In this document: positions 1-64,000 of the stretch, in pieces | Numbering within the stretch: the first letter of the stretch is position 1 | How the letters are laid out: the number at the start of each line of letters is the position of its first letter | Source of the DNA: Halorubrum sp. PV6 | GTDB lineage: Archaea > Halobacteriota > Halobacteria > Halobacteriales > Haloferacaceae | Length of the DNA stretch: 64,000 bases | Direction of reading: 5' to 3' | NCBI RefSeq assembly: GCF_003990725.2 | Contig: NZ_CP030064.1 | Location: 1,860,001-1,924,000 of the forward strand | The notes under the pieces: model-generated | The model's input: only the letters and a program-made list of their open reading frames with translations | Databases searched by the model: none | What the model was told of the DNA's origin: nothing | Program-made: the position numbers and the translations under genes

Positions 1-539
1 AAGCCCGACATCGCCCCGTAGAGGAACGTCGCGCCCGCTTTCGTCACTTTCTCTTCGAAGGAGTACCGCGCCTGATTGACCGCCTGCGGGGTGTAGGTGT
101 CCGTCATGAACGGGACCAGTTCGGGGAGGTTCTCGCCGATCTTCGTCATCTCGACGCCCGTCTCGGTCCGGAAGTCGGCGCAGAGTCGCGCTATCGCCCA
201 CTCGCGGGCCGTGATGTACGTCCGGTCGCGGAGGAACTCGTTGACGCGCTCGTAGCGAGCGCCGTCCATCTTCTTGAACCGCTCGTACTTGCGGACCTCT
301 GGCGGCACGTCGTCTCCCGCCGGGGCGCTGTCCTCGTCGTTCGTGTCGCTGGCGCCGTCCTCGGCCTCGTCGTCGTTCGTGTCGCTGCGCTGGGCCTCGT
401 CGCTGACGCGCCCGCTCGCCGTCTCGTCGACCGCCTGCTGGGGCTGATCGCTCGTCTGCGAGGCCTCCGGCGCGGAACCGCCGCGCTCGCCGGAGGGCTC
501 CGATCCCCGCTCCGATTCGGGATCGGTTGAATCGTTCAT
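1..539 (-). CDS. Conserved haloarchaeal protein (DUF5806-like), 3' part cut by window edge
   Basis: Minus-strand open frame from an ATG at 539 to the window edge without a stop; about 179 residues are visible. Residues 1 to about 85 are acidic, Ser/Asp/Glu-rich and low in complexity, then a basic, folded-looking core follows with the segment RTYITAREWAIARLCADF. This resembles a haloarchaeal family that I recall as DUF5806; its function is unknown to me. It diverges from the stress-protein gene at 635, with 95 bases between the two starts. The family name is from memory and less certain than the existence of the gene. Confidence 0.7.
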   Translation of the reverse strand, partial: MNDSTDPESERGSEPSGERGGSAPEASQTSDQPQQAVDETASGRVSDEAQRSDTNDDEAEDGASDTNDEDSAPAGDDVPPEVRKYERFKKMDGARYERVNEFLRDRTYITAREWAIARLCADFRTETGVEMTKIGENLPELVPFMTDTYTPQAVNQARYSFEEKVTKAGATFLYGAMSG

Positions 540-634
540 ACGCTGTATGGGTTTCTCCCCGGATAAAAGGGTTGTCGGTGGCTGCCACCGTCATCGGAGA
601 TCCATTTTTTGTACCACCGTGCGGACGTGGAGAT

Positions 635-1003
635 ATGAAGGTGCTTTGCGGAATCGGTGGCAGCGAGGACTCGTTCCGTGCGTTAGATCAGACCGTCGAA
701 CGCGCCGCGGTCGCGGACGACGATCTCACGGTCGCCGTCGTCGAGAATCCGGACTCGTCGGTCGACCCGAACGAGATCGTCACGCGGGCGGAGTCGACGG
801 TCGCCGACGCGGGACTCGACGCGGAGGTCCGACAGGTCGAAGGCGATCCGGGGAGCCGGCTGGTTGAGATCGCCGAGTCCGAAGGGTTCGATCAGATCGT
901 CCTCGGCGGCGGACACACGAGCCCGATGGGGAAGATCACGATCGGGTCGATCGCCGAGTTCGTACTGCTCAACGCAAAAACGTCCGTGACGCTGGTCAGA
1001 TGA
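635..1003 (+). CDS. Universal stress protein, UspA family
   Basis: Single-domain UspA-type protein of 122 residues. It begins MKVLCGIGGSEDSFRAL, the first beta strand plus a nucleotide-loop Ser/Asp region, and ends with a GGGHTSPMGKITIGSIAEF segment containing the glycine/GS loop used by ATP-binding Usp proteins. An upstream in-frame start at 527 exists, but the ATG at 635 gives the normal family length and places MKVL at the N-terminus as expected. The stop overlaps the following acetyltransferase ATG by 3 bases, so the two are probably translationally coupled. Its stress signal cannot be read from sequence. Confidence 0.88.
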   Translation: MKVLCGIGGSEDSFRALDQTVERAAVADDDLTVAVVENPDSSVDPNEIVTRAESTVADAGLDAEVRQVEGDPGSRLVEIAESEGFDQIVLGGGHTSPMGKITIGSIAEFVLLNAKTSVTLVR

Positions 1004-1596
1004 GCGACCGAGGATACCCCGCCGAGGTGGCCGACGAGTTCCCCGCGCCGCCGACGGAGTTCACCGACGGGGAGGACCGGACCGTCGAGGTCCGGCCGTA
1101 CGACGGGACCGACGAGGAGTACGAGTCGCTCGTCGAGATGTACGACGACTTCGACCCGGCCGACCGCGCACAGGGGATCCCGCCGGGCGGCGAGGCGCGG
1201 ATCCGCGAGTGGTTAGACGCGATCCTCGGCGACGACTGTCTCAACGTGATCGCGTGGTGCGGCGGCGAGGTCGCCGGGCACGCCACCCTCGTCCCCGACG
1301 AAGACGCGAACGAACTCGCGATCTTCGTCCACCAGACGTACCAGCGGGCCGGCATCGGGACCCACCTGATCCGCGGGCTCCTCGGGTACGGACAGACGGA
1401 GGGCGTCCGGAAGGTGTGGCTCACCGTCGAGCGGTGGAACCGCGCCGCTGTCTCGCTGTACAAGAAGATCGGCTTCGAGACCTCCAACGCGGAGAGCTTC
1501 GAACTGGAGATGGGGCTCCGGCTGAATCCGGACGGCGGCGCGGGCAACGCCGAGTCGGACGAGGACGCAGACGAACCCGAAACGGACGACGCGTAG
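1000..1596 (+). CDS. GNAT-family N-acetyltransferase
   Basis: A 198-residue protein with a central GNAT fold. The acetyl-CoA pyrophosphate loop is visible as YQRAGIGTHLIRGLLGYGQ, followed by a strand and the VERWNRAAVSLYKKIGFE motif typical of the C-terminal half of these enzymes. The first 40 residues and the last 25 are acidic linkers typical of halophiles. The ATG overlaps the end of the stress protein gene (ATGA), suggesting one transcript. The acetyl acceptor (small molecule or protein N-terminus/lysine) cannot be deduced. Confidence 0.88.
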   Translation: MSDRGYPAEVADEFPAPPTEFTDGEDRTVEVRPYDGTDEEYESLVEMYDDFDPADRAQGIPPGGEARIREWLDAILGDDCLNVIAWCGGEVAGHATLVPDEDANELAIFVHQTYQRAGIGTHLIRGLLGYGQTEGVRKVWLTVERWNRAAVSLYKKIGFETSNAESFELEMGLRLNPDGGAGNAESDEDADEPETDDA

Positions 1597-1707
1597 CACC
1601 GACCGCCCGGCCGCGGCGACCGCAGTCGGCACCGCCGATCGGGGGGAGTCGGCGTAGGGTTGGCCGGGATCTTTAACCCTTTACGTGCGGCGGGCGAGCG
1701 CTCGGTT

Positions 1708-2331
1708 ATGAGCCATCGGATTCTACTGCTGGGAGCGCCGGGAGCCGGAAAGGGGACACAGAGCAAGCGACTCGCCGACGAGTACGGCGTCGAGCACGTG
1801 ACGACGGGCGACGCGCTCCGCGCGAACAAGGATATGGAGACGGAGTACGGGACGCCGCGGTCGTTCATGGAGGCGGGCGACCTCGTTCCGGACCCGGTCG
1901 TCAACGAGATCGTCGAGGCCGCCCTCGCGGACGCCGACGGGTTCGTGCTCGACGGGTATCCGCGCAACCTCGAACAGGCGGAGTTCCTCTCCGAGATCAC
2001 CGACCTCGACGCCGTGGTGTTCCTCGATGTCGACGACGAGGTGCTCGTCGACCGACTCACCGGCCGCCGCGTCTGCGACGAGTGCGGCGCGAACTACCAC
2101 GTCGACTTCCAGCCGCCCGCGGAAGCGGGCGTCTGCGACGAGTGCGGCGGCGAACTGATCCAGCGCGAGGACGACACCGAGGAGACGGCGCGCGAGCGCC
2201 TCCAAGTGTTCTACGAAAACACCGAGCCCGTGATCGAACACTTCCGCGACGAGGGCGACCTCGTCGAGGTCGACGGCGAGGCGACGCCGGACGACGTCTT
2301 CGCGCGTATCGGCGACGTCTTAGACGAGTGA
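1708..2331 (+). CDS. adk: Adenylate kinase
   Basis: Cytosolic phosphotransferase converting ATP + AMP to 2 ADP. The 207-residue protein has the P-loop GAPGAGKGT at residues 9-17, the AMP-binding region [12 protein letters not shown], and a lid domain with four cysteines arranged as CDEC...CDEC, implying a zinc-stabilised long-lid bacterial-type Adk. The ATG at 1708 is chosen because it directly precedes the P-loop strand; the open frame extends 16 codons further upstream. In many haloarchaea adk is followed by the DUF106 gene, as here. A 23-bp tandem duplication covers its stop codon. Confidence 0.96.
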
Positions 2332-2366
2332 GCCGCGACGACCTAGACGGGTAGGCCGCGACGACC
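2321..2366. repeat. 23-bp tandem duplication across the adk stop codon
   Basis: Positions 2321-2343 and 2344-2366 are near-identical 23-mers (about 20 of 23 matches) sharing the block GCCGCGACGACC. The first copy contains the last Adk codons and its TGA; in the second copy the equivalent position reads TAG. Confidence 0.8.
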
Positions 2367-2446
2367 CGCGTTGCGGACCGGCGATTGCCGCCGTTTCGGT
2401 ACTGACACCGAGCCTCCAGCTCGCGAGTCGCCGTCGATCCTGCAAG

Positions 2447-2467
2447 GTTCTTAACTGTCGGCCGACA
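2447..2467 (+). promoter_or_regulatory. A-box with adjacent 12-bp palindrome ahead of the DUF106 gene
   Basis: TTCTTAAC at 2447-2454 lies about 26-32 bases before the ATG at 2479, the expected position for a leaderless promoter. Immediately downstream, 2456-2467 is the perfect palindrome TGTCGGCCGACA, placed between A-box and start as an operator would be. The promoter call is supported by spacing; operator function is inference. Confidence 0.5.
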
Positions 2468-2478
2468 ACCGCACGGTA

Positions 2479-3390
2479 ATGAGCAAGGTCGAAAAACGAG
2501 TCCGCTCGCTGGTCCGGAACGACAGCGAGATGCGAGACGCGGTCGAGGTCGTTCTCGACAACGCCACTGACGGGGAGGTCCAGTGGGTCGACGTCCGCGA
2601 CAAGATCACGAGCGGTCAGTGGGGCCGACTCATCGAGAAGGAGGTCCTCATCGACGGCGAGGTCGGCTTCGCGCTCGCGGACCGAGACGGGATCGAGGCG
2701 GGGCTGACAGACGACGACGGCGACGGGGGCGGCAGCGACATCGAGACCCCGGAGACGACCACGTGGACCAAGTGGGACAAACTCGCCGGCGTCGCGACGC
2801 TCGGCGCGTTCGTCGGGTACGCGGTCAATCCGGTTCGGAACGCCATCGCCGGCGCCTTCGACTTGGTTCTGGGGCCGCTTCTCACCACCGTTCCCTTCTA
2901 CGCCGTGATCATGGTCATCGCGCTCGCGACCGGCCTGTACTCCACGCTGTTGCGCGCGGGGCTCATGGACATGGAGAAGATGGGCGCCTACCAAGAGCGG
3001 ATGAAAGACATCCAGGAGCGTCGGAAAGACGCCAAAGAGCGCGACGATCAGGCCGAACTCGACGCCATCCAAGAAGAGCAGATGGACGCGATGGGCGACC
3101 AGCTCGGCATGTTTAAAGAGCAGTTCCGCCCGATGGTGTGGATCATGTTCCTGACCATCCCGGCGTTCCTGTGGATGTTCTGGGTCGTCGGCTACCGCGG
3201 TTCCGAGGCGACGTACCCCGGCATCGCCGCCGAGAATCTGGTGGTACCCCTCGCCGGGAGCGTCACGTGGGACACGGGAATCGTCGGTCCGATGCAGATG
3301 TGGATCGTCTGGTACTTCCTGTGCTCGATGGCGTTCACCCAGCTCATCCAGAAGAGCCTCAACATCGAGATGTCGCCGTCGGCGTCGTAA
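2479..3390 (+). CDS. DUF106 / EMC3-TMCO1-like membrane protein (Oxa1 superfamily)
   Basis: A 303-residue membrane protein. Residues 1-95 are soluble, acidic and helical; a hydrophobic segment near residues 110-160, a charged coiled-coil stretch (about 165-210, rich in Glu/Arg/Lys), and two or three further transmembrane segments follow. This TM - cytosolic coiled coil - TM arrangement is that of the archaeal DUF106 family, relatives of YidC/Oxa1 and eukaryotic EMC3/TMCO1 insertases. Its location after adk, normally part of the secY region, supports a role in membrane-protein biogenesis. The exact substrate is unknown; the insertase role is by family homology. Confidence 0.88.
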   Translation: MSKVEKRVRSLVRNDSEMRDAVEVVLDNATDGEVQWVDVRDKITSGQWGRLIEKEVLIDGEVGFALADRDGIEAGLTDDDGDGGGSDIETPETTTWTKWDKLAGVATLGAFVGYAVNPVRNAIAGAFDLVLGPLLTTVPFYAVIMVIALATGLYSTLLRAGLMDMEKMGAYQERMKDIQERRKDAKERDDQAELDAIQEEQMDAMGDQLGMFKEQFRPMVWIMFLTIPAFLWMFWVVGYRGSEATYPGIAAENLVVPLAGSVTWDTGIVGPMQMWIVWYFLCSMAFTQLIQKSLNIEMSPSAS

Positions 3391-3474
3391 CGCCGCTTCG
3401 ACCCGCCTTCGACGGTCGAGAACTGTTTTCGCTCGGCCACCACACTTCGCACACTCTCTTACGACGCGGACCCG

Positions 3475-5274
3475 CTACTCGCCGGACTCGTCGGCGAGGG
3501 TAATCTCGAACCGCGCGCCGCCGTCGGTGCCCTCCGTCGCGCGAACGTCCCAGCCGTGAGCCGAAGCGATCTGGGCGACGATACGCAGCCCGAGGCCGGT
3601 GTCGTCCCCGGCGGGTGACACGTCGCCGCCGAACACGTCGTCGCACGCGTCCGCCGGCAGCCCCGGCCCGTCGTCTTCGACGTAGAACCCGTCCGCGAAG
3701 TCATCGACGGTGACGGTGACGTCGTCGCCGCCGTGTTCGACCGCGTTCCGGAACAGGTTCTCCAGCAGCTGCGTGAGCCGGCTTCGGTCGGCGCGGACCG
3801 TCCGGTCGACGGGCGCTCGGATCGCCGCCTCGGCGGTATCGACGTTCCGCCAACTGGCCGCGGCGATCTCCGCGAGGTCGACTGGTTCCGTCTCGCTCAC
3901 GTAGTCGCCGCCGCGGGCCAGCGTCAGGAGGTTCTCGATGAGCTCGTCCATCCGCGTGAGCGCGCGGTCCATCGGGTCGAGGTGGTCGCTGTCGCACTCC
4001 TCGCGAAGGAGTCGCAGCCGTCCCTCGGCGATGTTCAGCGGGTTGCGGATGTCGTGTGAGACGACGCTGGCGAACTCGTCGAGTCGGTCGCGCTCCGCCT
4101 GGAGGCTCCGCTCCCGCTCGTGCTGCGCCGAGATGTCCCGGCTGATCACGACGAATCGGTCGCCTTCGCCGCTGTCGAGCCGACGGATGTGGATCTTCGC
4201 GGGGAACGTCGTCCCATCGCGGCACTGGTAGGTGCCTCCGATCTCCCGACGCTCTCCGACCGCCATGTCCGTCCAGAGCGTGTGCGCCTCGTCGGGGCTG
4301 ATCGTCTTGTCGATGTCCCAGACGTTCATGCCGACGAGTTCCGACTCCGCATAGCCCAGTTTCTCGCACAGCTGCGCGTTGGCGTCGAGGATCGCGCCGT
4401 CGCTGTCGTGGACGTTGATCATGTCGGGGGAGTCTTCGTACAGCGCCTCGAGGCGGCTCTTCGTTCGTTGGAGTTCGCGTTCTCGCTCCTTCTGTGCGGT
4501 GATATCGGTGATGAACCCCTCTAGGGCGTCCAACTGGCCGTCGTCCGCGTACACCCCGCGTCCCCGCTCCCACATCCACTTCCTCGCGCCCGCTTTGGTG
4601 ACGATTCGATAGCTCACCTCGAAGGTGCCGTCCGCGGAGAGCCCCTCCTGTACGGTCGTCCACATCGCCTCTCGGTCGCTCGGATGGAGGATGTCCTCGC
4701 CCCACAGCAGGTCGTCGCTTTCGATCGCGTCGGCGCTGTAACCGGTGAGCTCCTCGACGTCGCCGCTGACGGTCTCCATCGGCCACTCGGGTTCGTTCAG
4801 ACAGCGGTACACCATCCCAGGGAGGTTACTGATGAGCGTCTCCAGCCGTCGCGTCCGTTCCTGCGCGATGTGGCGCGACCGGTTCGCGTCGACGGCGTTC
4901 TGAATGCGGTTCGCGAGCAACGCGTACTGGTCGGTGTTCCGCTTCTTTTGAATGTAGTCCGTGACGCCGGCCGAGATGGCGTCGCTCGCGACCTCCTCGC
5001 TGCCCTTGCCCGTGTAGAGGATGAAGGGGAGGTCGGGGTGCGTCTCGCGGACGGCTTCGAGAAACTCGATCCCGTCGTGGCCGGGCATGTCGTAGTCTGA
5101 GACCACGCAGTGGAACTCCGCGGCGTCGAGGCGGTCGAGCCCCTCGGTCCCGCTCGTCGCGGTCGTCACGTCGAACCGCGCGTCCTCGCGCTCTAAGAAC
5201 GCGGCGGCCACCTCCGCGAAGTCGGGCTCGTCGTCGACGTGGAGAACGGCGATCGAGTCAGGTTCCGCGTCCAT
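3475..5274 (-). CDS. Hybrid response-regulator / PAS / sensor histidine kinase
   Basis: A 599-residue soluble signalling protein. Residues 5-120 form a receiver domain with phospho-acceptor Asp60 in the motif VVSDYDMPGHDG and a Lys in ILYTGKG. Two PAS domains follow (about 150-265 and 275-390), then HisKA with His407 in VVSHDIRNPLN, and an HATPase domain with N box NLFRNAVEHGG and G1 DDGPGLP. No membrane segment is present, so the cue is probably cytosolic or relayed by another kinase. The ATG at 5274 is preferred over upstream GTG and TTG codons because it starts directly before the receiver. The cognate output protein is not identifiable here. Confidence 0.92.
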   Translation of the reverse strand: MDAEPDSIAVLHVDDEPDFAEVAAAFLEREDARFDVTTATSGTEGLDRLDAAEFHCVVSDYDMPGHDGIEFLEAVRETHPDLPFILYTGKGSEEVASDAISAGVTDYIQKKRNTDQYALLANRIQNAVDANRSRHIAQERTRRLETLISNLPGMVYRCLNEPEWPMETVSGDVEELTGYSADAIESDDLLWGEDILHPSDREAMWTTVQEGLSADGTFEVSYRIVTKAGARKWMWERGRGVYADDGQLDALEGFITDITAQKERERELQRTKSRLEALYEDSPDMINVHDSDGAILDANAQLCEKLGYAESELVGMNVWDIDKTISPDEAHTLWTDMAVGERREIGGTYQCRDGTTFPAKIHIRRLDSGEGDRFVVISRDISAQHERERSLQAERDRLDEFASVVSHDIRNPLNIAEGRLRLLREECDSDHLDPMDRALTRMDELIENLLTLARGGDYVSETEPVDLAEIAAASWRNVDTAEAAIRAPVDRTVRADRSRLTQLLENLFRNAVEHGGDDVTVTVDDFADGFYVEDDGPGLPADACDDVFGGDVSPAGDDTGLGLRIVAQIASAHGWDVRATEGTDGGARFEITLADESGE

Positions 5275-5353
5275 CTGAGCCACCAACTACCAGTCGGTCG
5301 TTCCTCGCAAATATAAATCCGGTGGCGGTTCGCTCTCCGGTCCGGTGGCTCCG

Positions 5354-5436
5354 GTCCGCCCGCGTCGGCCTCAGGCGTCAAGTCGCCCGCGTCGGCCTCA
5401 AGCGTCCGGTCCGCCCGCGTCGGCCTCAGGCGTACG
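5354..5436. repeat. 27-28 bp tandem repeat, three copies, spanning the MFS stop codon
   Basis: Units at 5354-5381, 5382-5408 and 5409-5436 share the core GCCCGCGTCGGCCTCA. The third unit contains the end of the MFS gene; its TGA (written tca on the plus strand) recurs at the same place in each copy, so the element looks like a twice-repeated duplication of the gene's 3' end. Confidence 0.85.
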
Positions 5437-6790
5437 CCTCGAACTCCTCGCCGAAGACCAAGAAGTACCCCGTCCCGACGAGGCCGATGGCCGCGGCGAC
5501 GGCGAACGCGACCCCCGGACTGACGAACGCCCAGAGCGAGCCGCCGACCGCGGCGCTCGGGATCACGAGCGTGTTCCGCAACAGGTAGTACGTCCCGGTG
5601 ACCCGCCCGCCGGCCCCCTGTGCCGCGGGCCCGACGATGAGCGCCTTATGCGAGGGGAGGCCGGCGAACCGGAGCCCCGAGAACGCGAAGACGAGTCCCA
5701 GCGTCCACTGGACGGGGACGACCGGAGCGAGGAGTTCGGGGCCGTAGACGAGAGCGACGGGAAACGCGCCGTACACGAAGAAGCCGAGCGCGACGACCGG
5801 CTTGAGCCCGACCCGCTCGGCCAGCTTCGCGGCCGGCGCCATCGTGAGCAGCGCGACCGTCATCTCGACCCCGAGCAGGTAGCCGAAGAACGCCTGCGGC
5901 GAGAGGTCCACCGCGTACGAGACCGGACCGACCCCTATCGTCGTCTCCACGCCGGCCGCGAACACCTGCGTGACGACGAGCACGAAGAAGACGTACACCA
6001 TCCCGTTCGCGAACCGGACGAGGGTGTCGCCGATGAGCAGGGGTTTCAGCGGGTCCGGCATCTCGTGGAGGTCGGAGCGGATCTGTGAGACGCCCGCGAA
6101 GCGCCCGCCGCCGACCGTGTCGCCGCTCGCGTCGTACAGGACGTGTTGGGCGAGCGTGCCGACGACGCCGAAGGCGACCGCAGCCGCGAGCGCGTACCGA
6201 AAGCTCACCGTGAACGACGGGTGGAGGTCGATGAGAAACGCGGCGAGGACGGGGCCGATCAGGAACGCGGTACGCCGGAACGTCTCGGTGCTCGCGAACC
6301 CGGCCGCCAACCGCGACGGATCGGTCGCCTGCTTGACCACGGCGAAGGTGGCGCCGAGGCCGAACGACTTCCACGCCTGCGCGAGCGCCAACCCGACGAA
6401 GACCCAGATCCACGGATCGAGCGTCACGCCCGCGACGGTGACGGCCCCGAGGCTCGGCGCGATGACCCAGACGGCGAAGCCGGCGGTCGAGAGCAGTCCG
6501 AAGAGCGTCAGCGCGTAGCGCGAGCCGAGACGGTCGGACACCGCCCCGCCGGGATACGGGTACAGCGCGGAGATGACGTTCCCGAAGGTGCCGAAGAGGC
6601 CGACGACGAACCCGGACGCGCCGAGCGCGACCAGGTACTCCGGGAGGAACCGGCTCGTCATCTGGAAGCCGAGGCTGAAGGCGAACATCGCCAACGAGAC
6701 CGCGAGCACGTCTCGCTCCAACGCGAAGAACTGACGAAACGTCGCTAACGGGCCCGTGTCGTCCGAGTCGGCGGCGGGTTGCTTGCTCAT
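5426..6790 (-). CDS. MFS transporter
   Basis: A 454-residue integral membrane protein with about 12 hydrophobic segments. A loop after the second helix pair reads YPGGAVSDRLGSRYAL, the G-x3-D-R-x-G MFS signature between TM2 and TM3. The ATG at 6790 is used; the open frame extends upstream through an unlikely Pro/Arg-rich segment. The substrate cannot be told from sequence; related haloarchaeal proteins are generic MFS exporters. It lies alone between a kinase and a regulator gene. Its 3' end is embedded in a triplicate tandem repeat. Confidence 0.9.
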   Translation of the reverse strand: MSKQPAADSDDTGPLATFRQFFALERDVLAVSLAMFAFSLGFQMTSRFLPEYLVALGASGFVVGLFGTFGNVISALYPYPGGAVSDRLGSRYALTLFGLLSTAGFAVWVIAPSLGAVTVAGVTLDPWIWVFVGLALAQAWKSFGLGATFAVVKQATDPSRLAAGFASTETFRRTAFLIGPVLAAFLIDLHPSFTVSFRYALAAAVAFGVVGTLAQHVLYDASGDTVGGGRFAGVSQIRSDLHEMPDPLKPLLIGDTLVRFANGMVYVFFVLVVTQVFAAGVETTIGVGPVSYAVDLSPQAFFGYLLGVEMTVALLTMAPAAKLAERVGLKPVVALGFFVYGAFPVALVYGPELLAPVVPVQWTLGLVFAFSGLRFAGLPSHKALIVGPAAQGAGGRVTGTYYLLRNTLVIPSAAVGGSLWAFVSPGVAFAVAAAIGLVGTGYFLVFGEEFEAYA

Positions 6791-6912
6791 TAGCGGGGGA
6801 CGCCGCGTATACGGTGGTGTTCGCTTGCGAGGGCAAATAGGTACCGTGGGTCTCGGTGTCAAACGGCCGACGGCGACCGCAACTCACGCGGCGCGAGAGG
6901 GGGATCCGCCGA

Positions 6913-7593
6913 TCACCGCTGTGGCAGCGGGCCGGAGCCCCCGTCGCCCCCGGCCCGCTCGACGAACGCGCGGATCACCGCGGCCTCGGCTTTGCGGACC
7001 AGTTCGCCCGCCGTGCTCGTCGAGCAGTCGAGCGCCGCCGCCACGTCGGCGGTCGTCCCGCCGCGAGGCACCGCGTAGTACCCCGCCTCGACCGCGGCCT
7101 CCAGCGCGGCCCGCTGACGGTCGGTGAGCCGCGAGGGCGACGCCGTCCGTTCGAACTCGTGGGCGCGCTCGATGGTGACGTCGGCGAGGTCGGCAAGGGC
7201 CTCGCGGAACGCGCCGAGGGCCGTCGATTCCCCGACCGCCTCGAACCGCACGTCCCCGGACGCTCCGAAGACGACCGGGGGGAGAAACACCACCCGAGCG
7301 GCCGCGACCGTGTCCAAGACCGCCGGCGCGAACTCGTACTCGTCCTGCCGGAGGAAGGCGTACGTCCCGTCGCCGTCCTCGACGAGTTCGCTGGCGACGA
7401 CCGAGTCGACGGCGCCGACGACGGACTCCGTCGCGGCCGCGTCCGCGTCACACCAGAACAGCGTCGTCGCGTCCGCCGTCGGGCTCCACGTCAGCAGTTC
7501 GGCGCGGGTGACCGGGCCGGGGGCGATGACCCGCCGGTGAAGCGGGTGGACGAGTCGGTCGGGGTACGTCGCCGAGAACTGGACGCGTTTCAT
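6913..7593 (-). CDS. Bat-like helix-turn-helix transcriptional regulator (HTH_10)
   Basis: A 226-residue regulator. The last 65 residues carry the bacterio-opsin-activator type HTH: LTDRQRAALEAAVEAGYY, then a Pro-Arg-Gly turn, then AAALDCSTSTAGELVRKAE. The N-terminal part starts KRVQFSATYPDRLVHPLHRR, as in haloarchaeal Bat-domain regulators, and forms a ligand or protein-interaction module of unknown specificity. The ATG at 7593 is preceded by GAGGG. The gene lies 59 bases downstream of the alpha/beta hydrolase gene on the same strand, so it may share its message. Confidence 0.88.
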   Translation of the reverse strand: MKRVQFSATYPDRLVHPLHRRVIAPGPVTRAELLTWSPTADATTLFWCDADAAATESVVGAVDSVVASELVEDGDGTYAFLRQDEYEFAPAVLDTVAAARVVFLPPVVFGASGDVRFEAVGESTALGAFREALADLADVTIERAHEFERTASPSRLTDRQRAALEAAVEAGYYAVPRGGTTADVAAALDCSTSTAGELVRKAEAAVIRAFVERAGGDGGSGPLPQR

Positions 7594-7652
7594 GCCCTCG
7601 ACGAGGGCGTTCGCGTCGTCGATTTGTAAATCCGTGTGCCCCCGGCGCGCGG

Positions 7653-8555
7653 TCACGCCGGCGACTCGCCCGCGCCGAGGATCGCGGGAACGGCGCGCAA
7701 AAGCGTCTGGAGGTGGTCCGCGTCGTCGAACTCCTCGAGTCGGGCCGTCCGGAGCGCCGCCGCGAAGCGCCGAACGCCGCCGATCGGGACGTTCGCGTCG
7801 TCGGCCCCGTGCCAGAACCGCACCGGCGCGTCTATCGTCCCGAGATCCACGTCCCAGTCGGCCGCGGCGTGGCGGAACTCGGTCACCGCGCCGCTGCGGT
7901 GTCGGGAGAGCGCTTCGAGGAAGTCCTCCCGGACGAGTTCCGCCGCGCGGTCGGACACCGCGTCGCTCGGGTCGCCCGTGGTGTACTGGCTCGCGACGAA
8001 CGAGGGGCCGCGTCGCGTCGCGACCCACCGCTGTGCGCGAAGCAGCGCGCCGAGCGCCGGCGGCGCCGTCGAGCCGAGCGCGCTCAACGCCCGCTGGACG
8101 GCGGGACGCTCGGCCGCGTACTCCGGCGGGGTCACGCCCGCGACCACGTCCACGCGCGCTGTCCGGTCCGGCAGCGCGGCCGCGGCCGCGAACGCGCTCG
8201 GAGCACCCCCGGAGAAGGCGACGATCCGGGCGGTGTCGACCCCGGCGTGGTCGAGTACGGCGCGGACGACCCGCGATCCGTCCGCTATCGTTCGGTCGGG
8301 CCACGGCGCCGACAGGCCGTATCCGGGTCGGTCGGGAGCGACGATCCGGTGGTCGGTGTCGCGGGCGAGCGCGTCGAAGAGCGCCGCGAGGCGCCGCGAA
8401 CCCGGCGTCCCGTGTAGAAACACGACCGGGTCGCCCGTGAACGGCCCGTACTCGGCGTACGCGAGGCGGCGGTCGCCCGTCACCGTGGTCGTCGCGGTCC
8501 GCGGGTCGGTTCGCGCCGACGACCGGTCCGCGTCGAGAGTCGTCTGTGCTGTCAT
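7653..8555 (-). CDS. Alpha/beta-fold hydrolase
   Basis: A 300-residue hydrolase. The oxyanion-hole strand reads VVFLHGTPGSRRL, and the nucleophile elbow is FSGGAPSAF, with Ser between two small residues (S-G-G variant of G-x-S-x-G). A late DADH segment holds the probable catalytic His; an Asp of the HGADD motif is the acid candidate. Family members hydrolyse esters, haloalkanes or similar substrates; which one cannot be decided. The ATG at 8555 is chosen since the upstream 54 codons do not look coding and overlap the sppA promoter. Divergent from sppA with 155 bases between starts. Confidence 0.85.
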   Translation of the reverse strand: MTAQTTLDADRSSARTDPRTATTTVTGDRRLAYAEYGPFTGDPVVFLHGTPGSRRLAALFDALARDTDHRIVAPDRPGYGLSAPWPDRTIADGSRVVRAVLDHAGVDTARIVAFSGGAPSAFAAAAALPDRTARVDVVAGVTPPEYAAERPAVQRALSALGSTAPPALGALLRAQRWVATRRGPSFVASQYTTGDPSDAVSDRAAELVREDFLEALSRHRSGAVTEFRHAAADWDVDLGTIDAPVRFWHGADDANVPIGGVRRFAAALRTARLEEFDDADHLQTLLRAVPAILGAGESPA

Positions 8556-8710
8556 CGTCGGAAACGACGGGCCCGCCGCCGGTGGGGCTGGTGGCGGATG
8601 CGTCCGGCAGTTTATAAGTAAGCGCCGCCCGCCGGCGCGCTGACGCGTTCGATTGCTGCGAGCACTGTCCAAAGATTTTATGCGGTAGTTGTCGGAAATA
8701 TCACGCGGTA

Positions 8711-9685
8711 ATGTCATTAGACAAGCCCTCCACGGCCCTCACGTCACGGCAGCAACTCGCTGTCGTCGTGTTGGCCGCGGCAGTGGTCGGCGCCGTGCTC
8801 GCTCCCAGCGTGTACGCGGCGACCAACGACCCAGAAGACACCGTCGCCGTCGTCGAAATCGAAGGTCCCATCAACACGGCCCTCGCCGACGACGTCGAGA
8901 GCGAACTCTCGGAGATCCGCGCCAACGACTCGGTCGGCGCGGTGGTCCTCAAACTCGACACGCCGGGCGGCGCGCCCGTCGCCTCCGAGCGGATGTACAA
9001 GGCGGTTCAACGAACGAGCGAGGAGATGACGGTGATCGCGAGCGTCCAGTCGATCAGCGCCTCCGGCGGGTACTACGCCATGGCCCCCGCAGACGAGATA
9101 TACGTCCTGCCGACCTCGACGGTCGGGAGCATCGGCCTCAACGCGCCCGCACCGCAGACGCGAGCGCCGACGATGGGGCCGAGCGGTCCCGACAAGACCG
9201 GCGGCAACGAGATCCAGGGCTGGGCCCGCCAGCAGACGCTCGCCGACACGTTCATCGACGCGATGATGGCCGAACGCGGCGAGGAGTTCCAGATCCCGCG
9301 CGAGGAGGTCGCGAAGGCCGACGTCTACCTCGGCACCAAGGCGATCGAGAACGGCTACGCCGACGAGATCGGCTCGCTGCCCGAGGCGATCCACGCCGCG
9401 GCCACCGCGGAGAACCTCGGCGAGTATCAGGTCGACACCCGCGAGACGGGGCCGGACACCGGCCTCCCGTTCCTGTTACGCACCGACACACAGGTCGTCG
9501 CGGTCCACGCCAACGACCCCGGCTACGGTGAGGTCAAACCGATGGGCCTCACCTACGTCCACCTCGACGCCGTCCCGCACGTCGAGACGGTCGAGCGGTT
9601 CTCCGAGGACGACCTCGCCGCCGACGGCGGGGCCGACGCGACGGGGAACGCCACGGCGCGGCTCGCCGGAGGTGTCGGCGCGTGA
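8711..9685 (+). CDS. sppA: Signal peptide peptidase SppA-like S49 peptidase
   Basis: A 324-residue membrane-anchored serine protease of family S49. Residues 15-36 are an N-terminal hydrophobic anchor; the protease domain follows with KLDTPGG and ISASGGYYAM, where Ser118 is the likely nucleophile. Lys162 (GPDKTGG) is the best general-base candidate for the Ser/Lys dyad; the spacing is a little shorter than in characterised SppA. It would act on the extracellular face, degrading signal peptides or membrane-associated peptides. Its last bases overlap the next gene (GTGA), indicating an operon with the DUF4350 protein. Tail residues 300-324 are Ala/Gly/Asp-rich. Confidence 0.9.
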   Translation: MSLDKPSTALTSRQQLAVVVLAAAVVGAVLAPSVYAATNDPEDTVAVVEIEGPINTALADDVESELSEIRANDSVGAVVLKLDTPGGAPVASERMYKAVQRTSEEMTVIASVQSISASGGYYAMAPADEIYVLPTSTVGSIGLNAPAPQTRAPTMGPSGPDKTGGNEIQGWARQQTLADTFIDAMMAERGEEFQIPREEVAKADVYLGTKAIENGYADEIGSLPEAIHAAATAENLGEYQVDTRETGPDTGLPFLLRTDTQVVAVHANDPGYGEVKPMGLTYVHLDAVPHVETVERFSEDDLAADGGADATGNATARLAGGVGA

Positions 9686-10755
9686 CCGAACTCCGCACCC
9701 TGGCGGTCGCCTTCGTGGTGACGCTGGCGACCGTGACCGGCGGCGCGGCGCTCGCGGGCTACGTCACCGCCGACGGCGCCGCCCCCGCGCCCGAGATCCA
9801 GAACGACCACTACGTCGACGGCAACGCGGTCGCGAACGACACGCCGGGGCAGGCGAACGTCGAGATGGAGTCGACGGTCCCCTCGCGAACAGTCCTCGTC
9901 GACCCCGGCGTCGAACCGAGCGGCGCGGCGCCCACGGGGCTGCTCGGGCTGCTCGGCTTCGGCAGTTCGGGCGTCGCCGACCGCGACATCCGGCCGCTGG
10001 CGAACGCGCTGATCGAGAACGGCCACGAGGTCGGCGTCTACGTGCCGGACCCGAACGCGCAGCCTCGCCCCCGCGAACCGGGCGCAGAGCAGACGACGCA
10101 GCTCGGCGAGCGGCTCGACGACGCCGACGCGTTCGTGACGTTCCGGACCGACTACGACCAGGCGGAGCTCGACGCGATAGCGTCGTTCGTCGACGACGGC
10201 GGGCGCGTCGTCTTGGCCACGGAGCCGGACGCGGCGTTCGACCAGCCGGGAGCGACCGGGCTGGACGCGACGCTCGGCGTGACGACGGAGCCCGGCTACG
10301 TGTACAACATCGCGGAGAACGACCTGAACTACCAGCGCGTCTACGCGACGCCCCCCGAGTCTGACGCCGCGCTGACCGAGGGGGTCGACCGCGCGGTGTT
10401 GCCCTCGGCGACGCCAGTCGGGACGACCGTCGGCGGCAGCGACGTGCTGCGGCCGATCGACGGCAGCGAGCTGTCGACGACCCGCGCCGCGACCGACGCG
10501 CCCCTGCTCGTCAGAAACGACGGCGTGGTGGTCGTCGGCGACAGCGACTTCCTCTCGCCCGAGAACGCCCAGCGCGCCGATAACGACGCGCTGATCGGCA
10601 ACCTCGCCGACTTCCTCGTGACGAGCGAGCGCACCGGGACGACGGCGACCGAGACCGGAGCGACGGGTGATTCCCCGACTTCCGGACAGTCGGGCGACGA
10701 GTCGACCGCCGGATCGTCGAGCGACGAGCCGACGCAGAACCAGACGACCGGATAA
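9682..10755 (+). CDS. Exported DUF4350-type protein
   Basis: A 357-residue protein with a GTG start overlapping sppA by 4 bases. Residues 5-28 are a hydrophobic signal or anchor. The body contains a GldG-like alpha/beta domain: RTVLVDPG, a region DRDIRPLANALIENGHEV, and a strand VDDGGRVVLATEPD, as in DUF4350 proteins. The last 40 residues are Thr/Ser/Gly/Glu-rich, like glycosylated or cell-wall linkers. Translational coupling with sppA suggests a shared role at the cell surface, perhaps substrate presentation, but this is inference. A clear hairpin plus T-tract follows the gene. Confidence 0.75.
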   Translation: MTELRTLAVAFVVTLATVTGGAALAGYVTADGAAPAPEIQNDHYVDGNAVANDTPGQANVEMESTVPSRTVLVDPGVEPSGAAPTGLLGLLGFGSSGVADRDIRPLANALIENGHEVGVYVPDPNAQPRPREPGAEQTTQLGERLDDADAFVTFRTDYDQAELDAIASFVDDGGRVVLATEPDAAFDQPGATGLDATLGVTTEPGYVYNIAENDLNYQRVYATPPESDAALTEGVDRAVLPSATPVGTTVGGSDVLRPIDGSELSTTRAATDAPLLVRNDGVVVVGDSDFLSPENAQRADNDALIGNLADFLVTSERTGTTATETGATGDSPTSGQSGDESTAGSSSDEPTQNQTTG

Positions 10756-10764
10756 CTCGCGCCG

Positions 10765-10799
10765 GCGGCCGATTGGCCGCGATCCGCCTCGGCTTTTTT
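10765..10799 (+). terminator. Hairpin plus T6 terminator
   Basis: GCGGCC (10765-10770), loop GATT, GGCCGC (10775-10780), then T6 at 10794-10799. It ends the sppA/DUF4350 transcript; the T-run overlaps the last codon of the convergent CinA-domain gene. Confidence 0.6.
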
Positions 10800-11541
10800 A
10801 TTCCCAGTTCCGTCGCACCGGCGTCTCGCTGGCGTTCGCGTGGTCGAGCAGCCACGCCGCGGCCGCGTCGAGCGCGTCGTCGTCGGTCGCGGTCACCTTC
10901 AGCCGGTTGTGTGCCGCCTCGCGGTCGGGGTAACAGCCGACGGCGACGTCGAAGCGCTCGCCCGCCGTCTCCAGCGCGGGGACGATGTCCGACTCCGGTT
11001 CGACCGTGTAGAGGAACCGCGACCGCCGGTCGCCCGCGAACTCGTCGGCGACCGACTCGAACATCGCCTTCAGCTCCTCGGGGATGCCGGGCATGACGTA
11101 GACGCCCTCGACGACGCACCCCGGCGCGAGGCCGGGGTCGTTTAAAAGCGGGCGGCTCCCGACCGGGATCGCGGCCTCGGCCTCGACGTCGACATCGACC
11201 TCGCTGTCGGGGAGTCGCTCGCGGATCGCGGCCAAGTGGTCCGTGACCGCCTCGCGCGTGAGGTCGGTCGCCGCGAGGTCGCGGTCGAACGCGTCGGCGA
11301 CCGCGTCCATCGTCACGTCGTCGGGCGTGCCGCCGATGCCGCCGGTGACGATGACGGCGTCGAACGCGTCGGCGTACGCGCGGACGCGCTCCGCGATGAC
11401 TGACCGGTCGTCCGGGACCGAGAGGATCCGCTTCACGGCGACGCCCCGGTCGCTCAGTTCCGCGGCGAGCCAGTTGGCGTTCGTGTTCACCGTATCGCCC
11501 GCGAGCAGTTCGTCGCCGACCGTGAGCAACGCGACTTCCAT
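10798..11541 (-). CDS. CinA/MoaB-type molybdopterin-binding domain protein
   Basis: A 247-residue cytosolic protein. It opens MEVALLTVGDELLAGDTVNTNANWL and carries VIVTGGIGGTPDDVTMDAVA, the MPT-binding core shared by MoaB, MogA, MoeA and CinA. Length and the C-terminal PGIPEELKAMFES segment match the archaeal stand-alone CinA N-terminal domain family (COG1058). Related CinA N-terminal domains cleave ADP-ribose or FAD-like pyrophosphates, but the role in haloarchaea is not established. ATG at 11541, divergent from the penicillin acylase with 67 bases between starts. Confidence 0.88.
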   Translation of the reverse strand: MEVALLTVGDELLAGDTVNTNANWLAAELSDRGVAVKRILSVPDDRSVIAERVRAYADAFDAVIVTGGIGGTPDDVTMDAVADAFDRDLAATDLTREAVTDHLAAIRERLPDSEVDVDVEAEAAIPVGSRPLLNDPGLAPGCVVEGVYVMPGIPEELKAMFESVADEFAGDRRSRFLYTVEPESDIVPALETAGERFDVAVGCYPDREAAHNRLKVTATDDDALDAAAAWLLDHANASETPVRRNWE

Positions 11542-11608
11542 TAGGTGTTCGCACGGCCGGCGCACGGATGTGCGTTTCCCGTCTGCCCCCGCCCTCATCG
11601 AAATAATA

Positions 11609-14086
11609 ATGAGGTATCGACGACTGTGTGAGACGGTGACAAGAGACACTACGCGCCGTGCGGTTCTCGCCGCCGCGCTGGCCGGCGGAACCGGCGGGCT
11701 CGCGCTTTCCTCCGCGGCCAACCTGCTCGACACGTTCGCGCCGCTCTCCGGCGAGGCGTGGGCGGCGGCCGACCGGCCGCGCCCGGAGACCGTGCCGAGT
11801 CCGCACGGCGACGCCGCGGTCCGGGTCGACGAGTACGGCGTCCCGCACGTTTCGGCCGACGACGAGACGGCCGCGTACTTCGCGGTCGGGTACCTGCAGG
11901 CGTACGACCGGCTCTTCTCGATGGACCTCCAGCGGCGGCTCATGCGCGGGCGGCTCTCGGAGGCGGTCGGCGAGGCGACCGTCGAGAGCGACGAGTTCCA
12001 CGTCGCGATGGGATTCGCCGAGGCCGCGGAGGCGACGTGGGAGCTCGTGCGCGAGACGCCGGCCGGCCCCCTCGTGGAAGCGTACGCCGAGGGGGTCAAC
12101 GCCGCCATCGACGCCGAACCCCTCCCGCTCGAGTTCACCCTGGTCGGCCACGAGCCCCGGCCGTGGACCCCGGTCGACTCGATGCTCATGGAAAAACAGA
12201 TATCGTGGACGCTCACCGGGGACTTCTCCGAGCTCCGGCGCGCGCTCGTCGCTGACCGGCTCGGTGCCGACCGCGCCGCCGCCCTGTTCCCGCGCCGGCT
12301 GGACCACGACTCGCCGATCCTCGACGGCGACGAACGGCGGTTGGGCGGCCGAGAAGCCGGCAGCGCGGCCGACGAGCCGCCGACATCGACTTCGGGAGCA
12401 CCGCCCGTCGACGCCGACCTGACTGCGTGGCTCTCCGGCTTCGAGTCGCCGACCGGCGTCGGGTCGAACAGCTGGGTCGTCGCGGGCGAGCACACCGAAA
12501 GCGGGAGTCCCATCGTCGCGTACGACCCGCACCTGTCGCTGATGGCGCCGCCGCTGTGGTACGAACAACACGTCGAGACGCCCGAGCGGTCGGTTCGGGG
12601 GGCCACGTTTCCGGGCGTCCCCTTCGTCATCGCCGGCGCCAACGACCGCGGAACGTGGTCGTTCACCAACGTCGGCGCCGACGTGCTCGACTGCTACCGC
12701 TACGAGGTCGACGAGGCGGGCGAGCGCTACCGCTACGACGGCGAGTGGCGCGCGTTCGACACCGAGACAGAAACGATCCCCGTGTCGGGCGGCGAGGACC
12801 GCGAACTCGAACGAAAGCGGACGATTCACGGTCCCCTGATCGAACGCGAGGGGCGCCGGGTCGGCGTCGCGTGGACCGGCCACACCGCGACCCGCACCAC
12901 GGTCGCCATCGACGAACTTGGGCGCAGCGAGGGGTTCGACGACGCGCTCGAAGCCACCCGGAAGTTCGACCTCCCGACGCAGAACCTCGTGTACGCCGAC
13001 GCCGACGGCCGCACGATGTACTACGCGACCGGGAAGCTCCCGATCCGCCGGATCGACGGTGAGGTCGTGGCCGGCGACCGGATCTTCGACGGCTCCGCCG
13101 GCGAGGGGGAGTGGTCGGGGTTCGAGCCGTTCGGCCGCTCCTCGTGGAACGGGTTCGTCCCCTTCGAAGAGAAGCCCCACGCGATCGATCCGGACGTGCT
13201 CTCGACGGCGAACCAGCGGGTGATCGACGACCCGCGGCACTACGTCGGCGTCGTGTACGCGACCCCCTATCGCGGGTCGCGGATCGCCGACCGACTCGAA
13301 GCGGCGGTCGACGGCGACGAGCCGATAACGCCGGCGTTCAACCGGGAGCTACAGCGCGACGTGCGCGACGGGCGGGCGGCCCAGTTCGTGCCCGACCTGG
13401 TCGCGGCGGTGGCCGAAGCGGATGGCGGAGGAGATGACGCGAGCGCGTCGAGCGAGTCCGCATCAGCGCGCGCGGTCGACGCGGCCGAGACGCTCGACGC
13501 GTGGGAGTATCGGATGGCGGCCGACTCGCGTGCCGCGCTCGTGTTCGCTCGGTGGCTGGATCGCTACCGGGATCGGGTGTTCGGCCAATCGTTCGACGCG
13601 GCCGACCTCGACGAGACCTATTATCCGAACGACTGGGTGCTCGCGAGGCTGCCCGACGACGACCCGCTCTTCGACGACCGATCGCGGGCGGCGATCATGG
13701 TCGCGGCGCTAGAGGAGGCGCTGGACGAAATCGACGAGGCGGGCTGGGAGACGTACGGCGACTGGAACTCCACGCGGGCGATAACCCACCCGTTCGGCGG
13801 CGAGGCGCCCTTTTTAAACTACGAGGAACTGCCGGCCGACGGCTCGCCCGCGACCGTCATGAACTACCGCGTGGACGACGCGGTGGGGTCGAGTTGGCGG
13901 ATGGTCGTCCGGCCCGGCACCGACGCCACGGCGGTGATACCCGGCGGCAACTCCGGCGACTACTTCTCCGACCACTACGACGACCAGCTCCGTGCGTGGC
14001 TGGCGAACGACCAGAAGGCGATGTCGCTCGATATCGAGGCGGTGGAGGCGGACGAGACCGTCGCGTTCCGAGGTGACTCGTCGTGA
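11609..14086 (+). CDS. Penicillin acylase family protein, Tat-exported
   Basis: An 825-residue Ntn hydrolase. The N-terminus has a twin-arginine type leader, TRRAVLAAALAGGTGG, predicting Tat export as usual for haloarchaea. The alpha-subunit part includes VDEYGVPHVSADDETAAYFAVG and YLQAYDRLFSMDLQRR; a spacer ends at VGSNSWVV, where Ser286 should become the N-terminal nucleophile of the beta subunit after autocleavage. Later segments NDRGTWSFTNVGAD and the Asn-containing GDWNSTRAITHPFGG match the beta chain. Substrates could be acyl-homoserine lactones or amides; unknown here. The ATG at 11609 follows an AT-rich stretch; the upstream open frame is antisense to the CinA gene and rejected. Confidence 0.92.
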   Translation: MRYRRLCETVTRDTTRRAVLAAALAGGTGGLALSSAANLLDTFAPLSGEAWAAADRPRPETVPSPHGDAAVRVDEYGVPHVSADDETAAYFAVGYLQAYDRLFSMDLQRRLMRGRLSEAVGEATVESDEFHVAMGFAEAAEATWELVRETPAGPLVEAYAEGVNAAIDAEPLPLEFTLVGHEPRPWTPVDSMLMEKQISWTLTGDFSELRRALVADRLGADRAAALFPRRLDHDSPILDGDERRLGGREAGSAADEPPTSTSGAPPVDADLTAWLSGFESPTGVGSNSWVVAGEHTESGSPIVAYDPHLSLMAPPLWYEQHVETPERSVRGATFPGVPFVIAGANDRGTWSFTNVGADVLDCYRYEVDEAGERYRYDGEWRAFDTETETIPVSGGEDRELERKRTIHGPLIEREGRRVGVAWTGHTATRTTVAIDELGRSEGFDDALEATRKFDLPTQNLVYADADGRTMYYATGKLPIRRIDGEVVAGDRIFDGSAGEGEWSGFEPFGRSSWNGFVPFEEKPHAIDPDVLSTANQRVIDDPRHYVGVVYATPYRGSRIADRLEAAVDGDEPITPAFNRELQRDVRDGRAAQFVPDLVAAVAEADGGGDDASASSESASARAVDAAETLDAWEYRMAADSRAALVFARWLDRYRDRVFGQSFDAADLDETYYPNDWVLARLPDDDPLFDDRSRAAIMVAALEEALDEIDEAGWETYGDWNSTRAITHPFGGEAPFLNYEELPADGSPATVMNYRVDDAVGSSWRMVVRPGTDATAVIPGGNSGDYFSDHYDDQLRAWLANDQKAMSLDIEAVEADETVAFRGDSS

Positions 14087-14460
14087 GCGACTCAGGCGAA
14101 CTGCGCGACCGGGTCCGGACCGACCCGCGGACGCAAGTCGTCGCCCTCGCGGTCGCGCTGGCGCTCGGCGTCGCGCTCGCGTCGGTACACTGGCTCGGGT
14201 TGATCGCGGCCGGCGCGGCGGCCGCGTTGGTGGCCCCGACGCTCCGGCGCGGCGTCGCCTACGCCCTCGCCGCGGGCGCGCTGGCGCTGGCGACGTTCGC
14301 CGTCGGGCTCGGCCCCGCGGCCGCGGTCCTCCCGGAGATGCGCCCTGTCGTCTACCTCACCGTCGCCGGCGCGCTCGGGCTCCCGCTTCTCGGGTCGCTC
14401 GCTCGGGGGTCGTCTAGTCGCGGTCGGTCCCGAGGGCGGCGGTCTCCGGAGACCTATTGA
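14083..14460 (+). CDS. Small hydrophobic membrane protein, unknown
   Basis: A 125-residue protein with GTG start overlapping the acylase stop (GTGA). Three to four Ala/Leu/Gly-rich transmembrane segments span residues 18-108, preceded by a charged 17-residue N-terminus and followed by a basic Ser/Arg tail. No family recognised. Coupling to the exported acylase suggests co-expression, not necessarily joint function. Codon third positions are GC-rich as in neighbouring real genes. Confidence 0.7.
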   Translation: MSDSGELRDRVRTDPRTQVVALAVALALGVALASVHWLGLIAAGAAAALVAPTLRRGVAYALAAGALALATFAVGLGPAAAVLPEMRPVVYLTVAGALGLPLLGSLARGSSSRGRSRGRRSPETY

Positions 14461-14535
14461 GCGGCACATATCGGTCTCGTGGGGGTCGTATCGCTATTAT
14501 AAGCGTTTACGTGTGCGATCGGCGATCGATGCGGT

Positions 14536-15372
14536 ATGGCAACGACGACCGAGCCGACGGACGGAGGTCCTGGGGTGCTCGACGACGCGAGAGAGGCGCT
14601 CCGGGTCGAGCGCCGGCGCGCCGGCGACGAGCGCGAGGCGTTCCGCGCCTTCCGCAGTCGCGTCGCGTCCGTCTCCGCGGAGCCGGTTCGGACCGACGGC
14701 GGCGCGGGCCCGGCGACGGGCGGCGGTGGCCCGCTCGGCGTCGCCGCGCCGGGAAGCGCCGCCTCGCCGGCCTCGGGACCGCCCGCGGGCTCCGGGCTTG
14801 TCGCCGTGCGGGACGCGTATCAGGAGACGGTGATGTCCGTCCCCCACTACGAGCGCGAGTACGACGACACCTACGAGCGGAGCGTCGCCGAGGAGTTCAG
14901 CCCCGAACTCGCGTACGCCCTCACCCGCGGGTCGCGGTTCCACGAGGAGTGTAAGCGGTCGCTGCTCGACGCGACCGAGACCGCGATCGAGGAGCGGGAG
15001 CGGTTCGTCGAGACGGTTCGGTCGGAGATCGAGTCGGTCGAGCGGGCGGCCTCGCGGCTCGCCCCGATCCGGAGCGAGGTCGCGTCGACCGAGGACGAGG
15101 CGTTCGCGGAGTCCGGGTTCGGGACGCTCGACGCCTACCGCGCCCGCATCGAGGTGCTGGTCGACGACTGCGACCGGATCGCCGCGCGCCGCCAGCGGGA
15201 GCTCGCGTCCCACGAGCGCGGCCTCGCGCTCGACGACGACGTCGATCTGCCGACCTACCTCTATCAGGACCTCGCCCCGACGTACCCCGTGCTGGCGACG
15301 GTCGGCGCCGTCGGCGACCGACTGAGCGAGGTGAAACGCCGAATCGAGCGCGCGATGGCCGGAAACGCCTGA
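14536..15372 (+). CDS. Haloarchaeal coiled-coil protein (DUF7260-like)
   Basis: A 278-residue soluble, strongly helical protein. Residues 15-50 and 140-215 have heptad-like Arg/Glu patterns suggesting coiled coils; a Gly/Ala/Pro linker separates them (about 55-85). The conserved-looking segment VRDAYQETVMSVPHYEREY is one I associate with a haloarchaeal family listed as DUF7260; the name is from memory. Function unknown. A TATA-like ATTATAAG lies about 40 bases before the ATG. Next gene is 84 bases downstream. Confidence 0.75.
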   Translation: MATTTEPTDGGPGVLDDAREALRVERRRAGDEREAFRAFRSRVASVSAEPVRTDGGAGPATGGGGPLGVAAPGSAASPASGPPAGSGLVAVRDAYQETVMSVPHYEREYDDTYERSVAEEFSPELAYALTRGSRFHEECKRSLLDATETAIEERERFVETVRSEIESVERAASRLAPIRSEVASTEDEAFAESGFGTLDAYRARIEVLVDDCDRIAARRQRELASHERGLALDDDVDLPTYLYQDLAPTYPVLATVGAVGDRLSEVKRRIERAMAGNA

Positions 15373-15456
15373 GCGGTCCGGAGCGCGGCCGGACCGAGGA
15401 TTCGCCGGGCGCTCGGCGACGACCTCTTTGCGCCGCGCTCCCGATAGACGGTAGCC

Positions 15457-16083
15457 GTGACGACCGTGCTCTCCGACCGCGACCGGCTGAAACAGGACGA
15501 CCGCCCCGACGAGACGTTTTATCAGGAGCCGCGCTTCGTCACCCACGCCGACGACGGGTTTTGCGACCGGCTCACGGCGCTGTACGACGACGTGCTCGCG
15601 CCGGGCGACCGCGTCCTCGACGCGATGAGCAGCTGGGTCTCACACCTCCCGGCGACGACGTTCGAGCGCGTCGTCGGCCACGGGCTCAACGAGGCCGAAC
15701 TCGCGGCGAACGACCGGTTCGACGAGCACGTCGTGCGGGACCTGAACGCGGAGCAGACGCTCCCGTTCGCCGACGGCGCCTTCGACGCCGTCTGCTGTGC
15801 CCTGTCGGTCCAGTACCTACAGTACCCCGGCCCCGTCTTCGCGGAGTTCGCCCGCGTCCTCGCGCCCGGCGGCGCGGTCGTCGTGAGCTTTTCGAACCGG
15901 ATGTTCCCGACGAAGGCGATCCGAGCGTGGCGGCTCGCGTCGATGGACGAGCGGGCGGACCTCGTCGAGCGGTATGTGACTGCCGGCGGGCTCGTCGTCA
16001 CAGACCGGATCACGGAGCGCCCCGAGGCCGACCCCTTCTTCGCGGTCGTGGGCCGGAAGCCGGCGGCCGACGACGCGGAGTGA
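15457..16083 (+). CDS. Class I SAM-dependent methyltransferase-like protein with altered motif I
   Basis: A 208-residue protein with the Methyltransf_11 layout: LPFADGAFDAVCCALSVQYL (motif IV region) and LAPGGAVVVSFSNRMFPTKA (post-motif). Where most family members have the glycine-rich SAM loop, this one has VLDAMSSWVSHLP, with no G-x-G. Related proteins with M-S-S-W-V-S-H exist in my memory, so this is probably a subfamily feature rather than decay. Substrate unknown. GTG start at 15457; convergent with the MFS gene that ends at 16127. Confidence 0.8.
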   Translation: MTTVLSDRDRLKQDDRPDETFYQEPRFVTHADDGFCDRLTALYDDVLAPGDRVLDAMSSWVSHLPATTFERVVGHGLNEAELAANDRFDEHVVRDLNAEQTLPFADGAFDAVCCALSVQYLQYPGPVFAEFARVLAPGGAVVVSFSNRMFPTKAIRAWRLASMDERADLVERYVTAGGLVVTDRITERPEADPFFAVVGRKPAADDAE

Positions 16084-16126
16084 CCCGACCACCCGCGACG
16101 GCCGCCGGGCGACGAGCGGTCGATGC

Positions 16127-17440
16127 TCACTCCGCCGTCGGGCTCTCCAATCCGGAGCCGCTCGGCGGGCGGAGGAGGAACACGGCCAGCCCCGCGGCGA
16201 CCGCGAGCGCGCCGCCGAGCGCGAAGGTGGGCGTCCAGCCGAGCGTCGCGACGAGGTAGCCGGCGACCGTGCCGGCGAAGACGCCGCCGCCGACCTTCGC
16301 GGTGTAGAGGACGGCGTAGTTGCCGGAGGAGTTGGCCGCGCCGTAGTAGTCCGTGAGCAGCGACGGGAAGTAGACGAAGAGCGGCGAGGAGAAGAACATC
16401 GCGCCGAGGACGAACGCGACGAAGACGGCGCCGTTCCCCGTCTGGCCGGCGCCGATGAGTCCGATCCGGAAGAGCCCGGCGAGCAGGAACGACCCGGCCA
16501 TCACGCGCTTGCGGTCGAACCGGTCTATCGCCTCGCCGAGGATCAGCCGCGAGACGCCGGCAGCGACGGGGAGAAGCGTCGCCGAGAGCGTCGCGACCAG
16601 CCCCGCGAGCCCGAAGTTCTCGGCGAACCGGACCACGTTCGCGATGACGAGGAGGTCGGCTCCGGCCATCGCGACGAACATCGCGTACAGCAGCCAGAAC
16701 TGCCAGGTCGAGAGCATCTCCCGCGAGGAGTAGTTGCGGCCGCGGATCGACGCGGCGACCCCCTCGTCGTCCCCGTCGTCCGCGTCGTCGCCGTGGCGGT
16801 CTAACCAGTCCGCGGGCGGGTCCTTGAGGAGCAGCGAGCCGACGAGCGTCACGACCAGGATGCCGACCCCGATGTTGCGCAGCACGTCGCTGTAGGCCGC
16901 CACGGAGGCGTTCGCGCGGACGTACGGGACGACCAGCGCGCTCCCGGCGGCGAACGCCATCGTCCCCACGCCGGTCGTCAGGCCGGTCCGGTCCGGGAAC
17001 CACTTGACCGCGGTGTTGACCGCGACGGTGTAGACGATGCCGACGCCGACCGCGCCGAGCGAGTACAGCAGGTACAGCTGCCAGAGGGTCGTCGCGTACG
17101 CGAGCCCGATATACCCGCCGCCGGCGAGCAGCGCCGCGAGGAAGGTGAGCGCGCCCGGCCCGCGGCTGTCGCGCCACTTGCCCGCGGGGAACTGCGAGAG
17201 CGACTGGAAGACGACGTAAAACGAGAACACGGCCCCCAGCGCCGGCAGCGCGATGTCGAGGCGCTCCGAGAGCGCCGGCGAGATGGACGACCAGACGTAC
17301 TGGTACGGGCTCACCGCGGCCATCATCCCGGCCGCGGCGACGACCTGCCACCAGCGCGAGAAGCCGAGGACGGCGGCGGCTCGGGCGGCGTAGTCGACGG
17401 TGTCGCCGTCGCCGGCCGAGGGGCTGGCGTCGTCAGTCAC
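16127..17440 (-). CDS. MFS transporter, OFA (oxalate/formate antiporter)-like
   Basis: A 437-residue 12-TM transporter. Landmarks are WWQVVAAAGMMAAVSPYQYVW in the first helix region, KWFPDRTGLTTGVGTMAFAAG in the fourth/fifth helix region typical of the OFA family, and SRLILGEAIDRFDRKRVM in the central loop repeat. OFA members exchange small carboxylates, but the substrate is unknown here. GTG start at 17440; the central loop is Asp-rich, consistent with the cytosolic face in a halophile. Its start faces the FAD oxidoreductase gene across about 200 bases. Confidence 0.9.
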   Translation of the reverse strand: MTDDASPSAGDGDTVDYAARAAAVLGFSRWWQVVAAAGMMAAVSPYQYVWSSISPALSERLDIALPALGAVFSFYVVFQSLSQFPAGKWRDSRGPGALTFLAALLAGGGYIGLAYATTLWQLYLLYSLGAVGVGIVYTVAVNTAVKWFPDRTGLTTGVGTMAFAAGSALVVPYVRANASVAAYSDVLRNIGVGILVVTLVGSLLLKDPPADWLDRHGDDADDGDDEGVAASIRGRNYSSREMLSTWQFWLLYAMFVAMAGADLLVIANVVRFAENFGLAGLVATLSATLLPVAAGVSRLILGEAIDRFDRKRVMAGSFLLAGLFRIGLIGAGQTGNGAVFVAFVLGAMFFSSPLFVYFPSLLTDYYGAANSSGNYAVLYTAKVGGGVFAGTVAGYLVATLGWTPTFALGGALAVAAGLAVFLLRPPSGSGLESPTAE

Positions 17441-17645
17441 GGTCTCCCCCGCTCGCGGGGCCAGTGGTGTCGCGGGTCATGTGTGTCGGGGCCGACCCGT
17501 CGCGGCCGGCGGGCCGGCGAGGCGTGTTCGGTCGGTCACGACACGCGGGAATAAAACGCGTCGTCGGGGTGGTTCTTGCCCACTCGTCGCCGGCGGCGGC
17601 GCGGCCGAGCGACCGATTAAGTGGATGGCTCCCGTGGGTACTGTC

Positions 17646-18683
17646 GTGACTCACATCGGCATCGTCGGGGCGGGAGCGGGGGCGGCGGCCGCGGCGTTCA
17701 CCGTCGACGGCGCGGTTCCGGACGCGGACGTGACCGTCTTCGAGAAGTCCGGCGGGCTCTGCGGCCGCGCGGCCACCCGGCGTCACGGCGACCTCACCTA
17801 CGACTACGGCGCGAACTACCTGAAGTCCGACGACGAGCGCGTCGTCGACCTGATCACGGAGACGGTAGACGACGAGGGACTCGTCGATATCAGCCAGCCG
17901 ATCCACGTGTTCGACGCCGACGGCGCGGTGTCGCCCGGCCGCGACGGCGACGAGCACAAGTGGAGCTACCGGCGGGGGCTCACGCAGATCGCCAAGCGGC
18001 TCTTCGGCGAGACCGACGCGACCGTCCATCGGCGAACTCGGATCGAGACGCTCCGGCGGGCCGGCGATCGGTGGGAGGTCGACGACGCGGACGGCGCGAC
18101 GTACGGGCCGTTCGACGCGCTGCTTTTAAACCCCCCAGCGCCGCAGACCGCCGACCTGCTCCGGAGCGCGGAGTGGGAGTCGCCGGTCCGCGAGGCGCTC
18201 GTCGACGCGGTCGGCGACGTGCCGTACCGCACGATCTGGACCGCCGTGTTACACTACCCGTTCGCGCTCGACGTGCCCTACTACGGGCTGGTCAACACGG
18301 ACAAAGCGCACCCGGTCGGCTGGCTCTCCCGCGAGGAGTGCAAGCCCGGCCACGTCCCCGACGGCGAGAGCCTCCTCGTCGTGCAGGCGAACCACGAGTG
18401 GTCGGTCGACCGCTACGACGCCGACCCGGCCGAGAACGTCGCCGCGCTGGCAGGCCACGCCGCCGACATCGTCGGCGACGAGCGACTGACCGACCCGGCG
18501 TGGACGGACCACCAGGGGTGGCGGTACGCGCAGCCGGAGGGCGGCGTCGACCGGGGGCCGATCGACTCGGCGAGACGGGAGGGGCTGTACCTCCTCGGCG
18601 ACTGGGTCGCCGGGGAAGCCCGGCTCCACGCCGCGCTCGCGAACGGCCTCGACGTCGGCGAGCGAGTCGCCTACGGGATTTAA
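17646..18683 (+). CDS. FAD/NAD(P)-binding amine-oxidase-like oxidoreductase
   Basis: A 345-residue flavoprotein. The Rossmann dinucleotide motif is HIGIVGAGAGAAAAAF, followed by EKSGGLCGRAATRR, the adenine/ribose region and GG motif of the renalase/amine oxidase superfamily. The C-terminal FAD contact is LYLLGDWVAGEARLHAALANG. The GTG at 17646 is preferred since GATTAAG lies about 27 bases before it, as in leaderless haloarchaeal genes; an in-frame ATG at 17625 would add 7 residues. Substrate unknown; relatives oxidise amines or carotenoid-like molecules. Confidence 0.85.
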   Translation: MTHIGIVGAGAGAAAAAFTVDGAVPDADVTVFEKSGGLCGRAATRRHGDLTYDYGANYLKSDDERVVDLITETVDDEGLVDISQPIHVFDADGAVSPGRDGDEHKWSYRRGLTQIAKRLFGETDATVHRRTRIETLRRAGDRWEVDDADGATYGPFDALLLNPPAPQTADLLRSAEWESPVREALVDAVGDVPYRTIWTAVLHYPFALDVPYYGLVNTDKAHPVGWLSREECKPGHVPDGESLLVVQANHEWSVDRYDADPAENVAALAGHAADIVGDERLTDPAWTDHQGWRYAQPEGGVDRGPIDSARREGLYLLGDWVAGEARLHAALANGLDVGERVAYGI

Positions 18684-18768
18684 AAAGAGCGCGCTCGGCC
18701 CGGCTCCGATAGACGGCGGCGCACGGCTGTGCGTTCGGACGAGTTGGTGCGAGAAACGGCGTGTCGGC

Positions 18769-19044
18769 TCACCGGGTGAACCGATATTCGACCGTTCCCA
18801 GTCCGGGGAGGGTGACGTGCCCGACGACCTCGCGGTTGACGTGGCGAGCGAGCGAGCGCGCCAGGATTCCGAGAGCGACGAGGCCGGCGAGGGCGACGAG
18901 CGAGGCGAGGGGGTACGACACCGCGAGGATCGCTACCGCGACCAGCGCGAGGAACGCGACCGAACCGCGGAGGCTCCCTTCGGGCCCGACGCTGGGGCCC
19001 GGCGAGCGACCGACGGACGACGGCCTACCGTTGGTTGAGTGCAT
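18769..19044 (-). CDS. Small two-TM protein, unknown
   Basis: A 91-residue protein: a Gly/Ser/Pro N-terminus of about 25 residues, one or two hydrophobic helices (about 30-65), then a short domain ending LPGLGTVEYRFTR. The start is fixed by the ATG at 19044, which sits about 26 bases downstream of an A-box (GGTATTTACC on the minus strand). No family recognised. It diverges from the 134-residue membrane protein at 19287. Confidence 0.7.
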   Translation of the reverse strand: MHSTNGRPSSVGRSPGPSVGPEGSLRGSVAFLALVAVAILAVSYPLASLVALAGLVALGILARSLARHVNREVVGHVTLPGLGTVEYRFTR

Positions 19045-19066
19045 ACTGTACGATCGGTCCCCCAGC

Positions 19067-19105
19067 GGTAAATACCTTTCATATTGCGAATATGTTTTGC
19101 GAACA
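19067..19105 (-). promoter_or_regulatory. A-box with upstream palindrome
   Basis: Minus-strand TATTTACC at about 19068-19075 is correctly spaced for the gene starting at 19044. Just upstream, 19080-19094 is the palindrome CATATT-GCG-AATATG, and TTGCGAA recurs at 19084-19090 and 19097-19103. This is a plausible regulator site. The rest of the 242-base spacer 19045-19286 is relatively AT-rich with no gene that I can see. Confidence 0.45.
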
Positions 19106-19286
19106 GTTGACACGCAACGTCCACCAATATCGTCTGAAACGGTCGTTCATGCGGTGTAAGTCGTACCATGCTACTCGTTCGTACACTTATAAGAAATCTA
19201 GTAACTACCGAGCCGACGGCGGCCGGAAGCGAGGCGAGGGGGAGCAAATCGGAGGGCTTCTCCCGTTCGCGCGCGTCCGTTCGGTA

Positions 19287-19691
19287 ATGCCCGAGACACC
19301 GACGAGCGGTTGGCGGCGAAACCGCCCCTTCTGGGCGATGGTCGCCGTCGCCGCGCTGTACCTGCCGGTGGCGGTCGTCGCCCGCGCGATGGTCGACCCG
19401 GCGTACGCCGCGGAGCGAGAGCGACTCCCGGCGGTCGTCCTCGACGCCGCGGGCACCGCGCCCGCGACGGTCGTCGGCGGGGCGCTGTGGCTCGCGGTCG
19501 CCGGCGGGTTCCTCTACGCGTTCGCCGCGGAACTCGACGCGGTCCGCGCCCGGAACGGGTGGGCGCCGCCGGCGAAGGGGTACCTCATCCTCGCCGCGGG
19601 GTCGCTGCTCGCGCATCCGGTGGCGGGGGCGCCGCTCGTGTTCCTCCTCGTTCCGGGGTACGTCCTCCACCGCGGGCTTCGGGTCGGGTGA
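19287..19691 (+). CDS. Small membrane protein, unknown
   Basis: A 134-residue protein with three to four hydrophobic segments (about 16-36, 53-78, 98-128), polar N-terminus PETPTSGWRRNRPF and basic C-terminus. The segment GYLILAAGSLLAHPVAGAPL is hydrophobic and Gly/Pro-rich. I do not recognise the family. The ATG at 19287 is chosen since upstream in-frame sequence is AT-rich and not codon-biased. It lies upstream of the DUF7344-like regulator with 106 bases between. Confidence 0.7.
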   Translation: MPETPTSGWRRNRPFWAMVAVAALYLPVAVVARAMVDPAYAAERERLPAVVLDAAGTAPATVVGGALWLAVAGGFLYAFAAELDAVRARNGWAPPAKGYLILAAGSLLAHPVAGAPLVFLLVPGYVLHRGLRVG

Positions 19692-19797
19692 GTCGGCGGC
19701 GGCCGGAGCGCGGGCACAGCGCTGGCGACGCCGCTCGGCGGCGATCCGGCCCGTACATTTATTCCGCGCGAAACGAACGGTACAGTAGGAATCGACC

Positions 19798-20097
19798 ATG
19801 GTAACGACCGAAAACAGTTCGACCGCGCGTTCGGAGCGCGCCGCGGCGGAGCGCAACCGGGTCCTCGCCGGACTCGCGGAGGGAACGGTCGAGACGGCCG
19901 CGGACCTTCGCGTCCGGGGAAGCGCCGAGGAGGTCGCCGACGACCTGCGCGAGGTCCACCTGCCCGCCTTAGAGGAGGCCGGGTACATCGAGTGGGACCG
20001 GGACGCGGGAACGATCGAGCCGGGCCCGAACTTCGACGAGGTCGCCGACCACGTCGAGGACCTCCCGTTCCCGGACGGCAGCACCGACGACGACTGA
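19798..20097 (+). CDS. Small winged-helix protein (DUF7344-like)
   Basis: A 99-residue acidic protein. Residues 20-75 fit a winged helix: RNRVLAGLAEG, a divergent second helix, then LREVHLPALEEAGYIEWD, the recognition-helix and wing segment of haloarchaeal DUF7344 HTH proteins. Possibly a transcription regulator, target unknown. TATTCC-like A-box lies about 35 bases before the ATG. Its stop codon is the first base pair of a 37-bp tandem repeat. Confidence 0.75.
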   Translation: MVTTENSSTARSERAAAERNRVLAGLAEGTVETAADLRVRGSAEEVADDLREVHLPALEEAGYIEWDRDAGTIEPGPNFDEVADHVEDLPFPDGSTDDD

Positions 20098-20217
20098 CGC
20101 CGCGGGGGACGCCTCGCCCGAGACGTTTTTACGACGCCGCGGGGGACGCCTCGCCCGAGACGTTTTTACGACGCCGCGGGGGACGCCTCGCCCGAGACGT
20201 TTTTACGACGCCGCGGG
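20096..20217. repeat. 37-bp tandem repeat, three full copies plus 11 bp
   Basis: Exact copies at 20096-20132, 20133-20169 and 20170-20206, with a partial copy at 20207-20217. Each ends in GACGTTTTTAC, a T-tract that can serve as terminator for the upstream gene or as A-box for the downstream methyltransferase (last copy about 30 bases before its ATG at 20234). The first copy begins inside the upstream TGA stop codon. Copies are identical, so the expansion is recent. Confidence 0.92.
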
Positions 20218-20233
20218 TCACTCTCGACATCGC

Positions 20234-21154
20234 ATGGCCGAGCCGATACTGAAGTGGGCCGGCGGCAAGCGCCAGCTCCTCGACGCGTTGTACGCCCGGT
20301 TTCCGGCCTCGTACGGCTGCTATCACGAGCCGTTCGTCGGCGGCGGCGCCCTCTTCTTCGATCTGGAGCCCGCGAACGCGAGGATAAACGACGCGAATCC
20401 CCGGCTGGTCAACTTTTACGAGCAGGTTCGCGACAGCCCCGACCGGCTGATCGACCGGCTGGAGTCGTTCGACGACCCCGAGAGCGACCCCGACCCGTCT
20501 CTGCCGTACGCCGAGGAGACCGCCCGCGGCCGCGACGTGACGAACTACTACTACCAGCAGCGAGCGCGGTTCAACAGCCGGCCGTACGCGGGGACGTTCG
20601 ACCCGCTCGAAGAGGCGGCGCTGCTCGGCTACCTCAACCGCACCTGTTACAACGGGCTCTACCGAGAGAACGCCGACGGCGGATTCAACGTCCCGATCGG
20701 CCGGTACGCGAACCCCGACTGGGTCCAGCGCGACCGGATCCGCCGAGCCAGCGACGCGCTCGCGGACGCGACGATTCGCAACGACGACTTCGACTACGTC
20801 CTCGACGCGGCCGATCCGGGCGACCTGGTCTACTTCGACCCGCCGTACGAGCCGATGAGCGCGACGGCGAGTTTCAACGAGTACAGCGCCGCGGGGTTCG
20901 ACCGAGACGACCAGCAGCGACTGCTCGACGTCGCGGCCGAACTCGACGAGGCGGGCGTTTGGGTCATCCTGAGCAACAGCGGCGTGATGAAGGCGGCGTA
21001 CGCGGAGGCGGGCTTCCGCGTCGAGACCGAGGGCGCGACCCGCGCGATCAACAGCGACGCGTCGAACCGCGACGAGGTCGACGAAATCGTCGCGACCAAC
21101 GTCCCGCCGTCGGAGCGCCGGGCGGCGGGGCAACGCGACCTCGCGGAGTACTGA
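20234..21154 (+). CDS. Dam-family adenine-specific DNA methyltransferase
   Basis: Transfers a methyl group from SAM to N6 of adenine in DNA. The 306-residue protein has the alpha-class order: N-terminal ILKWAGGKRQLL, motif I EPFVGGGAL (residues 34-39 contact SAM), the target-recognition middle domain (about 60-170, including YLNRTCYNGLYRENADGG), and catalytic DPPY at 202-205. Length and motifs match D12-class MTases such as M.DpnII/Dam. No restriction endonuclease gene lies beside it, so it looks like an orphan. The recognition site cannot be read off. It is preceded by three copies of a promoter-like repeat. Confidence 0.93.
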   Translation: MAEPILKWAGGKRQLLDALYARFPASYGCYHEPFVGGGALFFDLEPANARINDANPRLVNFYEQVRDSPDRLIDRLESFDDPESDPDPSLPYAEETARGRDVTNYYYQQRARFNSRPYAGTFDPLEEAALLGYLNRTCYNGLYRENADGGFNVPIGRYANPDWVQRDRIRRASDALADATIRNDDFDYVLDAADPGDLVYFDPPYEPMSATASFNEYSAAGFDRDDQQRLLDVAAELDEAGVWVILSNSGVMKAAYAEAGFRVETEGATRAINSDASNRDEVDEIVATNVPPSERRAAGQRDLAEY

Positions 21155-21200
21155 GCGCCCGGACCGCTTCGGGCGCGGGGCGGCGGCGAGGGCGACCGCA

Positions 21201-21221
21201 GAGGGCGGGCTTTTTGCCCTC
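21201..21221 (+). terminator. Hairpin with T5 loop between dam-like gene and UspA gene
   Basis: GAGGGC (21201-21206) pairs with GCCCTC (21216-21221) around a loop ending in TTTTT. It may end the methyltransferase message; the same T-rich stretch lies about 27 bases before the UspA start at 21241 and could double as its A-box. Confidence 0.4.
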
Positions 21222-21240
21222 CCCCACCGACGAGTGCCGT

Positions 21241-21690
21241 ATGACCGATCTCGACATCGACCTCGTCCTCGTGTCGGTGGACGGCAGCGAGGAGTCGCAC
21301 GAGGCTGTCGACTACGCGATCGCCGTCGCCACCGAGTACGACGCGAGCGTCCACGCGCTGTACGTCCTCGACGAGGACGTGGTCCGCGGCATCGACCACG
21401 GCGTGGTCGACGAGGCCGACATCGCCGACGAGACCGAGGCGTTCACCGACTCGGTGGCCCAGCGCGCGGACGCCGCCGGCGTCCCCCACAGCAACTCGAT
21501 CGCGTACGGGTTCTCCATGGACGTGAAGACGGTCCACCCCGGTAGCGTCGTCTTGGACACCGCGGAGGAGCTCGAGTCCGACTTCATCGTCGTCCCGCGC
21601 GAAGACGTCTCCGGCACCCCCGGCGAGGTGCTCGGGAAGGCGGCCGAGTACGTCCTCCTGTACGCCAGCCAGCCCGTCTTGTCCGTCTGA
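21241..21690 (+). CDS. UspA-like stress protein, degenerate nucleotide loop
   Basis: A 149-residue single-domain Usp. The N-terminal strand LVLVSVDGSEESHEAVDYA is normal. The C-terminal region, PREDVSGTPGEVLGKAAEY, lacks the G-x9-G-S/T loop of ATP-binding members, so nucleotide binding is doubtful. Its stop shares one base with the ATG of the DUF63 gene, indicating an operon. Confidence 0.87.
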   Translation: MTDLDIDLVLVSVDGSEESHEAVDYAIAVATEYDASVHALYVLDEDVVRGIDHGVVDEADIADETEAFTDSVAQRADAAGVPHSNSIAYGFSMDVKTVHPGSVVLDTAEELESDFIVVPREDVSGTPGEVLGKAAEYVLLYASQPVLSV

Positions 21691-22505
21691 TGGTCGGCGG
21701 TCTCCCCATCGTTCCGGAGGGAACGACCCTCCCGCCCGTCCCGTACCTCTTCGTCGTCCTCCTCGCGACGAGCGGCATCGTCGCCGTGCTCCGCCGAGAT
21801 CGACCGGCGGTCACGGGCCGGCGCGTGGTCGCGCTCGCGCCGTGGATGGCGCTCGGCTCGGCGGCCCACGTCCTCTACGTCCTCGACGCGCTCCCGCCCC
21901 TCGTCGCCCCCTTCGCGGGGTCGCCGACGGTGTACCTCTCGGTCGGGGCGCTGGCGGGGGCGGCGTGGCTCGTCGCCGACCGCGTTCAGCCGGATCGGGT
22001 CTCGGCGGCCCTCGCGGTCGGCGGCCTGCTCCTCCTCGCGCCCGTCGTCGCCATCGCGGTCGGTCTCGGCCTCTCGCCGGCGGGGACTCGGTGGTCGGCG
22101 GTCGCGCTCGTGCTCACGGTCCCGGTCGCCGGCGCCGTCTGGGTCGGCCTGACGCGCTCGCGGCCCGAGACGCGGATAACAGGGGCGGTCGGCGGTCTCG
22201 CGCTGTTCGCCCACGCGCTCGACGGCATCTCGACCGCGGTGGGGACGACCCAGCTGGGCTTCGGCGAGCGCACGCCGCTCTCGCGGCTCCTCCTCGAACT
22301 GGACAGCCTGCCGGCGATCCCGATACTCGGCGACGGGTGGCTGTTCGTCCTCGTGAAACTCGTCGTTGCGAGCGGCGTCGTCTGGCTCTTCACCTCGTAC
22401 ATCCGCGAGGAGCCGGCCGAGGGGAACCTCCTGCTCGGCTTCGTGGCGGCCGTGGGGATCGGCCCCGCGGCGCACAACCTACTGCTGTTCTCGATCGCCG
22501 CGTAA
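21690..22505 (+). CDS. DUF63 family membrane protein
   Basis: A 271-residue protein with seven to eight hydrophobic helices. It starts with a short PIVPEGTTLPPVPYLFVVLL region and carries LFAHALDGISTAVGTTQLGFGE, the most recognisable segment of the archaeal DUF63 family, and ends in GIGPAAHNLLLFSIAA. Function unknown. Overlaps the Usp gene by one base. Confidence 0.85.
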   Translation: MVGGLPIVPEGTTLPPVPYLFVVLLATSGIVAVLRRDRPAVTGRRVVALAPWMALGSAAHVLYVLDALPPLVAPFAGSPTVYLSVGALAGAAWLVADRVQPDRVSAALAVGGLLLLAPVVAIAVGLGLSPAGTRWSAVALVLTVPVAGAVWVGLTRSRPETRITGAVGGLALFAHALDGISTAVGTTQLGFGERTPLSRLLLELDSLPAIPILGDGWLFVLVKLVVASGVVWLFTSYIREEPAEGNLLLGFVAAVGIGPAAHNLLLFSIAA

Positions 22506-22576
22506 GCGTCCGAGACCCGCGCTTCGGGTCGATTCGCGGGCACCACCGCCGTCAGTCGCGTCCGGCCTCCCGGCGA

Positions 22577-23059
22577 TCAGAGCACGGCGAGCGCGAAGCC
22601 GACCGCGACGCCGACCAGCAACACCGCCTGGACGAACGCGCTCGCGAGGACGCCCGTCACCGCGAAGGCGGCCTGCCGGAGCGCGACGCGCGGCTCGTCG
22701 GGGTGCTCCGAGAGCCCGACGAGGAAGACGGTGCCGGCCATCCCGACGACGAGGCCGATCGGTCCCATGACGAACAGGAGCGCGATCCCCACGAGCGTGC
22801 CGGCGACGACGGTCCGCGTCGACGCGCCCCCGAGCCGCCCGGAGACCAGCCCGGAGAGCACGTCCGCGGCGGCGGCTAAAAGCGAGACGAAGACGAGCGC
22901 GAGCAGCGCGACGAGCCCCGGTTCGGCGAAGCCGGTGGTGTACGCGTACCCGACGACGGTGGCCGCGGAGAGGGCACCGCTCGGCACGAAGGGGACGAAC
23001 GACGTGGCCGCCCACACGACGAGCAGCGCGACGGTGAGTCCGGCCGCGGAGAGAGCCAT
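22577..23059 (-). CDS. DUF456 family membrane protein
   Basis: A 160-residue protein with five hydrophobic segments. The Gly-rich pattern around VSGRLGGASTRTVVAGTLVG and FVMGPIGLVVGMAGTVFLVG, with alternating Gly in the helices, matches DUF456 (YqgC-like). The ATG at 23059 directly precedes the first helix; the longer open frame adds an Arg-rich non-membrane stretch. Possibly an uncharacterised transporter or glycine-zipper protein. Confidence 0.85.
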   Translation of the reverse strand: MALSAAGLTVALLVVWAATSFVPFVPSGALSAATVVGYAYTTGFAEPGLVALLALVFVSLLAAAADVLSGLVSGRLGGASTRTVVAGTLVGIALLFVMGPIGLVVGMAGTVFLVGLSEHPDEPRVALRQAAFAVTGVLASAFVQAVLLVGVAVGFALAVL

Positions 23060-23178
23060 GGCCGGACCAACGTCGCGAGAGGGGAAAACGATACAGCCCG
23101 CGAACCGTCCCGCAACGCGGTCGCGGTGGGTTCGCGGGGTTCGGCGGGCCCGGTCGAAATGCCCGCCGACCGCCCGAC

Positions 23179-23760
23179 TCAGTTCTCTTCTTCGACGACT
23201 TCGGGGTCCTCGATGGCCGACTGCAGGGAGTCGAGGCCGTTGACCCACTCGGAGACGAGACCGTACTCCAGCTCTTCGACGAGGTCGATGTCGAGCGCCT
23301 CGCCGTCGATGATCCGGGTGCCGGCCTGGACGACGTAGCCCAGGGCGGCGTCGAGGTCCTCGTCGGCCTCGGCGTCCGCGGCCGCGCCGACGAACTCGCT
23401 CACGTCGCCCTCGACGACGCCGCCGACGACGTACTCCTCGGCGGCGTAGAAGACGGGGACGAGCGACGTCTGGACGCCGTCGATCAGCATGACCTTGTCC
23501 TCGTCGTCGAACGCCACGTCGGCGAGCACGATGTCGCGGACGGAGCGGATCTCCTCGACTGCGCGCTCGTCGTCGATGCGCTCGTCGTCGAGCGCGGCGA
23601 GGATCTTGACGACGGCGATGGCGGCGTCGTCCTGCAGGTTCAAGAGGAGCCGCGCGGAGTCCTCGTTTTCGGGGTCTAACTCCTCTTCTTCCAGCCGGTC
23701 GAGCCAGTTTTGCCAGCGTTCGTCGGTATAGAACGTTTCAACGGCGTCGTCGTCGGTCAT
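23179..23760 (-). CDS. DUF2150 family protein
   Basis: A 193-residue, highly acidic, all-helical soluble protein. It contains ERWQNWLDRLEEEELDPENE, SARLLLNLQDDAAIAVVKIL and LIDGVQTSLVPVFYAAEEYV, segments I recognise from the archaeal DUF2150 family. Function unknown; the family is widely conserved in Haloarchaea and some methanogens. ATG at 23760 preferred over an in-frame start nine codons upstream. Confidence 0.88.
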   Translation of the reverse strand: MTDDDAVETFYTDERWQNWLDRLEEEELDPENEDSARLLLNLQDDAAIAVVKILAALDDERIDDERAVEEIRSVRDIVLADVAFDDEDKVMLIDGVQTSLVPVFYAAEEYVVGGVVEGDVSEFVGAAADAEADEDLDAALGYVVQAGTRIIDGEALDIDLVEELEYGLVSEWVNGLDSLQSAIEDPEVVEEEN

Positions 23761-23912
23761 GTACCGTACGTCGCCCGGACTACTCAAATGCCTTTCTTAT
23801 CGATCGCCGCGCGAGAGGGCGTCTCACCCTCGCGACGGCGGGATTCGGCCGTCGGCGCGTCGGTCCGCGGGCGGCGCGAGCGAGCCGGCGGCCCGGCCCC
23901 GCCGTGCCCCGA

Positions 23913-25082
23913 TCACGTCATCGGGTCGGCGCCGACGGCGGGGTTCTCGCGGGCGAACGCCACGAGCCGGTCGGCGTACGACTCGAACCGCGGCACCGAG
24001 ATGCCGGTCCCGGCCAGCGCCTCGCGGGTGTTCGGACAGCGGTAGCGAGTCGGGTGATCGAAGTAGTCGATCGTCGCCGGCTCCACGTCGACGGCGGTGG
24101 CCGAGAGCAGGCTCGCCGCGACCTTCGCGACCGGCTTCGGAGTCGGAACGGTCACCGTCCGGCGACCGGCCGCGTCGGCGAGGGCCGCGACGAACGCCGG
24201 CACCGTCAGCGGCGACGGGTCACAGAGCTGGTACGTCTCGCCCGCGGTGTCCGGCCGGGCGCTCAGCGCGGCGATGGCGTCGACGACGTAGTCGCGCGGG
24301 ACGACGTTCAGTTCGGTGTCGGCCGCGCCGCGGACGGAAAACGCCACGGCGAACCGCTCCGGCTGTGCGAGCAGGAGTCGGAGGAGGTTGTACGGCCCGT
24401 CGTACTTGTCCGTCGCGCCGGTCTCGCTGTCGCCGACGGCGATGGCCGGGCGGTACACGGTCGCCGGGAGCCCGGAGGCCATCCGCTCGCGGACCGCGAC
24501 TTCGGCGCGGTGTTTCGACGCCTCGTAGTGGTTGTTGAACGGCTGTCCCGCTCGGAGGTCGTCGGCGGTGAAGACGCCGTCGTACCGGCCGCTGACGTAA
24601 CACGTGCTCACGTAGTGGAGGCGCTCGACCCCGAGCCGTTCCGCCGCGTCGAGGACGTGTTCGGTCCCGCGGACGTTTACCGCCTCGGCGAGGTCGGCGT
24701 CGACGCTCAGGTCGTAGACGGCCGCGAGGTGGTACACCTCCTCGACGCCCGCGAGCAGATCCGGGTCGTCGAGCGCAGACCCGAGGCCCAGGTCCGGCGC
24801 CGTGATGTCGCCCTCGTAGAGGTGGACCGCCGGGGCGCCGGCGTCGGTCGCGGAGCCCTCGGTCCCGGCGTCCGCCTCGCCGACGGCCGACACGATTTCC
24901 CGTGCGCGCTTCGCGGCCAGATCGCGGTACTGCGACTGTATCAGACACGCCACGGGGCCGTCGCCGCGAGCGAGGACCCGGCGGAGCAGCGCCGACCCGA
25001 GGAATCCGGGGAACCCCGTGAACAGGAGTGTCGGGGGTGCGGCGTCGCCCTCGGCGTCGTCCGCGAGGAGGCGGCCGATCAC
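23913..25082 (-). CDS. SDR-family NAD(P)-dependent oxidoreductase / epimerase-like
   Basis: A 389-residue extended SDR. Rossmann motif TGFPGFLGSALLRR near residue 17, an Asp pair GDITAPDLGL, catalytic YEASKHRAE (Y-x3-K) near 200, and a long substrate-binding C-terminal part including VVPRDYVVDAIAAL. It resembles fatty-acyl-CoA reductase / male-sterility type SDRs in haloarchaea. The GTG at 25082 overlaps the TatD-like gene's stop (GTGA), so the two are translationally coupled. Substrate unknown. Confidence 0.85.
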   Translation of the reverse strand: MIGRLLADDAEGDAAPPTLLFTGFPGFLGSALLRRVLARGDGPVACLIQSQYRDLAAKRAREIVSAVGEADAGTEGSATDAGAPAVHLYEGDITAPDLGLGSALDDPDLLAGVEEVYHLAAVYDLSVDADLAEAVNVRGTEHVLDAAERLGVERLHYVSTCYVSGRYDGVFTADDLRAGQPFNNHYEASKHRAEVAVRERMASGLPATVYRPAIAVGDSETGATDKYDGPYNLLRLLLAQPERFAVAFSVRGAADTELNVVPRDYVVDAIAALSARPDTAGETYQLCDPSPLTVPAFVAALADAAGRRTVTVPTPKPVAKVAASLLSATAVDVEPATIDYFDHPTRYRCPNTREALAGTGISVPRFESYADRLVAFARENPAVGADPMT

Positions 25083-25939
25083 GGCGAGGGCTCCTCCAGC
25101 GTCGCCTCGGTGTCGATGTCGTACACCGAGCGGGGCGTCTCGACGTGCGCGGTGTGAACCGCCTCGTCGTACCCCTCCGCCAGCATCCAGCGGACGCGGC
25201 GGGGAACGGTCTTCGGCCCCAACACCATCCCCGGCCTGTCCGGGTCGTCGACGAAGTCGGTCTCCATCAGGAAGGGCTCGCCCGACTCGGCGGCGCGTTC
25301 GAGCCGGTCCTTCTCGCTCATCACGCTCGGCGTCGGGCCCGCGAGCCGCCCCTCGGCGTAGTGTTTCACGACGCGCGTCGGGTCGAGTCCCGACTCCTCG
25401 GCGACGCTGGCCAGATCGGTGAGGTCCTCGCTGGCCTCGGTGTGGAGCTGGACCGCGCAGTCGCAGGCGGCGCCGAGTTCGAACGCGCGCCGCGTCACGG
25501 CGTTCGAGGCGTCCCAGACCGCGTCGCTCACGTCGTAGTGCGGGCGCCCGGACTTTAACGCGAGCGCCTCGCCGTCGGCGACGAACTCGCTCGCGACCTC
25601 CAGCCCGCCGCACATCAGGTCGCGGGCGTCCGCGGGCGAGAACCCCCGCTCGTCGACGAGCCGGCTTATAAGTCCAGGGTGGACGCCGAGGACGGGCCAC
25701 GCCCGGCCCGGCAGGACCTCGTTTGCGGCCGCGACCGCGTCGAGCGTCTCCTCGAAGACGGGCCGGAAGTCGGCCGGTTCGTCGGGTTCGACGCCGAGGT
25801 GCCACGACGGTTTGTTCACCACGAGCAGGTGGGTGCCGCCGAGGTGAACGAAGTCCTCGACGGCGTCGATGCCGCGCCCGTGGCGCGGGTCGAGGTGGAG
25901 GTGGTCGTCCAGCACCGGCGTCCCGAGGTCGTCGGTCAT
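25079..25939 (-). CDS. TatD-family metal-dependent hydrolase
   Basis: A 286-residue TIM-barrel hydrolase. The N-terminal metal motif is LDDHLHLDPRHGRG, with further candidate ligands in VLGVHPGLI, QLHTEAS, VKHYAEG and FLMETDFVDD, giving the H-x-H...E...H...H...D set of TatD enzymes. Family members are DNases or other phosphoesterases; the archaeal branch is poorly characterised. First gene of an overlapping pair with the SDR gene. Confidence 0.88.
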   Translation of the reverse strand: MTDDLGTPVLDDHLHLDPRHGRGIDAVEDFVHLGGTHLLVVNKPSWHLGVEPDEPADFRPVFEETLDAVAAANEVLPGRAWPVLGVHPGLISRLVDERGFSPADARDLMCGGLEVASEFVADGEALALKSGRPHYDVSDAVWDASNAVTRRAFELGAACDCAVQLHTEASEDLTDLASVAEESGLDPTRVVKHYAEGRLAGPTPSVMSEKDRLERAAESGEPFLMETDFVDDPDRPGMVLGPKTVPRRVRWMLAEGYDEAVHTAHVETPRSVYDIDTEATLEEPSP

Positions 25940-26120
25940 GCCTGAGGGAGGGGCCGGGCGAGGCTTATAAACAACGGCTGTGCGCGTCGAAGGACGGATC
26001 GAGAGCGCGGCGCCGCTCGCGGGGCATTGAATCCGACTACCAGTGCTCGTTCGACGGGGATTGTTGTGTGAGATACTGTCTGATAGAAATGCTAATGCCG
26101 GCTCTGGACGTACGAAATCT

Positions 26121-27668
26121 ATGGACGCCGAGGCGTATCGGGCGCAGATCTACGAGATATTTACACCACCTATCGAGGATGTCGAAACACGGATCGACCG
26201 GGGGCTCGAGCTCGGAACCGAGTATCTCGACCTCTCGGTCGGGTTCTTCACGCGGATCACCGCTGAGAGCCAAGAGATTCTTCAGGCAGTCGGCGACCAT
26301 CCGTTGATCCAGCCGGGAGCGAGCTGTCCACTCGATGAGGCCTACTGTCGACGAACCGTCGAACTGGAAAGCCCGCTCGCCATCCAAGACGCCAACATCT
26401 CGTCCGCCGTTTCGGAAACGGCCGTTCGAACGTTCGACCTCGGCGCGTACATCGGAGCAAAAGTCAGCGTCGATGGGGTGATCCACGGAACCGTCTGTTT
26501 TGCCGACGACGACCCCCGGAACCGGTCGTTCACCGACGCCGAACAGTTCTTCGTCGAACTCATCGCTCGGCTCTCCGGACAGGCGCTCGAACGACAGACG
26601 TACGAACGACAGCTCACACGGCGCGAAGAACGACTGAACGAACAAGAAGAGATCTACCGCGCGGTCGTCGATTCGAACTTCGATTCGGTGTTCAGAGCGG
26701 ACACGGACGGCGTGTTCACCTACGCCTCGGAGAGCGTCCGAGAACTCCTCGACTATTCGCCTGCCGGACTTGTGGGCCAGCCGATCACGATCACCTATCC
26801 CGACGCGGAGGCGACCGACTGGGCGAGGGAGAAAATCACGCAGATACTGAACGGAGAGCCGGCCGAGGTCCGCGATTTCCCCTTAGAAACGAAGTTCGGC
26901 TCGATCGTGTATTCCGATATTCGCGGCGTCCCGATCTACGACGGGAGCGTCCCCGACTCGCAGCGAACTCCGGACGACATTGTCGAAATCCAACTGATGG
27001 TTCGTGACGCGAGCGACCGCCGCCAACGCGAAGGGATGATAAGCGTCATCAACCGGGTGCTTCGGCACAACGTCCGAAACGAGATGGGCATTATCAGGGG
27101 GTACGCGGAACTGCTCGCAGACGAGCTGAGCGAAGAGAACGCGGAACGAGCAGACCTCATCTGTGCCGCTGCGACCCGGTTGCTTAACTTGAGTGAATCG
27201 GCCCAACAGATCGAACAGAACCGCGACACGTCCAGCGAGTTGGAGCCGCTGGACGTGGTTCCCCTCGTCGAGCGGATCGCCTCGGAGTGCGAACTGCGCT
27301 ATCCGGACGACTCGATACTCGTGGACGCGCCGGAAACCGCCGTCGCGAAGACGCTCCCGCGCATCGAAACGGCGCTGTTCGAACTCGTCGATAACGCCGC
27401 GAAACACGGCGGTGATCCGGCATCGGTCGACGTCGAAATCGAGGAGACGGATCGATGGATTGTCGTCCGCGTGAGCGACGACGGCCCCGGACTGCCCGAG
27501 TTGGAACGAGCCATGCTGGTGACGGGCAAAGAGACGCCGCTGGTTCACGGGCAGGGACTGGGACTGTGGCTGACCTATTGGCTCGTGACGACGGTCGACG
27601 GCGAGACCGAGGTCCTGGACGCAGACGCCAGGACGGCGATCGAGGTCCGACTACCAACGCCCTGCTGA
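26121..27668 (+). CDS. GAF-PAS sensor histidine kinase
   Basis: A 515-residue soluble kinase. A GAF domain occupies residues 20-170 (GASCPLDEAYCRRTVE, DLGAYIGAKVSVDG), a PAS domain 195-300 (YRAVVDSNFDSVFRADTDG), HisKA with His316 in VLRHNVRNEMGII, and HATPase with NAAKHGGDP, DDGPGLPELE and GQGLGLWLTYWL. ATG at 26121 is preferred; upstream sequence has less GC at third positions. The gene's base composition is a little more AT than neighbours. The signal and partner regulator are unknown; no response regulator lies adjacent. Confidence 0.92.
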   Translation: MDAEAYRAQIYEIFTPPIEDVETRIDRGLELGTEYLDLSVGFFTRITAESQEILQAVGDHPLIQPGASCPLDEAYCRRTVELESPLAIQDANISSAVSETAVRTFDLGAYIGAKVSVDGVIHGTVCFADDDPRNRSFTDAEQFFVELIARLSGQALERQTYERQLTRREERLNEQEEIYRAVVDSNFDSVFRADTDGVFTYASESVRELLDYSPAGLVGQPITITYPDAEATDWAREKITQILNGEPAEVRDFPLETKFGSIVYSDIRGVPIYDGSVPDSQRTPDDIVEIQLMVRDASDRRQREGMISVINRVLRHNVRNEMGIIRGYAELLADELSEENAERADLICAAATRLLNLSESAQQIEQNRDTSSELEPLDVVPLVERIASECELRYPDDSILVDAPETAVAKTLPRIETALFELVDNAAKHGGDPASVDVEIEETDRWIVVRVSDDGPGLPELERAMLVTGKETPLVHGQGLGLWLTYWLVTTVDGETEVLDADARTAIEVRLPTPC

Positions 27669-27746
27669 CTCGCCACTCGGCGAGGAGTCTGTCGACGACC
27701 CGCCGCTGAACGCGCCACGTCTCGCACGCCGTGCCACCCGCGGCCG

Positions 27747-28142
27747 CTACTCCGTCCGGGAGTCGTCGCCGTCGCGCCCGGTCACCTTCCGGATACAGGA
27801 TGAGCCGAACGGGCCGAGTTCGCCGGCGTCCAGTTTCACGAAGTGGCCGGTCGTGATCGTCGTCCCGCAGCGGCGACAGTCGAACTCGCCGTCGCGCTGG
27901 ACCACTTGGCGCTCGTAGTTCACGTAGGTCCCGCCGCGCCGGACGCTGAGAAGCGCGCCCTCGCGTTCGATCACGCCGCGCTTCTCGGCGGCGTCTAAGA
28001 TGTCGCGCGTGAGCGAGGGGTTCGTCGTCACCGTCTCGATCCGGTCTATCGCGTCCGGCAGCGCCAGCTCCTCGTGTTCGAGGTGGGCCAACAGCTCGAC
28101 GCCGAGCTCCAGTTTCTCCTCGCGCGAGGCCGGGCCGTTCAC
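27747..28142 (-). CDS. DUF5830-like protein with C-terminal zinc-ribbon-like cysteines
   Basis: A 131-residue protein with GTG start. Residues 8-75 look like a winged helix (LELGVELLAHLEHEEL, LTRDILDAAEKRGVI). The C-terminal part has CRRCGTTITTGHFV and, 20 residues on, a single Cys in FGSSCIRKVTG, suggesting a small metal or nucleic-acid site. I recall it as DUF5830, commonly beside the Pus10 gene in haloarchaea, as here (divergent, 125 bases). Function unknown; location hints at tRNA biology. Confidence 0.78.
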   Translation of the reverse strand: MNGPASREEKLELGVELLAHLEHEELALPDAIDRIETVTTNPSLTRDILDAAEKRGVIEREGALLSVRRGGTYVNYERQVVQRDGEFDCRRCGTTITTGHFVKLDAGELGPFGSSCIRKVTGRDGDDSRTE

Positions 28143-28267
28143 GGTCGCCGAGACAACGCGGACCTTCTTAAGTCGGCCGGGAGTCGCCCGCGGGTCGCTC
28201 TCCGCGGTCGCCCGCGGGCCGCCCGCGATGTAGTAAGACAGTTACCACGCGGCCCGCTGGAGGACGT

Positions 28268-29551
28268 ATGGACGTACTGGAGGTCGCGGCGCGGGCGACC
28301 GAGACGGGACCGGTGTGTGACGCCTGCCTCGGCCGACTCGTCGCCGACCGGAGTTTCGGGCTATCGAACGCCGAGCGCGGGTCGTCGCTGCGGACCGCGC
28401 TCGCGCTGCGCGACGACGAGGACCACGAGCCCGTCGACACCGCGGACTGTTGGATCTGTGAGGGCCGCTGTACCGAGTTCGACGCGTGGGCGGAACGCGC
28501 CGCCGAGGCGGTCGAGGACATCGAGTTCGCCACCTACAACGTCGGCACGCGCCCGCCGCCGTTGATCGAGGAGAACGAGGCGCTGCTCCGCGCGGACGCC
28601 GGCCTCGACGACGACGCGGGCGAGCCGTTTAAATCGGAGTTCAACCGCGAGGTCGGCAAGCGGTTCGGTCGGCTCACGGGCGCGGAGGTCTCGTTCGACC
28701 GCCCCGACGTGCAGTTCACCATCGATCTGGCCGAGGACGCCATCGACGCGAAGGTGAACTCCACGTTCGTGTACGGTCGCTACCGGAAACTGGAGCGCGA
28801 CATCCCCCAGACCGAGTGGCCCTGCCGCGAGTGTAAAGGCTCCGGGCGACAGGGCGCCGACCCCTGTGACCACTGCGGCGGCTCCGGCTACCTCTACGAC
28901 GACAGCGTCGAGGAGTACACCGCGCCCATCGTCGAGGACGTGATGGACGGCACCGAGGCGACGTTCCACGGCGCGGGTCGCGAGGACGTGGACGCCCTGA
29001 TGCTCGGGACGGGCCGGCCGTTCGTGATCGAAGTCGAGGAGCCGCGTCGCCGCCGGGTCGACACCGAGCGCCTCCGGGCCGACATCAACGCCTTCGCCGA
29101 CGGCGCCGTTGAGGTCGAGGGGCTCCGCCTCGCGACCTACGACATGGTCGAGCGGGTGAAAGAACACGACGCGGCCAAGCGCTACCGCGCGCAGGTCGCC
29201 TTCGACGCCGACGTGGACGCCGACGCCCTCGCGGCCGCGGTCGAGGAACTGGAGGGGACGACCGTCGAACAGTACACGCCGAACCGGGTCGACCACCGGC
29301 GCGCGAGCCTCACCCGCGAGCGCGACGTGTACGAGGCGACCGCCGAGCGCGAGGACGCGCGCCACGCGACCGTCGAGATTCACGGCGAAGGCGGCCTCTA
29401 CATCAAGGAGCTCATCTCCGGCGACGAGGGGCGCACGGAGCCGAGCCTCGCCGGCCTCCTCGGCGTCGGCGCCGAGGTCACCGCGCTCGACGTGGTCGCC
29501 GTCGAGGGGGAGTCCGAGCCGTTCGAGCAGGACGCGTACTTCCGCGAGTGA
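28268..29551 (+). CDS. pus10: tRNA pseudouridine(54/55) synthase Pus10
   Basis: Makes pseudouridine at positions 54 and/or 55 of the tRNA T-loop in archaea. The 427-residue protein has an N-terminal zinc region with CDACLGRL and CWICEGRC, a THUMP-like section, and the catalytic core with Asp242 in GREDVDALMLGTGRPF. Between them sits a second cysteine pair set, CRECKGSG (C186, C189) and CDHCGGSG (C200, C203), reminiscent of DnaJ zinc repeats. The C-terminus IHGEGGLYIKELISGDEGRT is the usual Pus10 tail. Divergent from the DUF5830-like gene. Confidence 0.95.
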   Translation: MDVLEVAARATETGPVCDACLGRLVADRSFGLSNAERGSSLRTALALRDDEDHEPVDTADCWICEGRCTEFDAWAERAAEAVEDIEFATYNVGTRPPPLIEENEALLRADAGLDDDAGEPFKSEFNREVGKRFGRLTGAEVSFDRPDVQFTIDLAEDAIDAKVNSTFVYGRYRKLERDIPQTEWPCRECKGSGRQGADPCDHCGGSGYLYDDSVEEYTAPIVEDVMDGTEATFHGAGREDVDALMLGTGRPFVIEVEEPRRRRVDTERLRADINAFADGAVEVEGLRLATYDMVERVKEHDAAKRYRAQVAFDADVDADALAAAVEELEGTTVEQYTPNRVDHRRASLTRERDVYEATAEREDARHATVEIHGEGGLYIKELISGDEGRTEPSLAGLLGVGAEVTALDVVAVEGESEPFEQDAYFRE

Positions 29552-29573
29552 CCTGTCGACTGTGTGACCAACG

Positions 29574-29596
29574 GGATTTATCAGACGCACGTCTGA
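29574..29596 (+). promoter_or_regulatory. A-box followed by a 16-bp palindrome ahead of UspA gene
   Basis: GGATTTATC (29574-29582) is spaced 25-30 bases before the ATG at 29606. Starting at the A-box, 29581-29596 reads TCAGACG-CA-CGTCTGA, a perfect inverted repeat with 7-bp arms. The position suits a repressor operator or a 5' hairpin. Confidence 0.55.
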
Positions 29597-29605
29597 CGAA
29601 GAGGT

Positions 29606-30283
29606 ATGAACGGGAGCGAGGCCGGCGAGGGGGGCGGCGGAGCGACTGAACCGGGGATCGACGGCGCCCCGAGCGAGGACGCCCCGCAGGTCGGCGAGCC
29701 GATAGTGGATGCCACGGTCGCGGCGGCGGTCGAGTCGACGGCGACGGCGACCGACGCGTCGCTCGAACGGGCGGATCGCGCGTCGCGGCCGGACCGCGTC
29801 TCCTCGATCCTCGTCGCCGTCGCACCCGGCCCGCACTCGGGGGCGACCGTGGACGTGGCACGGGCGATAGCGGACGCGACCGAGGCGTGGCTCGAACTCT
29901 TTCACGTCGTCCCCTCGGACGCCGCGCTGGCCGACGGCCCGCCGGGGACGGCCGGCAGCGAGGCCGCACACGCCGACGATACGCCGCAGACCGGGGGCGA
30001 CCAAGCCGACTACGTCGCGACCGGCGAGGGGATGCTCGACGCCGCCCGCGACCGGCTGGGGAGTTTCGACCGGGTCGACCGCTGGCTCGTCGAGGACCGG
30101 TCGGCGGCGGGCGCGATCGTCGAGCAGTCGCCCTACTACGATCTGGTCGTCATCGGCGCGCCCACGACCGGGACCGTCGGGCGGTTCGTCTTCGGCTCCA
30201 CGGCCGACACCGTGATCGACGACGCCGCGGTCCCCGTGGTCGTCGTCGAGGGAGACGGCTCGGCCGCCTTAGAGGGGTCGTAG
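29606..30283 (+). CDS. Universal stress protein with disordered N-terminal extension
   Basis: A 225-residue Usp. Residues 1-62 are Gly/Glu/Ala-rich and probably disordered; the Usp domain begins at RVSSILVAVAPGPHSGATVD and ends with VIGAPTTGTVGRFVFGSTAD, the intact G-x2-G-x-F-x-F-G-S nucleotide loop. A variable acidic insertion (about 118-140) interrupts the domain after the second strand. A strong palindrome sits in its promoter, so the gene is probably regulated. Followed 53 bases later by the Lrp gene. Confidence 0.85.
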   Translation: MNGSEAGEGGGGATEPGIDGAPSEDAPQVGEPIVDATVAAAVESTATATDASLERADRASRPDRVSSILVAVAPGPHSGATVDVARAIADATEAWLELFHVVPSDAALADGPPGTAGSEAAHADDTPQTGGDQADYVATGEGMLDAARDRLGSFDRVDRWLVEDRSAAGAIVEQSPYYDLVVIGAPTTGTVGRFVFGSTADTVIDDAAVPVVVVEGDGSAALEGS

Positions 30284-30336
30284 TCGGCGGAGCGGCCGAC
30301 GTGAAAGGTAAAGTGCCCGTGCCACGGAGATCCGGC

Positions 30337-30810
30337 ATGGCAGAGGACCCGATCGACGACGTGGACAGGGCGATCCTGTACGCGCTACAGGAGGACGCCC
30401 GGAACAGCTCGTCCGGGGACATCGCGAAGCGAACGGGCACCTCGGACAGCACCGTCCGCAAGCGCATCCAGCAGCTCGAGAGCGACGAGATAATCAAGGG
30501 GTACAGCGCCGAGGTCGACTACCAGGAGTCGGGGTACCCGCTTCGGATGCTGCTCTACTGTACCGCGGCGATACCCGAGCGCGGGAAGTTGCTGCCGAAG
30601 ATCCTCGAAATCGACGGCGTCGTCTCGGTACAAGAGTTGGTCACCGGCGAGCAGAACCTCCTCGTCACCGTGGTCGGCGAGTCGGACGGCGACATCACGC
30701 CCGTCGCACAGGAGCTGCTCGACATGGGCGTGACCGTCGCCGACGAGGTCCTCGTTCGGAGCCACGAGACGACCCCGTTCGGCAAGTTCGACGCGGAGAC
30801 CGACGAGTAA
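30337..30810 (+). CDS. Lrp/AsnC family transcriptional regulator
   Basis: A 157-residue regulator. The N-terminal AsnC-type HTH is DDVDRAILYALQEDARNSSS, then GTSDSTVRKRIQQLESDEI. The C-terminal RAM-like half includes GEQNLLVTVVGESDGDITPV, which in this family binds small effectors such as amino acids and builds dimers/octamers. The ATG at 30337 is correct by alignment with the usual start. Convergent with the amidohydrolase gene, 24 bases apart. Targets unknown; the trp operator downstream is a possible but untested candidate. Confidence 0.92.
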   Translation: MAEDPIDDVDRAILYALQEDARNSSSGDIAKRTGTSDSTVRKRIQQLESDEIIKGYSAEVDYQESGYPLRMLLYCTAAIPERGKLLPKILEIDGVVSVQELVTGEQNLLVTVVGESDGDITPVAQELLDMGVTVADEVLVRSHETTPFGKFDAETDE

Positions 30811-30834
30811 CCGGCTTCCCTTTTAAATAGCCCC
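30811..30834. terminator. T-rich spacer between convergent genes
   Basis: The 24-base gap between the Lrp stop and the amidohydrolase stop contains CCCTTTTAAATAG. The T4 followed by AAA offers a U-tract on both strands, suitable as short bidirectional archaeal terminators. No hairpin seen. Confidence 0.35.
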
Positions 30835-31851
30835 TCAGCCGATCACGCGCTTGACATCGAGCGCGCTCGCGCGGCGGACCACCGACGCGACGGGGTCGAC
30901 CGAGTCGGCCAAGTTGTTCGACGCGCCGTCGAGGACGACGAGCGCCGCCCGGCGGCCGGGTTCGATGACCCCGCAGTCGAGGCCGGCGATCTCCGCCCCG
31001 GCGGTCGTCGCCATCCGCAACACCTCGCGGTCGGTCACGTCGAACCGCTTCGCCGCGTCCGCCATCTCGCGGAACATCGACGGCGAGTTCAACATGACGT
31101 TGTCCGTGCCGAGCGCGACGGTCGTGTGATCGAGGAGGGAACGCAGCGGCGCGTCCCCGACGCCGAGGACCGTGTTCGCCCGCGGGCACACGGCGATCGG
31201 GACTGACTGGGACGCGACGCGGTCGAGGTGCTCCCGTTCGGCGTGGACCATGTGGACGAGCAGGTCCGGGTCTAAGTCGAGCGCGGGGTGGATGTCGGTC
31301 GCGTCCGGCTCGCCGGCGTGGATGGCGAACGGGACCCCGCGTTCGGTACAGGCCGCGCGCTGCGTGGAGAACTCGTTGTCGTTGGCGCCGGACGCCCCGT
31401 AGCCGTCGGCGACGTCGAGGACGGCCGGGTCGTCGCTGCCGAAGATGAACGGGTCGACGGCGACCGGCTCGGCCGCGTCGCGGAGCGCTCGCGCTCCGTA
31501 CACGCCGTTCTCGCGGAAGTCGAGACAGGATACCGTCCCCGTCTGGCGCATGTACCGGAGGGTGCGCCGCATCGCCGCCACGAGGTCGTCGCGGTCGGCG
31601 GCCGCCAGCCGACGGTGTTTGCGGCTGTTCGGCGGGGCCACGGCCTCGTCGAGCGAGAGGCCGACGGCCGCCTCCTTCGCGACGGAGTCGCCGATGTGCG
31701 TGTGCGCGTTGACGAACGCCGGCAGGACGATGTCGTCCGACGACGTGTCGGTCTCCTCGACCGCCTCGATCCGGCCGTCCTCGACGACGAGGCGGCCGCG
31801 GATCGGCTCGAACGACTCCCCGGCGAGAATCGTCCCCGTGAGTTCCTCCAT
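30835..31851 (-). CDS. Amidohydrolase (TRZ/ATZ-like metal-dependent hydrolase)
   Basis: A 338-residue amidohydrolase-superfamily enzyme. The first metal motif is VLPAFVNAHTHIGDS (H-x-H), later ligands are FAIHAGEPDATD, HMVHAEREH and VALGTDNVMLN (Asp). The last 40 residues return to the small N-terminal beta domain (VIEPGRRAALVVLD). Closest in style to cytosine/guanine deaminase or chlorohydrolase-like enzymes, and shorter than most (usually over 400). Specific substrate unknown. Confidence 0.88.
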   Translation of the reverse strand: MEELTGTILAGESFEPIRGRLVVEDGRIEAVEETDTSSDDIVLPAFVNAHTHIGDSVAKEAAVGLSLDEAVAPPNSRKHRRLAAADRDDLVAAMRRTLRYMRQTGTVSCLDFRENGVYGARALRDAAEPVAVDPFIFGSDDPAVLDVADGYGASGANDNEFSTQRAACTERGVPFAIHAGEPDATDIHPALDLDPDLLVHMVHAEREHLDRVASQSVPIAVCPRANTVLGVGDAPLRSLLDHTTVALGTDNVMLNSPSMFREMADAAKRFDVTDREVLRMATTAGAEIAGLDCGVIEPGRRAALVVLDGASNNLADSVDPVASVVRRASALDVKRVIG

Positions 31852-32178
31852 ACGGACACACCGGAGCGGGCAACGATAGGGTTTTCTGACCGCGGAGAGC
31901 GAACGCCCCGGTCGCCGACCGGCCCGGCCGTCGTCGCGTCGATCCGCTCGTCGACCGGCGCGTCGATCCGCGCGACGGCGCAGGCCGCCACAGACCGCCT
32001 GTCCGTCCCGAATTCGAGTAGTGTAATGTTTTATAATGTTCTTTAAACAGGCCTTTTGCGAACAAATTGGGAATACAGATAGATTTAATAGTTAATCTGT
32101 TCTCCAGACAGAGTGAAGACGACCAAATTCGGTTTGCCGACGCGCGTCGGCCGCCGATACCGGTCGACTGGACTGACA
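31852..32178. promoter_or_regulatory. 327-base spacer with AT-rich regulatory island ahead of dabB
   Basis: No gene is seen here. The left part (to about 32010) is ordinary GC-rich sequence. From 32011 to 32100 it is strongly AT-rich: TAATGTT direct repeats at 32024-32030 and 32034-32040 with TTTATAA between; TTTTGCGAACA at 32054-32064; and an inverted repeat ACAGAT (32075-32080) / ATCTGT (32095-32100) enclosing TTTAATA at 32084-32090. That TTTAATA lies 26 bases before an in-frame GTG at 32113, an alternative dabB start. Two promoters or a promoter plus operators are plausible. Confidence 0.55.
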
Positions 32179-33669
32179 ATGGCAGGACGCACCTCGAACT
32201 CGGCGGTCGGAGCGCTTCCGGACACGGCGACGGAGTCGTCGCTCGTGCCCGTCGCATGCACGTGGCTCGCGTGGTCGCTGTTCGTGGCGAGCCTCGCGGC
32301 GCTCGTCGGCCGAGTTGGGTTCGGCGTCGGCGTCGGCTGGGAGATCCCCGGCTTCGTCGCCGTCGACGGGCTGACGGTCCTGATGTGGGTCGTCGTCACC
32401 TTCTTCGGCGGTATCGTCCACAGCTACTCCCGCCGGTACATGGCGGGGAGCGCCCACGAGACGAAGTTCTTCGTCGGCGTCTTCGGATTCGTGACGGTCG
32501 TGCTGCTGCTCGTCGCGGCCGACCACCTCGCCCTGTTCGCCCTCCTCTGGCTGGCGATGGGGCTGGTGATGGCGGGGCTCATCGGCATCGCCAGCGGCTG
32601 GGACCAAGCGCAGGCGGCCGGGGCGCTCGCGCGTCGCTACTTCGTCGCCAGCAGCGCGCTGCTCGGCGTCGCACTCGGCGCGCTCTGGTGGACGACCGGC
32701 GCGACGACGGTGTCCGGCGTCGCAGCGAGCGCGGACGCGCTCGGCGGCCCGGTGTGGCTCCTCGCCGCCGGCGCGCTGGTCCTCGCGGCGATGATCCAGT
32801 CCGCGCTCGTCCCGTTCCACGGGTGGCTGCTCTCCTCGATGACGGCGCCGACGCCGGCGTCCGCGCTGATGCACGCCGGGTTCGTCAACGCGGGCGGCGT
32901 CCTCCTGTTGCGCTTCGCGCCCGTCGTCACCGTCGACGCCGGACTCATGCTCGCTATCGTCGCGCTCGGGGCGACCAGCGCGCTCCTCGGAAAGCTCCTC
33001 AGGTCCGTCCGCCCGGACGTGAAGAGCAAACTCGCCTGCTCGACGATAGGCCAGATGGGGTTTATGATCATGCAGGCCGGCCTCGGCTTCTTCGGCGCGG
33101 CGATCACCCACCTCATCCTCCACGGCTTTTATAAGGCCTACCACTTCCTCGGGGCGGGCGGCGAGGTCGAGCGGACGAATCCGAAGCCCTCGTCGACGGA
33201 CTCGGTAGGGCGTCTCGGCGCCGTCGTGACCCTCCTGACCGGGCTGGCCGGCGGTGCGCTGTTCGTCTTGGTCACCGGGAAGGGAGCGGGCTTCGACACC
33301 GGGCTCCTGCTGGCGCTTTTCGTCGTGTTCACGACCCTCCACGCGGCCCGCAACGTGGTCCGCCGCACCTCGTTGCCGGCGACGGTCCGGTACGGGGCGA
33401 TCCCCCTGGTGTTTCTGCCCGCCATCACCGTGTACGCGGTCGTGTACCGGGGCGTCTCGGCGGTTCTGACCGATGTCCCGCTCGTCACGGCGCCGACCGA
33501 ACTGACCGTGTTCCACGGTGTCGTGGCCGTCGCCTTCCTCGCCGCGTACGTCGGGGTCGACGCGGGCGTCCACGAGCGCAGCCGGCGGCTCTACGTCGCG
33601 CTCGTGAACGCGAGCCACCCGTCCGCCGGGACGGTGCTGACGAACGCGGAGGATTACAATGAGTACTGA
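32179..33669 (+). CDS. dabB: DabB: NuoL/MrpA-like proton-channel subunit of the DAB inorganic-carbon system
   Basis: A 496-residue membrane protein with about 13-14 helices. The antiporter-like core includes WLLSSMTAPTPASALMHAG, LLGKLLRSVRPDVKSKLAC and GFFGAAITHLILHGFYKAYH, all hallmarks of NuoL-type subunits. It overlaps by 11 bases the DUF2309 gene, the fixed DabB-DabA pairing. In DAB complexes the channel is thought to couple ion flow to CO2 hydration by DabA. In TM5 the Glu of NuoL aligns with Leu125. ATG at 32179 is used; a GTG at 32113 would add 22 basic residues and fits a leaderless promoter, so the start is uncertain. Confidence 0.88.
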   Translation: MAGRTSNSAVGALPDTATESSLVPVACTWLAWSLFVASLAALVGRVGFGVGVGWEIPGFVAVDGLTVLMWVVVTFFGGIVHSYSRRYMAGSAHETKFFVGVFGFVTVVLLLVAADHLALFALLWLAMGLVMAGLIGIASGWDQAQAAGALARRYFVASSALLGVALGALWWTTGATTVSGVAASADALGGPVWLLAAGALVLAAMIQSALVPFHGWLLSSMTAPTPASALMHAGFVNAGGVLLLRFAPVVTVDAGLMLAIVALGATSALLGKLLRSVRPDVKSKLACSTIGQMGFMIMQAGLGFFGAAITHLILHGFYKAYHFLGAGGEVERTNPKPSSTDSVGRLGAVVTLLTGLAGGALFVLVTGKGAGFDTGLLLALFVVFTTLHAARNVVRRTSLPATVRYGAIPLVFLPAITVYAVVYRGVSAVLTDVPLVTAPTELTVFHGVVAVAFLAAYVGVDAGVHERSRRLYVALVNASHPSAGTVLTNAEDYNEY

Positions 33670-36076
33670 ACCCACCATCGAAGCGCGTATCGACGAAGCG
33701 GCGAAGACGGTCGGCTCGGTCTGGCCGATCCACTCGTTCGTGACGGCCAACCCCCTCTCGGGGTTCGAGGACCTGCCGTTCGGCGAGGCGGTGACGCAGG
33801 CGGCCGACCTGTTGGGCGGCCGCGGGTACCCGAGCCGGGAGACGTTCCGGGCGGCGCTCGAAGACGGCCAGATCGACCGGGAGCAGCTCCGCGACGCGCT
33901 CGACGCCCGCGGGTTCGACGACGACCCCGAGACGCTGCTCGAACGCCTCGACACCGGGGTCGAATCCGAGCCGGCGGACGCGGCCGACGAGCGGGTCGAC
34001 CACGTGCTGACCAAGTGGCTGGCCGCGTTCCTCGACGAGGGGAGCGCGAAGTGGGCGATGCCGGACCGCGACGCGGGCTTTTATACCGCCTTCCGCGCGG
34101 TGGCCGAACACGACGGCGACATCCCCGACGCCGGCGTCGTCGCCTCGTTACCCGAGACGCCGGCTGCGGCGATCGAGGCCGTCCTTGAGGCGCACCCGGA
34201 ACAGCAGTGGATACCGATCTTCGAAGAGCAGCTGGCGGCGCTGCCGGGCTGGACCGGCTTCATCAAGCAGCGCGCCGACGCCGACCGCGACTGGCAGTCG
34301 GCCTGTCCGATGACGCTCGTCGACTACCTCGCGGTCCGCCTCTCGCTGCTCGACGCGTTCGGCGTCGACATCGAGACGGACACCGGCCCGGCGACCCCCG
34401 GCGCCGACCCCGCCGACGAACTCGCCGAGGCCTTCCTCAGCGCGTGGGAGGCGAGCTACCGCGCGGCGGTCGTCGACCACGTCGCCGACGAGAGCCGGGC
34501 GCTGGCCGAGCGCGAGACCGCGGAGGCCGAGCGCCCCGACGCCCAGTTGGTTTTCTGTATCGACACGCGCTCTGAAGTGTTCCGGCGCCACCTCGAAGCC
34601 ACGGGCGCGTACGAGACCCACGGGTACGCCGGCTTCTTCGGCGTGCCGATGGAGTACAGCGGGTACGACGCCGAGGGGCCGGTCGCCGCCTGTCCGCCGA
34701 TCGTGGAGCCGCAACACCGGATCAGCGAGACGCCCGTCGACGAGGAGACGCGGGCGCGCCACGACCGCCTGACGAGCATCCGCGAGGTGGCGGGCGAGGT
34801 GCTGGAGTCGCTGAAGACAAACCCCGCGAGCGCGTTCGGCTTCGTCGAGAACGCCGGAAGCGGGTACGGCGTGGCGCTCGCGGCGCGGACGCTCGTTCCC
34901 GGTCGCGTCCGCGAGTTCCTGACGAGCGCCGACGACGCGGTGCCGGACGACCACGAGTTCTGCGACCAACTCGTCAGCCACCAGTTCACGCACGCCGACG
35001 GGCTCCCGGTGGGGCTGACCCACGACGAGAAGGTGGAGTACGCCGCGACCGCCTTCGACCTGATGGGCTGGACCGAGTTCGGCCGCCTCGTCGTGTTCAC
35101 CGGCCACGCCAGCGAGACGGCGAACAACCCCTTCGACTCGAGTCTGGACTGTGGCGCCTGCGCCGGGAACCCCGGCGGGCCGAGCGCGCGCGTGCTCGCT
35201 CGGATCTGTGCCGACTCGGACGTGCAGGCGGCGCTGCGCGAGCGCGGCTTCGCAATCCCCGACGACACCGTCTTCCTCGCCGGCCAGCACAACACGACGA
35301 CCGACGAGGTGGAACTGTACGGCGACGTGCCGGCGAGCCACGAAGCCGATCTGGAAACTCTGCGCGCCGACCTCGAAACCGCCCGCGAGAACGCGGCCGC
35401 CGAGCGCGCCGAGGCGATGGGCGTCGACGCCGCCGCCGGCGCCGACGAGGTGCGGCGCCGCGCCGGCGACTGGGCCGAGACGCGTCCGGAGTGGGGGTTG
35501 GCGGGCAACGCCGGCTTCGTCATCGGGCCGCGCGAACTGACGAGCGAGGCCGACCTCAACGGGCGCGCGTTCCTGCACTCGTACGACTGGACGACCGACG
35601 ACGACGGCGACGCCCTCGAAGCGATCCTCACCGGCCCGATGGTCGTCACGCAGTGGATCAACACGCAGTACTACTTCTCGACGGTCGACAACGCGGTGTA
35701 CGGCAGCGGCTCGAAGATCACCCACAACCCGGTCGGCAACGTCGGCGTCTATCAGGGCAACGGCGGCGACCTGATGACGGGCCTCCCGCTCCAGTCGCTG
35801 ATGGCGGCCGACGACGAGCCGTACCACCAGCCGCTCCGCCTCTCGACCGTCGTCCACGCGCCGGTCGACCGGGTGACTGAGGCGATGACGGGCCACGAGT
35901 CGGTGACGAAGCTGCTGGACAACGGCTGGCTCTCGCTGACGGTCGTCGACCCGACGCAGGACCACCGCGCGTTCCACTACGCCGGCGAGATGGAGTGGGC
36001 GCCGATGGACGACGGCGACGCCGTCGAGCCGACTCCCGAAGCGGCGGCGACCGAACCCGCGGTCGCGGACGACTGA
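33659..36076 (+). CDS. dabA: DabA (DUF2309): carbonic-anhydrase-like subunit of DAB system
   Basis: An 805-residue cytosolic-face protein. DabA is described as a vectorial carbonic-anhydrase-like enzyme that, with DabB, turns CO2 into bicarbonate in the cell. All four expected metal/catalytic residues are visible: Cys300 and Asp302 in VFCIDTRSE, His483 in FTGHASETANNP, Cys498 in SLDCGACAG; the His-to-Cys spacing of 15 equals that I recall for the characterised Halothiobacillus protein (H524-C539). N-terminal WPIHSFVTANPLSGFE is another family signature. The C-terminal 25 residues are acidic. ATG at 33659 overlaps dabB, so translation is coupled. Confidence 0.93.
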   Translation: MSTEPTIEARIDEAAKTVGSVWPIHSFVTANPLSGFEDLPFGEAVTQAADLLGGRGYPSRETFRAALEDGQIDREQLRDALDARGFDDDPETLLERLDTGVESEPADAADERVDHVLTKWLAAFLDEGSAKWAMPDRDAGFYTAFRAVAEHDGDIPDAGVVASLPETPAAAIEAVLEAHPEQQWIPIFEEQLAALPGWTGFIKQRADADRDWQSACPMTLVDYLAVRLSLLDAFGVDIETDTGPATPGADPADELAEAFLSAWEASYRAAVVDHVADESRALAERETAEAERPDAQLVFCIDTRSEVFRRHLEATGAYETHGYAGFFGVPMEYSGYDAEGPVAACPPIVEPQHRISETPVDEETRARHDRLTSIREVAGEVLESLKTNPASAFGFVENAGSGYGVALAARTLVPGRVREFLTSADDAVPDDHEFCDQLVSHQFTHADGLPVGLTHDEKVEYAATAFDLMGWTEFGRLVVFTGHASETANNPFDSSLDCGACAGNPGGPSARVLARICADSDVQAALRERGFAIPDDTVFLAGQHNTTTDEVELYGDVPASHEADLETLRADLETARENAAAERAEAMGVDAAAGADEVRRRAGDWAETRPEWGLAGNAGFVIGPRELTSEADLNGRAFLHSYDWTTDDDGDALEAILTGPMVVTQWINTQYYFSTVDNAVYGSGSKITHNPVGNVGVYQGNGGDLMTGLPLQSLMAADDEPYHQPLRLSTVVHAPVDRVTEAMTGHESVTKLLDNGWLSLTVVDPTQDHRAFHYAGEMEWAPMDDGDAVEPTPEAAATEPAVADD

Positions 36077-36138
36077 CGACTCCCGGCGACTTTTTCGGCG
36101 TGCGATCGTGTGCCGCGACGGCGACAGCGTTAAATTGG

Positions 36139-36184
36139 TGTACAGATTTGTACATCATAACGCGAAACAATACATCGGTGTACA
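36139..36184 (+). promoter_or_regulatory. Phased TGTACA boxes in the trpDFEG promoter
   Basis: TGTACA occurs at 36139-36144, 36149-36154 and 36179-36184, offsets of 10 and 30 bases; AATACA at 36169-36174 is a weaker fourth copy in phase. The last box ends 2 bases before the trpD ATG at 36187. The array covers the core promoter (weak A-box near 36155-36165), so a bound protein would likely repress. TTTTT at 36091-36095 may end the dabA transcript. Confidence 0.6.
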
Positions 36185-36186
36185 CA

Positions 36187-37212
36187 ATGAATATCACAGA
36201 CACGGTCAAACGCGTGACGGACGGGACGGACCTGACGGTCGACGAGGCGCGCGAGACCGCACGACTGGTCTTCGAGGAGGCGACCGAGGCGCAGATCGGC
36301 GCGCTCCTCGCCGCGCTCCGGGCGAAGGGAGAGACCGAGGCGGAGATCGCCGGCTTCGCCCAGGGGATGCGCGACGCCGCGCGGACGATCGACCCGGACC
36401 GCGAACCGCTCGTCGACACCTGCGGGACCGGCGGCGACGACTACGACACGATCAACGTCTCGACGACGGCCGCCATCGTCGCGGCGGGCGCCGGCGTGCC
36501 GATCGCCAAACACGGCAACTACTCGGTCTCCTCCTCGTCGGGGAGCGCGGACGTGCTGGAGGTCGCCGGCGCCGACGTGGAGGCGGAGCCGCCCGCCGTC
36601 GAGGAAGCGATCGAGACGAACGGGATCGGCTTCATGCTCGCGCCCGTCTTCCACCCGGCGATGAAGGCCGTCATCGGCCCGCGCAAGGAGCTCGGGATGC
36701 GGACCATCTTCAACGTCCTCGGCCCGCTCACCAACCCGGCCGGCGCCGACGCCCAGGTCCTCGGCGTGTACGACCCGGACCTGGTGGGGACCATCGCCCG
36801 GTCGCTCGCGCACATGCCCGTCGAACACGCCTTGGTGGTCCACGGCGCGGGGATGGACGAGATCGGGATCCACGACGAGACGGTCGTCGCCGAGGTGACG
36901 GGCGAGGAGGTCCGGGAGTTCACGATATCGCCCGAGGACCTCGGGCTCGATCGCGCGCCGATCGAGGCCGTCGCCGGCGGGACCCCCGAGGAGAACGCGG
37001 CCGACCTCCGGGGTATCGTCGACGGCTCCGTCACCGGCCCCAAACGCGACTTGGTGCTCGCGAACGCGGGCGCCGCGATCTACGTCGCCGGCGAGGCCGA
37101 GACGCTCGCGGCGGGCGTCGAGCGCGCCGCGGAAGCGATCGACTCGGGGGCGGCCGCGGCGAAGTTCGCGGCGCTGTGTGGCGGCGAGACCGCGGCGTCG
37201 GAGGCGAACTGA
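36187..37212 (+). CDS. trpD: Anthranilate phosphoribosyltransferase
   Basis: Second step of tryptophan synthesis: anthranilate + PRPP to phosphoribosyl-anthranilate. The 341-residue protein has VDTCGTGGDDYDTINVST (PRPP pyrophosphate loop) and AKHGNYSVSSSSGSADVLE (anthranilate/PRPP site), and NVLGPLTNPAGA. ATG at 36187 gives the usual N-terminal helical domain; the upstream open frame runs back into dabA. First gene of trpDFEG; its stop overlaps the trpF ATG by one base. Confidence 0.96.
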   Translation: MNITDTVKRVTDGTDLTVDEARETARLVFEEATEAQIGALLAALRAKGETEAEIAGFAQGMRDAARTIDPDREPLVDTCGTGGDDYDTINVSTTAAIVAAGAGVPIAKHGNYSVSSSSGSADVLEVAGADVEAEPPAVEEAIETNGIGFMLAPVFHPAMKAVIGPRKELGMRTIFNVLGPLTNPAGADAQVLGVYDPDLVGTIARSLAHMPVEHALVVHGAGMDEIGIHDETVVAEVTGEEVREFTISPEDLGLDRAPIEAVAGGTPEENAADLRGIVDGSVTGPKRDLVLANAGAAIYVAGEAETLAAGVERAAEAIDSGAAAAKFAALCGGETAASEAN

Positions 37213-37856
37213 TGGCCCGCGTGAAGATCTGCGGGCTGACGCGAGAGGCCGACCTCCGCGCCGCGGTCGACGCCGGCGCCGACGCGATCGGCGTCATCAC
37301 GGACGTGCCCGTCGACTCCCCGCGCGAGGTGGACCCGGCGACGGCGGCGGAACTGCTCGCCGACGTGCCGCCCTTCGTCACCGCGACGCTCGTGACGATG
37401 CCGGAGTCCGCCGAGCGCGCGGTCGAGCTCGCGCGGATGACGACCCCAGATGCGATCCAGCTCCACGGCGAGTGGACCCCCGACGAACTGCGATACATCC
37501 GGGCGGAGACGGCGCGGAAGGTCCTGTTGACGGTCGACGCCGACGACCCGGCCCGCGCCGAGGAGTTCGACGGGGCGGTCGACGCGCTCGTCGTCGACTC
37601 GACCGACGAGTCGGGCGCGGGCGGCACCGGCGAGACGCACGACTGGCGCGCGACCGGCGACCTCGCGGCCCGGCTCACCACGCCGGTCGTCCTCGCTGGC
37701 GGGCTCACGGCCGACACGGTCGCCGAGGCCGTCCGCGTCGCCGACCCCTTCGCGGTCGACGTCGCCTCCGGGGTCGAGATCGAAGACGGCCGGAAAGACC
37801 ACAACGCGGTGGCCCGCTTCGTCGCGAACGCGGGACGGGAGATGGAGTTGGCATGA
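37212..37856 (+). CDS. trpF: Phosphoribosylanthranilate isomerase
   Basis: Amadori rearrangement in the third step of tryptophan synthesis. A 214-residue TIM barrel with N-terminal VKICGLTREADLRAA, in which Cys7 is the general base; the general acid Asp lies in ALVVDSTDESG, and phosphate binding in VVLAGGLTADTV and VDVASGVE. ATG at 37212 shares a base with the trpD stop; the stop overlaps trpE by 4 bases. Confidence 0.95.
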   Translation: MARVKICGLTREADLRAAVDAGADAIGVITDVPVDSPREVDPATAAELLADVPPFVTATLVTMPESAERAVELARMTTPDAIQLHGEWTPDELRYIRAETARKVLLTVDADDPARAEEFDGAVDALVVDSTDESGAGGTGETHDWRATGDLAARLTTPVVLAGGLTADTVAEAVRVADPFAVDVASGVEIEDGRKDHNAVARFVANAGREMELA

Positions 37857-39502
37857 CCGACGCGAACCCGCTCGACCGCTCGAAGGCCGAGTTCGTCGAG
37901 CTCGCGGCCGACGCCGAAAAGCCCGTCGTGGTCCGCGCGTCCGCGTCGCTCGACGCCGACGTGACGCCGCTCGCGGCGTACGCCACGCTGGTCGGCGACG
38001 GCCCCTACGGATTCCTCTTGGAGTCCGGCGAGAAGGTCGCCTCCAGTGACCCGGACGGCGCGTTCACCGCGGACGGCGACGCCGACAAACACGCCCGCTA
38101 CTCGTTCGTCGGCTACGACCCGGAGGCGATCATCTCGGTCCACCCCGACCGGACCGACGTGACGCGGCTCGCCCCGGCGGCGGAGTTTATTAACGGTGAC
38201 GGCGATGACGACGGCGCGTTGGGGCCCGCAGCGGGCGACGCGATAGATCGGATCCGCGCGGCGTTCCCCGACGTGCGCCTCCGTGGCTTTCCGGACACCG
38301 ACCGCCAGATACTCTCCGGTGGCTTCGTCGGCTTCCTCGCGTACGAGGCCGTCTACGACCTCTGGTTGGAGGAGGTCGGCGTCGACCGCCCAGCGACCGA
38401 GTTCCCGGACGCGGAGTTCGCGCTGACGACCCGGACCGTCGTCTTCGACGACAAGGAGGGCACCGTCGAACTCGTCTGTACCCCCGTCGTGGGCGTCGAC
38501 GACGACCCCGCGGCCGTCTACGACGACCTCGTCGCCGAGGCGGAGCGGGTTCGCACTGAACTCCGAGATGCATCGCCGCCGGACCCCGGCGGCATCCGGG
38601 TCGACGGCGAGACCGCGGGCCCGCGCGAGGAGTACGAGGAGGCGGTCCGGACCGCGAAACGGCACGTCCTCGACGGCGACATTTATCAGGGCGTTATCTC
38701 GCGGAGCCGCGAGCTCCGCGGCGAAGTCGACTCGCTCGGCCTCTACGCGGCGCTGCGCGAGGTGAACCCCTCGCCGTACATGTACGTCCTGCGCCACGAC
38801 GACCGCAGCATCGTCGGCGCGAGCCCGGAGACGCTGGTGTCGGTGCGGGGCGACCGGATCGTCTCCAATCCGATCGCGGGCACCTGCCCGCGGGGGACCA
38901 GCCCGGTCGAGGACCGTCGCCTCGCCGGGGAGATGCTCGCCGACGCGAAGGAGCGCGCCGAACACACGATGTTGGTCGACCTGGCGCGCAACGACGTGCG
39001 GCGCGTCTCCGAGGCGGGCTCCGTGCGCGTCGAGGAGTTCATGAACGTCCTCAAGTACAGCCACGTCCAGCACATCGAGTCGACCGTGACGGGGACGCTT
39101 GCGGCCGACGCCGACGCGTTCGACGCGACGCGGGCGACGTTCCCGGCCGGGACGCTCACGGGCGCGCCGAAGGTCCGGGCGATGGAGATCATCGAGTCGC
39201 TGGAGGCGACCCCGCGAGAGGCGTACGGCGGCGGCGTCGGCTACTACTCGTGGACCGGCGACGCCGACTTCGCCATCGTGATCCGGACGGCGACGCTCGA
39301 CGAGTCGACAGAGGACGACGGCTCGACCGAGACCGCGGTGACGGTCCGCGCCGGCGCCGGGTTGGTCGCCGACTCCGACCCGGCCGCCGAGTACGAGGAG
39401 ACCGAACAGAAGATGGACGGCGTGTTGGCCGCGATCGACCGCATCCGCGAGGAGCCGGCGGCCGAAGAGCCGCTGCCGGCCGGCACGGAGGCCGACGAAT
39501 GA
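37853..39502 (+). CDS. trpE: Anthranilate synthase component I
   Basis: Large subunit producing anthranilate from chorismate with ammonia supplied by TrpG. A 549-residue protein, within family range. Catalytic-domain motifs: SPYMYVLRHDDRSIVGASPE, IAGTCPRGTSPVEDRRLA, EHTMLVDLARNDVRRV, TFPAGTLTGAPKVRAMEI and GGGVGYYS. The N-terminal domain includes PYGFLLES, part of the feedback-inhibition region by Trp in this family (the precise S-tryptophan motif is L-E-S as expected). Starts in an ATGA overlap with trpF and overlaps trpG by 4 bases. Confidence 0.96.
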   Translation: MTDANPLDRSKAEFVELAADAEKPVVVRASASLDADVTPLAAYATLVGDGPYGFLLESGEKVASSDPDGAFTADGDADKHARYSFVGYDPEAIISVHPDRTDVTRLAPAAEFINGDGDDDGALGPAAGDAIDRIRAAFPDVRLRGFPDTDRQILSGGFVGFLAYEAVYDLWLEEVGVDRPATEFPDAEFALTTRTVVFDDKEGTVELVCTPVVGVDDDPAAVYDDLVAEAERVRTELRDASPPDPGGIRVDGETAGPREEYEEAVRTAKRHVLDGDIYQGVISRSRELRGEVDSLGLYAALREVNPSPYMYVLRHDDRSIVGASPETLVSVRGDRIVSNPIAGTCPRGTSPVEDRRLAGEMLADAKERAEHTMLVDLARNDVRRVSEAGSVRVEEFMNVLKYSHVQHIESTVTGTLAADADAFDATRATFPAGTLTGAPKVRAMEIIESLEATPREAYGGGVGYYSWTGDADFAIVIRTATLDESTEDDGSTETAVTVRAGAGLVADSDPAAEYEETEQKMDGVLAAIDRIREEPAAEEPLPAGTEADE

Positions 39503-40104
39503 ACGTCGTCATCGTCGACAACTTCGACTCGTTCACCTACAACCTCGTCGAGTACGTCTCCGATCAGCCGCTCGACGGCGAGGCGATCGACGTAACGGTT
39601 TTGAAGAACACGGCGTCGCTGGCGGCGATCGAAGCGGCCGAGCCGGACGCGATCATCATCAGTCCCGGCCCCGGCCACCCGAAGAACGACCGCGACGTGG
39701 GCGTGACGATGGCGGTGTTACGCGACCTCTCGCCGACCGTGCCGACGCTCGGCGTCTGCCTCGGGCTTGAGGCCGCAGTCTACGAGTACGGCGGGAGCGT
39801 CGGGCACGCGCCAGAGCCCATTCACGGGAAGGCGTTCCCCGTCGACCACGACGGCGTCGGGGTGTTCGCCGGCCTCGAACAGGGGTTCCGCGCGGGCCGG
39901 TATCACTCGCTGGCCGCGACCGAGGTCCCGGACGCGTTCGAAGTGAGCGCGACCACCGACCACGAGGGCGACGAGATCGTGATGGGGATCCGGCACCGCG
40001 AGTACCCGATCGAGGCGGTCCAGTTCCACCCGGAGAGCGTGTTGACCGCCGCGGGCCACGACCTGATCCGGAACTTCCTCACGGGCGTCCGTCAGGAGGC
40101 CTGA
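39499..40104 (+). CDS. trpG: Anthranilate synthase component II (glutamine amidotransferase)
   Basis: Class I glutamine amidotransferase, 201 residues, hydrolysing Gln to feed ammonia to TrpE. The nucleophile is Cys87 in LGVCLGLEA (most bacterial proteins have G-H-Q after CL; here L-E-A); the His/Glu pair is in VQFHPESVLT. Oxyanion strand IIISPGPGHPKND. The final 13 bases overlap the 3' end of the convergent MoaB-like gene on the opposite strand. Pairing with the directly preceding trpE excludes a pabA assignment. Confidence 0.95.
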   Translation: MNVVIVDNFDSFTYNLVEYVSDQPLDGEAIDVTVLKNTASLAAIEAAEPDAIIISPGPGHPKNDRDVGVTMAVLRDLSPTVPTLGVCLGLEAAVYEYGGSVGHAPEPIHGKAFPVDHDGVGVFAGLEQGFRAGRYHSLAATEVPDAFEVSATTDHEGDEIVMGIRHREYPIEAVQFHPESVLTAAGHDLIRNFLTGVRQEA

Positions 40105-40805
40105 TCGGCGTCGCCGTCGGCTGACTCGGGAGCGGGCGTCTGTTCCGCGTCGGCGTCTTCGTCTTCCGCTTCGGGTTCCGTATCGTCGTCGCTGTCCCGG
40201 CTCGCGAGCCCGACGAGGTGGCCGATCTCGGGGAGGATGATCTCGTCGACGCCGAGTCGGACCGCGTTCTCGGAGCCGGGGAGACAGAAGACGGGCGTCG
40301 CGGTCGTGACGCCGGCGACCGCTCGCGAGCCGATCGTGTGCGTGCCGACCTCTTCGTAGGAGAGCCGGCGGAACAGTTCGCCGAATCCGGGGAGCGTCTT
40401 GGCGAAGAGCGGTTCGACGGCCTCGGGCGTCACGTCGTCGGGCGTCACGCCCGTCCCGCCGGTGGTGACGACCGCGTCGGTGTCGTCCCGGCGCGCGAGC
40501 CGGTCGACGGTCCCCTGCACGCTGTCGTACTCGTCGCGGACCAGTTCGTGGACGGCGATCTCGTGGCCGGCCGACTCGAACGCGGAGACGAGGTACTCGC
40601 CGGAGGGGTCCTCCTTGAGCGTCCGCGAGGACGTTACCGTTACGACGGCGACCGAGACGGACGCTGCGTCGTGGCTGTGATGGCCGTGATCGTCCCCGCC
40701 GTCGTGATCGTGGCCGTGATCGTCCCCACTGTCGTGTGCGTGGCCGTGATCGTCTCCGCCGTCGTCGCCGTGCCCCTGACTCTCGGAGTCGTGCGCGTCG
40801 CTCAT
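40092..40805 (-). CDS. moaB: MoaB/MogA-like molybdenum cofactor protein with His-rich N-terminus
   Basis: A 237-residue protein. Residues 10-47 are nearly all His, Asp and Gly, encoded by a threefold 30-bp repeat; the MoaB/MogA fold follows: VAVVTVTSSRTLKEDPSG, VVTTGGTGVTPDDVTPEA and FCLPGSENAVRLGVDEIILPE. Family members adenylylate molybdopterin before metal insertion. The His stretch suggests metal (Ni, Zn, Cu) binding or delivery and is not part of the standard fold. A 35-residue acidic tail ends the protein. It overlaps trpG by 13 bases at the 3' end. Confidence 0.9.
   Translation of the reverse strand: MSDAHDSESQGHGDDGGDDHGHAHDSGDDHGHDHDGGDDHGHHSHDAASVSVAVVTVTSSRTLKEDPSGEYLVSAFESAGHEIAVHELVRDEYDSVQGTVDRLARRDDTDAVVTTGGTGVTPDDVTPEAVEPLFAKTLPGFGELFRRLSYEEVGTHTIGSRAVAGVTTATPVFCLPGSENAVRLGVDEIILPEIGHLVGLASRDSDDDTEPEAEDEDADAEQTPAPESADGDADQAS
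40681..40770. repeat. 30-bp coding tandem repeat, three copies (His/Asp-rich)
   Basis: Units at 40681-40710, 40711-40740 and 40741-40770, all starting TGGCCGTGATCGTC. Each encodes about ten residues of the type HGHDHDGGDD in the MoaB-like protein; the repeat keeps the reading frame. Confidence 0.85.
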
Positions 40806-40906
40806 GGGCCACTGTATCTCGCCGACGGTGAAAACACCTCTCCGACGCCCCGGCCGACTTCGCCGGCATCGGTCGACGCGAGGGGGCCGCGATGCGGCCG
40901 ATCCGT

Positions 40907-41329
40907 TTACGGCCAGTCGTCGCGCGTAGGCTCTTCTGCGGCCTCCGACGCCTCCTCGCCGGTCGCGAGGGTCCATCCCGCGGCCTCGGCCGCGTCGTCG
41001 ACGTGGAGGAACTCCCAGTCGGTCGCCTCAGCGAGCGCCTCGTCCGCTTCGTCGACGCCGACGAACACGTGTCGATCCGTGTCGAACTGCTGTGCGATGT
41101 TCTCTAAACTCTCCTCGACGCCGCGCGGCCCCGAAAAGAAGTCCTGTCGCACGCGGTGTTTGCGGGTGAAGTTCGTGACGACGTAGGTCGGTTTCTCGCT
41201 GACGACGCCGACGTACTCCGTCCACTGCCGGGCGTTGTTGAACACGTCGTTGGGGTCCGCGAGAGCCTTCAGCGCCTTCAGTTCGAACGCCAACGTCATG
41301 TCGGTAGATCCGCCACTATCCATGTCCAT
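40907..41329 (-). CDS. DUF7124-like haloarchaeal protein
   Basis: A 140-residue soluble protein. Its core runs LAFELKALKALADPNDVF, YVGVVSEKPTYVVTNFTRK and FFSGPRGVEESLENIAQQFD, with a strand VFVGVDEADEALAEATDWEF near the end and a DDWP terminus. I associate this with the family called DUF7124; no function known. Two in-frame ATGs (41329, 41323) lie together; the first is used. It follows the 71-residue gene on the same strand with 77 bases between. Confidence 0.8.
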   Translation of the reverse strand: MDMDSGGSTDMTLAFELKALKALADPNDVFNNARQWTEYVGVVSEKPTYVVTNFTRKHRVRQDFFSGPRGVEESLENIAQQFDTDRHVFVGVDEADEALAEATDWEFLHVDDAAEAAGWTLATGEEASEAAEEPTRDDWP

Positions 41330-41406
41330 CTCTTCTCCCGGCGAGCGAAAACAACTTCGCTTCCGTGTTCTCGCCCGGCGCTTCGAGGTCGGTGGCGACG
41401 ACCGCC

Positions 41407-41622
41407 TCAGCGCGCGCGGACCTCGAAGTACTCGGTGTACTTCACCACGTCGCCGTCGTCGAGGTCCGTCGTCTCGGGGACGGTCCACGGGCCGTCGGCG
41501 AGTTCCGCGACCACGGCCTGCGTCTCGTCGGCGAGTTCGTCGAAGTGACGGACCGTCGTGTCGGCCGGGACTCTGCCGGTGCGCCGGAGCCGCATCCGCC
41601 GGTTGGTCTCTCGGACTGGCAT
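41407..41622 (-). CDS. Small conserved-looking protein, 71 residues, unknown
   Basis: Starts MPVRETNRRMRLRRTG and continues into an acidic strand-helix segment ending VKYTEYFEVRAR. The basic N-terminus and acidic rest are unusual within one small protein. The ATG at 41622 is about 26 bases from a strong A-box (TTTATATTG on the minus strand near 41646-41654), supporting expression. No family recognised. GC-rich third positions extend exactly over this ORF. Likely precedes the DUF7124 gene in one transcript. Confidence 0.65.
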   Translation of the reverse strand: MPVRETNRRMRLRRTGRVPADTTVRHFDELADETQAVVAELADGPWTVPETTDLDDGDVVKYTEYFEVRAR

Positions 41623-41750
41623 ATGGTGACATATAACATGGTTATTCAATATAAATCCGTCGCCGACGGAACGGGTCGGAGACGGCCGACGCGCCGCGAA
41701 ACCGACGGCTGAGAGAGCGAGAGTGACGTGTCGATCGGAGCCCCCTCGGG

Positions 41751-43946
41751 TTAGCAGTCCGACCGCGAGAGCGTGAGCGTCACGACCGTGCCGCGGGGCT
41801 CCGCCTCTTGCACCGCGGCGACGCCGCCGGACTGCTGGACCACCCAGTAGACGAGCCAGAGACCCAGGCCGCTGCCGTGATACAGGGCGTCGACCGCGGT
41901 GCCGTCGACGAGCACGTCGCGGTTCATGCCGGTGAGCCCCGGTCCGTCGTCTTCGACTTCGACCGTCACCCGCTCGTCGTCCGCCGTCACCCGCACCGCG
42001 ACCGCGGGCGCCTCGCGGTCGTGGTGGACGATCGAGTTCCGCACCAGCTCGGCCATCGCCCGCGAGATCCACGCCGTCGCCGCGGCGACCGCGGTCCCGT
42101 CGTCCGGCACCGACACCTCGACGGTCGCGGCGGGGTGTTCCGTGCCGATGGTCTCGGCGATCTGTCTCGCGGCGCGGCCGACGTCGACCGGTTCGATCTC
42201 CGGCGAGTCGCCCAACACCTCGGTGATGTGGTGGGCTTTCTCGCTCGTCTCCATGAGGGTGTCGGCCCGCGAGATGACGTACTCGGCCGCGTCGACCACG
42301 CCCTCGTCGACGTCGCTCGCGCCGCCCGTCTGGGCCTCGCCCGAGGCGATCTGTCTCGCCTGCCCGCGGATAACCGTCAGCGCGTTCCGGAGGTTGTGTT
42401 GTAACACGCGGTCGACGACCCGGAGCTGTCGCGCGCGGTTTTCGCTGTCGGTCACGTCTCGGAGGACGCCGACGACCCCGGCCGGCTCCTCGCTTCCCGG
42501 CTCCTGAAGCGGGTAGTACCGGATGTCGAACGTCCGCGTTCCCCGAACCGGGTGGGTCCGCTGTGCGCGGTACTCGACGGTCGTCCCCTCCAGGGCGCGT
42601 TCGACCTGGCGGTCGACCGTCTCGTACCCCTCCGGCGCGACCACGTCTTCGAGCGTCAGGCCGGTCACGTCGCCGGGGCCGATCCCGTGGTACTCTCGGT
42701 ACTGCGGGTTCGCGAACAGCAGCTGCTTGTCGCGGTCGACGGCGGCGATGAGGTCTGTCGCGCCGTTTATCGCGCGCTCGTACCGCTCTAACTCTCGTTC
42801 GCGCTCCTTGCGGTCGGTGATGTTCCGGCAGATGGCGAACGTCCCCACGAGGTCGCCGTCGCCGTCGTAGTAGGGGCTCCGCTGCGTGCTGAACGTCGCC
42901 TCCTTTCCGCTGTGAGGGAACTCCGGTGAGGTCTCGTACTCCCTCGGCGTCTCGGTCGCGAGGACCGCCCGGCGGTGGTCGTCGATGTCCTCGGCCGTCG
43001 CGTCGTCCATGAACGCCGCTTCGGTCTCGCCGTACAGCTCCTCGCGGGGGACGCCGGCGAACTCGCTTACCGCCTCGTTGAGCAGTTCGAACCCCCCGTC
43101 TCGGTTCTGGAGCAGAACCGGGTCGTCCAGCCGCTCGACGATGTCGCGGTACTGTTTCAGCCGCGCCATCGCCTCCTTGCGGTCGGTGATGTCGGTCTGG
43201 ATCGCGACGAGCCGCGTGACCTCGCCGTCGTCGTCGGTCACGGGCGCGATCGTCTGATGGGCGTGGTACAGCTCTCCCCCGCGACGGCGGTCGACGAGCT
43301 CTTCTTCCCAGACCTCGCCGTCGAGGACGGTCGACCACAGCGCCTCGAAGTAGGCGTCGTCCATCTCGCCGGAGTTGAGGATCGCCGGCGTCTCGCCTAT
43401 CGCCTCGTGTTTCTCGTAGCCGGTGTGTTTGGTGAACGCCGGGTTGACGTACTCGATGGTCCCGTCGGTGTCGGTCACGTATATCGCGTGTCCGGCGTGT
43501 TCGACGAGGTTCCGGAACGTCGCCAACTCCGCGCCGCCGTCCCCCTCGATCCCGTCCCGGAACACGCCGGTGTAGACGGCGCCGGCCGCCTCGTCGTCGA
43601 CGCTGTGTCGGTAGAACTGCACCGAGAACGTCAGCGCGTGGCCGTCGGCGTGTCGGATCGACACGGGCACGGTTCCGACCGCGGCCGCGCCGTCGGCCTC
43701 GGTCAGCCGGTCGCAGAGCGACGCCACGAACGCGTCCGGGTCGTCGTCCGCGACGATCGATGCGAGCGGCTGCTCACAGAGCACGCCCGGATCGTACCCG
43801 ACGACCGCCTCGGTGGCCGGGTTCGCGTGGACGACGGTCCCGTGTTCGTCTATCGAGACGACCGGGTCGGAACAGTCCTCGACGAACGACGCGAAGAATC
43901 CCGCGTCTGGAACCGGCGGCGTCTCGGGCTGTGCTCCGGGAGCCAT
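41751..43946 (-). CDS. Multi-PAS sensor histidine kinase
   Basis: A 731-residue soluble kinase with four PAS domains (about 18-135, 140-255, 258-375, 378-500), several closed by D-I-T-D-R-K-E linkers. HisKA has His517 in VLQHNLRNALTVIRGQ; HATPase has ELVRNSIVHHDREA, DDGPGLTGMN and GSGLGLWLVYWVVQQSGGV. The second PAS contains YEKHEAIGETPAIL, redox/light-type signature not decisive. No transmembrane segments. ATG at 43946 chosen over one nine codons upstream. 71 bases downstream of the flavoprotein gene on the same strand; the kinase could sense its redox output, but that is conjecture. Confidence 0.92.
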   Translation of the reverse strand: MAPGAQPETPPVPDAGFFASFVEDCSDPVVSIDEHGTVVHANPATEAVVGYDPGVLCEQPLASIVADDDPDAFVASLCDRLTEADGAAAVGTVPVSIRHADGHALTFSVQFYRHSVDDEAAGAVYTGVFRDGIEGDGGAELATFRNLVEHAGHAIYVTDTDGTIEYVNPAFTKHTGYEKHEAIGETPAILNSGEMDDAYFEALWSTVLDGEVWEEELVDRRRGGELYHAHQTIAPVTDDDGEVTRLVAIQTDITDRKEAMARLKQYRDIVERLDDPVLLQNRDGGFELLNEAVSEFAGVPREELYGETEAAFMDDATAEDIDDHRRAVLATETPREYETSPEFPHSGKEATFSTQRSPYYDGDGDLVGTFAICRNITDRKERERELERYERAINGATDLIAAVDRDKQLLFANPQYREYHGIGPGDVTGLTLEDVVAPEGYETVDRQVERALEGTTVEYRAQRTHPVRGTRTFDIRYYPLQEPGSEEPAGVVGVLRDVTDSENRARQLRVVDRVLQHNLRNALTVIRGQARQIASGEAQTGGASDVDEGVVDAAEYVISRADTLMETSEKAHHITEVLGDSPEIEPVDVGRAARQIAETIGTEHPAATVEVSVPDDGTAVAAATAWISRAMAELVRNSIVHHDREAPAVAVRVTADDERVTVEVEDDGPGLTGMNRDVLVDGTAVDALYHGSGLGLWLVYWVVQQSGGVAAVQEAEPRGTVVTLTLSRSDC

Positions 43947-44017
43947 TAGAGTGGTTCGTAGGCCGTAGACCAATGAAAAGGTACTGGAAGCGAGCGCGCG
44001 CGGTCGGACCGCCTCCC

Positions 44018-45256
44018 CTACTGTTCGGTCGGCGCGGCGAGGTCGTCGACGGAGAAGCCGGGCTCCATCAGCTGGTCCGTCTGCCCCGACACGTCGCGCC
44101 CCTCGCGCATGAGCTGTTTAAATGCGGACTGCGGCGAGAGGTCCCCGATGAGGACGCCGCCAACGATTTTCCCGTCTTTGAGCGCCACGCGGCGCCACTC
44201 GCCCTCGGCGGTGGTCGCCTCGACCGAGTCGTCGCCGAGCGTCGGGTGGCCAAAGGAGAGGAACGGGAAGTCGAAGTGGGTGATCGAGTACGACGAGACC
44301 CACTTGAACGCCTCGCTCTCGTACTCGACCATGTTGCGGGCGGCGATGGTCCCCTGCTCTTTGGCCGACCCCCACGAGCCGTTCTTCGCCCGATCGCCTA
44401 AGATGAGGTCGTTGAACGTCGTGATGTCGCCCGCGGCGAACACGTTGTCGACGTTGGTGCGCATGAACTCGTCGACGACGATGCCGTCGTCGGTTTCGAG
44501 CGGCGTGTTCTCGACGAGTTCCGTGTTGAAATCGAGGCCGATGGCGACGCCGGCGAAGTCGCACTCGTAGCGCTCGCCGTTCGGGTCGACCGCGGCCTCG
44601 ACGTGGCCGTCGTCGTCGACCTCGAAGTGATCGACGCCGGAGTCGAAGACCGGCTCGACGCCGCGCTCCCGCATCGCGTCGTGCATGATCTCCGCGCCCT
44701 CCTCGGAGAGGGCGTAGCGCCACCAGCAGTCGCCGCGCATCAGGTACTTCGCCTCGACCTCTTGGGCGCCGCAGATGGCGGCGAAGTCGATCCCTAAGAG
44801 TCCGGCGCCGACGATGACGGCCCGCTCGGCGTTCTCGACGCTCTCTTTGATGTTCCGGGCGTCCTGGAACGTCCAGAAGTGGTGGATCCCGTCGGCGTCC
44901 GCGTTCTCGACCGGCAGCTGCTGAGGGGTGCCGCCGACCGCGAGCAGCAGCGAGTCGTAGTCGAACGTCTCGCCCTCGTGGGTGTGGACCGCGTCGTTTT
45001 CGGTGTCGATGTCGACGACGACGGTGTTGAGTCGCAGGTCGACATCGTGGTCGTCGTACCACGATTCCTGATGGATCGAGATCGGCGCTTCGGGGAGCTT
45101 CCCCTTCGCGTACTCTTTGATCAGGATCCGGTTGTAGAGGGACTCCCCCTCGTCGGTGAGAACCGTGATATCGGCGTCGGGCGCTTCCTCGCGGAGCGTC
45201 TCGGCCGCGGACGCACCCGCGATACCGTCACCGATGATCACGTACGAATCGCTCAT
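44018..45256 (-). CDS. NAD(P)/FAD-dependent oxidoreductase (NirB / ferredoxin reductase-like)
   Basis: A 412-residue class I pyridine nucleotide-disulfide-type flavoprotein. FAD motif YVIIGDGIAGASAAETL, NAD motif AVIVGAGLLGIDFAA, and second FAD motif TNVDNVFAAGDITTF. The region SLYNRILIKEYAKGKL resembles the N-terminal half of NirB and rubredoxin reductases; there is no redox-active CxxC pair, and no siroheme/Fe-S domain. Likely transfers electrons from NAD(P)H to a small carrier. ATG at 45256 chosen; 13 more codons are open upstream. Confidence 0.9.
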   Translation of the reverse strand: MSDSYVIIGDGIAGASAAETLREEAPDADITVLTDEGESLYNRILIKEYAKGKLPEAPISIHQESWYDDHDVDLRLNTVVVDIDTENDAVHTHEGETFDYDSLLLAVGGTPQQLPVENADADGIHHFWTFQDARNIKESVENAERAVIVGAGLLGIDFAAICGAQEVEAKYLMRGDCWWRYALSEEGAEIMHDAMRERGVEPVFDSGVDHFEVDDDGHVEAAVDPNGERYECDFAGVAIGLDFNTELVENTPLETDDGIVVDEFMRTNVDNVFAAGDITTFNDLILGDRAKNGSWGSAKEQGTIAARNMVEYESEAFKWVSSYSITHFDFPFLSFGHPTLGDDSVEATTAEGEWRRVALKDGKIVGGVLIGDLSPQSAFKQLMREGRDVSGQTDQLMEPGFSVDDLAAPTEQ

Positions 45257-45395
45257 AGTCGAGCGTTCGGATTCATGGTTAATGTGGGTTGTCATCCGCG
45301 GCTGACGGTGTGGGACTCCGACGCAGACCGCGACGGCGACGCGGCCGCCGACGGGCCACCGCGCGGCCGCTCAGGGCGGTGAGCCCCTCGCTCCG

Positions 45396-45974
45396 TCAGT
45401 GTTCGCTCCCCGCGGGCTCGCCGGGGAACGCCCGTTCGCCCGCCTCGATCGGGACGTCGAGCCAGTTCTCCATCGGGATGAGCGGGCACTCGTACGCGTG
45501 GTTGTACGCGCAGGTCGGGTTGTACGCGGCGTTGAAATCGAGGACCCACTCGCCGTCGACCCGGTCGTGGTCGGGCGTTAAATCGAGGTAGCGACCCGCG
45601 CCGTACGTCGTCTCACCGTTCGTCTCGTCGCGGAACGGGACCCAGAAGCGGTCGCCGCCGTCCGTCGGTCGATACGCCTGCAGGGTCACCGACTCGCCGG
45701 CGACCTCGAACCGGAACTCGCCCCAGCGCCGGTAGGTCTGCTCGCCGTCGGCGGTCGTCTCGACGGTCACCGGTTCGGGGTCGTCGTGTTCGAAGAGCGG
45801 GAGCACGAACCGATACGCCGGGTCGGGCTCGAAGTAGTCGAGGCCGGGGAACGCGTCGCCCCGCATCGAGACCGGCAGCGGGGACCGGCCCGAGTCGCGG
45901 AACTGTTCGGCCTTCGCTCGCCGCTGCGCCTCGATCTGTGCCTCCCAGTCGTCGCCGTTCGGACTCGTTGCCAT
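45396..45974 (-). CDS. DUF1684 family protein (copy 1)
   Basis: A 192-residue soluble protein. Motifs FPGLDYFEPDPAYRF, FWVPFRDETNGETTYG, LDFNAAYNPTCAYNHAYECP and PMENWLDVPIEAGE define DUF1684; the Asn-Tyr-Asn-Pro and two Cys residues are candidates for an active site, but no function is proven. A second copy lies at 61802. An inverted repeat overlaps its promoter. Ends 139 bases before the flavoprotein start; both are on the minus strand. Confidence 0.88.
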   Translation of the reverse strand: MATSPNGDDWEAQIEAQRRAKAEQFRDSGRSPLPVSMRGDAFPGLDYFEPDPAYRFVLPLFEHDDPEPVTVETTADGEQTYRRWGEFRFEVAGESVTLQAYRPTDGGDRFWVPFRDETNGETTYGAGRYLDLTPDHDRVDGEWVLDFNAAYNPTCAYNHAYECPLIPMENWLDVPIEAGERAFPGEPAGSEH

Positions 45975-45985
45975 CGTCGTCACGA

Positions 45986-46006
45986 TATTGTCTTTTTAGC
46001 ACAATA
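45986..46006 (-). promoter_or_regulatory. Inverted repeat overlapping A-box of the DUF1684 gene
   Basis: TATTGT (45986-45991), 9-base spacer, ACAATA (46001-46006): a perfect 6-bp inverted repeat. Spacer is CTAAAAAG-like on the minus strand and lies 17-26 bases upstream of the ATG at 45974, so a bound dimer would block the promoter. Confidence 0.5.
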
Positions 46007-46132
46007 ACGCTTCCGCGGCGCGGTCGGCTCGGCACACGAGCGTGCCGACTCGCTCGCTGTGCGGTCGCCGAGGCGGCCGCTCGCGACCCCGCGACGCCAC
46101 ACATTCAAGAGCGTCCCGACCCAACGACGCGT

Positions 46133-46729
46133 ATGAAGATACGGCAGAACATCCGTCACTGGGCCGCCAAGAAGGCGTTGACCACGCCGGTCGTCGGCGA
46201 CGTCGCCAACGACAAACTCGTCGACCTCCACACGAGCATCTTCCTCAACAAGGCCGACGAGGAGCGCCGCGAGGAGCGCCGCGACCACCTCGATAGCTTC
46301 TTCGACGCGACGATGGACACGTACGTCGCCGCGTTGGAGGCCGGCCACACCGAGGCGGCGGCCCGCGAGATCACCCACGTCCAGGCCAACTTCGACTTCT
46401 TCAACCACGGCTGGACGGAGATGATGGAGATCCCCGGCGACGAGCTGGAGGAACACTACCGGCGCTACGAGTCCTTCTTCGCCGCCCACGGGATCACGAT
46501 CGACGACCCGCTCGGGGAGTTCCGGCCCGTCGACGGCGTCGACGAGGCCCCCGAGACGCCGGAGAAACTGAAGACCGCCGAGTACGAGAACGCGCTGGCC
46601 GGCTTCGCCGACGACGTGTACGTCGAGACCGACGACGGGGAGACGGTCGTCGGCGGCGAGACGGAAGAGCCGGACGAGGTCGACCCGTCCGCCGCCCCCG
46701 GACTCGACGAGGACGAAGCGAGCGCCTGA
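46133..46729 (+). CDS. DUF6149 family protein
   Basis: A 198-residue helical, acidic soluble protein, starting KIRQNIRHWAAKKALTTPVV and containing ITHVQANFDFFNHGWTEMME and YRRYESFFAAHGITIDDPLG, which I recognise as the haloarchaeal family DUF6149. The last 40 residues are Asp/Glu-rich and probably disordered. Function unknown. Divergent from the DUF1684 gene with 158 bases between starts. Confidence 0.82.
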   Translation: MKIRQNIRHWAAKKALTTPVVGDVANDKLVDLHTSIFLNKADEERREERRDHLDSFFDATMDTYVAALEAGHTEAAAREITHVQANFDFFNHGWTEMMEIPGDELEEHYRRYESFFAAHGITIDDPLGEFRPVDGVDEAPETPEKLKTAEYENALAGFADDVYVETDDGETVVGGETEEPDEVDPSAAPGLDEDEASA

Positions 46730-46790
46730 GCGTCGGCCACCGGCGGCGAAACCCGCCCACGTTTATACGTGGTGGGCGTGACGAGTTCAC

Positions 46791-47831
46791 ATGAACCGCG
46801 GGCAATCGTTCCTGCTCCTGCTCATCGGGACGGTCGCGTTTCTGACGATATTCATCATCAGCCCGTTCGTCGAGTACGTCATCGCCTCGGCGATCCTCGC
46901 GTACATCCTGTTTCCGTTCCACGTGCGGCTCTCGCGGCGCTTCCGCGGGAGACTCGGCGGTCGCCTCGGCGAGTCGCTCGCGACCCGACTCGGGAACATG
47001 CTGTCCGCGCTGGTGCTCATCGGCTCCTCGCTCGTCGCCGTCATCCTCCCGCTCGTGTACATCTCGTGGGTGTTCATCCGCGATCTCACGGAGATCGCGC
47101 GGGGGAACACCGGTATCGACGTGGCGGCCATCGAGGCGGAGATCGCGGCCCTGACCGGCGAACAGGTGGCGATCGGCGAACTGCTCGCGACCGTCGGCCA
47201 ACTGCTCGCGAACACGCTCTTCGGCGGGGTCGGCGGGATCGTCACCACCACGCTCCGGGCGTCGGTCGGGCTCTCGCTCGCGCTGTTTTTAGTGTACTAC
47301 ACCCTCCTCGACGGGCCGGCGTTTATCAAGTGGGTCCGGCTGACGAGTCCGCTCCCGTCGAACGTCACCGCGGACCTCGTCGACCGCGTCGACGCGATGA
47401 CCCGCGGGGTCGTGATCGGCCACATCGTCGTGGCGCTGCTGCAGGCGCTGGTCGCGGGACTGGGGCTGTGGGCCGCCGGGATCCCCAAGGTCGTCTTCTG
47501 GACGTTCGTGATGGCGGTGCTGGCGCTGGTGCCGCTCGTCGGGGCGTTCTTCGTCTGGGGGCCGGCGGCGGCGTACCTCGTCGCGGTCGACCAGGTGGCC
47601 GCGGGGGTGTTCCTCGCGGTGTACGGCGTCTTCGTCATCGCGATGGTGGACAACTACGCGCGGCCGATCGTGATCGACCAGCAGGCGCACCTGAACCCGG
47701 CGGTGATTCTGCTCGGCGTGTTCGGCGGGATCTACTCCGTCGGGTTCACCGGCCTGTTCGTGGGACCGATCGTCATCGGCATCCTGGCGGCGACGCTCGA
47801 AACGTTCCGCGAAGACTACGACGTGATCTGA
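46791..47831 (+). CDS. AI-2E family transporter (PerM/YdiK-like)
   Basis: A 346-residue membrane protein with about eight helices. Start FLLLLIGTVAFLTIFIISPF; central soluble loop (about 95-145); C-terminal signature including IPKVVFWTFVMAVLALVPLVG, VIDQQAHLNPAVILLGVFGG and FVGPIVIGI. The family was named for putative autoinducer-2 export, but members also act as Na+/H+ or other exporters, so the substrate is open. Single gene, followed after 49 bases by tspO-like gene. Confidence 0.88.
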   Translation: MNRGQSFLLLLIGTVAFLTIFIISPFVEYVIASAILAYILFPFHVRLSRRFRGRLGGRLGESLATRLGNMLSALVLIGSSLVAVILPLVYISWVFIRDLTEIARGNTGIDVAAIEAEIAALTGEQVAIGELLATVGQLLANTLFGGVGGIVTTTLRASVGLSLALFLVYYTLLDGPAFIKWVRLTSPLPSNVTADLVDRVDAMTRGVVIGHIVVALLQALVAGLGLWAAGIPKVVFWTFVMAVLALVPLVGAFFVWGPAAAYLVAVDQVAAGVFLAVYGVFVIAMVDNYARPIVIDQQAHLNPAVILLGVFGGIYSVGFTGLFVGPIVIGILAATLETFREDYDVI

Positions 47832-47880
47832 GCGCAGATCGCCTTTTAAGCCTCTCGCGCGCTTATAAACGATCACGCAT

Positions 47881-48426
47881 ATGTCCTCACCCGATTCGCC
47901 CGGCACCGTCGTCGGCGCGCGGCTGCCGGACGGTCGCACCGCGCTGTTCGTCGTCGCCGCCGCGGTCGCGGTCAACCTGATCGGCGCCGTCGGCGTCCCC
48001 TTCACCGCGACCCAGAGCCCGTGGTTCGCGGGGCTCGACCTGCCCGCGTACTACCCGCCGGGCTGGGCGTTCGGGGTGGTGTGGCCGATACTGTACGCGC
48101 TCATCGGCGCCGCGGCCGCGCTCGTCTTCCTCGGCGGGCGCGAGGCGCGGGCGGGGGAGACGGGTCGGCTCACGCGCGACGCGCGGGTCGCGCTCGGGCT
48201 GTTCGCCGTCCAACTCGTCGTCAACGTCGCGTGGTCGCCCGTCTTCTGGGGGCTCGAACGCCCGGACCTGGGGCTCGTCGTCCTCGGGCTCCTGTTGCCG
48301 CTCGTCGGCGCGACGACGGTCGCGTTCGCCCGGATCGACCGGCGAGCCGCCCTCCTGCTCGGGCCGTACCTCGCGTGGGTCTGCTTCGCGACCGCGCTCA
48401 ACTACGGCATCTGGGCGCTGAACTGA
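47881..48426 (+). CDS. tspO: TspO/MBR family protein
   Basis: A 181-residue five-helix membrane protein. Signatures: WFAGLDLPAYYPPGWAFGVVW, ALIGAAAALVF, VVNVAWSPVFWGLERPDLGL and the C-terminal ALNYGIWALN, which are typical of tryptophan-rich sensory proteins/peripheral benzodiazepine receptors. They bind porphyrins and may degrade or transport tetrapyrroles under light or stress. Interesting in a pigmented halophile, but the ligand here is untested. Confidence 0.92.
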   Translation: MSSPDSPGTVVGARLPDGRTALFVVAAAVAVNLIGAVGVPFTATQSPWFAGLDLPAYYPPGWAFGVVWPILYALIGAAAALVFLGGREARAGETGRLTRDARVALGLFAVQLVVNVAWSPVFWGLERPDLGLVVLGLLLPLVGATTVAFARIDRRAALLLGPYLAWVCFATALNYGIWALN

Positions 48427-48430
48427 CGGC

Positions 48431-49039
48431 CTACTCCCCGTCCGCTTCGAGCCGCGACGCGACGAACGCCCGTTCCACGGCGTCGAGGTCGCGGTCGCCG
48501 TCGCGGAACGCGCGCAGTCCCGCTCGGTACCGCTCTCCGCCCCGCTCGCCCTCCGAGGCCGGCTCGGCGGCCGGGCGCTCCAACACGAACTCCGCGATGC
48601 CGGTCTGCTTGCCCGTGTACGCGAACCCCGATTTATGAAGCGCCGCGTAGGCGAACGGGTTGTTGACCGCAATCCGAACCCGCTCGTACCCGTCGGCCGC
48701 GAGCCGCGAGACCGTCCGATCGATCAACCGCGGGCCGAGCCCCTCGCCGCGGCGCGCGACGTGGACGGTGACGTACCGGAGCCGACAGCAGTCGGAGTCG
48801 GTCCGGTCGGGCGAAAACGAGACGGCGGCGATCACGTCGTCGTCGAACGCGCTCGCGTCGACGGTCGGCGGCAGCGGCTCGTCCGGCTCCCACGACGGGA
48901 CCGCCGGCGACCCGTCCGCGGTCCGCAACGCGGCCTTCCCCGGCGCGCCGACGACGAACTTCCCGGCGTAGGCGAACGCCCGGTAGTCGAGCCGCAGCGT
49001 CGCTCCCGACCCCGGCTCGCCGAGGAACGCGTACTCCAT
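48431..49039 (-). CDS. GNAT-family acetyltransferase
   Basis: A 202-residue protein. CoA loop: HVARRGEGLGPRLIDRTV; the following YERVRIAVNNPFAYAALHKSG is the C-terminal GNAT region. The first 60 residues are a variable N-terminal part. Acceptor unknown. Convergent with tspO, 4 bases between stops; ATG at 49039 diverges from the methyltransferase at 49123. Confidence 0.83.
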   Translation of the reverse strand: MEYAFLGEPGSGATLRLDYRAFAYAGKFVVGAPGKAALRTADGSPAVPSWEPDEPLPPTVDASAFDDDVIAAVSFSPDRTDSDCCRLRYVTVHVARRGEGLGPRLIDRTVSRLAADGYERVRIAVNNPFAYAALHKSGFAYTGKQTGIAEFVLERPAAEPASEGERGGERYRAGLRAFRDGDRDLDAVERAFVASRLEADGE

Positions 49040-49122
49040 GCGAGTCGCTACGGCGCGGCGGGATAAATGACCGCGGGCTCCGGGCGAGCGCTTTTTAAGT
49101 GGCTCCGCGGCCGACGACCGGT

Positions 49123-49698
49123 ATGCACGGCCTCGGCGACGTCGGCTTCTTCGATCGGATCGCCCCGCTGTACGACCGCGCCATGCCGCCCGCGGACGGC
49201 GACGCGCTGGCCGCGGGGCTGCGACACGCGACGCGGCCGATCGATCGGCTCCTCGACATCGGGGGCGGCACCGGGCGCGCGGCGGCCGCGCTCGCCGGCC
49301 CTGAGATAACCGTCGTCGACGCCTCGCTCGGGATGGCGTCGCGCGCACGGACCCATCGACGGCAGGAGGCGGTCGCCGGAGACGCCGGCCGGCTCCCCGT
49401 CCGGGACGGCTCGGTCGACGCCGCGGTGATCGTCGACGCGTTTCACCACCTGCCCGATCAGGCGGCCGCACTCGACGAAGCCGCGCGCGTCATCGCGCCC
49501 GGCGGCGCGCTCGTGATCCGGGAGTTCGACCCCACACACCCGCTCGGGCGCGCGCTCGTCGCGGCGGAACACGCCATCGGGATGGGGTCGCGCTTTCGGT
49601 CGCCCGCGGACTTGGCCGCGGCGCTCGCCGACTGCGGGTTCGACCCGCGGATCGTCGACCGCGGCTTCGGCTACACGGTCGTCGGCGTGCGGGAGTGA
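49123..49698 (+). CDS. Class I SAM-dependent methyltransferase
   Basis: A 191-residue enzyme with intact SAM motif I LLDIGGGTGRAAAALAG, acidic loop TVVDASLGMASRAR, motif IV VDAAVIVDAFHHLPDQ and motif V APGGALVIREFDPTHPLGR. Similar to UbiE/CobL-type small methyltransferases; substrate not deducible. A-box TTTTTAAG lies about 30 bases before the ATG. Confidence 0.88.
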   Translation: MHGLGDVGFFDRIAPLYDRAMPPADGDALAAGLRHATRPIDRLLDIGGGTGRAAAALAGPEITVVDASLGMASRARTHRRQEAVAGDAGRLPVRDGSVDAAVIVDAFHHLPDQAAALDEAARVIAPGGALVIREFDPTHPLGRALVAAEHAIGMGSRFRSPADLAAALADCGFDPRIVDRGFGYTVVGVRE

Positions 49699-49736
49699 GG
49701 AACGAGGGCTCTAGTTAAAAAGGTCGACCGCGGCGC

Positions 49737-51143
49737 TCAGTCGTGTGAGTGGCTGTGCGCGCCGTGGTCGTGGGCGGCCTCGTCTTCCGACTCCTCGTGC
49801 GTGTGGTCTTGCCCGTCGGGGTCGGTCTCGCCGAGCACCTCCGCGCCCTCGCCGTCGATCATGTCCATGTTCTTGAGGTTGTCTCGCTCCTCGAAGTCCT
49901 CGACGGCCTCCATCACGTCCGCCTGCGTGATCGTCATCCGGTCTTCCGTGAGCGCGCCGAGGACCGCCTCCCGGAGGACCATCCGGAGGTCCGACCCTGT
50001 GAGGCCAGTCGTCCGGTCGGCGACCTCCTCGGGGTCGAAGTCGGCGATCTGCATCTCGCGGGTGACGACCCGGAGGATGTCGGCGCGCATGTCGCGGTCC
50101 GGCTTGGGGAAGTTGACGATCTCGTCGAACCGGCGCCACGCGGCCGCGTCGAGCTGGTCCGGGTGGTTCGTCGCGCCGATGAGGAGGACCTCGTCGCGCA
50201 CGAGCGACACCTCGTCGATGGACTTGAGTAAGGTGTTGACCGCGCGCTTCAGGGCGGCGTGCTCGTCGGACCGCCGGGTCTTCGCCACCGAGTCGAACTC
50301 GTCGATGAAGAGGATACACGGGGAGAGCCGCTTTGCGACCTCGAACGTCTTCTCGACGTTCTTTGCGGTCTCACCCAGGTACTGGCTCGTGATCATCGAG
50401 AGTTTCACTTCGACGAACGGGAGCCCGAGCTCGTGGGCGAGCCCGCGCGAGATGGTCGTCTTCCCGGTCCCCGGCGGGCCGACGAAGAGGAGCTTCCCGA
50501 TCTCGCGGAGCCCGATCTCCGCGAGGTACTCGCGGTGTTCGATCGCTTTGACGATCTTCTGTATCTCCCCCTCCTGGTCGCCGGTGAGCACGAGGTCCGC
50601 GAGCGTCGTCTCGATCTCTTCGGGCGCGCGGACGTTGACCAGATCGAGCATCTCCGCGTCCTCGTCCTCGTCGAAGTACTCCTCTAACAGGGCGTCTATC
50701 CAGACTCGGTCCGCCTGAATCGGGCGGACGCTGTCGCGCGCCTCGTCGACGGTGACGGGCGCTTCGAGGTCGTCCGCCTCGGCCAGCGCGGCGACGATGG
50801 TGGGGTTGGCGGCGATCCGCTCGTCGTCGGCGTGGTCGCGGTACCACTCCAAGGCCATCGCCGGCTGCGTCAGCGAAATCTCGCCGGAGAACTCCGTCCG
50901 TTGGGTAAAGAGGAGGTCGGAGACGGCGTCCCACGGGTGTTCGACGCCCGTCGCGGTCCGGGCGGTCTCGCTGGTCGGCTTGAGCGGCCGCTCGACGCCC
51001 ACCGGGGCATCGTCGGCGGCGTCGTGCGACCAGAACACCTGCCTGAAGCGCGGCGGCAGGTCGTTCTCGTCGAGGTCGCGGTTCTCGGTGTAGAGGTGCG
51101 TCGTCAACACGAACTCGACGACGTCGAGCGCCGGGTCACTCAT
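49737..51143 (-). CDS. AAA-family ATPase with His-rich C-terminus
   Basis: A 468-residue protein with one AAA module. Walker A GPPGTGKTT (222-230), Walker B ILFIDEFDS with Asp281/Glu282, sensor-1 ATNHPD, arginine finger region AAAWRRFDEIVNF. The N-terminal 180 residues are family-specific (LPPRFRQVFWSHD). The tail has HTHEESEDEAAHDHGAHSHSHD-like composition (His/Asp/Glu), a possible metal site. Related to classical AAA (Cdc48/FtsH-type) but without protease or second module. Substrate unknown. Confidence 0.9.
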   Translation of the reverse strand: MSDPALDVVEFVLTTHLYTENRDLDENDLPPRFRQVFWSHDAADDAPVGVERPLKPTSETARTATGVEHPWDAVSDLLFTQRTEFSGEISLTQPAMALEWYRDHADDERIAANPTIVAALAEADDLEAPVTVDEARDSVRPIQADRVWIDALLEEYFDEDEDAEMLDLVNVRAPEEIETTLADLVLTGDQEGEIQKIVKAIEHREYLAEIGLREIGKLLFVGPPGTGKTTISRGLAHELGLPFVEVKLSMITSQYLGETAKNVEKTFEVAKRLSPCILFIDEFDSVAKTRRSDEHAALKRAVNTLLKSIDEVSLVRDEVLLIGATNHPDQLDAAAWRRFDEIVNFPKPDRDMRADILRVVTREMQIADFDPEEVADRTTGLTGSDLRMVLREAVLGALTEDRMTITQADVMEAVEDFEERDNLKNMDMIDGEGAEVLGETDPDGQDHTHEESEDEAAHDHGAHSHSHD

Positions 51144-51261
51144 CCGCGCGACGTAGCCGCGGGAGGCGGTTAAGCGCGTCGAACCGCGCGCGAGACGAGG
51201 GGGATCCGCCGGGCGTCCGAGCCGTTTGCGTCCGCGGCGTCCGCGGGCGGCGTATCGAACG

Positions 51262-51268
51262 CTTATTA
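51262..51268 (+). promoter_or_regulatory. A-box of the idi-like gene
   Basis: CTTATTAG at 51262-51269 is centred 26-27 bases before the ATG at 51293, which supports that ATG over the one at 51275 and suggests a leaderless transcript. Confidence 0.5.
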
Positions 51269-51292
51269 GCCCTGGTGAGAGACCTATCTCGC

Positions 51293-51877
51293 ATGAGTTC
51301 CGAGGACGCGGCCGCGCCCGGTGAGGCTGCCACTGACACGGACCACGAGAACGCGCTTCAGGACGTAATCGCCGTCGACCCCGACGACGTCGAAGAGGGG
51401 CTGGTGAACCGGCTCGACGCCCACACCGGCGACGGGATCCGCCACCGGGCGTTCACCTGCCTAGTGTACGACACCGAGGGACGAATCCTGCTGGGCCAGC
51501 GCGCGCCGACGAAGCGGCTCTGGGACGGCCACTGGGACGGGACGGTCGCCTCCCACCCGGTCGAGGGGCAGACCCAAGAGGACGCGACCGAGCAGCGCCT
51601 CGAAGAGGAGCTCGGTATCACCCCCGATCAGTACGACGACCTCCGCGTGACGGATAAGTTCGAGTACAAGCGCTACTACCCCAACGAGGGCGTCGAATGG
51701 GAGGTCTGCTCGGTGCTGAAAGTGACGCTCGACGACACCTCGCTCGACCCCGACGACGACGAGATCGGCGGCATCCTCTGGGCCGACTACGAACACCTCC
51801 ACGAAAACCCGTCGCTGTACCGGCAGCTCCGCCTCTGTCCGTGGTTCGAGATCGCGATGCGCCGCGACTTCGCCTGA
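51293..51877 (+). CDS. idi: Idi-like Nudix protein (type 1 isopentenyl-diphosphate isomerase family) lacking the catalytic Cys
   Basis: A 194-residue Nudix-fold protein. Overall aligned with type 1 IPP isomerase: HRAFTCLVYDTEGRILLGQRA, LWDGHWDGTVASHPVEGQT, EDATEQRLEEELGI, FEYKRYYPNEGVEWEVC. The two Glu residues corresponding to E114/E116 of the E. coli enzyme are E135 and E137. The catalytic Cys67 position (VCGHP) is VASHP here, i.e. Ala86. Such haloarchaeal proteins are commonly annotated idi, but without the Cys isomerase activity is doubtful; a Nudix hydrolase role is an alternative. Confidence 0.8.
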   Translation: MSSEDAAAPGEAATDTDHENALQDVIAVDPDDVEEGLVNRLDAHTGDGIRHRAFTCLVYDTEGRILLGQRAPTKRLWDGHWDGTVASHPVEGQTQEDATEQRLEEELGITPDQYDDLRVTDKFEYKRYYPNEGVEWEVCSVLKVTLDDTSLDPDDDEIGGILWADYEHLHENPSLYRQLRLCPWFEIAMRRDFA

Positions 51878-51949
51878 TCGGGCGGCGAGCCCATCCACAG
51901 TCGCGACCCGAAGCGGCGAGTTGAAGGCGCGCGGGCGACACCCTCCGAT

Positions 51950-52705
51950 ATGACCGTCGTCGCCGTGCTTGCGAACCCGCCCCGCGAGGGGCTCGTCGCG
52001 ACCGGACTCGCGGAATCGACGCCGCTGTCGACCGCCGAAGCCGCCGACCTGTACGAGGCGCTGTTCCGCGACGCCGTCCTCGCGGTCCACCGCTCCGGCG
52101 GCGAACTGCTCGTCAACTACCCGGTCGACGACGACCTCCCCGCCGAACACCGCACCGACACCGCCCCCGAGGCCGAACTGCGGACGCTCGTCGCCGACAC
52201 CCTCGGCGGCACCGAAGACGCCCGCTTCGAGCGACAGGTCGGCTCCTCGTTCGGCGCGCGCGCCGGCAACACCGTCACCCACCTGCTCCGCGAGGAGAAC
52301 GCCGACTCGGTCGCGGTCGTCACCCCCCAAGCGCCCATGCTCTCGCGGACCGTGATCGACTCCGCCGCGATGAAGCTCCGGACGAACGAGGTCGTGTTGG
52401 GCCCCTCCACCCGCGGGCGCACCTACTACGCCGGCTTCACCGCGCCGATCGACTTCGACGGCGCCTTCGAGGACCCGAGCCTCCCGACGCTCGCGGCGCG
52501 CGGTGCCGACGCCGACCTCGACGTGGAGTTCCTCGCGTCCTCGCCCTCGATGGTCGACGGCGACGACTTACTCGACGCGGTCCCCCTGCTCCGCGCTCGG
52601 TTCGCCGCCGAGCGGGTCGTGCCCGACTACACCGCGGCGTTCGTCCACGAACACGGGCTCGACGTCGTCGTCGAGGACGGGAGCCCGCGGCTCGTGCGCG
52701 ACTGA
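51950..52705 (+). CDS. DUF2064 / glycosyltransferase-A-like protein
   Basis: A 251-residue protein beginning MTVVAVLANPPREGLVATGL, as in the small nucleotidyl/glycosyltransferase-like DUF2064 family. It has ADSVAVVTPQAPMLSRTVID (position of the usual G-x-D-x-P; here TPQAPM) and LRTNEVVLGPSTRGRTYYAG, the loop with G-P-x2-D/G-G. The typical metal Asp of DUF2064 is replaced by Gln/Ala, so the active site looks altered. Role unknown; likely monocistronic; a GC hairpin follows the stop. Confidence 0.75.
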   Translation: MTVVAVLANPPREGLVATGLAESTPLSTAEAADLYEALFRDAVLAVHRSGGELLVNYPVDDDLPAEHRTDTAPEAELRTLVADTLGGTEDARFERQVGSSFGARAGNTVTHLLREENADSVAVVTPQAPMLSRTVIDSAAMKLRTNEVVLGPSTRGRTYYAGFTAPIDFDGAFEDPSLPTLAARGADADLDVEFLASSPSMVDGDDLLDAVPLLRARFAAERVVPDYTAAFVHEHGLDVVVEDGSPRLVRD

Positions 52706-52722
52706 CGCCGCGATCCGCGGCG
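52706..52722 (+). terminator. Short GC hairpin after the DUF2064 gene
   Basis: CGCCGCG-ATC-CGCGGCG directly abuts the stop codon (TGA at 52703-52705). No T-tract follows within 10 bases, so it may be a transcript-end or stability hairpin rather than a terminator. Confidence 0.35.
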
Positions 52723-52768
52723 AACGCGGCTCGAAACCTGAAAAAGGCCTGACCGCCTACAGCCACCA

Positions 52769-53238
52769 ATGACCGACGAAAAGGAGAGCACGTTCCTCGT
52801 CACGCACGTCGAGAGCGACTCGGCGGTGCTGAAAGACGTTCACGACGGACAGGTACACACTCTGAGTTCCAACCCCGGCCTGGACGTCGACGACGCCGTC
52901 TCGGCGACCGTCGCCCCCGACCCGCCGATGGAGGTCACGTATCAGGTGATCGAGGTCGGCGAGCGCCGGTCGCTCTCTATCGCGGAGAGCGACGAGCCCC
53001 GACGGTCCACGAGCGCGAGCTGGCGGCCGAGACCGACACCGGCGAACTCGCGCGCGAGGAGCGCGCGGGCACCGGCGAGGTCCACGTGTTGACGCCGCCG
53101 GAAGACGACACCGCGGACGCGGTCGCGGACGTGCTCGACGACCGGGAGGCGACGCTCTCGCGGGCGGCGCGGCTCGGCGTGAACCGCGTCGAGATCCGGT
53201 CCGAGCCGGGCGTCGTCAGCGTGCGCTACATGCCGTGA
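52769..53238 (+). pseudogene. DUF5812 family gene with single-base frameshift
   Basis: The first 75 codons encode a typical DUF5812 N-terminus (TFLVTHVESDSAVLKDVHDG, PPMEVTYQVIEVGERRSLSI). At about 52994-53001 (GACGAGCCCCGACGG) the frame breaks: the family needs one extra G after GAG to give D-E-A-P-T. In the shifted frame the sequence continues VHERELAAETDTGELAREER, then HVLTPPEDDTADAVADVL and ends SEPGVVSVRYMP with TGA at 53236-53238, the family's normal C-terminus. Unshifted, the ORF would end at 53092 in Arg/Ser/Pro-rich nonsense. It may be a true mutation or a sequencing slip. Confidence 0.9.
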
Positions 53239-53279
53239 GGCGTCGTTTATAAGGGTCGGAGCCGCTCGAAGCGCGGACC

Positions 53280-53627
53280 TTACTCGGGGTTGACCGTCGC
53301 ACACGTCTCCCCGGCCGCGCTCTGGACCTTCCAGCCGCCGTCGACGTCGCCGGCGCGCGTCTCGTACTCGACCGCCGTCGCGTCGGTGACGGTCGCCGCG
53401 TCGACCGACTCGCCGCCGACGTCGACCCGCTCGACGCGGAACGGGATGTCGAGGCTATCGCCGCAACAGCCGACGTCGACGAAATCCTCCCGCGTCTCGC
53501 CGACGGCGACGTCCCCGAGGACGCGCCTGAAGTACCCGCGGTACCGGTCCGTCTCGACCTGGTCGCGACCCCAGTCGCTGAGCCCCTCGGGGTACGAGAG
53601 GACGACGCGAGTTGCATTGTGCGACAT
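53280..53627 (-). CDS. Haloarchaeal protein of unknown function, 115 residues
   Basis: Acidic soluble protein with ATRVVLSYPEGLSDWGRDQV, YRGYFRRVLGDVAVG, and the twin cysteines CCGDSLDIPFRVERVDVG, plus another Cys near the end (ETCATVNPE). I do not recognise the family name, but the sequence is coherent and GC-rich at third positions. A-box CATTAACC on the minus strand near 53650 fits the start at 53627. It faces the secF gene. Confidence 0.72.
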   Translation of the reverse strand: MSHNATRVVLSYPEGLSDWGRDQVETDRYRGYFRRVLGDVAVGETREDFVDVGCCGDSLDIPFRVERVDVGGESVDAATVTDATAVEYETRAGDVDGGWKVQSAAGETCATVNPE

Positions 53628-53785
53628 GCACTATACTACGTCGTTCAGCGGTTAATGTGTTGTGGGCGCTGAGTTTGGCCTCCGGACCGGGCACGTCCTG
53701 GGAGGTGGCGGGCGACGACCGCCTGCGGACGGGCGAGACGGCCGAGTGGGAAGGCTTATTCGCGCCCGCACGGGAACCGCTATTT

Positions 53786-54667
53786 ATGGTAGCGATCGAT
53801 GTACCGGAGGTCAACTACACCGAGTACTCGAACCGGCAACTCGTGGCCGTCCCGCTCGCGGTGTTGGTCCTCGCGCTCGCGATCATCGGCGGATGGTATC
53901 TCGTCACGGGTGCGCCGGCGAACCTCGGGTTGGAGTTCACGGGCGGCGTCGAACTCCGGGTCGCCGACGACAGCGGCAACGTAGAACAGCAGATCGAGAC
54001 CGCGTTCGATAGACAGCCAGACTCCGTCCGGGCGATCCCCGCGGACGACGTGTACGTGGTGACGTTCCGGGCGGCCGACGAGGACCCCGGCAACCTCGCC
54101 GAGGACCTGTCGACGCAGGCGGACGAGGCGGGGCTGTCCACGACCGCGATCGACCAAGTGTCCCCCAGCTTCGCGTCTGACACGGCCCAGACCGCGATAT
54201 TCGGCGTCGGACTCGCCTTCCTCGGGATGAGCGTCCTCGTGTTCGCGCTGTTCCGGACGTTCGTCCCGTCGCTCGCGGTCGTCGCGTCGGCGTTCTCCGA
54301 TCTGGTCATCCCCATCGCGGTGATGAACCTCCTCGGAATCCAGATGACGCTCGGCACCATCGCGGCCCTCCTGATGATCATCGGATACAGCGTCGACTCC
54401 GACATCCTGTTGAACAACTCCGTGCTGCGGCGGACCGGCGAGTTCTACGAGTCGGTGAGCCGCGCGATGCGCACCGGGGTGACGATGACGCTCACGTCGA
54501 TGGCGGCGATGATCGTGATGGCTATCGTCGCCTCGCTCTTCGGCATCGATCTCCTGCGGAACATCGGTATCATCCTCTCGGTAGGGCTCTGTGCCGACCT
54601 GATGAACACGTACCTGCTGAACGTCTCGCTGCTTCGCTGGTATAAGTTCGAGGGGGTGAAACGCTAA
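53786..54667 (+). CDS. secF: Protein translocase subunit SecF
   Basis: Accessory translocon membrane protein driving late steps of Sec secretion by proton motive force. A 293-residue protein: TM1 (LVAVPLAVLVLALAIIGGW), periplasm-side domain with LGLEFTGGVELRV, then five TM segments with SFASDTAQTAIFGVGLAF and IGYSVDSDILLNNSVLRRTG, the SecF D-x2-V-x2-E/N signature region. A-box CTTATTC at 53754-53760 is spaced right for the ATG at 53786. TAATG overlap with secD. The order F-then-D is the usual archaeal one. Confidence 0.95.
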   Translation: MVAIDVPEVNYTEYSNRQLVAVPLAVLVLALAIIGGWYLVTGAPANLGLEFTGGVELRVADDSGNVEQQIETAFDRQPDSVRAIPADDVYVVTFRAADEDPGNLAEDLSTQADEAGLSTTAIDQVSPSFASDTAQTAIFGVGLAFLGMSVLVFALFRTFVPSLAVVASAFSDLVIPIAVMNLLGIQMTLGTIAALLMIIGYSVDSDILLNNSVLRRTGEFYESVSRAMRTGVTMTLTSMAAMIVMAIVASLFGIDLLRNIGIILSVGLCADLMNTYLLNVSLLRWYKFEGVKR

Positions 54668-56256
54668 TGTTGGAACCGATCAAGAACAACTGGCGGATCC
54701 TGCTTCTCGTCGTCGTCGTCCTCGGCGCGACGGTGGCGCTTTTCGCCCCGCAGTTCGGTCCACAGACCGCGCCCGGTGAGGACGTGTCCGAGGCCCAACA
54801 GGGGGTGACGAACCTCCAGTACGGGCTCGACCTCGCCGGCGGGACGCGAGTCCGCGCCCCGCTGGTCGGCTACACGGCGATGGAGGTCGACTTCGGGGGT
54901 GACCAGCCGGACGAGGTCGCGCGCACGATAGCGGCCGAACTCGAGAACGCCTCGGCGGCCGACATCACGGCGGTCCCGAGCGAGCGCGCGGTCGACGTGA
55001 CGGCGACCGAGGTCACCGAGGCGCAGTTCCGAGCGGCGATGGACGCCTCGGGCTACGCCTACGAGGACATCCGGTCCGGCGTGACACAGGAGACGCGCGA
55101 CGTCGCACAGCAGGTCATCAAAGACAAGATCGACGAGACGGGGCTCTCCGGCGGCACGGTTCAGCAGGTCCAGTCGCTCACCGGCGAGTACTTCATGCTC
55201 GTCGAGGTGCCCGGTGAGAACCGGAGCAGCGTCACGAGCCTCCTCGAAGAGCGCGGGACCGTCCAGATCGACATCGCGTACCCGACGGCGAACGGGACCG
55301 GCATCCAGGAAGGCGTGCTGCGAGGCGAGGACTTCCAGGAGCTCGGCTCCGCCTCCCAGCGGGAGCGCGTCCAGGGCGCGTACGTCCCGGTGACGGTCCG
55401 GAACACCGCGCCGGAGGGCCAGCAGTCGCCGGCCCACGAGTTCCAGCAGGCCGTCGCGGACCGCGGGTTCGCCCAGGCGTACAACAGCCAACGTGACCAG
55501 TGCGACTACCGGGAGAACCCGGACGACGTGAGCAACCCGTGCCTCCTGCTCACCGTCGACGGCGAGGTCGTCAACTCCTTCGGGATGGACCCGGACCTCG
55601 CGGACAGCATGGCGAGCGGCTCGTGGGCCACCGACGGCGGATTCCGGCTCACGACCACCGAGTTCGCCGAGGCGGAGCGGATCGCGATCAACCTCCGCGC
55701 CGGCGCGCTGCCGGCCGACCTCGACATCAGCGGACAGGGGACCTCGCGGTCCATCTCGGCCTCGCAGGGAGCGAACTACAAGACCTACTCGCTGGTGACC
55801 GGGATCCTCGCCGTGTTCGCGGTCGCCGGCATGGTGTTCCTGCGGTACCGCGAGCCCGCGGTCGCGCTCCCGATGATCGTCACGGCGATAGCCGAGGTGT
55901 ACGCGCTGCTCGGCTTCGCCGCGCTGCTGAGTTACCCGGTCGAACTGGCCGTCATCGCCGGGTTCATCGCGGTGGTCGGGACGGGGGTCGACGACCTCGT
56001 AATCATCGCCGACGAGGTGATGAGCGAGGGCGAGGTGAACTCTCGGACGGTGTTCAACTCCCGGTTCCGCCGGGCCTTCTGGGTCATCGGCGCGGCCGCG
56101 GCGACCACGATCATCGCGATGTCGCCGCTGATGGTGTTGTCGCTCGGCGACCTGTCCGGCTTCGCGATATTCACCGTCCTCGGCGTCCTGATCGGCGTGC
56201 TGGTCACGCGCCCCGCGTACGGCGACATCCTGCGTCGCCTGCTGACGATCCGGTAA
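54667..56256 (+). CDS. secD: Protein translocase subunit SecD
   Basis: A 529-residue partner of SecF. N-terminal TM (ILLLVVVVLGATVALF) is followed by LQYGLDLAGGTRVRAPLVG, the conserved D-L-x-G-G-x-R motif, a large extracellular domain with halophile acidity (about 60-355), and TM segments with LINLRAGALP-type region AINLRAGALPADLDI and IAVVGTGVDDLVIIADEV. The Cys pair in QCDYRENPDDVSNPC (extracellular) could form a disulfide. Overlaps secF stop (TAATG). Confidence 0.95.
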   Translation: MLEPIKNNWRILLLVVVVLGATVALFAPQFGPQTAPGEDVSEAQQGVTNLQYGLDLAGGTRVRAPLVGYTAMEVDFGGDQPDEVARTIAAELENASAADITAVPSERAVDVTATEVTEAQFRAAMDASGYAYEDIRSGVTQETRDVAQQVIKDKIDETGLSGGTVQQVQSLTGEYFMLVEVPGENRSSVTSLLEERGTVQIDIAYPTANGTGIQEGVLRGEDFQELGSASQRERVQGAYVPVTVRNTAPEGQQSPAHEFQQAVADRGFAQAYNSQRDQCDYRENPDDVSNPCLLLTVDGEVVNSFGMDPDLADSMASGSWATDGGFRLTTTEFAEAERIAINLRAGALPADLDISGQGTSRSISASQGANYKTYSLVTGILAVFAVAGMVFLRYREPAVALPMIVTAIAEVYALLGFAALLSYPVELAVIAGFIAVVGTGVDDLVIIADEVMSEGEVNSRTVFNSRFRRAFWVIGAAAATTIIAMSPLMVLSLGDLSGFAIFTVLGVLIGVLVTRPAYGDILRRLLTIR

Positions 56257-56359
56257 CGCCCTCTCCTATCGGTAGCCGGGCGCCGGCGGCGCGTTTTGCC
56301 GCGTGAATCTGCTCGGTCGACAGCGACACGCTATTACTTTGCTGTCGAGTAGTCCGGCT

Positions 56360-56521
56360 ATGAGAACCGACGACCGCCCCGCTTCGGACCGGCGATCCGA
56401 GCCGGCCGTCGCCGGGCAGACGAGCGCGGGCCGGCGGTTGATGCCGACGGGTAACTCGCGTCGAGCGATGTGCGACTCGCGTCGGGCGATGCGCGGCTCG
56501 CGTCGAGCGGGGCGCGTATGA
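56360..56521 (+). CDS. Putative 53-codon leader ORF coupled to the TMEM165-like gene
   Basis: ATG at 56360 lies about 26 bases after CTATTACTTT (56331-56340), fitting a leaderless transcript. The peptide is Arg-rich, with repeats SRRAM from three 21-bp DNA repeats, and its TGA overlaps the downstream ATG (ATGA at 56518-56521), which suggests translational coupling. It may be an uORF/leader or merely untranslated 5' sequence; no homology known. The other bases of the 261-base gap 56257-56517 show no gene. Confidence 0.3.
   Translation: MRTDDRPASDRRSEPAVAGQTSAGRRLMPTGNSRRAMCDSRRAMRGSRRAGRV
56453..56515. repeat. 21-bp tandem repeat, three copies, just before the TMEM165-like start
   Basis: 56453-56473, 56474-56494, 56495-56515; consensus RRCTCGCGTCGAGCGATGCGC. 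The third copy ends 2 bases before the ATG at 56518, so the repeats fill the translation-initiation region. Confidence 0.85.
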
Positions 56522-57252
56522 CCGCGTACGCCGAGATTCTGATCGTCGCGTTCGTCGCGCAGCTGGCCGTCCTCCCCGGCGAGAAGGTGCAGTTTATGAT
56601 CGCCGCGCTCGCGACGCGATACGACCCGAGGGTCGTCGTCGCCGCGGCGGGGTCGGCGTTCGCCGGGTGGACCGCGGTCGAGATCGCGTTCGGCCGGGCG
56701 TTGCAGTCGGCCCTCCCCGGCGTCGTTCTCGACGGCGTGACCGCGACGCTGTTCTTCCTCTTCGCGTACCTGCTGTATCGGTCGATGCCGGAGCGACCGT
56801 CGGAGCGAGACGGCGACGGCGAGGGAGCCGTGGGAGACGCCGACCCGGAGGCCAACGACGCGGTGTTCGGCGCGCTGGAGTCGGTGCGGCTCCCCGGCCC
56901 GCTCGAACGCTACGCCGGGTCGTTCGGCGGGTTCATCCCGATATTCATCCTCACCGCCACGGGCGAGTTCGGCGATAAGACGCAGCTGGTGACGATCGGC
57001 CTGGCGGTCCAGTACGGCGCGACCTCCGCCATCTGGCTCGGCGAGATGCTGGCCATCATCCCGATCAGCCTCGCGAACGCGTACGTGTTCCACACGTTCG
57101 CCCACCGCTTCAACATGCGTCGGGCGCACTTCGCCTCCGCGGTGTTGTTCGCCTTCTTCGGGGCCGACACGCTGCTCGCCATCCTCACCGGGTTCTCCGT
57201 CTGGGAGACGTTCATCGGGGCCGTGAGCGCGGCGGCCGCCGGAGTGGTGTAG
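56518..57252 (+). CDS. UPF0016/TMEM165-GDT1 family cation transporter-like protein
   Basis: A 244-residue membrane protein with six to seven helices. Members exchange Ca2+/Mn2+ for protons. The family has two E-x-G-D-K/R-T/S motifs: the second is intact here, TATGEFGDKTQLVTIGL; the first, expected near residue 20, reads LAVLPGEKVQFMIAALATRY, with the acidic metal ligands largely lost. A charged loop (about 88-120) is Glu/Asp-rich. Ion transport is uncertain given the degenerate first motif. Convergent with rnhB, 2 bases between stops. Confidence 0.82.
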   Translation: MTAYAEILIVAFVAQLAVLPGEKVQFMIAALATRYDPRVVVAAAGSAFAGWTAVEIAFGRALQSALPGVVLDGVTATLFFLFAYLLYRSMPERPSERDGDGEGAVGDADPEANDAVFGALESVRLPGPLERYAGSFGGFIPIFILTATGEFGDKTQLVTIGLAVQYGATSAIWLGEMLAIIPISLANAYVFHTFAHRFNMRRAHFASAVLFAFFGADTLLAILTGFSVWETFIGAVSAAAAGVV

Positions 57253-57254
57253 AC

Positions 57255-57959
57255 CTAAAACTCGTCTAAGCCCGACTGCTCTGCGGCCGCCAGCACGTCG
57301 CCGCAGGTCGCCCACGACCGCCGCGCACAGTCCGGGACGGCCCCGTGGTCCGCGACGTACGCGCGGAGGAACGACCGGGTCGCGGGGTCGCTCGGGTAGC
57401 CGCTGCCGAGCCCGTCGTAGGCGGGGTAGTCGTCGTCTATCGACGCCATCCGGGCGTCTCGGGCCACCTTCGCGACGACGCTCGCGGCACCGACCACCGG
57501 GTCCGCCTCGTCCGCGCCGTGAGACGCCGACACGTCGACGGCGGGGAGGTCGGTGTCGACGGTCCCGTCTCCGGACTCTCGGACGAACTCGCTCAGGCGG
57601 CGCGCGAACCGGGGCTCGCTGGTGTCGCCGGCGTCGGCCACGACGCGGATCGGCTCGTCGAGTTCGGCGGCGAGGTCCGTTGCGAGCGCGTTCCGAATCG
57701 CTCGGGCCTGCCCGCGGACCGTGAGGGTGTTCATGTCCGTGTCCGGGCGATCGATCTCGGCGGGCTCGACGAACGCGACGCCGACGGCGACGCGGGCCGC
57801 GTCGCGGAGCGTCGCGTCGATGGCTTCGCGGCGCGCGGGCGCGAGCCGCTTCGAGTCGTCGATGTCCGGCGGCAGCGCTGCGGGGGCAGCGAGGACCGCC
57901 GCGGCGACCATCGGTCCGAGTACGGGGCCTTTGCCGGCCTCGTCGACGCCGAGGTACAC
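57255..57959 (-). CDS. rnhB: Ribonuclease HII
   Basis: Cleaves RNA in RNA/DNA hybrids and removes misincorporated ribonucleotides. A 234-residue protein: YLGVDEAGKGPVLGPMVAAA with catalytic Asp6/Glu7, further carboxylates in VVADAGDTSE and in ASHGADEADPVVGAASVVAK, and a C-terminal basic/aromatic segment. GTG start at 57959; the A-box TATTTATCC (57982-57990, minus strand) is about 26 bases upstream, typical of a leaderless mRNA. Confidence 0.94.
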   Translation of the reverse strand: MYLGVDEAGKGPVLGPMVAAAVLAAPAALPPDIDDSKRLAPARREAIDATLRDAARVAVGVAFVEPAEIDRPDTDMNTLTVRGQARAIRNALATDLAAELDEPIRVVADAGDTSEPRFARRLSEFVRESGDGTVDTDLPAVDVSASHGADEADPVVGAASVVAKVARDARMASIDDDYPAYDGLGSGYPSDPATRSFLRAYVADHGAVPDCARRSWATCGDVLAAAEQSGLDEF

Positions 57960-57981
57960 GCGTCGCTGGTCGGTTGCGACG

Positions 57982-57990
57982 GATAAATAG
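57982..57990 (-). promoter_or_regulatory. A-box of rnhB
   Basis: TATTTATCC on the minus strand, centred about 27 bases from the GTG start at 57959; this spacing supports that GTG as both first transcribed and first translated codon. Confidence 0.55.
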
Positions 57991-58024
57991 GTTCAGAAAG
58001 TCGGCGGCGAACCAGAGCGCGCGC

Positions 58025-58396
58025 TCAGTCGAGGAGAACCGCGTTCACCTGCCCGGTCTGGCCGGGACGGGAGGTGACGCGGGCGCGGCCCGCGGACGTC
58101 TCGATGATGGCGCCCTTGGTGACGATGTTCCGGCGGGCGTAGTTGACGTTCGAGGGGTTGTCGACGACGTTCTCGATGTCGGCCTCGCTGACCTCGCCGT
58201 CGGTCGCGACCTGCGCGACGTTCGTCGAGAGCGCACGGACCTTCCGCTCCGTGCCGCGCGAGTCGATGTACTGGACTCGCGTCTCGCCGACGGTGGTCTC
58301 GGCCGGCTCGCGGCCGAGCTGGTGGCGCTTCTTGTTCGAGGCGTGCTTGAGTCGACCGCCCGTCCGCTTGCGCGTGGAGCGTCCCTGGTCTTTCAT
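58025..58396 (-). CDS. rps8e: 30S ribosomal protein S8e
   Basis: A 123-residue archaeal/eukaryal-type small-subunit protein. Start MKDQGRSTRKRTGGRLKHAS, then KKRHQLGREPAETTVGE, RGTERKVRALSTNVAQV, NVNYARRNIVTKGAIIET and the end TSRPGQTGQVNAVLLD, all typical for S8e. Upstream spacer 58397-58531 (135 bases) holds a TATA-like region and a short tRNA T-arm-like stretch (see rejected items). Confidence 0.97.
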   Translation of the reverse strand: MKDQGRSTRKRTGGRLKHASNKKRHQLGREPAETTVGETRVQYIDSRGTERKVRALSTNVAQVATDGEVSEADIENVVDNPSNVNYARRNIVTKGAIIETSAGRARVTSRPGQTGQVNAVLLD

Positions 58397-58531
58397 ACAG
58401 ACACGAACAGCCAGCGAATACTTGAAGCGTTCGACTCGTGCCGGCGTCGACGCGCTCGAGAGCGCCCGAGGAGACGGACGGTCGCTCGCACGACCGGGAT
58501 TCGAACGCCGCAGTCGGCCGCACGCGGTCGA

Positions 58532-60166
58532 TCAGGTGAACCGGGCTTCGAACGCCCGGATCCCCTCGTCGGTGCCGACGACGACGAGTTCGTCGCCGGA
58601 CTGGATCCGGGTGTCGGGGCCGATTTCCGTCACCGTCTCGTCGCCGCGGTCGACGGCGATGACGGTGCAGCCGGTCTGTTCGCGGATGTCCGCGTCGGCT
58701 ATCGCTCGACCGGCGAGCCGGGCCGCGGTGGTCCTGACGACTTCGATCTGCTGGGTGAGCGAGATCACGTCGCGGCCCTCGATGACCGTCGAGGCGGAGA
58801 GCCGCCCGGTGACGGTCGCGAGCGACAGCACGTAGTCGGCGCCGGCCCGGTGGACCTTCGGGACGCTCTCGGCCTCCTCGACGCGGGCGAGTACCTGGGT
58901 GTTCGGCGCTAGGTCGCGAACGACGAGCATCGTGAACTCCGTGGTGGTGTCGTCCGGGAGCGCGAGGACGACCGTCTGTGCCGACTCGACGTCGGCCTCC
59001 CGCAGCGTCTCCGGCTCGGTCGCGTCGCCGACCACGTCGACGCCCGGAAGGTCCTCGCGGTCGACGACCGTCACCGGGAGGTCGGCCGCGCCGAGCTGGT
59101 CGGCGACCGTCTCGCCGACCTGTCCGTACCCGACGATGACCGTCTCGCCGGCGCCGAACCGCCGGCTTGCGGAGTTCGTCAGGTCGACGAGCGCCTCCAG
59201 CTGGTCGGGGCGCCCGGAGACGAGCAGGACCGTGCCCGCGGACAGCGTGGCGTCCGGCGGGGGCGCCGCGTCGAAGTCGCCGTTGAACCACGCGCCGATC
59301 ACGTTGACGCCGGCCTGTTCGCGGATGTTGCTCTCGGAGAGCGTGGACCCGGCGAGCGAGCTCCCGTGCGGGACCGTCACCTCCGCGAGTTGGATCGAGT
59401 CGCCGATGGCGACCGTCTCGGCCAAGTCGGACTGGAGCGCGGTCGTCACCTTCGCAGCGAGGCTCTCGCCGACGAGCGTGCGGGGGGACAACACGTCGTC
59501 CGCGCCGGCCAACCGGTGGTACCGCTCGCGTTTCGGGTCCTCGACGATGCTGATGACGCGCACGTCGGGAGACAGCTCCTTGGCGGCGAGGACGATACTC
59601 GCGTCGACCTGGTCGGAGACGTCGGTCACCAGCGCCCGCGCGTCGGCGAGGTTCGCGCGAGCCAGCCCGTCGGTCGACTCCGGGTTCGCGCGGACCACGC
59701 GTCTGCCGGCCTCGTGGAGCCGCATCGCCCTGTCGTCGTCGGCCTCGACGACCACGTAGGGGATGTCGTGGCTGTCGAACTCCTCGATGAGCGCCGGCGA
59801 CCGCGAGGTGTCCGAACAGACGACGACGTGGTCGGCTAGGTCCTCGTCCAGCGACGTCGGGACGGTCGCCGAGAACGCCTCCTCCAGGAGCGGCGTCACC
59901 ACGACCGGCAGGGCGCCGATCAGGAGCACCATGCCGACGAGGTCCATCACGGCGATGAAGGCGTTCAGCTCCTGGCTTTCCCACGGCGCGTCGCCGCCGA
60001 ACCCGGTCGTGGTGAACATCTCGATAGAGAAGCGCAGCGCCTCGATCATCGTGCGGGGGTCGCCCTCGTACACCCGCATCCCGTACCGATAGGCCACCGC
60101 GGTGAAGATCAGCACGAAGAGGACGAACGCCGAGTACCCCCCGACTCGCCGCTTCCAGGAGTTCAT
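58532..60166 (-). CDS. Potassium channel with two RCK (TrkA-N/TrkA-C) modules
   Basis: A 544-residue Kch/MthK-like protein. Two N-terminal helices (about 10-29, 68-92) flank the pore with filter-like TTTGFGGDAPW (residues 52-62), a variant of T-V-G-Y-G. Two RCK units follow: TrkA-N 1 from HVVVCSDTSRSPAL (about 112), TrkA-C 1, TrkA-N 2 from ETVIVGYGQVGETVADQLG (about 342), TrkA-C 2 to the end. Only the second Rossmann domain has the full G-x-G-x2-G; the first has CSDTSRS, so nucleotide binding may be restricted to RCK2. Ion conductance would be gated by ligand, e.g. Ca2+ or NAD(H). No partner gene adjacent. Confidence 0.92.
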   Translation of the reverse strand: MNSWKRRVGGYSAFVLFVLIFTAVAYRYGMRVYEGDPRTMIEALRFSIEMFTTTGFGGDAPWESQELNAFIAVMDLVGMVLLIGALPVVVTPLLEEAFSATVPTSLDEDLADHVVVCSDTSRSPALIEEFDSHDIPYVVVEADDDRAMRLHEAGRRVVRANPESTDGLARANLADARALVTDVSDQVDASIVLAAKELSPDVRVISIVEDPKRERYHRLAGADDVLSPRTLVGESLAAKVTTALQSDLAETVAIGDSIQLAEVTVPHGSSLAGSTLSESNIREQAGVNVIGAWFNGDFDAAPPPDATLSAGTVLLVSGRPDQLEALVDLTNSASRRFGAGETVIVGYGQVGETVADQLGAADLPVTVVDREDLPGVDVVGDATEPETLREADVESAQTVVLALPDDTTTEFTMLVVRDLAPNTQVLARVEEAESVPKVHRAGADYVLSLATVTGRLSASTVIEGRDVISLTQQIEVVRTTAARLAGRAIADADIREQTGCTVIAVDRGDETVTEIGPDTRIQSGDELVVVGTDEGIRAFEARFT

Positions 60167-60266
60167 GTCGGTCGCCTACGACACCCCCACACAAAAACGG
60201 GCCGCGTTCTGAGACCCGCCGGGCCGAAGCTCGGTTGTTTAAGTCTCGGCGGTCGAACCAACACGC

Positions 60267-60650
60267 ATGGTGCGGGACCCGTCGCGCGAGCCCGATCCGC
60301 CGTCAGTCGACGACGTGTTGGACGCGCTGGCAGACGACGACGCACGGCGGATCGTGTCGGCGCTCTCCGAGCCGAAGACGGCGAGTGAGCTCTCGGAGGA
60401 GTGCGATATTCCGCTGTCGACGACCTACCGGAAACTGGAGCGGCTCACCGACGCCTCCTTGCTGTCGGAGTCGACCGACATTCGCCGCGACGGACAGCAC
60501 ACGACCCGCTACGCCGTCTCGTTCGAGACCGTGACCGTCTCCGTCGAAGAGGCGGACGACCGCGAGTTCGACATCGAATTCACGCGCCCGGAGCGCAGCC
60601 GGGACGAACGACTGGCCGACCTGTGGTCGGAGCTTCGCGAGGAAACATGA
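60267..60650 (+). CDS. ArsR-like winged-helix regulator
   Basis: A 127-residue protein. HTH: VLDALADDDARRIVSALSEP, TASELSEECDIPLSTTYRKL, ERLTDASLLSESTDIRRDG with wing. The rest is acidic. Typical haloarchaeal arrangement is this HTH gene followed, in a 4-base overlap, by a DUF7521 small membrane protein, as here. The signal and targets are unknown; autoregulation is plausible. GTTTAAG near 60238 is spaced for a leaderless start. Confidence 0.85.
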   Translation: MVRDPSREPDPPSVDDVLDALADDDARRIVSALSEPKTASELSEECDIPLSTTYRKLERLTDASLLSESTDIRRDGQHTTRYAVSFETVTVSVEEADDREFDIEFTRPERSRDERLADLWSELREET

Positions 60651-60925
60651 CTACGCATATCGACCTACTCATCATCGTCGCAAAGACCGCCATCCTCGTC
60701 CTCGGTGGCAGCATCACCTACTACGCCATGCGGGCGTACGGGCGGACCGGCGACCCGTCGCTGCGCGCGCTCGGCATCGGCTTCGGCGTCGTCACCGTCG
60801 GGGCCCTGATCGGCGGGGTCTCACACCAGGTCATCGGGTCGGAGCTGGCCGTCGGCATCGCTATCAACAGCCTGCTCACGGCGGTCGGGTTCGGCGTCAT
60901 CGTCTACTCGCTGACGGTCGAGTGA
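60647..60925 (+). CDS. DUF7521-like small membrane protein
   Basis: A 92-residue protein with three hydrophobic helices: DLLIIVAKTAILVLGGSITYY, LGIGFGVVTVGALIGGVSHQ, AVGIAINSLLTAVGFGVIVY. The ATG overlaps the HTH stop (ATGA). Such HTH-small-membrane pairs are recurrent in haloarchaea; the membrane part could sense the stimulus for the regulator, which is inference. Name DUF7521 is from memory. Confidence 0.8.
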   Translation: MTTHIDLLIIVAKTAILVLGGSITYYAMRAYGRTGDPSLRALGIGFGVVTVGALIGGVSHQVIGSELAVGIAINSLLTAVGFGVIVYSLTVE

Positions 60926-61020
60926 GGGGGCCGAGCGAACCCCCGCGTCACGCAGTTATCGACGTTCGACGATCCGCGGTTTCGGTAGCCTTTTGCGGCG
61001 CTCCGTCGTCGGATCGACGT

Positions 61021-61722
61021 ATGAGCGACGCACGCGAAGAGCTCTCCCGCCGGATCGCCGGCGAAATAACGCTCAGCGACGACCCCGGAGCGACGCTCCG
61101 GAAGTGGCGGACCGACTTCGACGTGTCCCAGACCGAACTGGCGGACCAGTTAGACGTCTCCTCGTCGGTCGTCTCGGACTACGAGAGCGGGCGCCGCGAG
61201 AGTCCGGGCATCGGCGTCGTCCGGCGGACCGTCGAGGGACTCCTGGACATCGACGAGCGCCGCGGCGGGGGGCGGCTCCGGCAGTACGCGCGGGTGCTCT
61301 CGGCCGGCTTCGAGAGCGACATCGTCCACGACCTCCGAGAGTACTCGACCGCGGTCCCGCTCGAAACGTTCTACGAGGCGATGGGGGCGACGGAAATCGT
61401 CCGCGGCGAGCAGGACCACGTCAACGGCCACACCGTCATCAACTCCATCGAGGCGATCACCCGCCTGTCCAGCGAGGAGTTCTACCGCCTGTACGGTCAG
61501 TCGACGAACCGCGCGCTCGTGTTCACCCGCGTCACGCGCGGCGAGTCGCCGCTGGTCGCGCTGCGGGTCGTGAGCCCGACGCCGAACGCGGTCGTCCTCC
61601 ACGGCATCGAAGATGGGGATCTGTGGGACCACGCTGCGGACTTGGCCCGCGTCGACGGCTTCTCACTCGCGGTGTCGAACCGCGACCTCGACGACTGCCT
61701 GAGCGACCTTCAGGCGCTGTGA
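61021..61722 (+). CDS. XRE-type transcriptional regulator
   Basis: A 233-residue protein. HTH_3 domain: LRKWRTDFDVSQTELADQLD, VSSSVVSDYESGRRESPG near residues 25-65. The C-terminal 150 residues (RQYARVLSAGFESDIVHDL, SSEEFYRLYGQSTNRALVFT, RVVSPTPNAVVLHGI) form a domain I recall as specific to archaeal XRE regulators, ligand unknown. Positioned 96 bases after the DUF7521-like gene and before a DUF1684 gene, with separate promoters probable. Confidence 0.87.
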   Translation: MSDAREELSRRIAGEITLSDDPGATLRKWRTDFDVSQTELADQLDVSSSVVSDYESGRRESPGIGVVRRTVEGLLDIDERRGGGRLRQYARVLSAGFESDIVHDLREYSTAVPLETFYEAMGATEIVRGEQDHVNGHTVINSIEAITRLSSEEFYRLYGQSTNRALVFTRVTRGESPLVALRVVSPTPNAVVLHGIEDGDLWDHAADLARVDGFSLAVSNRDLDDCLSDLQAL

Positions 61723-61801
61723 GCGGGCAGTGCGGCCGACCGGCCTCCGCCGGCGGCTCCGGACCGCGACCCTGAAACCTCCGGCGACGCTCTGTGGAGC
61801 C

Positions 61802-62347
61802 ATGACCGACGACTACGCCGAGCGCCTCCGCGCGAACCGCCGCGAGAAGGACGAGTTCTTCGCCGAACACCCGCAGTCCCCGATCCCGCCGGAACGCCGC
61901 GACGGCTTCGAGGGGCTCGACTACTTCGAGCCGGACCCCGACTACCGCGTCGAGGCGACCGTGACCGTCCACGACGACCCGGAGCCGGTCGAGATGGAGA
62001 CCACGGCGAGCAACCCGGTTCGATACCTCCGAATCGTCACCTTCGCGTTCGAGGTCGACGGCGAGGAGCACGCGCTCGCGGGCTACCGACAGGCGGGCGA
62101 GGAGGGCGCCATCTTCGTCCCCTTCCGAGACAAGACGACCGGTCAACAGACGTACCACAACGGGCGGTACATGGAACTCGAACCCGACGAGGCGGTGGCC
62201 GACGGCGACGCGGTGACGGTCGATTTCAACCTCGCGTACAACCCCTTCTGTGCGTACAGCGAGACGTTCTCCTGTCCGCTGCCGCCGGAGGAGAACTGGC
62301 TTGAAATAGTCGTCCCTGCCGGTGAGATGGCGCCGGACATCGAGTAG
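61802..62347 (+). CDS. DUF1684 family protein (copy 2)
   Basis: A 181-residue protein, paralogue of the one at 45396. Matching motifs FEGLDYFEPDPDYRV, FVPFRDKTTGQQTYHNG, VDFNLAYNPFCAYSETFSCP and PEENWLEIVVPAGEM. Both Cys and the N-x-A-Y-N-P core are conserved between copies; the N-terminus differs. Biochemistry unknown. Convergent with the aspartoacylase-like gene (27 bases between stops). Confidence 0.88.
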   Translation: MTDDYAERLRANRREKDEFFAEHPQSPIPPERRDGFEGLDYFEPDPDYRVEATVTVHDDPEPVEMETTASNPVRYLRIVTFAFEVDGEEHALAGYRQAGEEGAIFVPFRDKTTGQQTYHNGRYMELEPDEAVADGDAVTVDFNLAYNPFCAYSETFSCPLPPEENWLEIVVPAGEMAPDIE

Positions 62348-62374
62348 TCGGGTCGCTGCGCGCGACCGGCCCCG

Positions 62375-63424
62375 CTATCGAAGGGAGCTCTCCATCGGCT
62401 CGGGCTGTCCCACCGGCTCCGGCGCGTCGCCGGCTTCGATGGCCCGGCGGGTCGACTCGTCGATTTCGACGAGGTGACAGAGCGGGTTCCCCGGATACAC
62501 GACCGGGTTCTCGAGGAGGCCGATGAGCAGCCCGGTGAAGGGGGCTTCGACCCCCACCGCATCCTCTTTAAACGGGTTGGTGATCGTCGCGATCCGCTCG
62601 CCCTCGCGAACGAGCGATCCGCTCCCGAAGTGGGTGTCGACGATGCCGCCCGAGTCCGCGCGAAGCCACGTCTTCTCGCCGGCCCCGGCGACGATGGTCC
62701 GCCAGCCGGGCCAGCGCACCGTGTCGGTGTCGAGCAGTTCGTACTCGGCGAAGACGGAGCGAACGCCGGCGAGCGCGTCGTCGATGAGCGGGCGCTGGAA
62801 CCGGTGGGCCTCGCCCATCTCGATGGTTATCGTCGGGATTCCGTTCGCGGTCGCCTCGCCCCGGAGGGTTCCGCTGGGGCCCTCGCTGTCGATTATCACC
62901 TTCGAACCGAACGCCATCGAAAGCCGGTGGACCCCGTCGACGGTCATGTCGCCGCGGACGTGGAGCATGTTCGTCCGGCCGCGGGTTGAGGTGTGGAAGT
63001 CGAGCCCGAAGTCGCAGGGCTTGATGAAATTCGAGTAGATCTGATCGGCCATCCGCTTCGAACTCGTCGAGCCGGGCTCGCCGGGGAACGACCGGTTGAG
63101 GTCGCGGTCGTACACCGGGAGATACCGCTGTTGGGCGATGAAGCCGGGAACGTTGAGGACGGGCAGGCAGACGAGCGTGCCCGCGAGTTCCGAGAGATCC
63201 CACTCGTGGGCGACCTCGCGGACGACTTCGATCCCGTTGAGTTCGTCGCCGTGGGCGGCCGCCGTGAGGAACGCGGTGGGACCGTCGCGCTCGCCGTTGA
63301 CGATCGTCACCGGGATCCGAACCGGGTCGCCGAGATACGTCTCGCTGATACCGTAGCGGATGTTCTGCGTCTCGCCCGGCGGCACCGAGCCGCCGTTGTA
63401 CGTGAACATCCGGTCGTCGCTCAT
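62375..63424 (-). CDS. Succinylglutamate desuccinylase / aspartoacylase family protein
   Basis: A 349-residue zinc carboxypeptidase-like (M14-type) hydrolase. Metal ligands His58/Glu61 in TAAAHGDELNGIE and a third His in LDFHTST; substrate Arg/Asn residues in VYDRDLNRSFPGEPGS; catalytic Glu probably in TITIEMGE. C-terminal part is a beta-rich barrel-like domain (IVDTHFGSGSLVREGERIAT), as in the haloarchaeal group next to RimK. It diverges from a RimK-type ligase (starts 145 bases apart), hinting at removal versus addition of acidic amino acids. Confidence 0.9.
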   Translation of the reverse strand: MSDDRMFTYNGGSVPPGETQNIRYGISETYLGDPVRIPVTIVNGERDGPTAFLTAAAHGDELNGIEVVREVAHEWDLSELAGTLVCLPVLNVPGFIAQQRYLPVYDRDLNRSFPGEPGSTSSKRMADQIYSNFIKPCDFGLDFHTSTRGRTNMLHVRGDMTVDGVHRLSMAFGSKVIIDSEGPSGTLRGEATANGIPTITIEMGEAHRFQRPLIDDALAGVRSVFAEYELLDTDTVRWPGWRTIVAGAGEKTWLRADSGGIVDTHFGSGSLVREGERIATITNPFKEDAVGVEAPFTGLLIGLLENPVVYPGNPLCHLVEIDESTRRAIEAGDAPEPVGQPEPMESSLR

Positions 63425-63569
63425 GCTACGACGGACCGTCGCGGGGGTATATATATGACGACCCGACTATCACGCTGCGAAACGGGTCGGCGAGGGAGGG
63501 CGCCGGGGTCCGTGCAGCCATCGGTCACGAACCGGGCGAACTTTTACCGACGCTCCCGCAGGTGTGGGT

Positions 63570-64000
63570 ATGAGTTCGGATCCGGTACGAGTGGGAGTAC
63601 TTTCGTTACACAACAGCAAGGAGACGAAGGCGATCTGCAACGCCGTCGAAGGTCTCGGTCACGAGCCGGTGTGGCTGCGCGAGGAGAACGCCGCGATAAG
63701 CGTCGACGACGGCGACGTGTCCGTCGAACCCCAGGTCGACGTGATCGCGAACCGGCTCCTGGTCTCGAACACCGACCAGCCCGCGGAGCTGCTCGGGCTG
63801 GCGAAGACGTTCGAGCGCATCCGCCCGATGCTGAACGACCCCGACTCGGTGCTGGCGTCGATCCACAAGTTCGCCACGGCGGCGACGCTCGCCGACTGGA
63901 ACATCCGCGTGCCGGACGCGCTGCTCGCGCTGTCGAACGACCGGCTCAACGAGGGGCGCGAGCGCTTCGGCGAGGTCGGCGTTTATAAGACGGCCATCGG
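63570..64000 (+). CDS. RimK-type ATP-grasp ligase, N-terminal part (cut by window end)
   Basis: First 143 residues are visible. Start SSDPVRVGVLSLHNSKETKA and ENAAISVDDGDVSVEPQVDV match the pre-ATP-grasp domain of RimK/LysX/glutathione-synthetase-like ligases, which add amino acids (often glutamate) to peptides or proteins; SVLASIHKFATAATLADWN is the conserved D-K-x2-T-x2-L turn with H for D. ATG at 63570; A-box TTTTACC at about 63542-63548. The catalytic ATP-grasp core lies outside the window. Confidence 0.8.
   Translation, partial: MSSDPVRVGVLSLHNSKETKAICNAVEGLGHEPVWLREENAAISVDDGDVSVEPQVDVIANRLLVSNTDQPAELLGLAKTFERIRPMLNDPDSVLASIHKFATAATLADWNIRVPDALLALSNDRLNEGRERFGEVGVYKTAI

Follow-up and report, generated by a model that had tools for sequence, protein, structure and literature searches.

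A tandem array before an orphan dam gene in Halorubrum sp. PV6: probably a core promoter triplicated within one lineage

In the genome of Halorubrum sp. PV6, a perfect tandem array lies directly upstream of an orphan dam methyltransferase gene, and we consider it likely, from sequence comparison, that this array arose when the dam core promoter was triplicated head to tail within this lineage, with copy 3 driving a near-leaderless mRNA and the extra copies having a weak effect. The array (20096-20217, numbered in the window, that is, the whole 64,000-nt stretch of DNA analysed) consists of 3.3 exact copies of a 37-bp unit. Three identical 37-bp copies had been claimed in the initial annotation, and the copies are indeed exact with a period of 37: the three perfect units (20096-20132, 20133-20169 and 20170-20206, all on the + strand) are followed on the same strand by an 11-bp partial unit (20207-20217). 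The 11-mer GACGCCGCGGG, located at the left end of the array (20096-20106, + strand), opens every unit and also closes the array at 20207-20217. The array makes up most of the 136-nt intergenic gap between a gene encoding a DUF7344-domain protein and dam. Its first two bases are the last two of the DUF7344 gene stop codon (TGA, 20095-20097), and its end is separated from the dam ATG by 16 nt.

Among the 44 TRF rows of the window, the array has the highest score (244, the runner-up scoring 140), and its exact self-match run measures 85 nt, compared to a longest run of 15 in 200 dinucleotide shuffles of the region 19000-21200. The 26-mer core of the unit has no other occurrence across the 3.04-Mb genome, even when up to three mismatches are allowed. 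In 464 kb of the same genome, comprising the window and 20 sampled stretches, 8 distinct exact arrays of at least two copies were identified (10 rows, two of which are double-period rows of listed arrays); of these, the one upstream of dam contains the longest exact run. Elsewhere in the window, imperfect arrays of 27-30 bp units are present at 5350-5433 and 40681-40765 (TRF scores 140 and 135, respectively), and elsewhere in the genome an intergenic 16-mer, TTCGGTCATCATCCGG, is found in 4.25 exact copies (L097, 19490-19557). A perfect repeat of 122 bp can be mis-sized by short-read assembly, and the copy number could in principle be an assembly artefact. This appears very unlikely, given that the assembly is made up of 2 contigs with 99.8% completeness and that the array is shorter than common sequencing reads.

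The gene following the array (20234-21154, + strand) encodes a 306-aa Dam-family DNA adenine methyltransferase, which matches TIGR00571 over the cutoff (252 bits), PF02086, and the MTase_II and oMTase models of PADLOC. The nearest solved sequence is DpnM (2dpm), and the protein contains DPPY and FVGGG motifs. The gene preceding the array (19798-20097, + strand; 99 aa) had been called DUF7344-like, and its product matches PF24035 with 29.2 bits (cutoff 27.8). The other neighbours encode a Usp protein, DUF63, DUF456 and DUF2150 proteins, an amine oxidoreductase and an MFS transporter. Of the proteins encoded around dam, 9 located from 15.4 to 25.9 kb, a subset of the ORFs of the window, were scanned with PADLOC without a match, and no restriction gene adjoining dam was found among them. 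This agrees with the earlier description of the downstream gene as an orphan methyltransferase, and the family is itself described as orphan (PMC6471742). Specifically, an orphan Dam group named cHG W is reported there to be present in ~95% of Halorubrum strains, and the sequence of the window's Dam protein fits this group. The GATC:CTAG ratio, 2720:98 in 444 kb of the genome, falls in the class above 20 reported for several haloarchaea and E. coli (PMC5867850). GATC over-representation was also considered as a sign of Dam activity and was rejected, the motif occurring at only 0.94 of its Markov-2 expectation. A second, weaker D12-class methyltransferase gene (PF02086, 75 bits) is carried by the same genome (G000:C1:1357911-1358480, - strand; L100).

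The native state of the promoter can be read from the relatives. Searching 59 genomes (own genome included) gave some match to the region in 51, many of them short only, and 47 named loci were taken from the genomes' contigs. After removal of loci sharing the last 60 nt upstream there were 58 relatives (59 rows with the window), 39 of which have at least 74% dam protein identity: one Halosimplex and 38 Halorubrum-type orthologs, a designation resting on kinship labels and record titles, some loci being nameless. A CCCGRGACGTTTWT-type block with near-invariant columns occurs at a fixed place before dam in 37 of the 38 Halorubrum-type orthologs, its TATA-like tract beginning at about -34 and its GRGACG starting at -40 (22 orthologs), -39 (14) or -37 (1) from the ATG, and there is exactly one such block in each of the 37 in the 300 nt examined. 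In the remaining ortholog (L011), this position is occupied by GTGACGTTTAT. The TATA-like hexamers in the 37 orthologs are TTTATA (14), TTTATC (10), TTTATG (5), TTTATT (3), TTTTTA (3), TTTTTG (1) and CTTATT (1). Copy 3 of the window (CCCGAGACGTTTTTAC, 20191-20206, + strand) is the counterpart of this block, single and placed the same way in these orthologs, whereas copies 1 and 2 are unmatched in the relatives. Identity to the closest relatives in this stretch of DNA is 78-84%, and the 37-mer array is absent from all relatives examined. That copy 3 would be the native, ancestral core promoter of dam is thus well supported by the alignment, according to which the upstream two copies are a lineage-specific duplication.

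The same alignment bears on whether the units could instead be an operator array for a regulator, e.g. the DUF7344 protein, whose gene is a conserved neighbour of dam (a homologue adjoins dam in most Halorubrum-type loci). This is highly improbable: the unit sequence upstream of the CCCGRGACGTTTWT block is unconserved among the orthologs, the dam promoter is kept in relatives L027-L031 despite no DUF7344 homologue being found in their loci, and an alignment of the DUF7344 protein yielded no solved relative, DNA binding remaining putative.

A resemblance of the units to an archaeal A-box had been noted beforehand, and it holds well, in that each copy contains a core promoter element that is conserved in the orthologs at the right distance from the gene. 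The BRE/TATA-like sequence GAGACGTTTTTAC is found in every copy (starting at 20120, 20157 and 20194), and the tract of five T residues (T5) of copy 3 lies at -34 to -30 relative to the dam ATG. In Haloferax, 72% of the protein-coding transcripts are reported to be leaderless, that is, to begin 0-5 nt before the start codon, and TTWT has been proposed as the haloarchaeal TATA element (PMC4983044). The dam promoter follows this layout, its TTTTT beginning at -34 from the ATG, within the range expected of such an element (some 25-35 nt before the start of a leaderless gene). In 209 genes of the own genome with an intergenic gap, both TTTAT and TTTTT peak in the zone from -35 to -26, which holds 16/36 and 12/28, respectively, of their occurrences in the last 100 nt before the start codons. 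T5 or longer tracts are likewise overrepresented before starts, 12 being seen in the zone from -40 to -21 where ~1.6 would be expected. At the position of a CGAAA-type BRE there is a conserved CCCGRGACG, which is not an exact CGAAA. Furthermore, an A at -5 (20229, + strand) is conserved in 34 of 37 orthologs, and on the basis of this conservation and of its spacing to the TATA-like tract (29 nt, counted from the first T) it is predicted to be the transcription start. A scan for sigma-70 promoters, which are not expected in an archaeon, found none.

The dam promoter is not exceptional in its conservation, an idea that was dropped, since the downstream Usp gene has an equally conserved promoter in these genomes (26.2 bits of information over 14 columns in 37 sequences, vs 25.2 bits in 39 sequences for dam). 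Before the Usp gene, at 21203-21216 of the window, a T5 block, GGGCGGGCTTTTTG, is located at -38 to -25 and is almost invariant in 37 orthologs. This block lies ~55 nt past the dam stop and may be promoter and terminator at once. The Usp case shows that a T5 tract at the promoter position can be conserved, although this particular tract could also end dam transcripts.

In the proposed mechanism, TBP and TFB would bind CCCGAGACG-TTTTTA in copy 3, and transcription would begin ~5 nt upstream of the ATG, so that the dam mRNA would be almost leaderless. The BRE/TATA-like sequences of copy 1 (20120-20132, with T5 at 20126-20130) and copy 2 (20157-20169), both on the + strand and both lacking a counterpart in relatives, repeat the TBP/TFB-site sequence but without the conserved start-site segment GACATCGC. 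These copies could presumably bind TBP/TFB as well, in which case RNA would begin at about the BRE of the next unit and would meet the T5 of the next copy within ~10 nt. Because of this start within the next copy, the immediate T5 and the lack of a GACATCGC segment, copies 1 and 2 probably add little productive dam mRNA, as judged from their anatomy. They may, in addition, lower readthrough out of the DUF7344 gene.

Readthrough is central to another explanation, foreshadowed in the initial annotation by a U-tract terminator acting as a barrier. That is, the T5 tracts would end the DUF7344 transcripts, three in a row would shield dam from readthrough, and the T5 of copy 3 would double as TATA element. 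The array does provide T5 tracts after the stop codon, at 28, 65 and 102 nt past it (-108, -71 and -34 from the dam ATG), the one in copy 1 being at a distance of only 28 nt. A T5C tract is reported to give 95% termination in Haloferax volcanii (PMC7237163), and in the own genome the 60 nt following stops contain more T5 or longer tracts than expected (27 seen among 423 genes, vs ~5). However, the unit reads T5AC, not T5C, and the array contains no terminator-like hairpin: an RNA hairpin or bacterial-type terminator was rejected, with z values of -1.16 for the unit and 0.41 for the whole gap, and the scan found none in the array. Moreover, among the 30 relatives in which a DUF7344-type stop could be recognised upstream (4 further relatives, in which it could not, being left out of this count), 25 lack a tract of four or more T in the gap, suggesting that termination in the gap is not a conserved need. 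In the other 5 of the 30, the tract is at the TATA position only in four and elsewhere in one (L043, at -65). We therefore regard termination as a rather unlikely main function, the claim of a barrier standing insofar as T5 occurs in both contexts in the genome and losing ground where the gaps of the relatives are concerned. The extra T5 tracts of the window may nevertheless terminate or insulate, and T5 could be mainly a terminator of the DUF7344 gene, which is a point against the triplicated core promoter as best explanation. It is improbable that the units are combined TATA-terminators, each recruiting TBP/TFB and ending incoming transcripts, such that a unit number changeable by slippage would set both insulation and the output of a global DNA methyltransferase.

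As to the origin of the triplicated promoter, the same 11-mer opens the units and closes the array, and the ancestor would therefore carry an 11-bp direct repeat. A single-unit ancestor with this repeat 37 nt apart would offer enough for slippage, and slippage between the 11-bp direct repeats is the most likely route to the duplication. The copies show no divergence among themselves, which points either to an event that is recent compared with the divergence of the species from its relatives or to homogenised copies; gene conversion could be an alternative source of their perfect identity.

Perfect 37-bp repeats are able to gain or lose units, raising the possibility of a phase-variable dosage switch, in which frequent copy-number change in the population would set dam expression and hence the methylome. 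Three 37-bp copies are, however, unlike the short-unit repeats that characterise classical contingency loci, and within the loci compared, arrays upstream of dam (4/47) are not significantly more frequent than those upstream of the other genes (6/167; Fisher P 0.23). Such upstream arrays thus seem to occur generally in these genomes, and the idea of a hot spot upstream of dam was dropped after this same-loci control. It had been suggested by a first per-base count (4 arrays in 7050 nt upstream of dam vs 15 in 310775 nt elsewhere) and by an earlier comparison of 4/58 dam upstreams of relatives with 1/202 own-genome upstreams (P 0.009), the other gene upstreams within the same loci being the fairer control. 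On the other side, L014 and L035, whose dam sequences are 93.7% identical, have unequal gaps upstream of the promoter, that of L014 being shorter by about one 27-bp unit, and tandem repeats in regulatory DNA have been discussed as altering expression (PMC3899988). On balance, such a switch seems quite unlikely. The other arrays upstream of dam have units of 27 bp (L035), 21 bp (L033), 25 bp (L065) and 14 bp (L060), and in none of these four arrays is the TATA element repeated. In L035 (Halorubrum sp. Atlit-26R), 2.4 copies of the 27-bp unit, with GATC inside the units, lie at -100 to -36, directly before the dam BRE. Farther from dam, L043 (Halorubrum aidingense) has 2.7 copies of a 43-bp unit at -1682 to -1566 from the ATG, composed of two alternating 21-22-bp subunits (AGCTCCGGGT...) and lying close to the 3′ end of what seems, by eye, to be a homologue of the window gene at 18769-19113.

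The triplicated promoter would represent a clean example from nature of an archaeal core promoter that has been duplicated, its single-copy form being seen in more than 30 relatives, and if its copy number varied, an archaeon would thereby have a means of changing a global mark of DNA methylation. Among the entries listed in literature searches on archaeal promoter duplication, tandem promoters and intergenic variable repeats, none was relevant. The gene itself resembles the halobacterial orphan Dam group cHG W in being a Dam-family enzyme of a Halorubrum-type genome whose tested neighbours lack a defence-model match; as far as that source describes the group (PMC6471742), no difference is seen, the GATC target being assumed for the window's Dam. 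With the archaeal T-tract terminator described for Haloferax (T5C, PMC7237163), the array shares a T5 after the stop codon, but the T5 of the window is followed by AC and lies at the conserved TATA position, where relatives mostly have a tract other than T. Bacterial promoter variable-number tandem repeats are similar in having exact tandem units over a promoter, whereas the unit described here holds an archaeal core promoter element and is seen in a single copy number, in the one genome of this species analysed. In layout, the array resembles the leaderless core promoter of Haloferax volcanii (BRE and TTWT, dRNA-seq), as outlined in PMC4983044: position, TTTWT core, a conserved BRE-side block and near-leaderless spacing are alike, while the window differs in having three tandem copies and, on the BRE side, CCCGAGACG instead of CGAAA.

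Follow-up and report, generated by a model that had tools for sequence, protein, structure and literature searches.

Regulation of archaeal trp genes

The closest known system to the locus described here is that of TrpY and the TRP boxes of Methanothermobacter thermautotrophicus. In this organism the genes are reportedly arranged as trpY-trpEGCFBAD, and TrpY is said also to control trpB2. The word that it recognizes is presumably TGTACA. A study that surveys TrpY homologues uses the name 'TRP box' for the sequences, describes the haloarchaeal branches of the family as unexamined, and reports that the TrpY homologue of Thermococcus does not bind its trp promoter (PMC6737238). Thermococcus kodakarensis uses a non-TrpY protein, Tar (TK0271), which acts on trp and other aromatic operons, activating them from a different palindrome, TGGACA-N8-TGTCCA, that lies upstream of BRE/TATA (PMC6737238).

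Among the haloarchaea, all seven trp genes of Halobacterium salinarum, in both operons, are induced in the absence of aromatic amino acids. The Lrp-family protein LrpA2 (OE2776F) has been proposed as a regulator of this pathway from expression data, in sections of the study that describe no operator for it (PMC4162585). Induction of this kind is the behaviour expected of end-product repression. The Haloferax trpCBA promoter has been reported not to be tightly regulated (PMC13147458), and the response may therefore be modest. A search of the open-access literature found no haloarchaeal trp operator.

The trpDFEG promoter of Halorubrum sp. PV6 shares several features with the Methanothermobacter system. 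It carries the TGTACA word, its boxes overlap the trp core promoter, and a TrpY-family protein is encoded in the genome; in a relative, a TrpB-like gene is also among the putative targets. It differs in that the boxes form a fixed 10-bp ladder between the TATA box and the ribosome-binding motif, and in that two separate operons are targeted. Furthermore, Methanothermobacter trpY is divergent, adjacent to the trp operon and autoregulated, whereas the trpY-family gene here is unlinked and has no upstream boxes. The site is palindromic, like that of Tar, and a single regulator would again serve trp and other aromatic operons; however, TGTACA-N4-TGTACA lies downstream of the TATA box, and the trpD promoter departs from the Tar-type arrangement in word, spacing and position. 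LrpA2 is linked to the same haloarchaeal pathway, but the candidate regulator here is of the HTH-ACT TrpY family. Judged from these comparisons, the trpD site is classed as an operator of the TRP-box type whose reader is probably a TrpY-family protein, and not as a copy of the Methanothermobacter circuit. We put at roughly 0.7 the probability that the array serves a tryptophan or aromatic amino acid regulon as its operator and is read by a TrpY-family repressor, a reading in which we infer the reader, the tryptophan ligand, repression and the start site.

The trpD promoter

The window, which is the whole 64 kb stretch of DNA that was analysed and whose numbering is used here, contains trpD (36187-37212, plus strand), the first gene of its operon, encoding anthranilate phosphoribosyltransferase (TIGR01245, 417 bits against a cutoff of 199; PF00591). 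It is followed on the same strand by the overlapping frames of trpF (37212-37856), trpE (37853-39502) and trpG (39499-40104), named from their sequence and gene order. Directly upstream of trpD, 32113-36076 is occupied by the gene for an inorganic-carbon transporter subunit, DabA (PF10070, 880 bits), and by that for a partner of proton-antiporter type.

The stretch from 36122 to 36189 reads CGACAGCGTTAAAT-tgg-TGTACA-GATT-TGTACA-TCATAACGCGAAAC-AATACA-TCGG-TGTACA-CA-ATG. Perfect TGTACA boxes lie at 36139-36144, 36149-36154 and 36179-36184, with AATACA at 36169-36174, and the trpD ATG begins at 36187, 2 bases past the last box. A sequence-only reading of this DNA had noted these four boxes, and their positions and spacings are confirmed. 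It had further described the spacings as whole turns of DNA, which is correct only as an approximation: the steps are exactly 10 bp, such that four of them span 40 bp, whereas four turns of B-DNA take about 42 bp.

From its sequence and position, CGACAGCGTTAAAT (36122-36135, plus strand) is taken as the BRE/TATA-like core promoter element of trpD. The boxes at 0 and +10 form the primary operator dyad, TGTACA-N4-TGTACA (36139-36154), which begins 4 bp past this element, so that the boxes would overlap the core promoter given a transcription start that, judged by the TATA position, is predicted some 27 bp beyond the TATA centre, at around 36159. The element AACGCGAA (36159-36166, offset 20-27), with the column consensus AACnCGAA, sits at or just past this predicted start, with the dyad on one side and the +30 box on the other. 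Its conservation is nearly equal to that of the boxes, and it may be an initiator. A GGTG motif at 36177-36180 is most simply explained as a probable Shine-Dalgarno, or ribosome-binding, motif; GGTG pairs with the CACC of the 16S tail.

TGTACA occurs seven times in the window, against 1.58 expected from shuffled sequence. The perfect TGTACA-N4-TGTACA pair is present only once in the 3.04 Mb genome, immediately after the trpD TATA box, and the reversed control pattern is absent from these 3.04 Mb. When two mismatches are allowed, the genome yields 19 forward matches against 16 for the control and, because these numbers are so close, most of the relaxed matches look like chance. Regulon targets were sought by such pattern searches, which cover weak sites non-exhaustively.

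Conservation of the boxes

Eighty orthologous trpD promoters from named haloarchaeal genomes, 31 of the Halorubrum group and 49 of other genera, were aligned on the first box. Boxes 0 and +10 are perfect in all 31 of the former, and both are present with two mismatches or fewer in all 49 of the latter. Across the 80 promoters the conserved block has sharp edges, running from offset -17 (CGACA), where CGACAGCGTTAAAT forms its left edge, to about +41 (GGTG). In the 49 promoters of other genera, most columns of the class-wide CGACA..CTTAAG element are 67-100% conserved, compared with only about 30-59% for the commonest base upstream of the block. The first box varies at its sixth base in these genera, and thus the conserved unit is an inward-facing dyad, (A)TGTAC-N6-GTACA(T), the extended symmetric core of which covers approximately 36137-36156. 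Its size would suit a single winged-helix dimer.

The two remaining boxes behave differently from how they first appeared. AATACA, which the sequence-only reading had considered the weaker site, is the conserved third box of the array (+30), its T-C-A core being retained in 29/31 Halorubrum-group and 41/49 other promoters. The third perfect TGTACA (+40) turns out to be lineage-specific, perfect in 8 of the 31 and in none of the 49, and its first two bases fall inside GGTG, a motif kept at offset 38 by 30/31 and 41/49 of the promoters, respectively.

The spacing of the boxes was examined in one trpD promoter per genus, taking as a half-site any TGTACA with at most one mismatch. Among the 32 promoters, half-site pairs are found at a spacing of 10 in 24, of 30 in 13 and of 20 in 12, while 200 dinucleotide shuffles gave at most 4 for any one spacing (2 for the equivalent trpC set). 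The upstream control stretches used in the trpD and trpC comparison contain no perfect box. One genome (G040) has a second copy of trpD (C39:83946-84937), with TGTACAATTTTGTCCA at its start codon.

The boxes at other haloarchaeal genes

The trpC gene of the same genome (NF041303) is preceded by TGAACA-N4-CGTGCA-N4-TGTACA, ending 3 bases before the ATG. Its orthologues across the order mostly have CTTA-TGTACA-N4-cGTnCg-N4-TGTACA-ATAATG, with boxes at 0/10/20, and a half-site pair at spacing 20 is present in 25 of 28 trpC promoters at no more than one mismatch. The sequence-only reading had proposed looking for the motif in other haloarchaeal trp promoters, its absence there counting against the idea; the motif is present at trpD and trpC throughout the haloarchaea, and the idea survives. 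The perfect pair is found in 20 of 146 genomes of the order, and 16 of the 20 such sites fetched belong to trpD. A search for pairs with one mismatch also revealed 0/10/20 ladders at the trpB promoters of two small haloarchaeal families (f9 and f11).

Two further kinds of gene emerged from the one-mismatch search. In one genus, the gene of a sodium:neurotransmitter-type transporter (L016 in genome G131, matching PF00209, and L249 in G020), possibly an aromatic amino acid importer, has a pair 3 bases ahead of its ATG. In related haloarchaea (L255 in G027 and L256 in G056), the pair TGTACATCCGCGTACA is found upstream of a tryptophanase gene (NF009709). Tryptophanase is catabolic, and the haloarchaeal tna promoter is induced by tryptophan. 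Like the trp operons, tna is a tryptophan-linked gene, although the tryptophanase pair lies further upstream of its gene than the trp operator pair does. Its presence there hints that the trp regulator might also act on tryptophan breakdown. Each seen in one genus, the transporter and tryptophanase would be leads rather than results.

The boxes beyond the haloarchaea

Perfect pairs are found in 9 of 50 genomes from other families of the Halobacteriota, at 13 sites in total, seven of them at trp or aromatic-pathway genes. These are trpD (L211 and L215), trpC (L212), trpE (L214), the gene for ADH synthase, the enzyme that opens the archaeal aromatic pathway (L210 and L216, the latter matching NF005556), and a TrpB-like gene (L206; NF009057). 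The last has TGTACA-N4-TGTACA-N14-TGTACA-N4-TATACA, with boxes at 0/10/30/40, which is the geometry seen in the window. Ladders with 10-bp steps, in which the variants TATACA and TGTATA are frequent, occur at the trp promoters of families f19, f25, f27, f28, f33 and f34. At the trp genes of some relatives that have TrpY, and of some families, boxes are few or absent. In both genomes of family f26 that have no TrpY match over the cutoff, trpE lacks a box. A perfect pair in genome G174 (L209) lies inside an apparent CRISPR array, evidently by chance.

The box word thus reaches methanogen relatives at their trp genes, and a TrpY-family protein is present there too. On sequence grounds, these comparisons establish the boxes as a genuine, conserved trp operator, shared between the trp operons and across the phylum. 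The sequence-only reading therefore holds in substance, with more behind it than could be known from one promoter.

A TrpY-family protein as candidate reader

Having seen no TrpY homologue, the sequence-only reading suggested either a distant relative of TrpY or an Lrp-type protein, such as the product of the gene at 30337, as the reader of the boxes. There is indeed no TrpY homologue inside the window; however, the same genome encodes a TrpY-family protein of 166 amino acids elsewhere (C1:2640881-2641369, minus strand). This protein matches NF053754 with 232 bits (cutoff 180), giving good support to the first suggestion, and has an ACT domain (PF01842, 28.2 bits; cutoff 27), while its HTH is not detected by Pfam. 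A search for solved structures of TrpY relatives found none.

Each of the 122 complete genomes sampled from the order has a member of the NF053754 family, as do 123 of the 124 in the phylum sample; the family also occurs in the laboratory species Haloferax volcanii. Every complete genome of the order that was checked has both trpD and TrpY, but since TrpY is nearly universal, its co-occurrence with the boxes barely discriminates and is uninformative inside the order. All 22 aligned members match NF053754, and a VDRRVxDxTT segment, placed where a recognition helix would be expected and so putatively assigned, is invariant from haloarchaeal through methanogen members. Such invariance is expected if the word read by TrpY is also unchanged.

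The genomic context of the gene counts against TrpY as the reader. At the 59 trpY-family loci examined there are no trp genes nearby, and no TGTACA occurs within 150 bp upstream. Autoregulation through its own boxes was considered and rejected, as the promoter of the gene in this genome and the 59 upstream regions are free of them. Across the loci examined, L192, L193, L195, L199 and L204 among them, the trpY-family gene adjoins radA in those of Halorubrum and not in the others.

Alternative readings

The same boxes could be a genuine trp operator with another reader, for instance an Lrp-type protein such as LrpA2, leaving TrpY to do something else in haloarchaea. This is unlikely, though it is the alternative that deserves most attention. 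LrpA2 is itself up 14.9-fold in H. salinarum deprived of aromatic amino acids, in the data given for it (PMC4162585), and the unlinked position of trpY, together with the use of Tar in Thermococcus, points the same way. Against it, the methanogen relatives share the operator word at their trp genes and have a TrpY-family protein in which the putative recognition segment does not vary. LrpA2 is a more serious rival than the Lrp-type gene in the window, at 30337, whose patchy distribution excludes it as a general reader. Boxes at trpD or trpB are retained in two complete genomes (G011 and G022) in which nothing matches it at E<=1e-15, and within the 64 kb window no TGTACA lies near the gene.

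It is improbable that the conserved block is a core promoter, initiator, ribosome-binding sequence, leader peptide or RNA element and not an operator. TATA-like and GGTG motifs do border the block, and many species have a seemingly open frame that starts with A/GTG at offset -1. However, TGTACA words with the same 10-bp steps are found again at trpC, trpB and trpE and at aromatic-pathway and TrpB-like genes, and not at random genes. The leader peptide (M/V-Y-x-x-V-H-H-N...) was rejected, as its frame contains stops in 21 of the 80 promoters and would begin upstream of the predicted transcription start; the peptides inspected have no Trp codons. An RNA element was likewise rejected: Rfam gives nothing above chance, its one hit being a snoRNA match that lies on the opposite strand and falls below threshold.

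Chance clustering in one promoter of a hexamer that is short and self-complementary is refuted by the conservation across 80 orthologues and by the shuffle controls, quite apart from the concentration of three of the seven window copies in 46 bp and the uniqueness of the pair in the genome.

A model for the trp operator

A position between the TATA box and the start site is the usual one for archaeal repressors. A dimer of the TrpY-family winged-helix/ACT protein would most likely bind the dyad at 36139-36154, which takes up the space separating the TATA box from the predicted start site. Further TrpY subunits could then occupy the boxes downstream at 10-bp steps (at +30, and in some species at +20 or +40), all facing nearly the same side of the helix. 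With tryptophan, or aromatic amino acids in general, in plentiful supply, TrpY would block recruitment of RNA polymerase or promoter opening, and trpDFEG and trpC(BA) would be turned down together.

More tentatively, and with somewhat less than an even chance of being right, a single TGTACA-reading TrpY regulon may have been kept throughout the Halobacteriota. It would cover tryptophan synthesis and uptake, ADH synthase, the TrpB-like enzyme and, in certain lineages, tryptophanase, with TrpY subunits placed every 10 bp along a single face of the DNA, in a row that starts at the TATA box and ends at the ribosome-binding site.

The comparisons provide a candidate haloarchaeal trp operator, a candidate regulator to go with it and a short list of target genes. 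Collectively, these suggest that a transcription factor and its operator can be kept as a pair across a whole archaeal phylum, which would be useful for predicting regulons in unstudied relatives.
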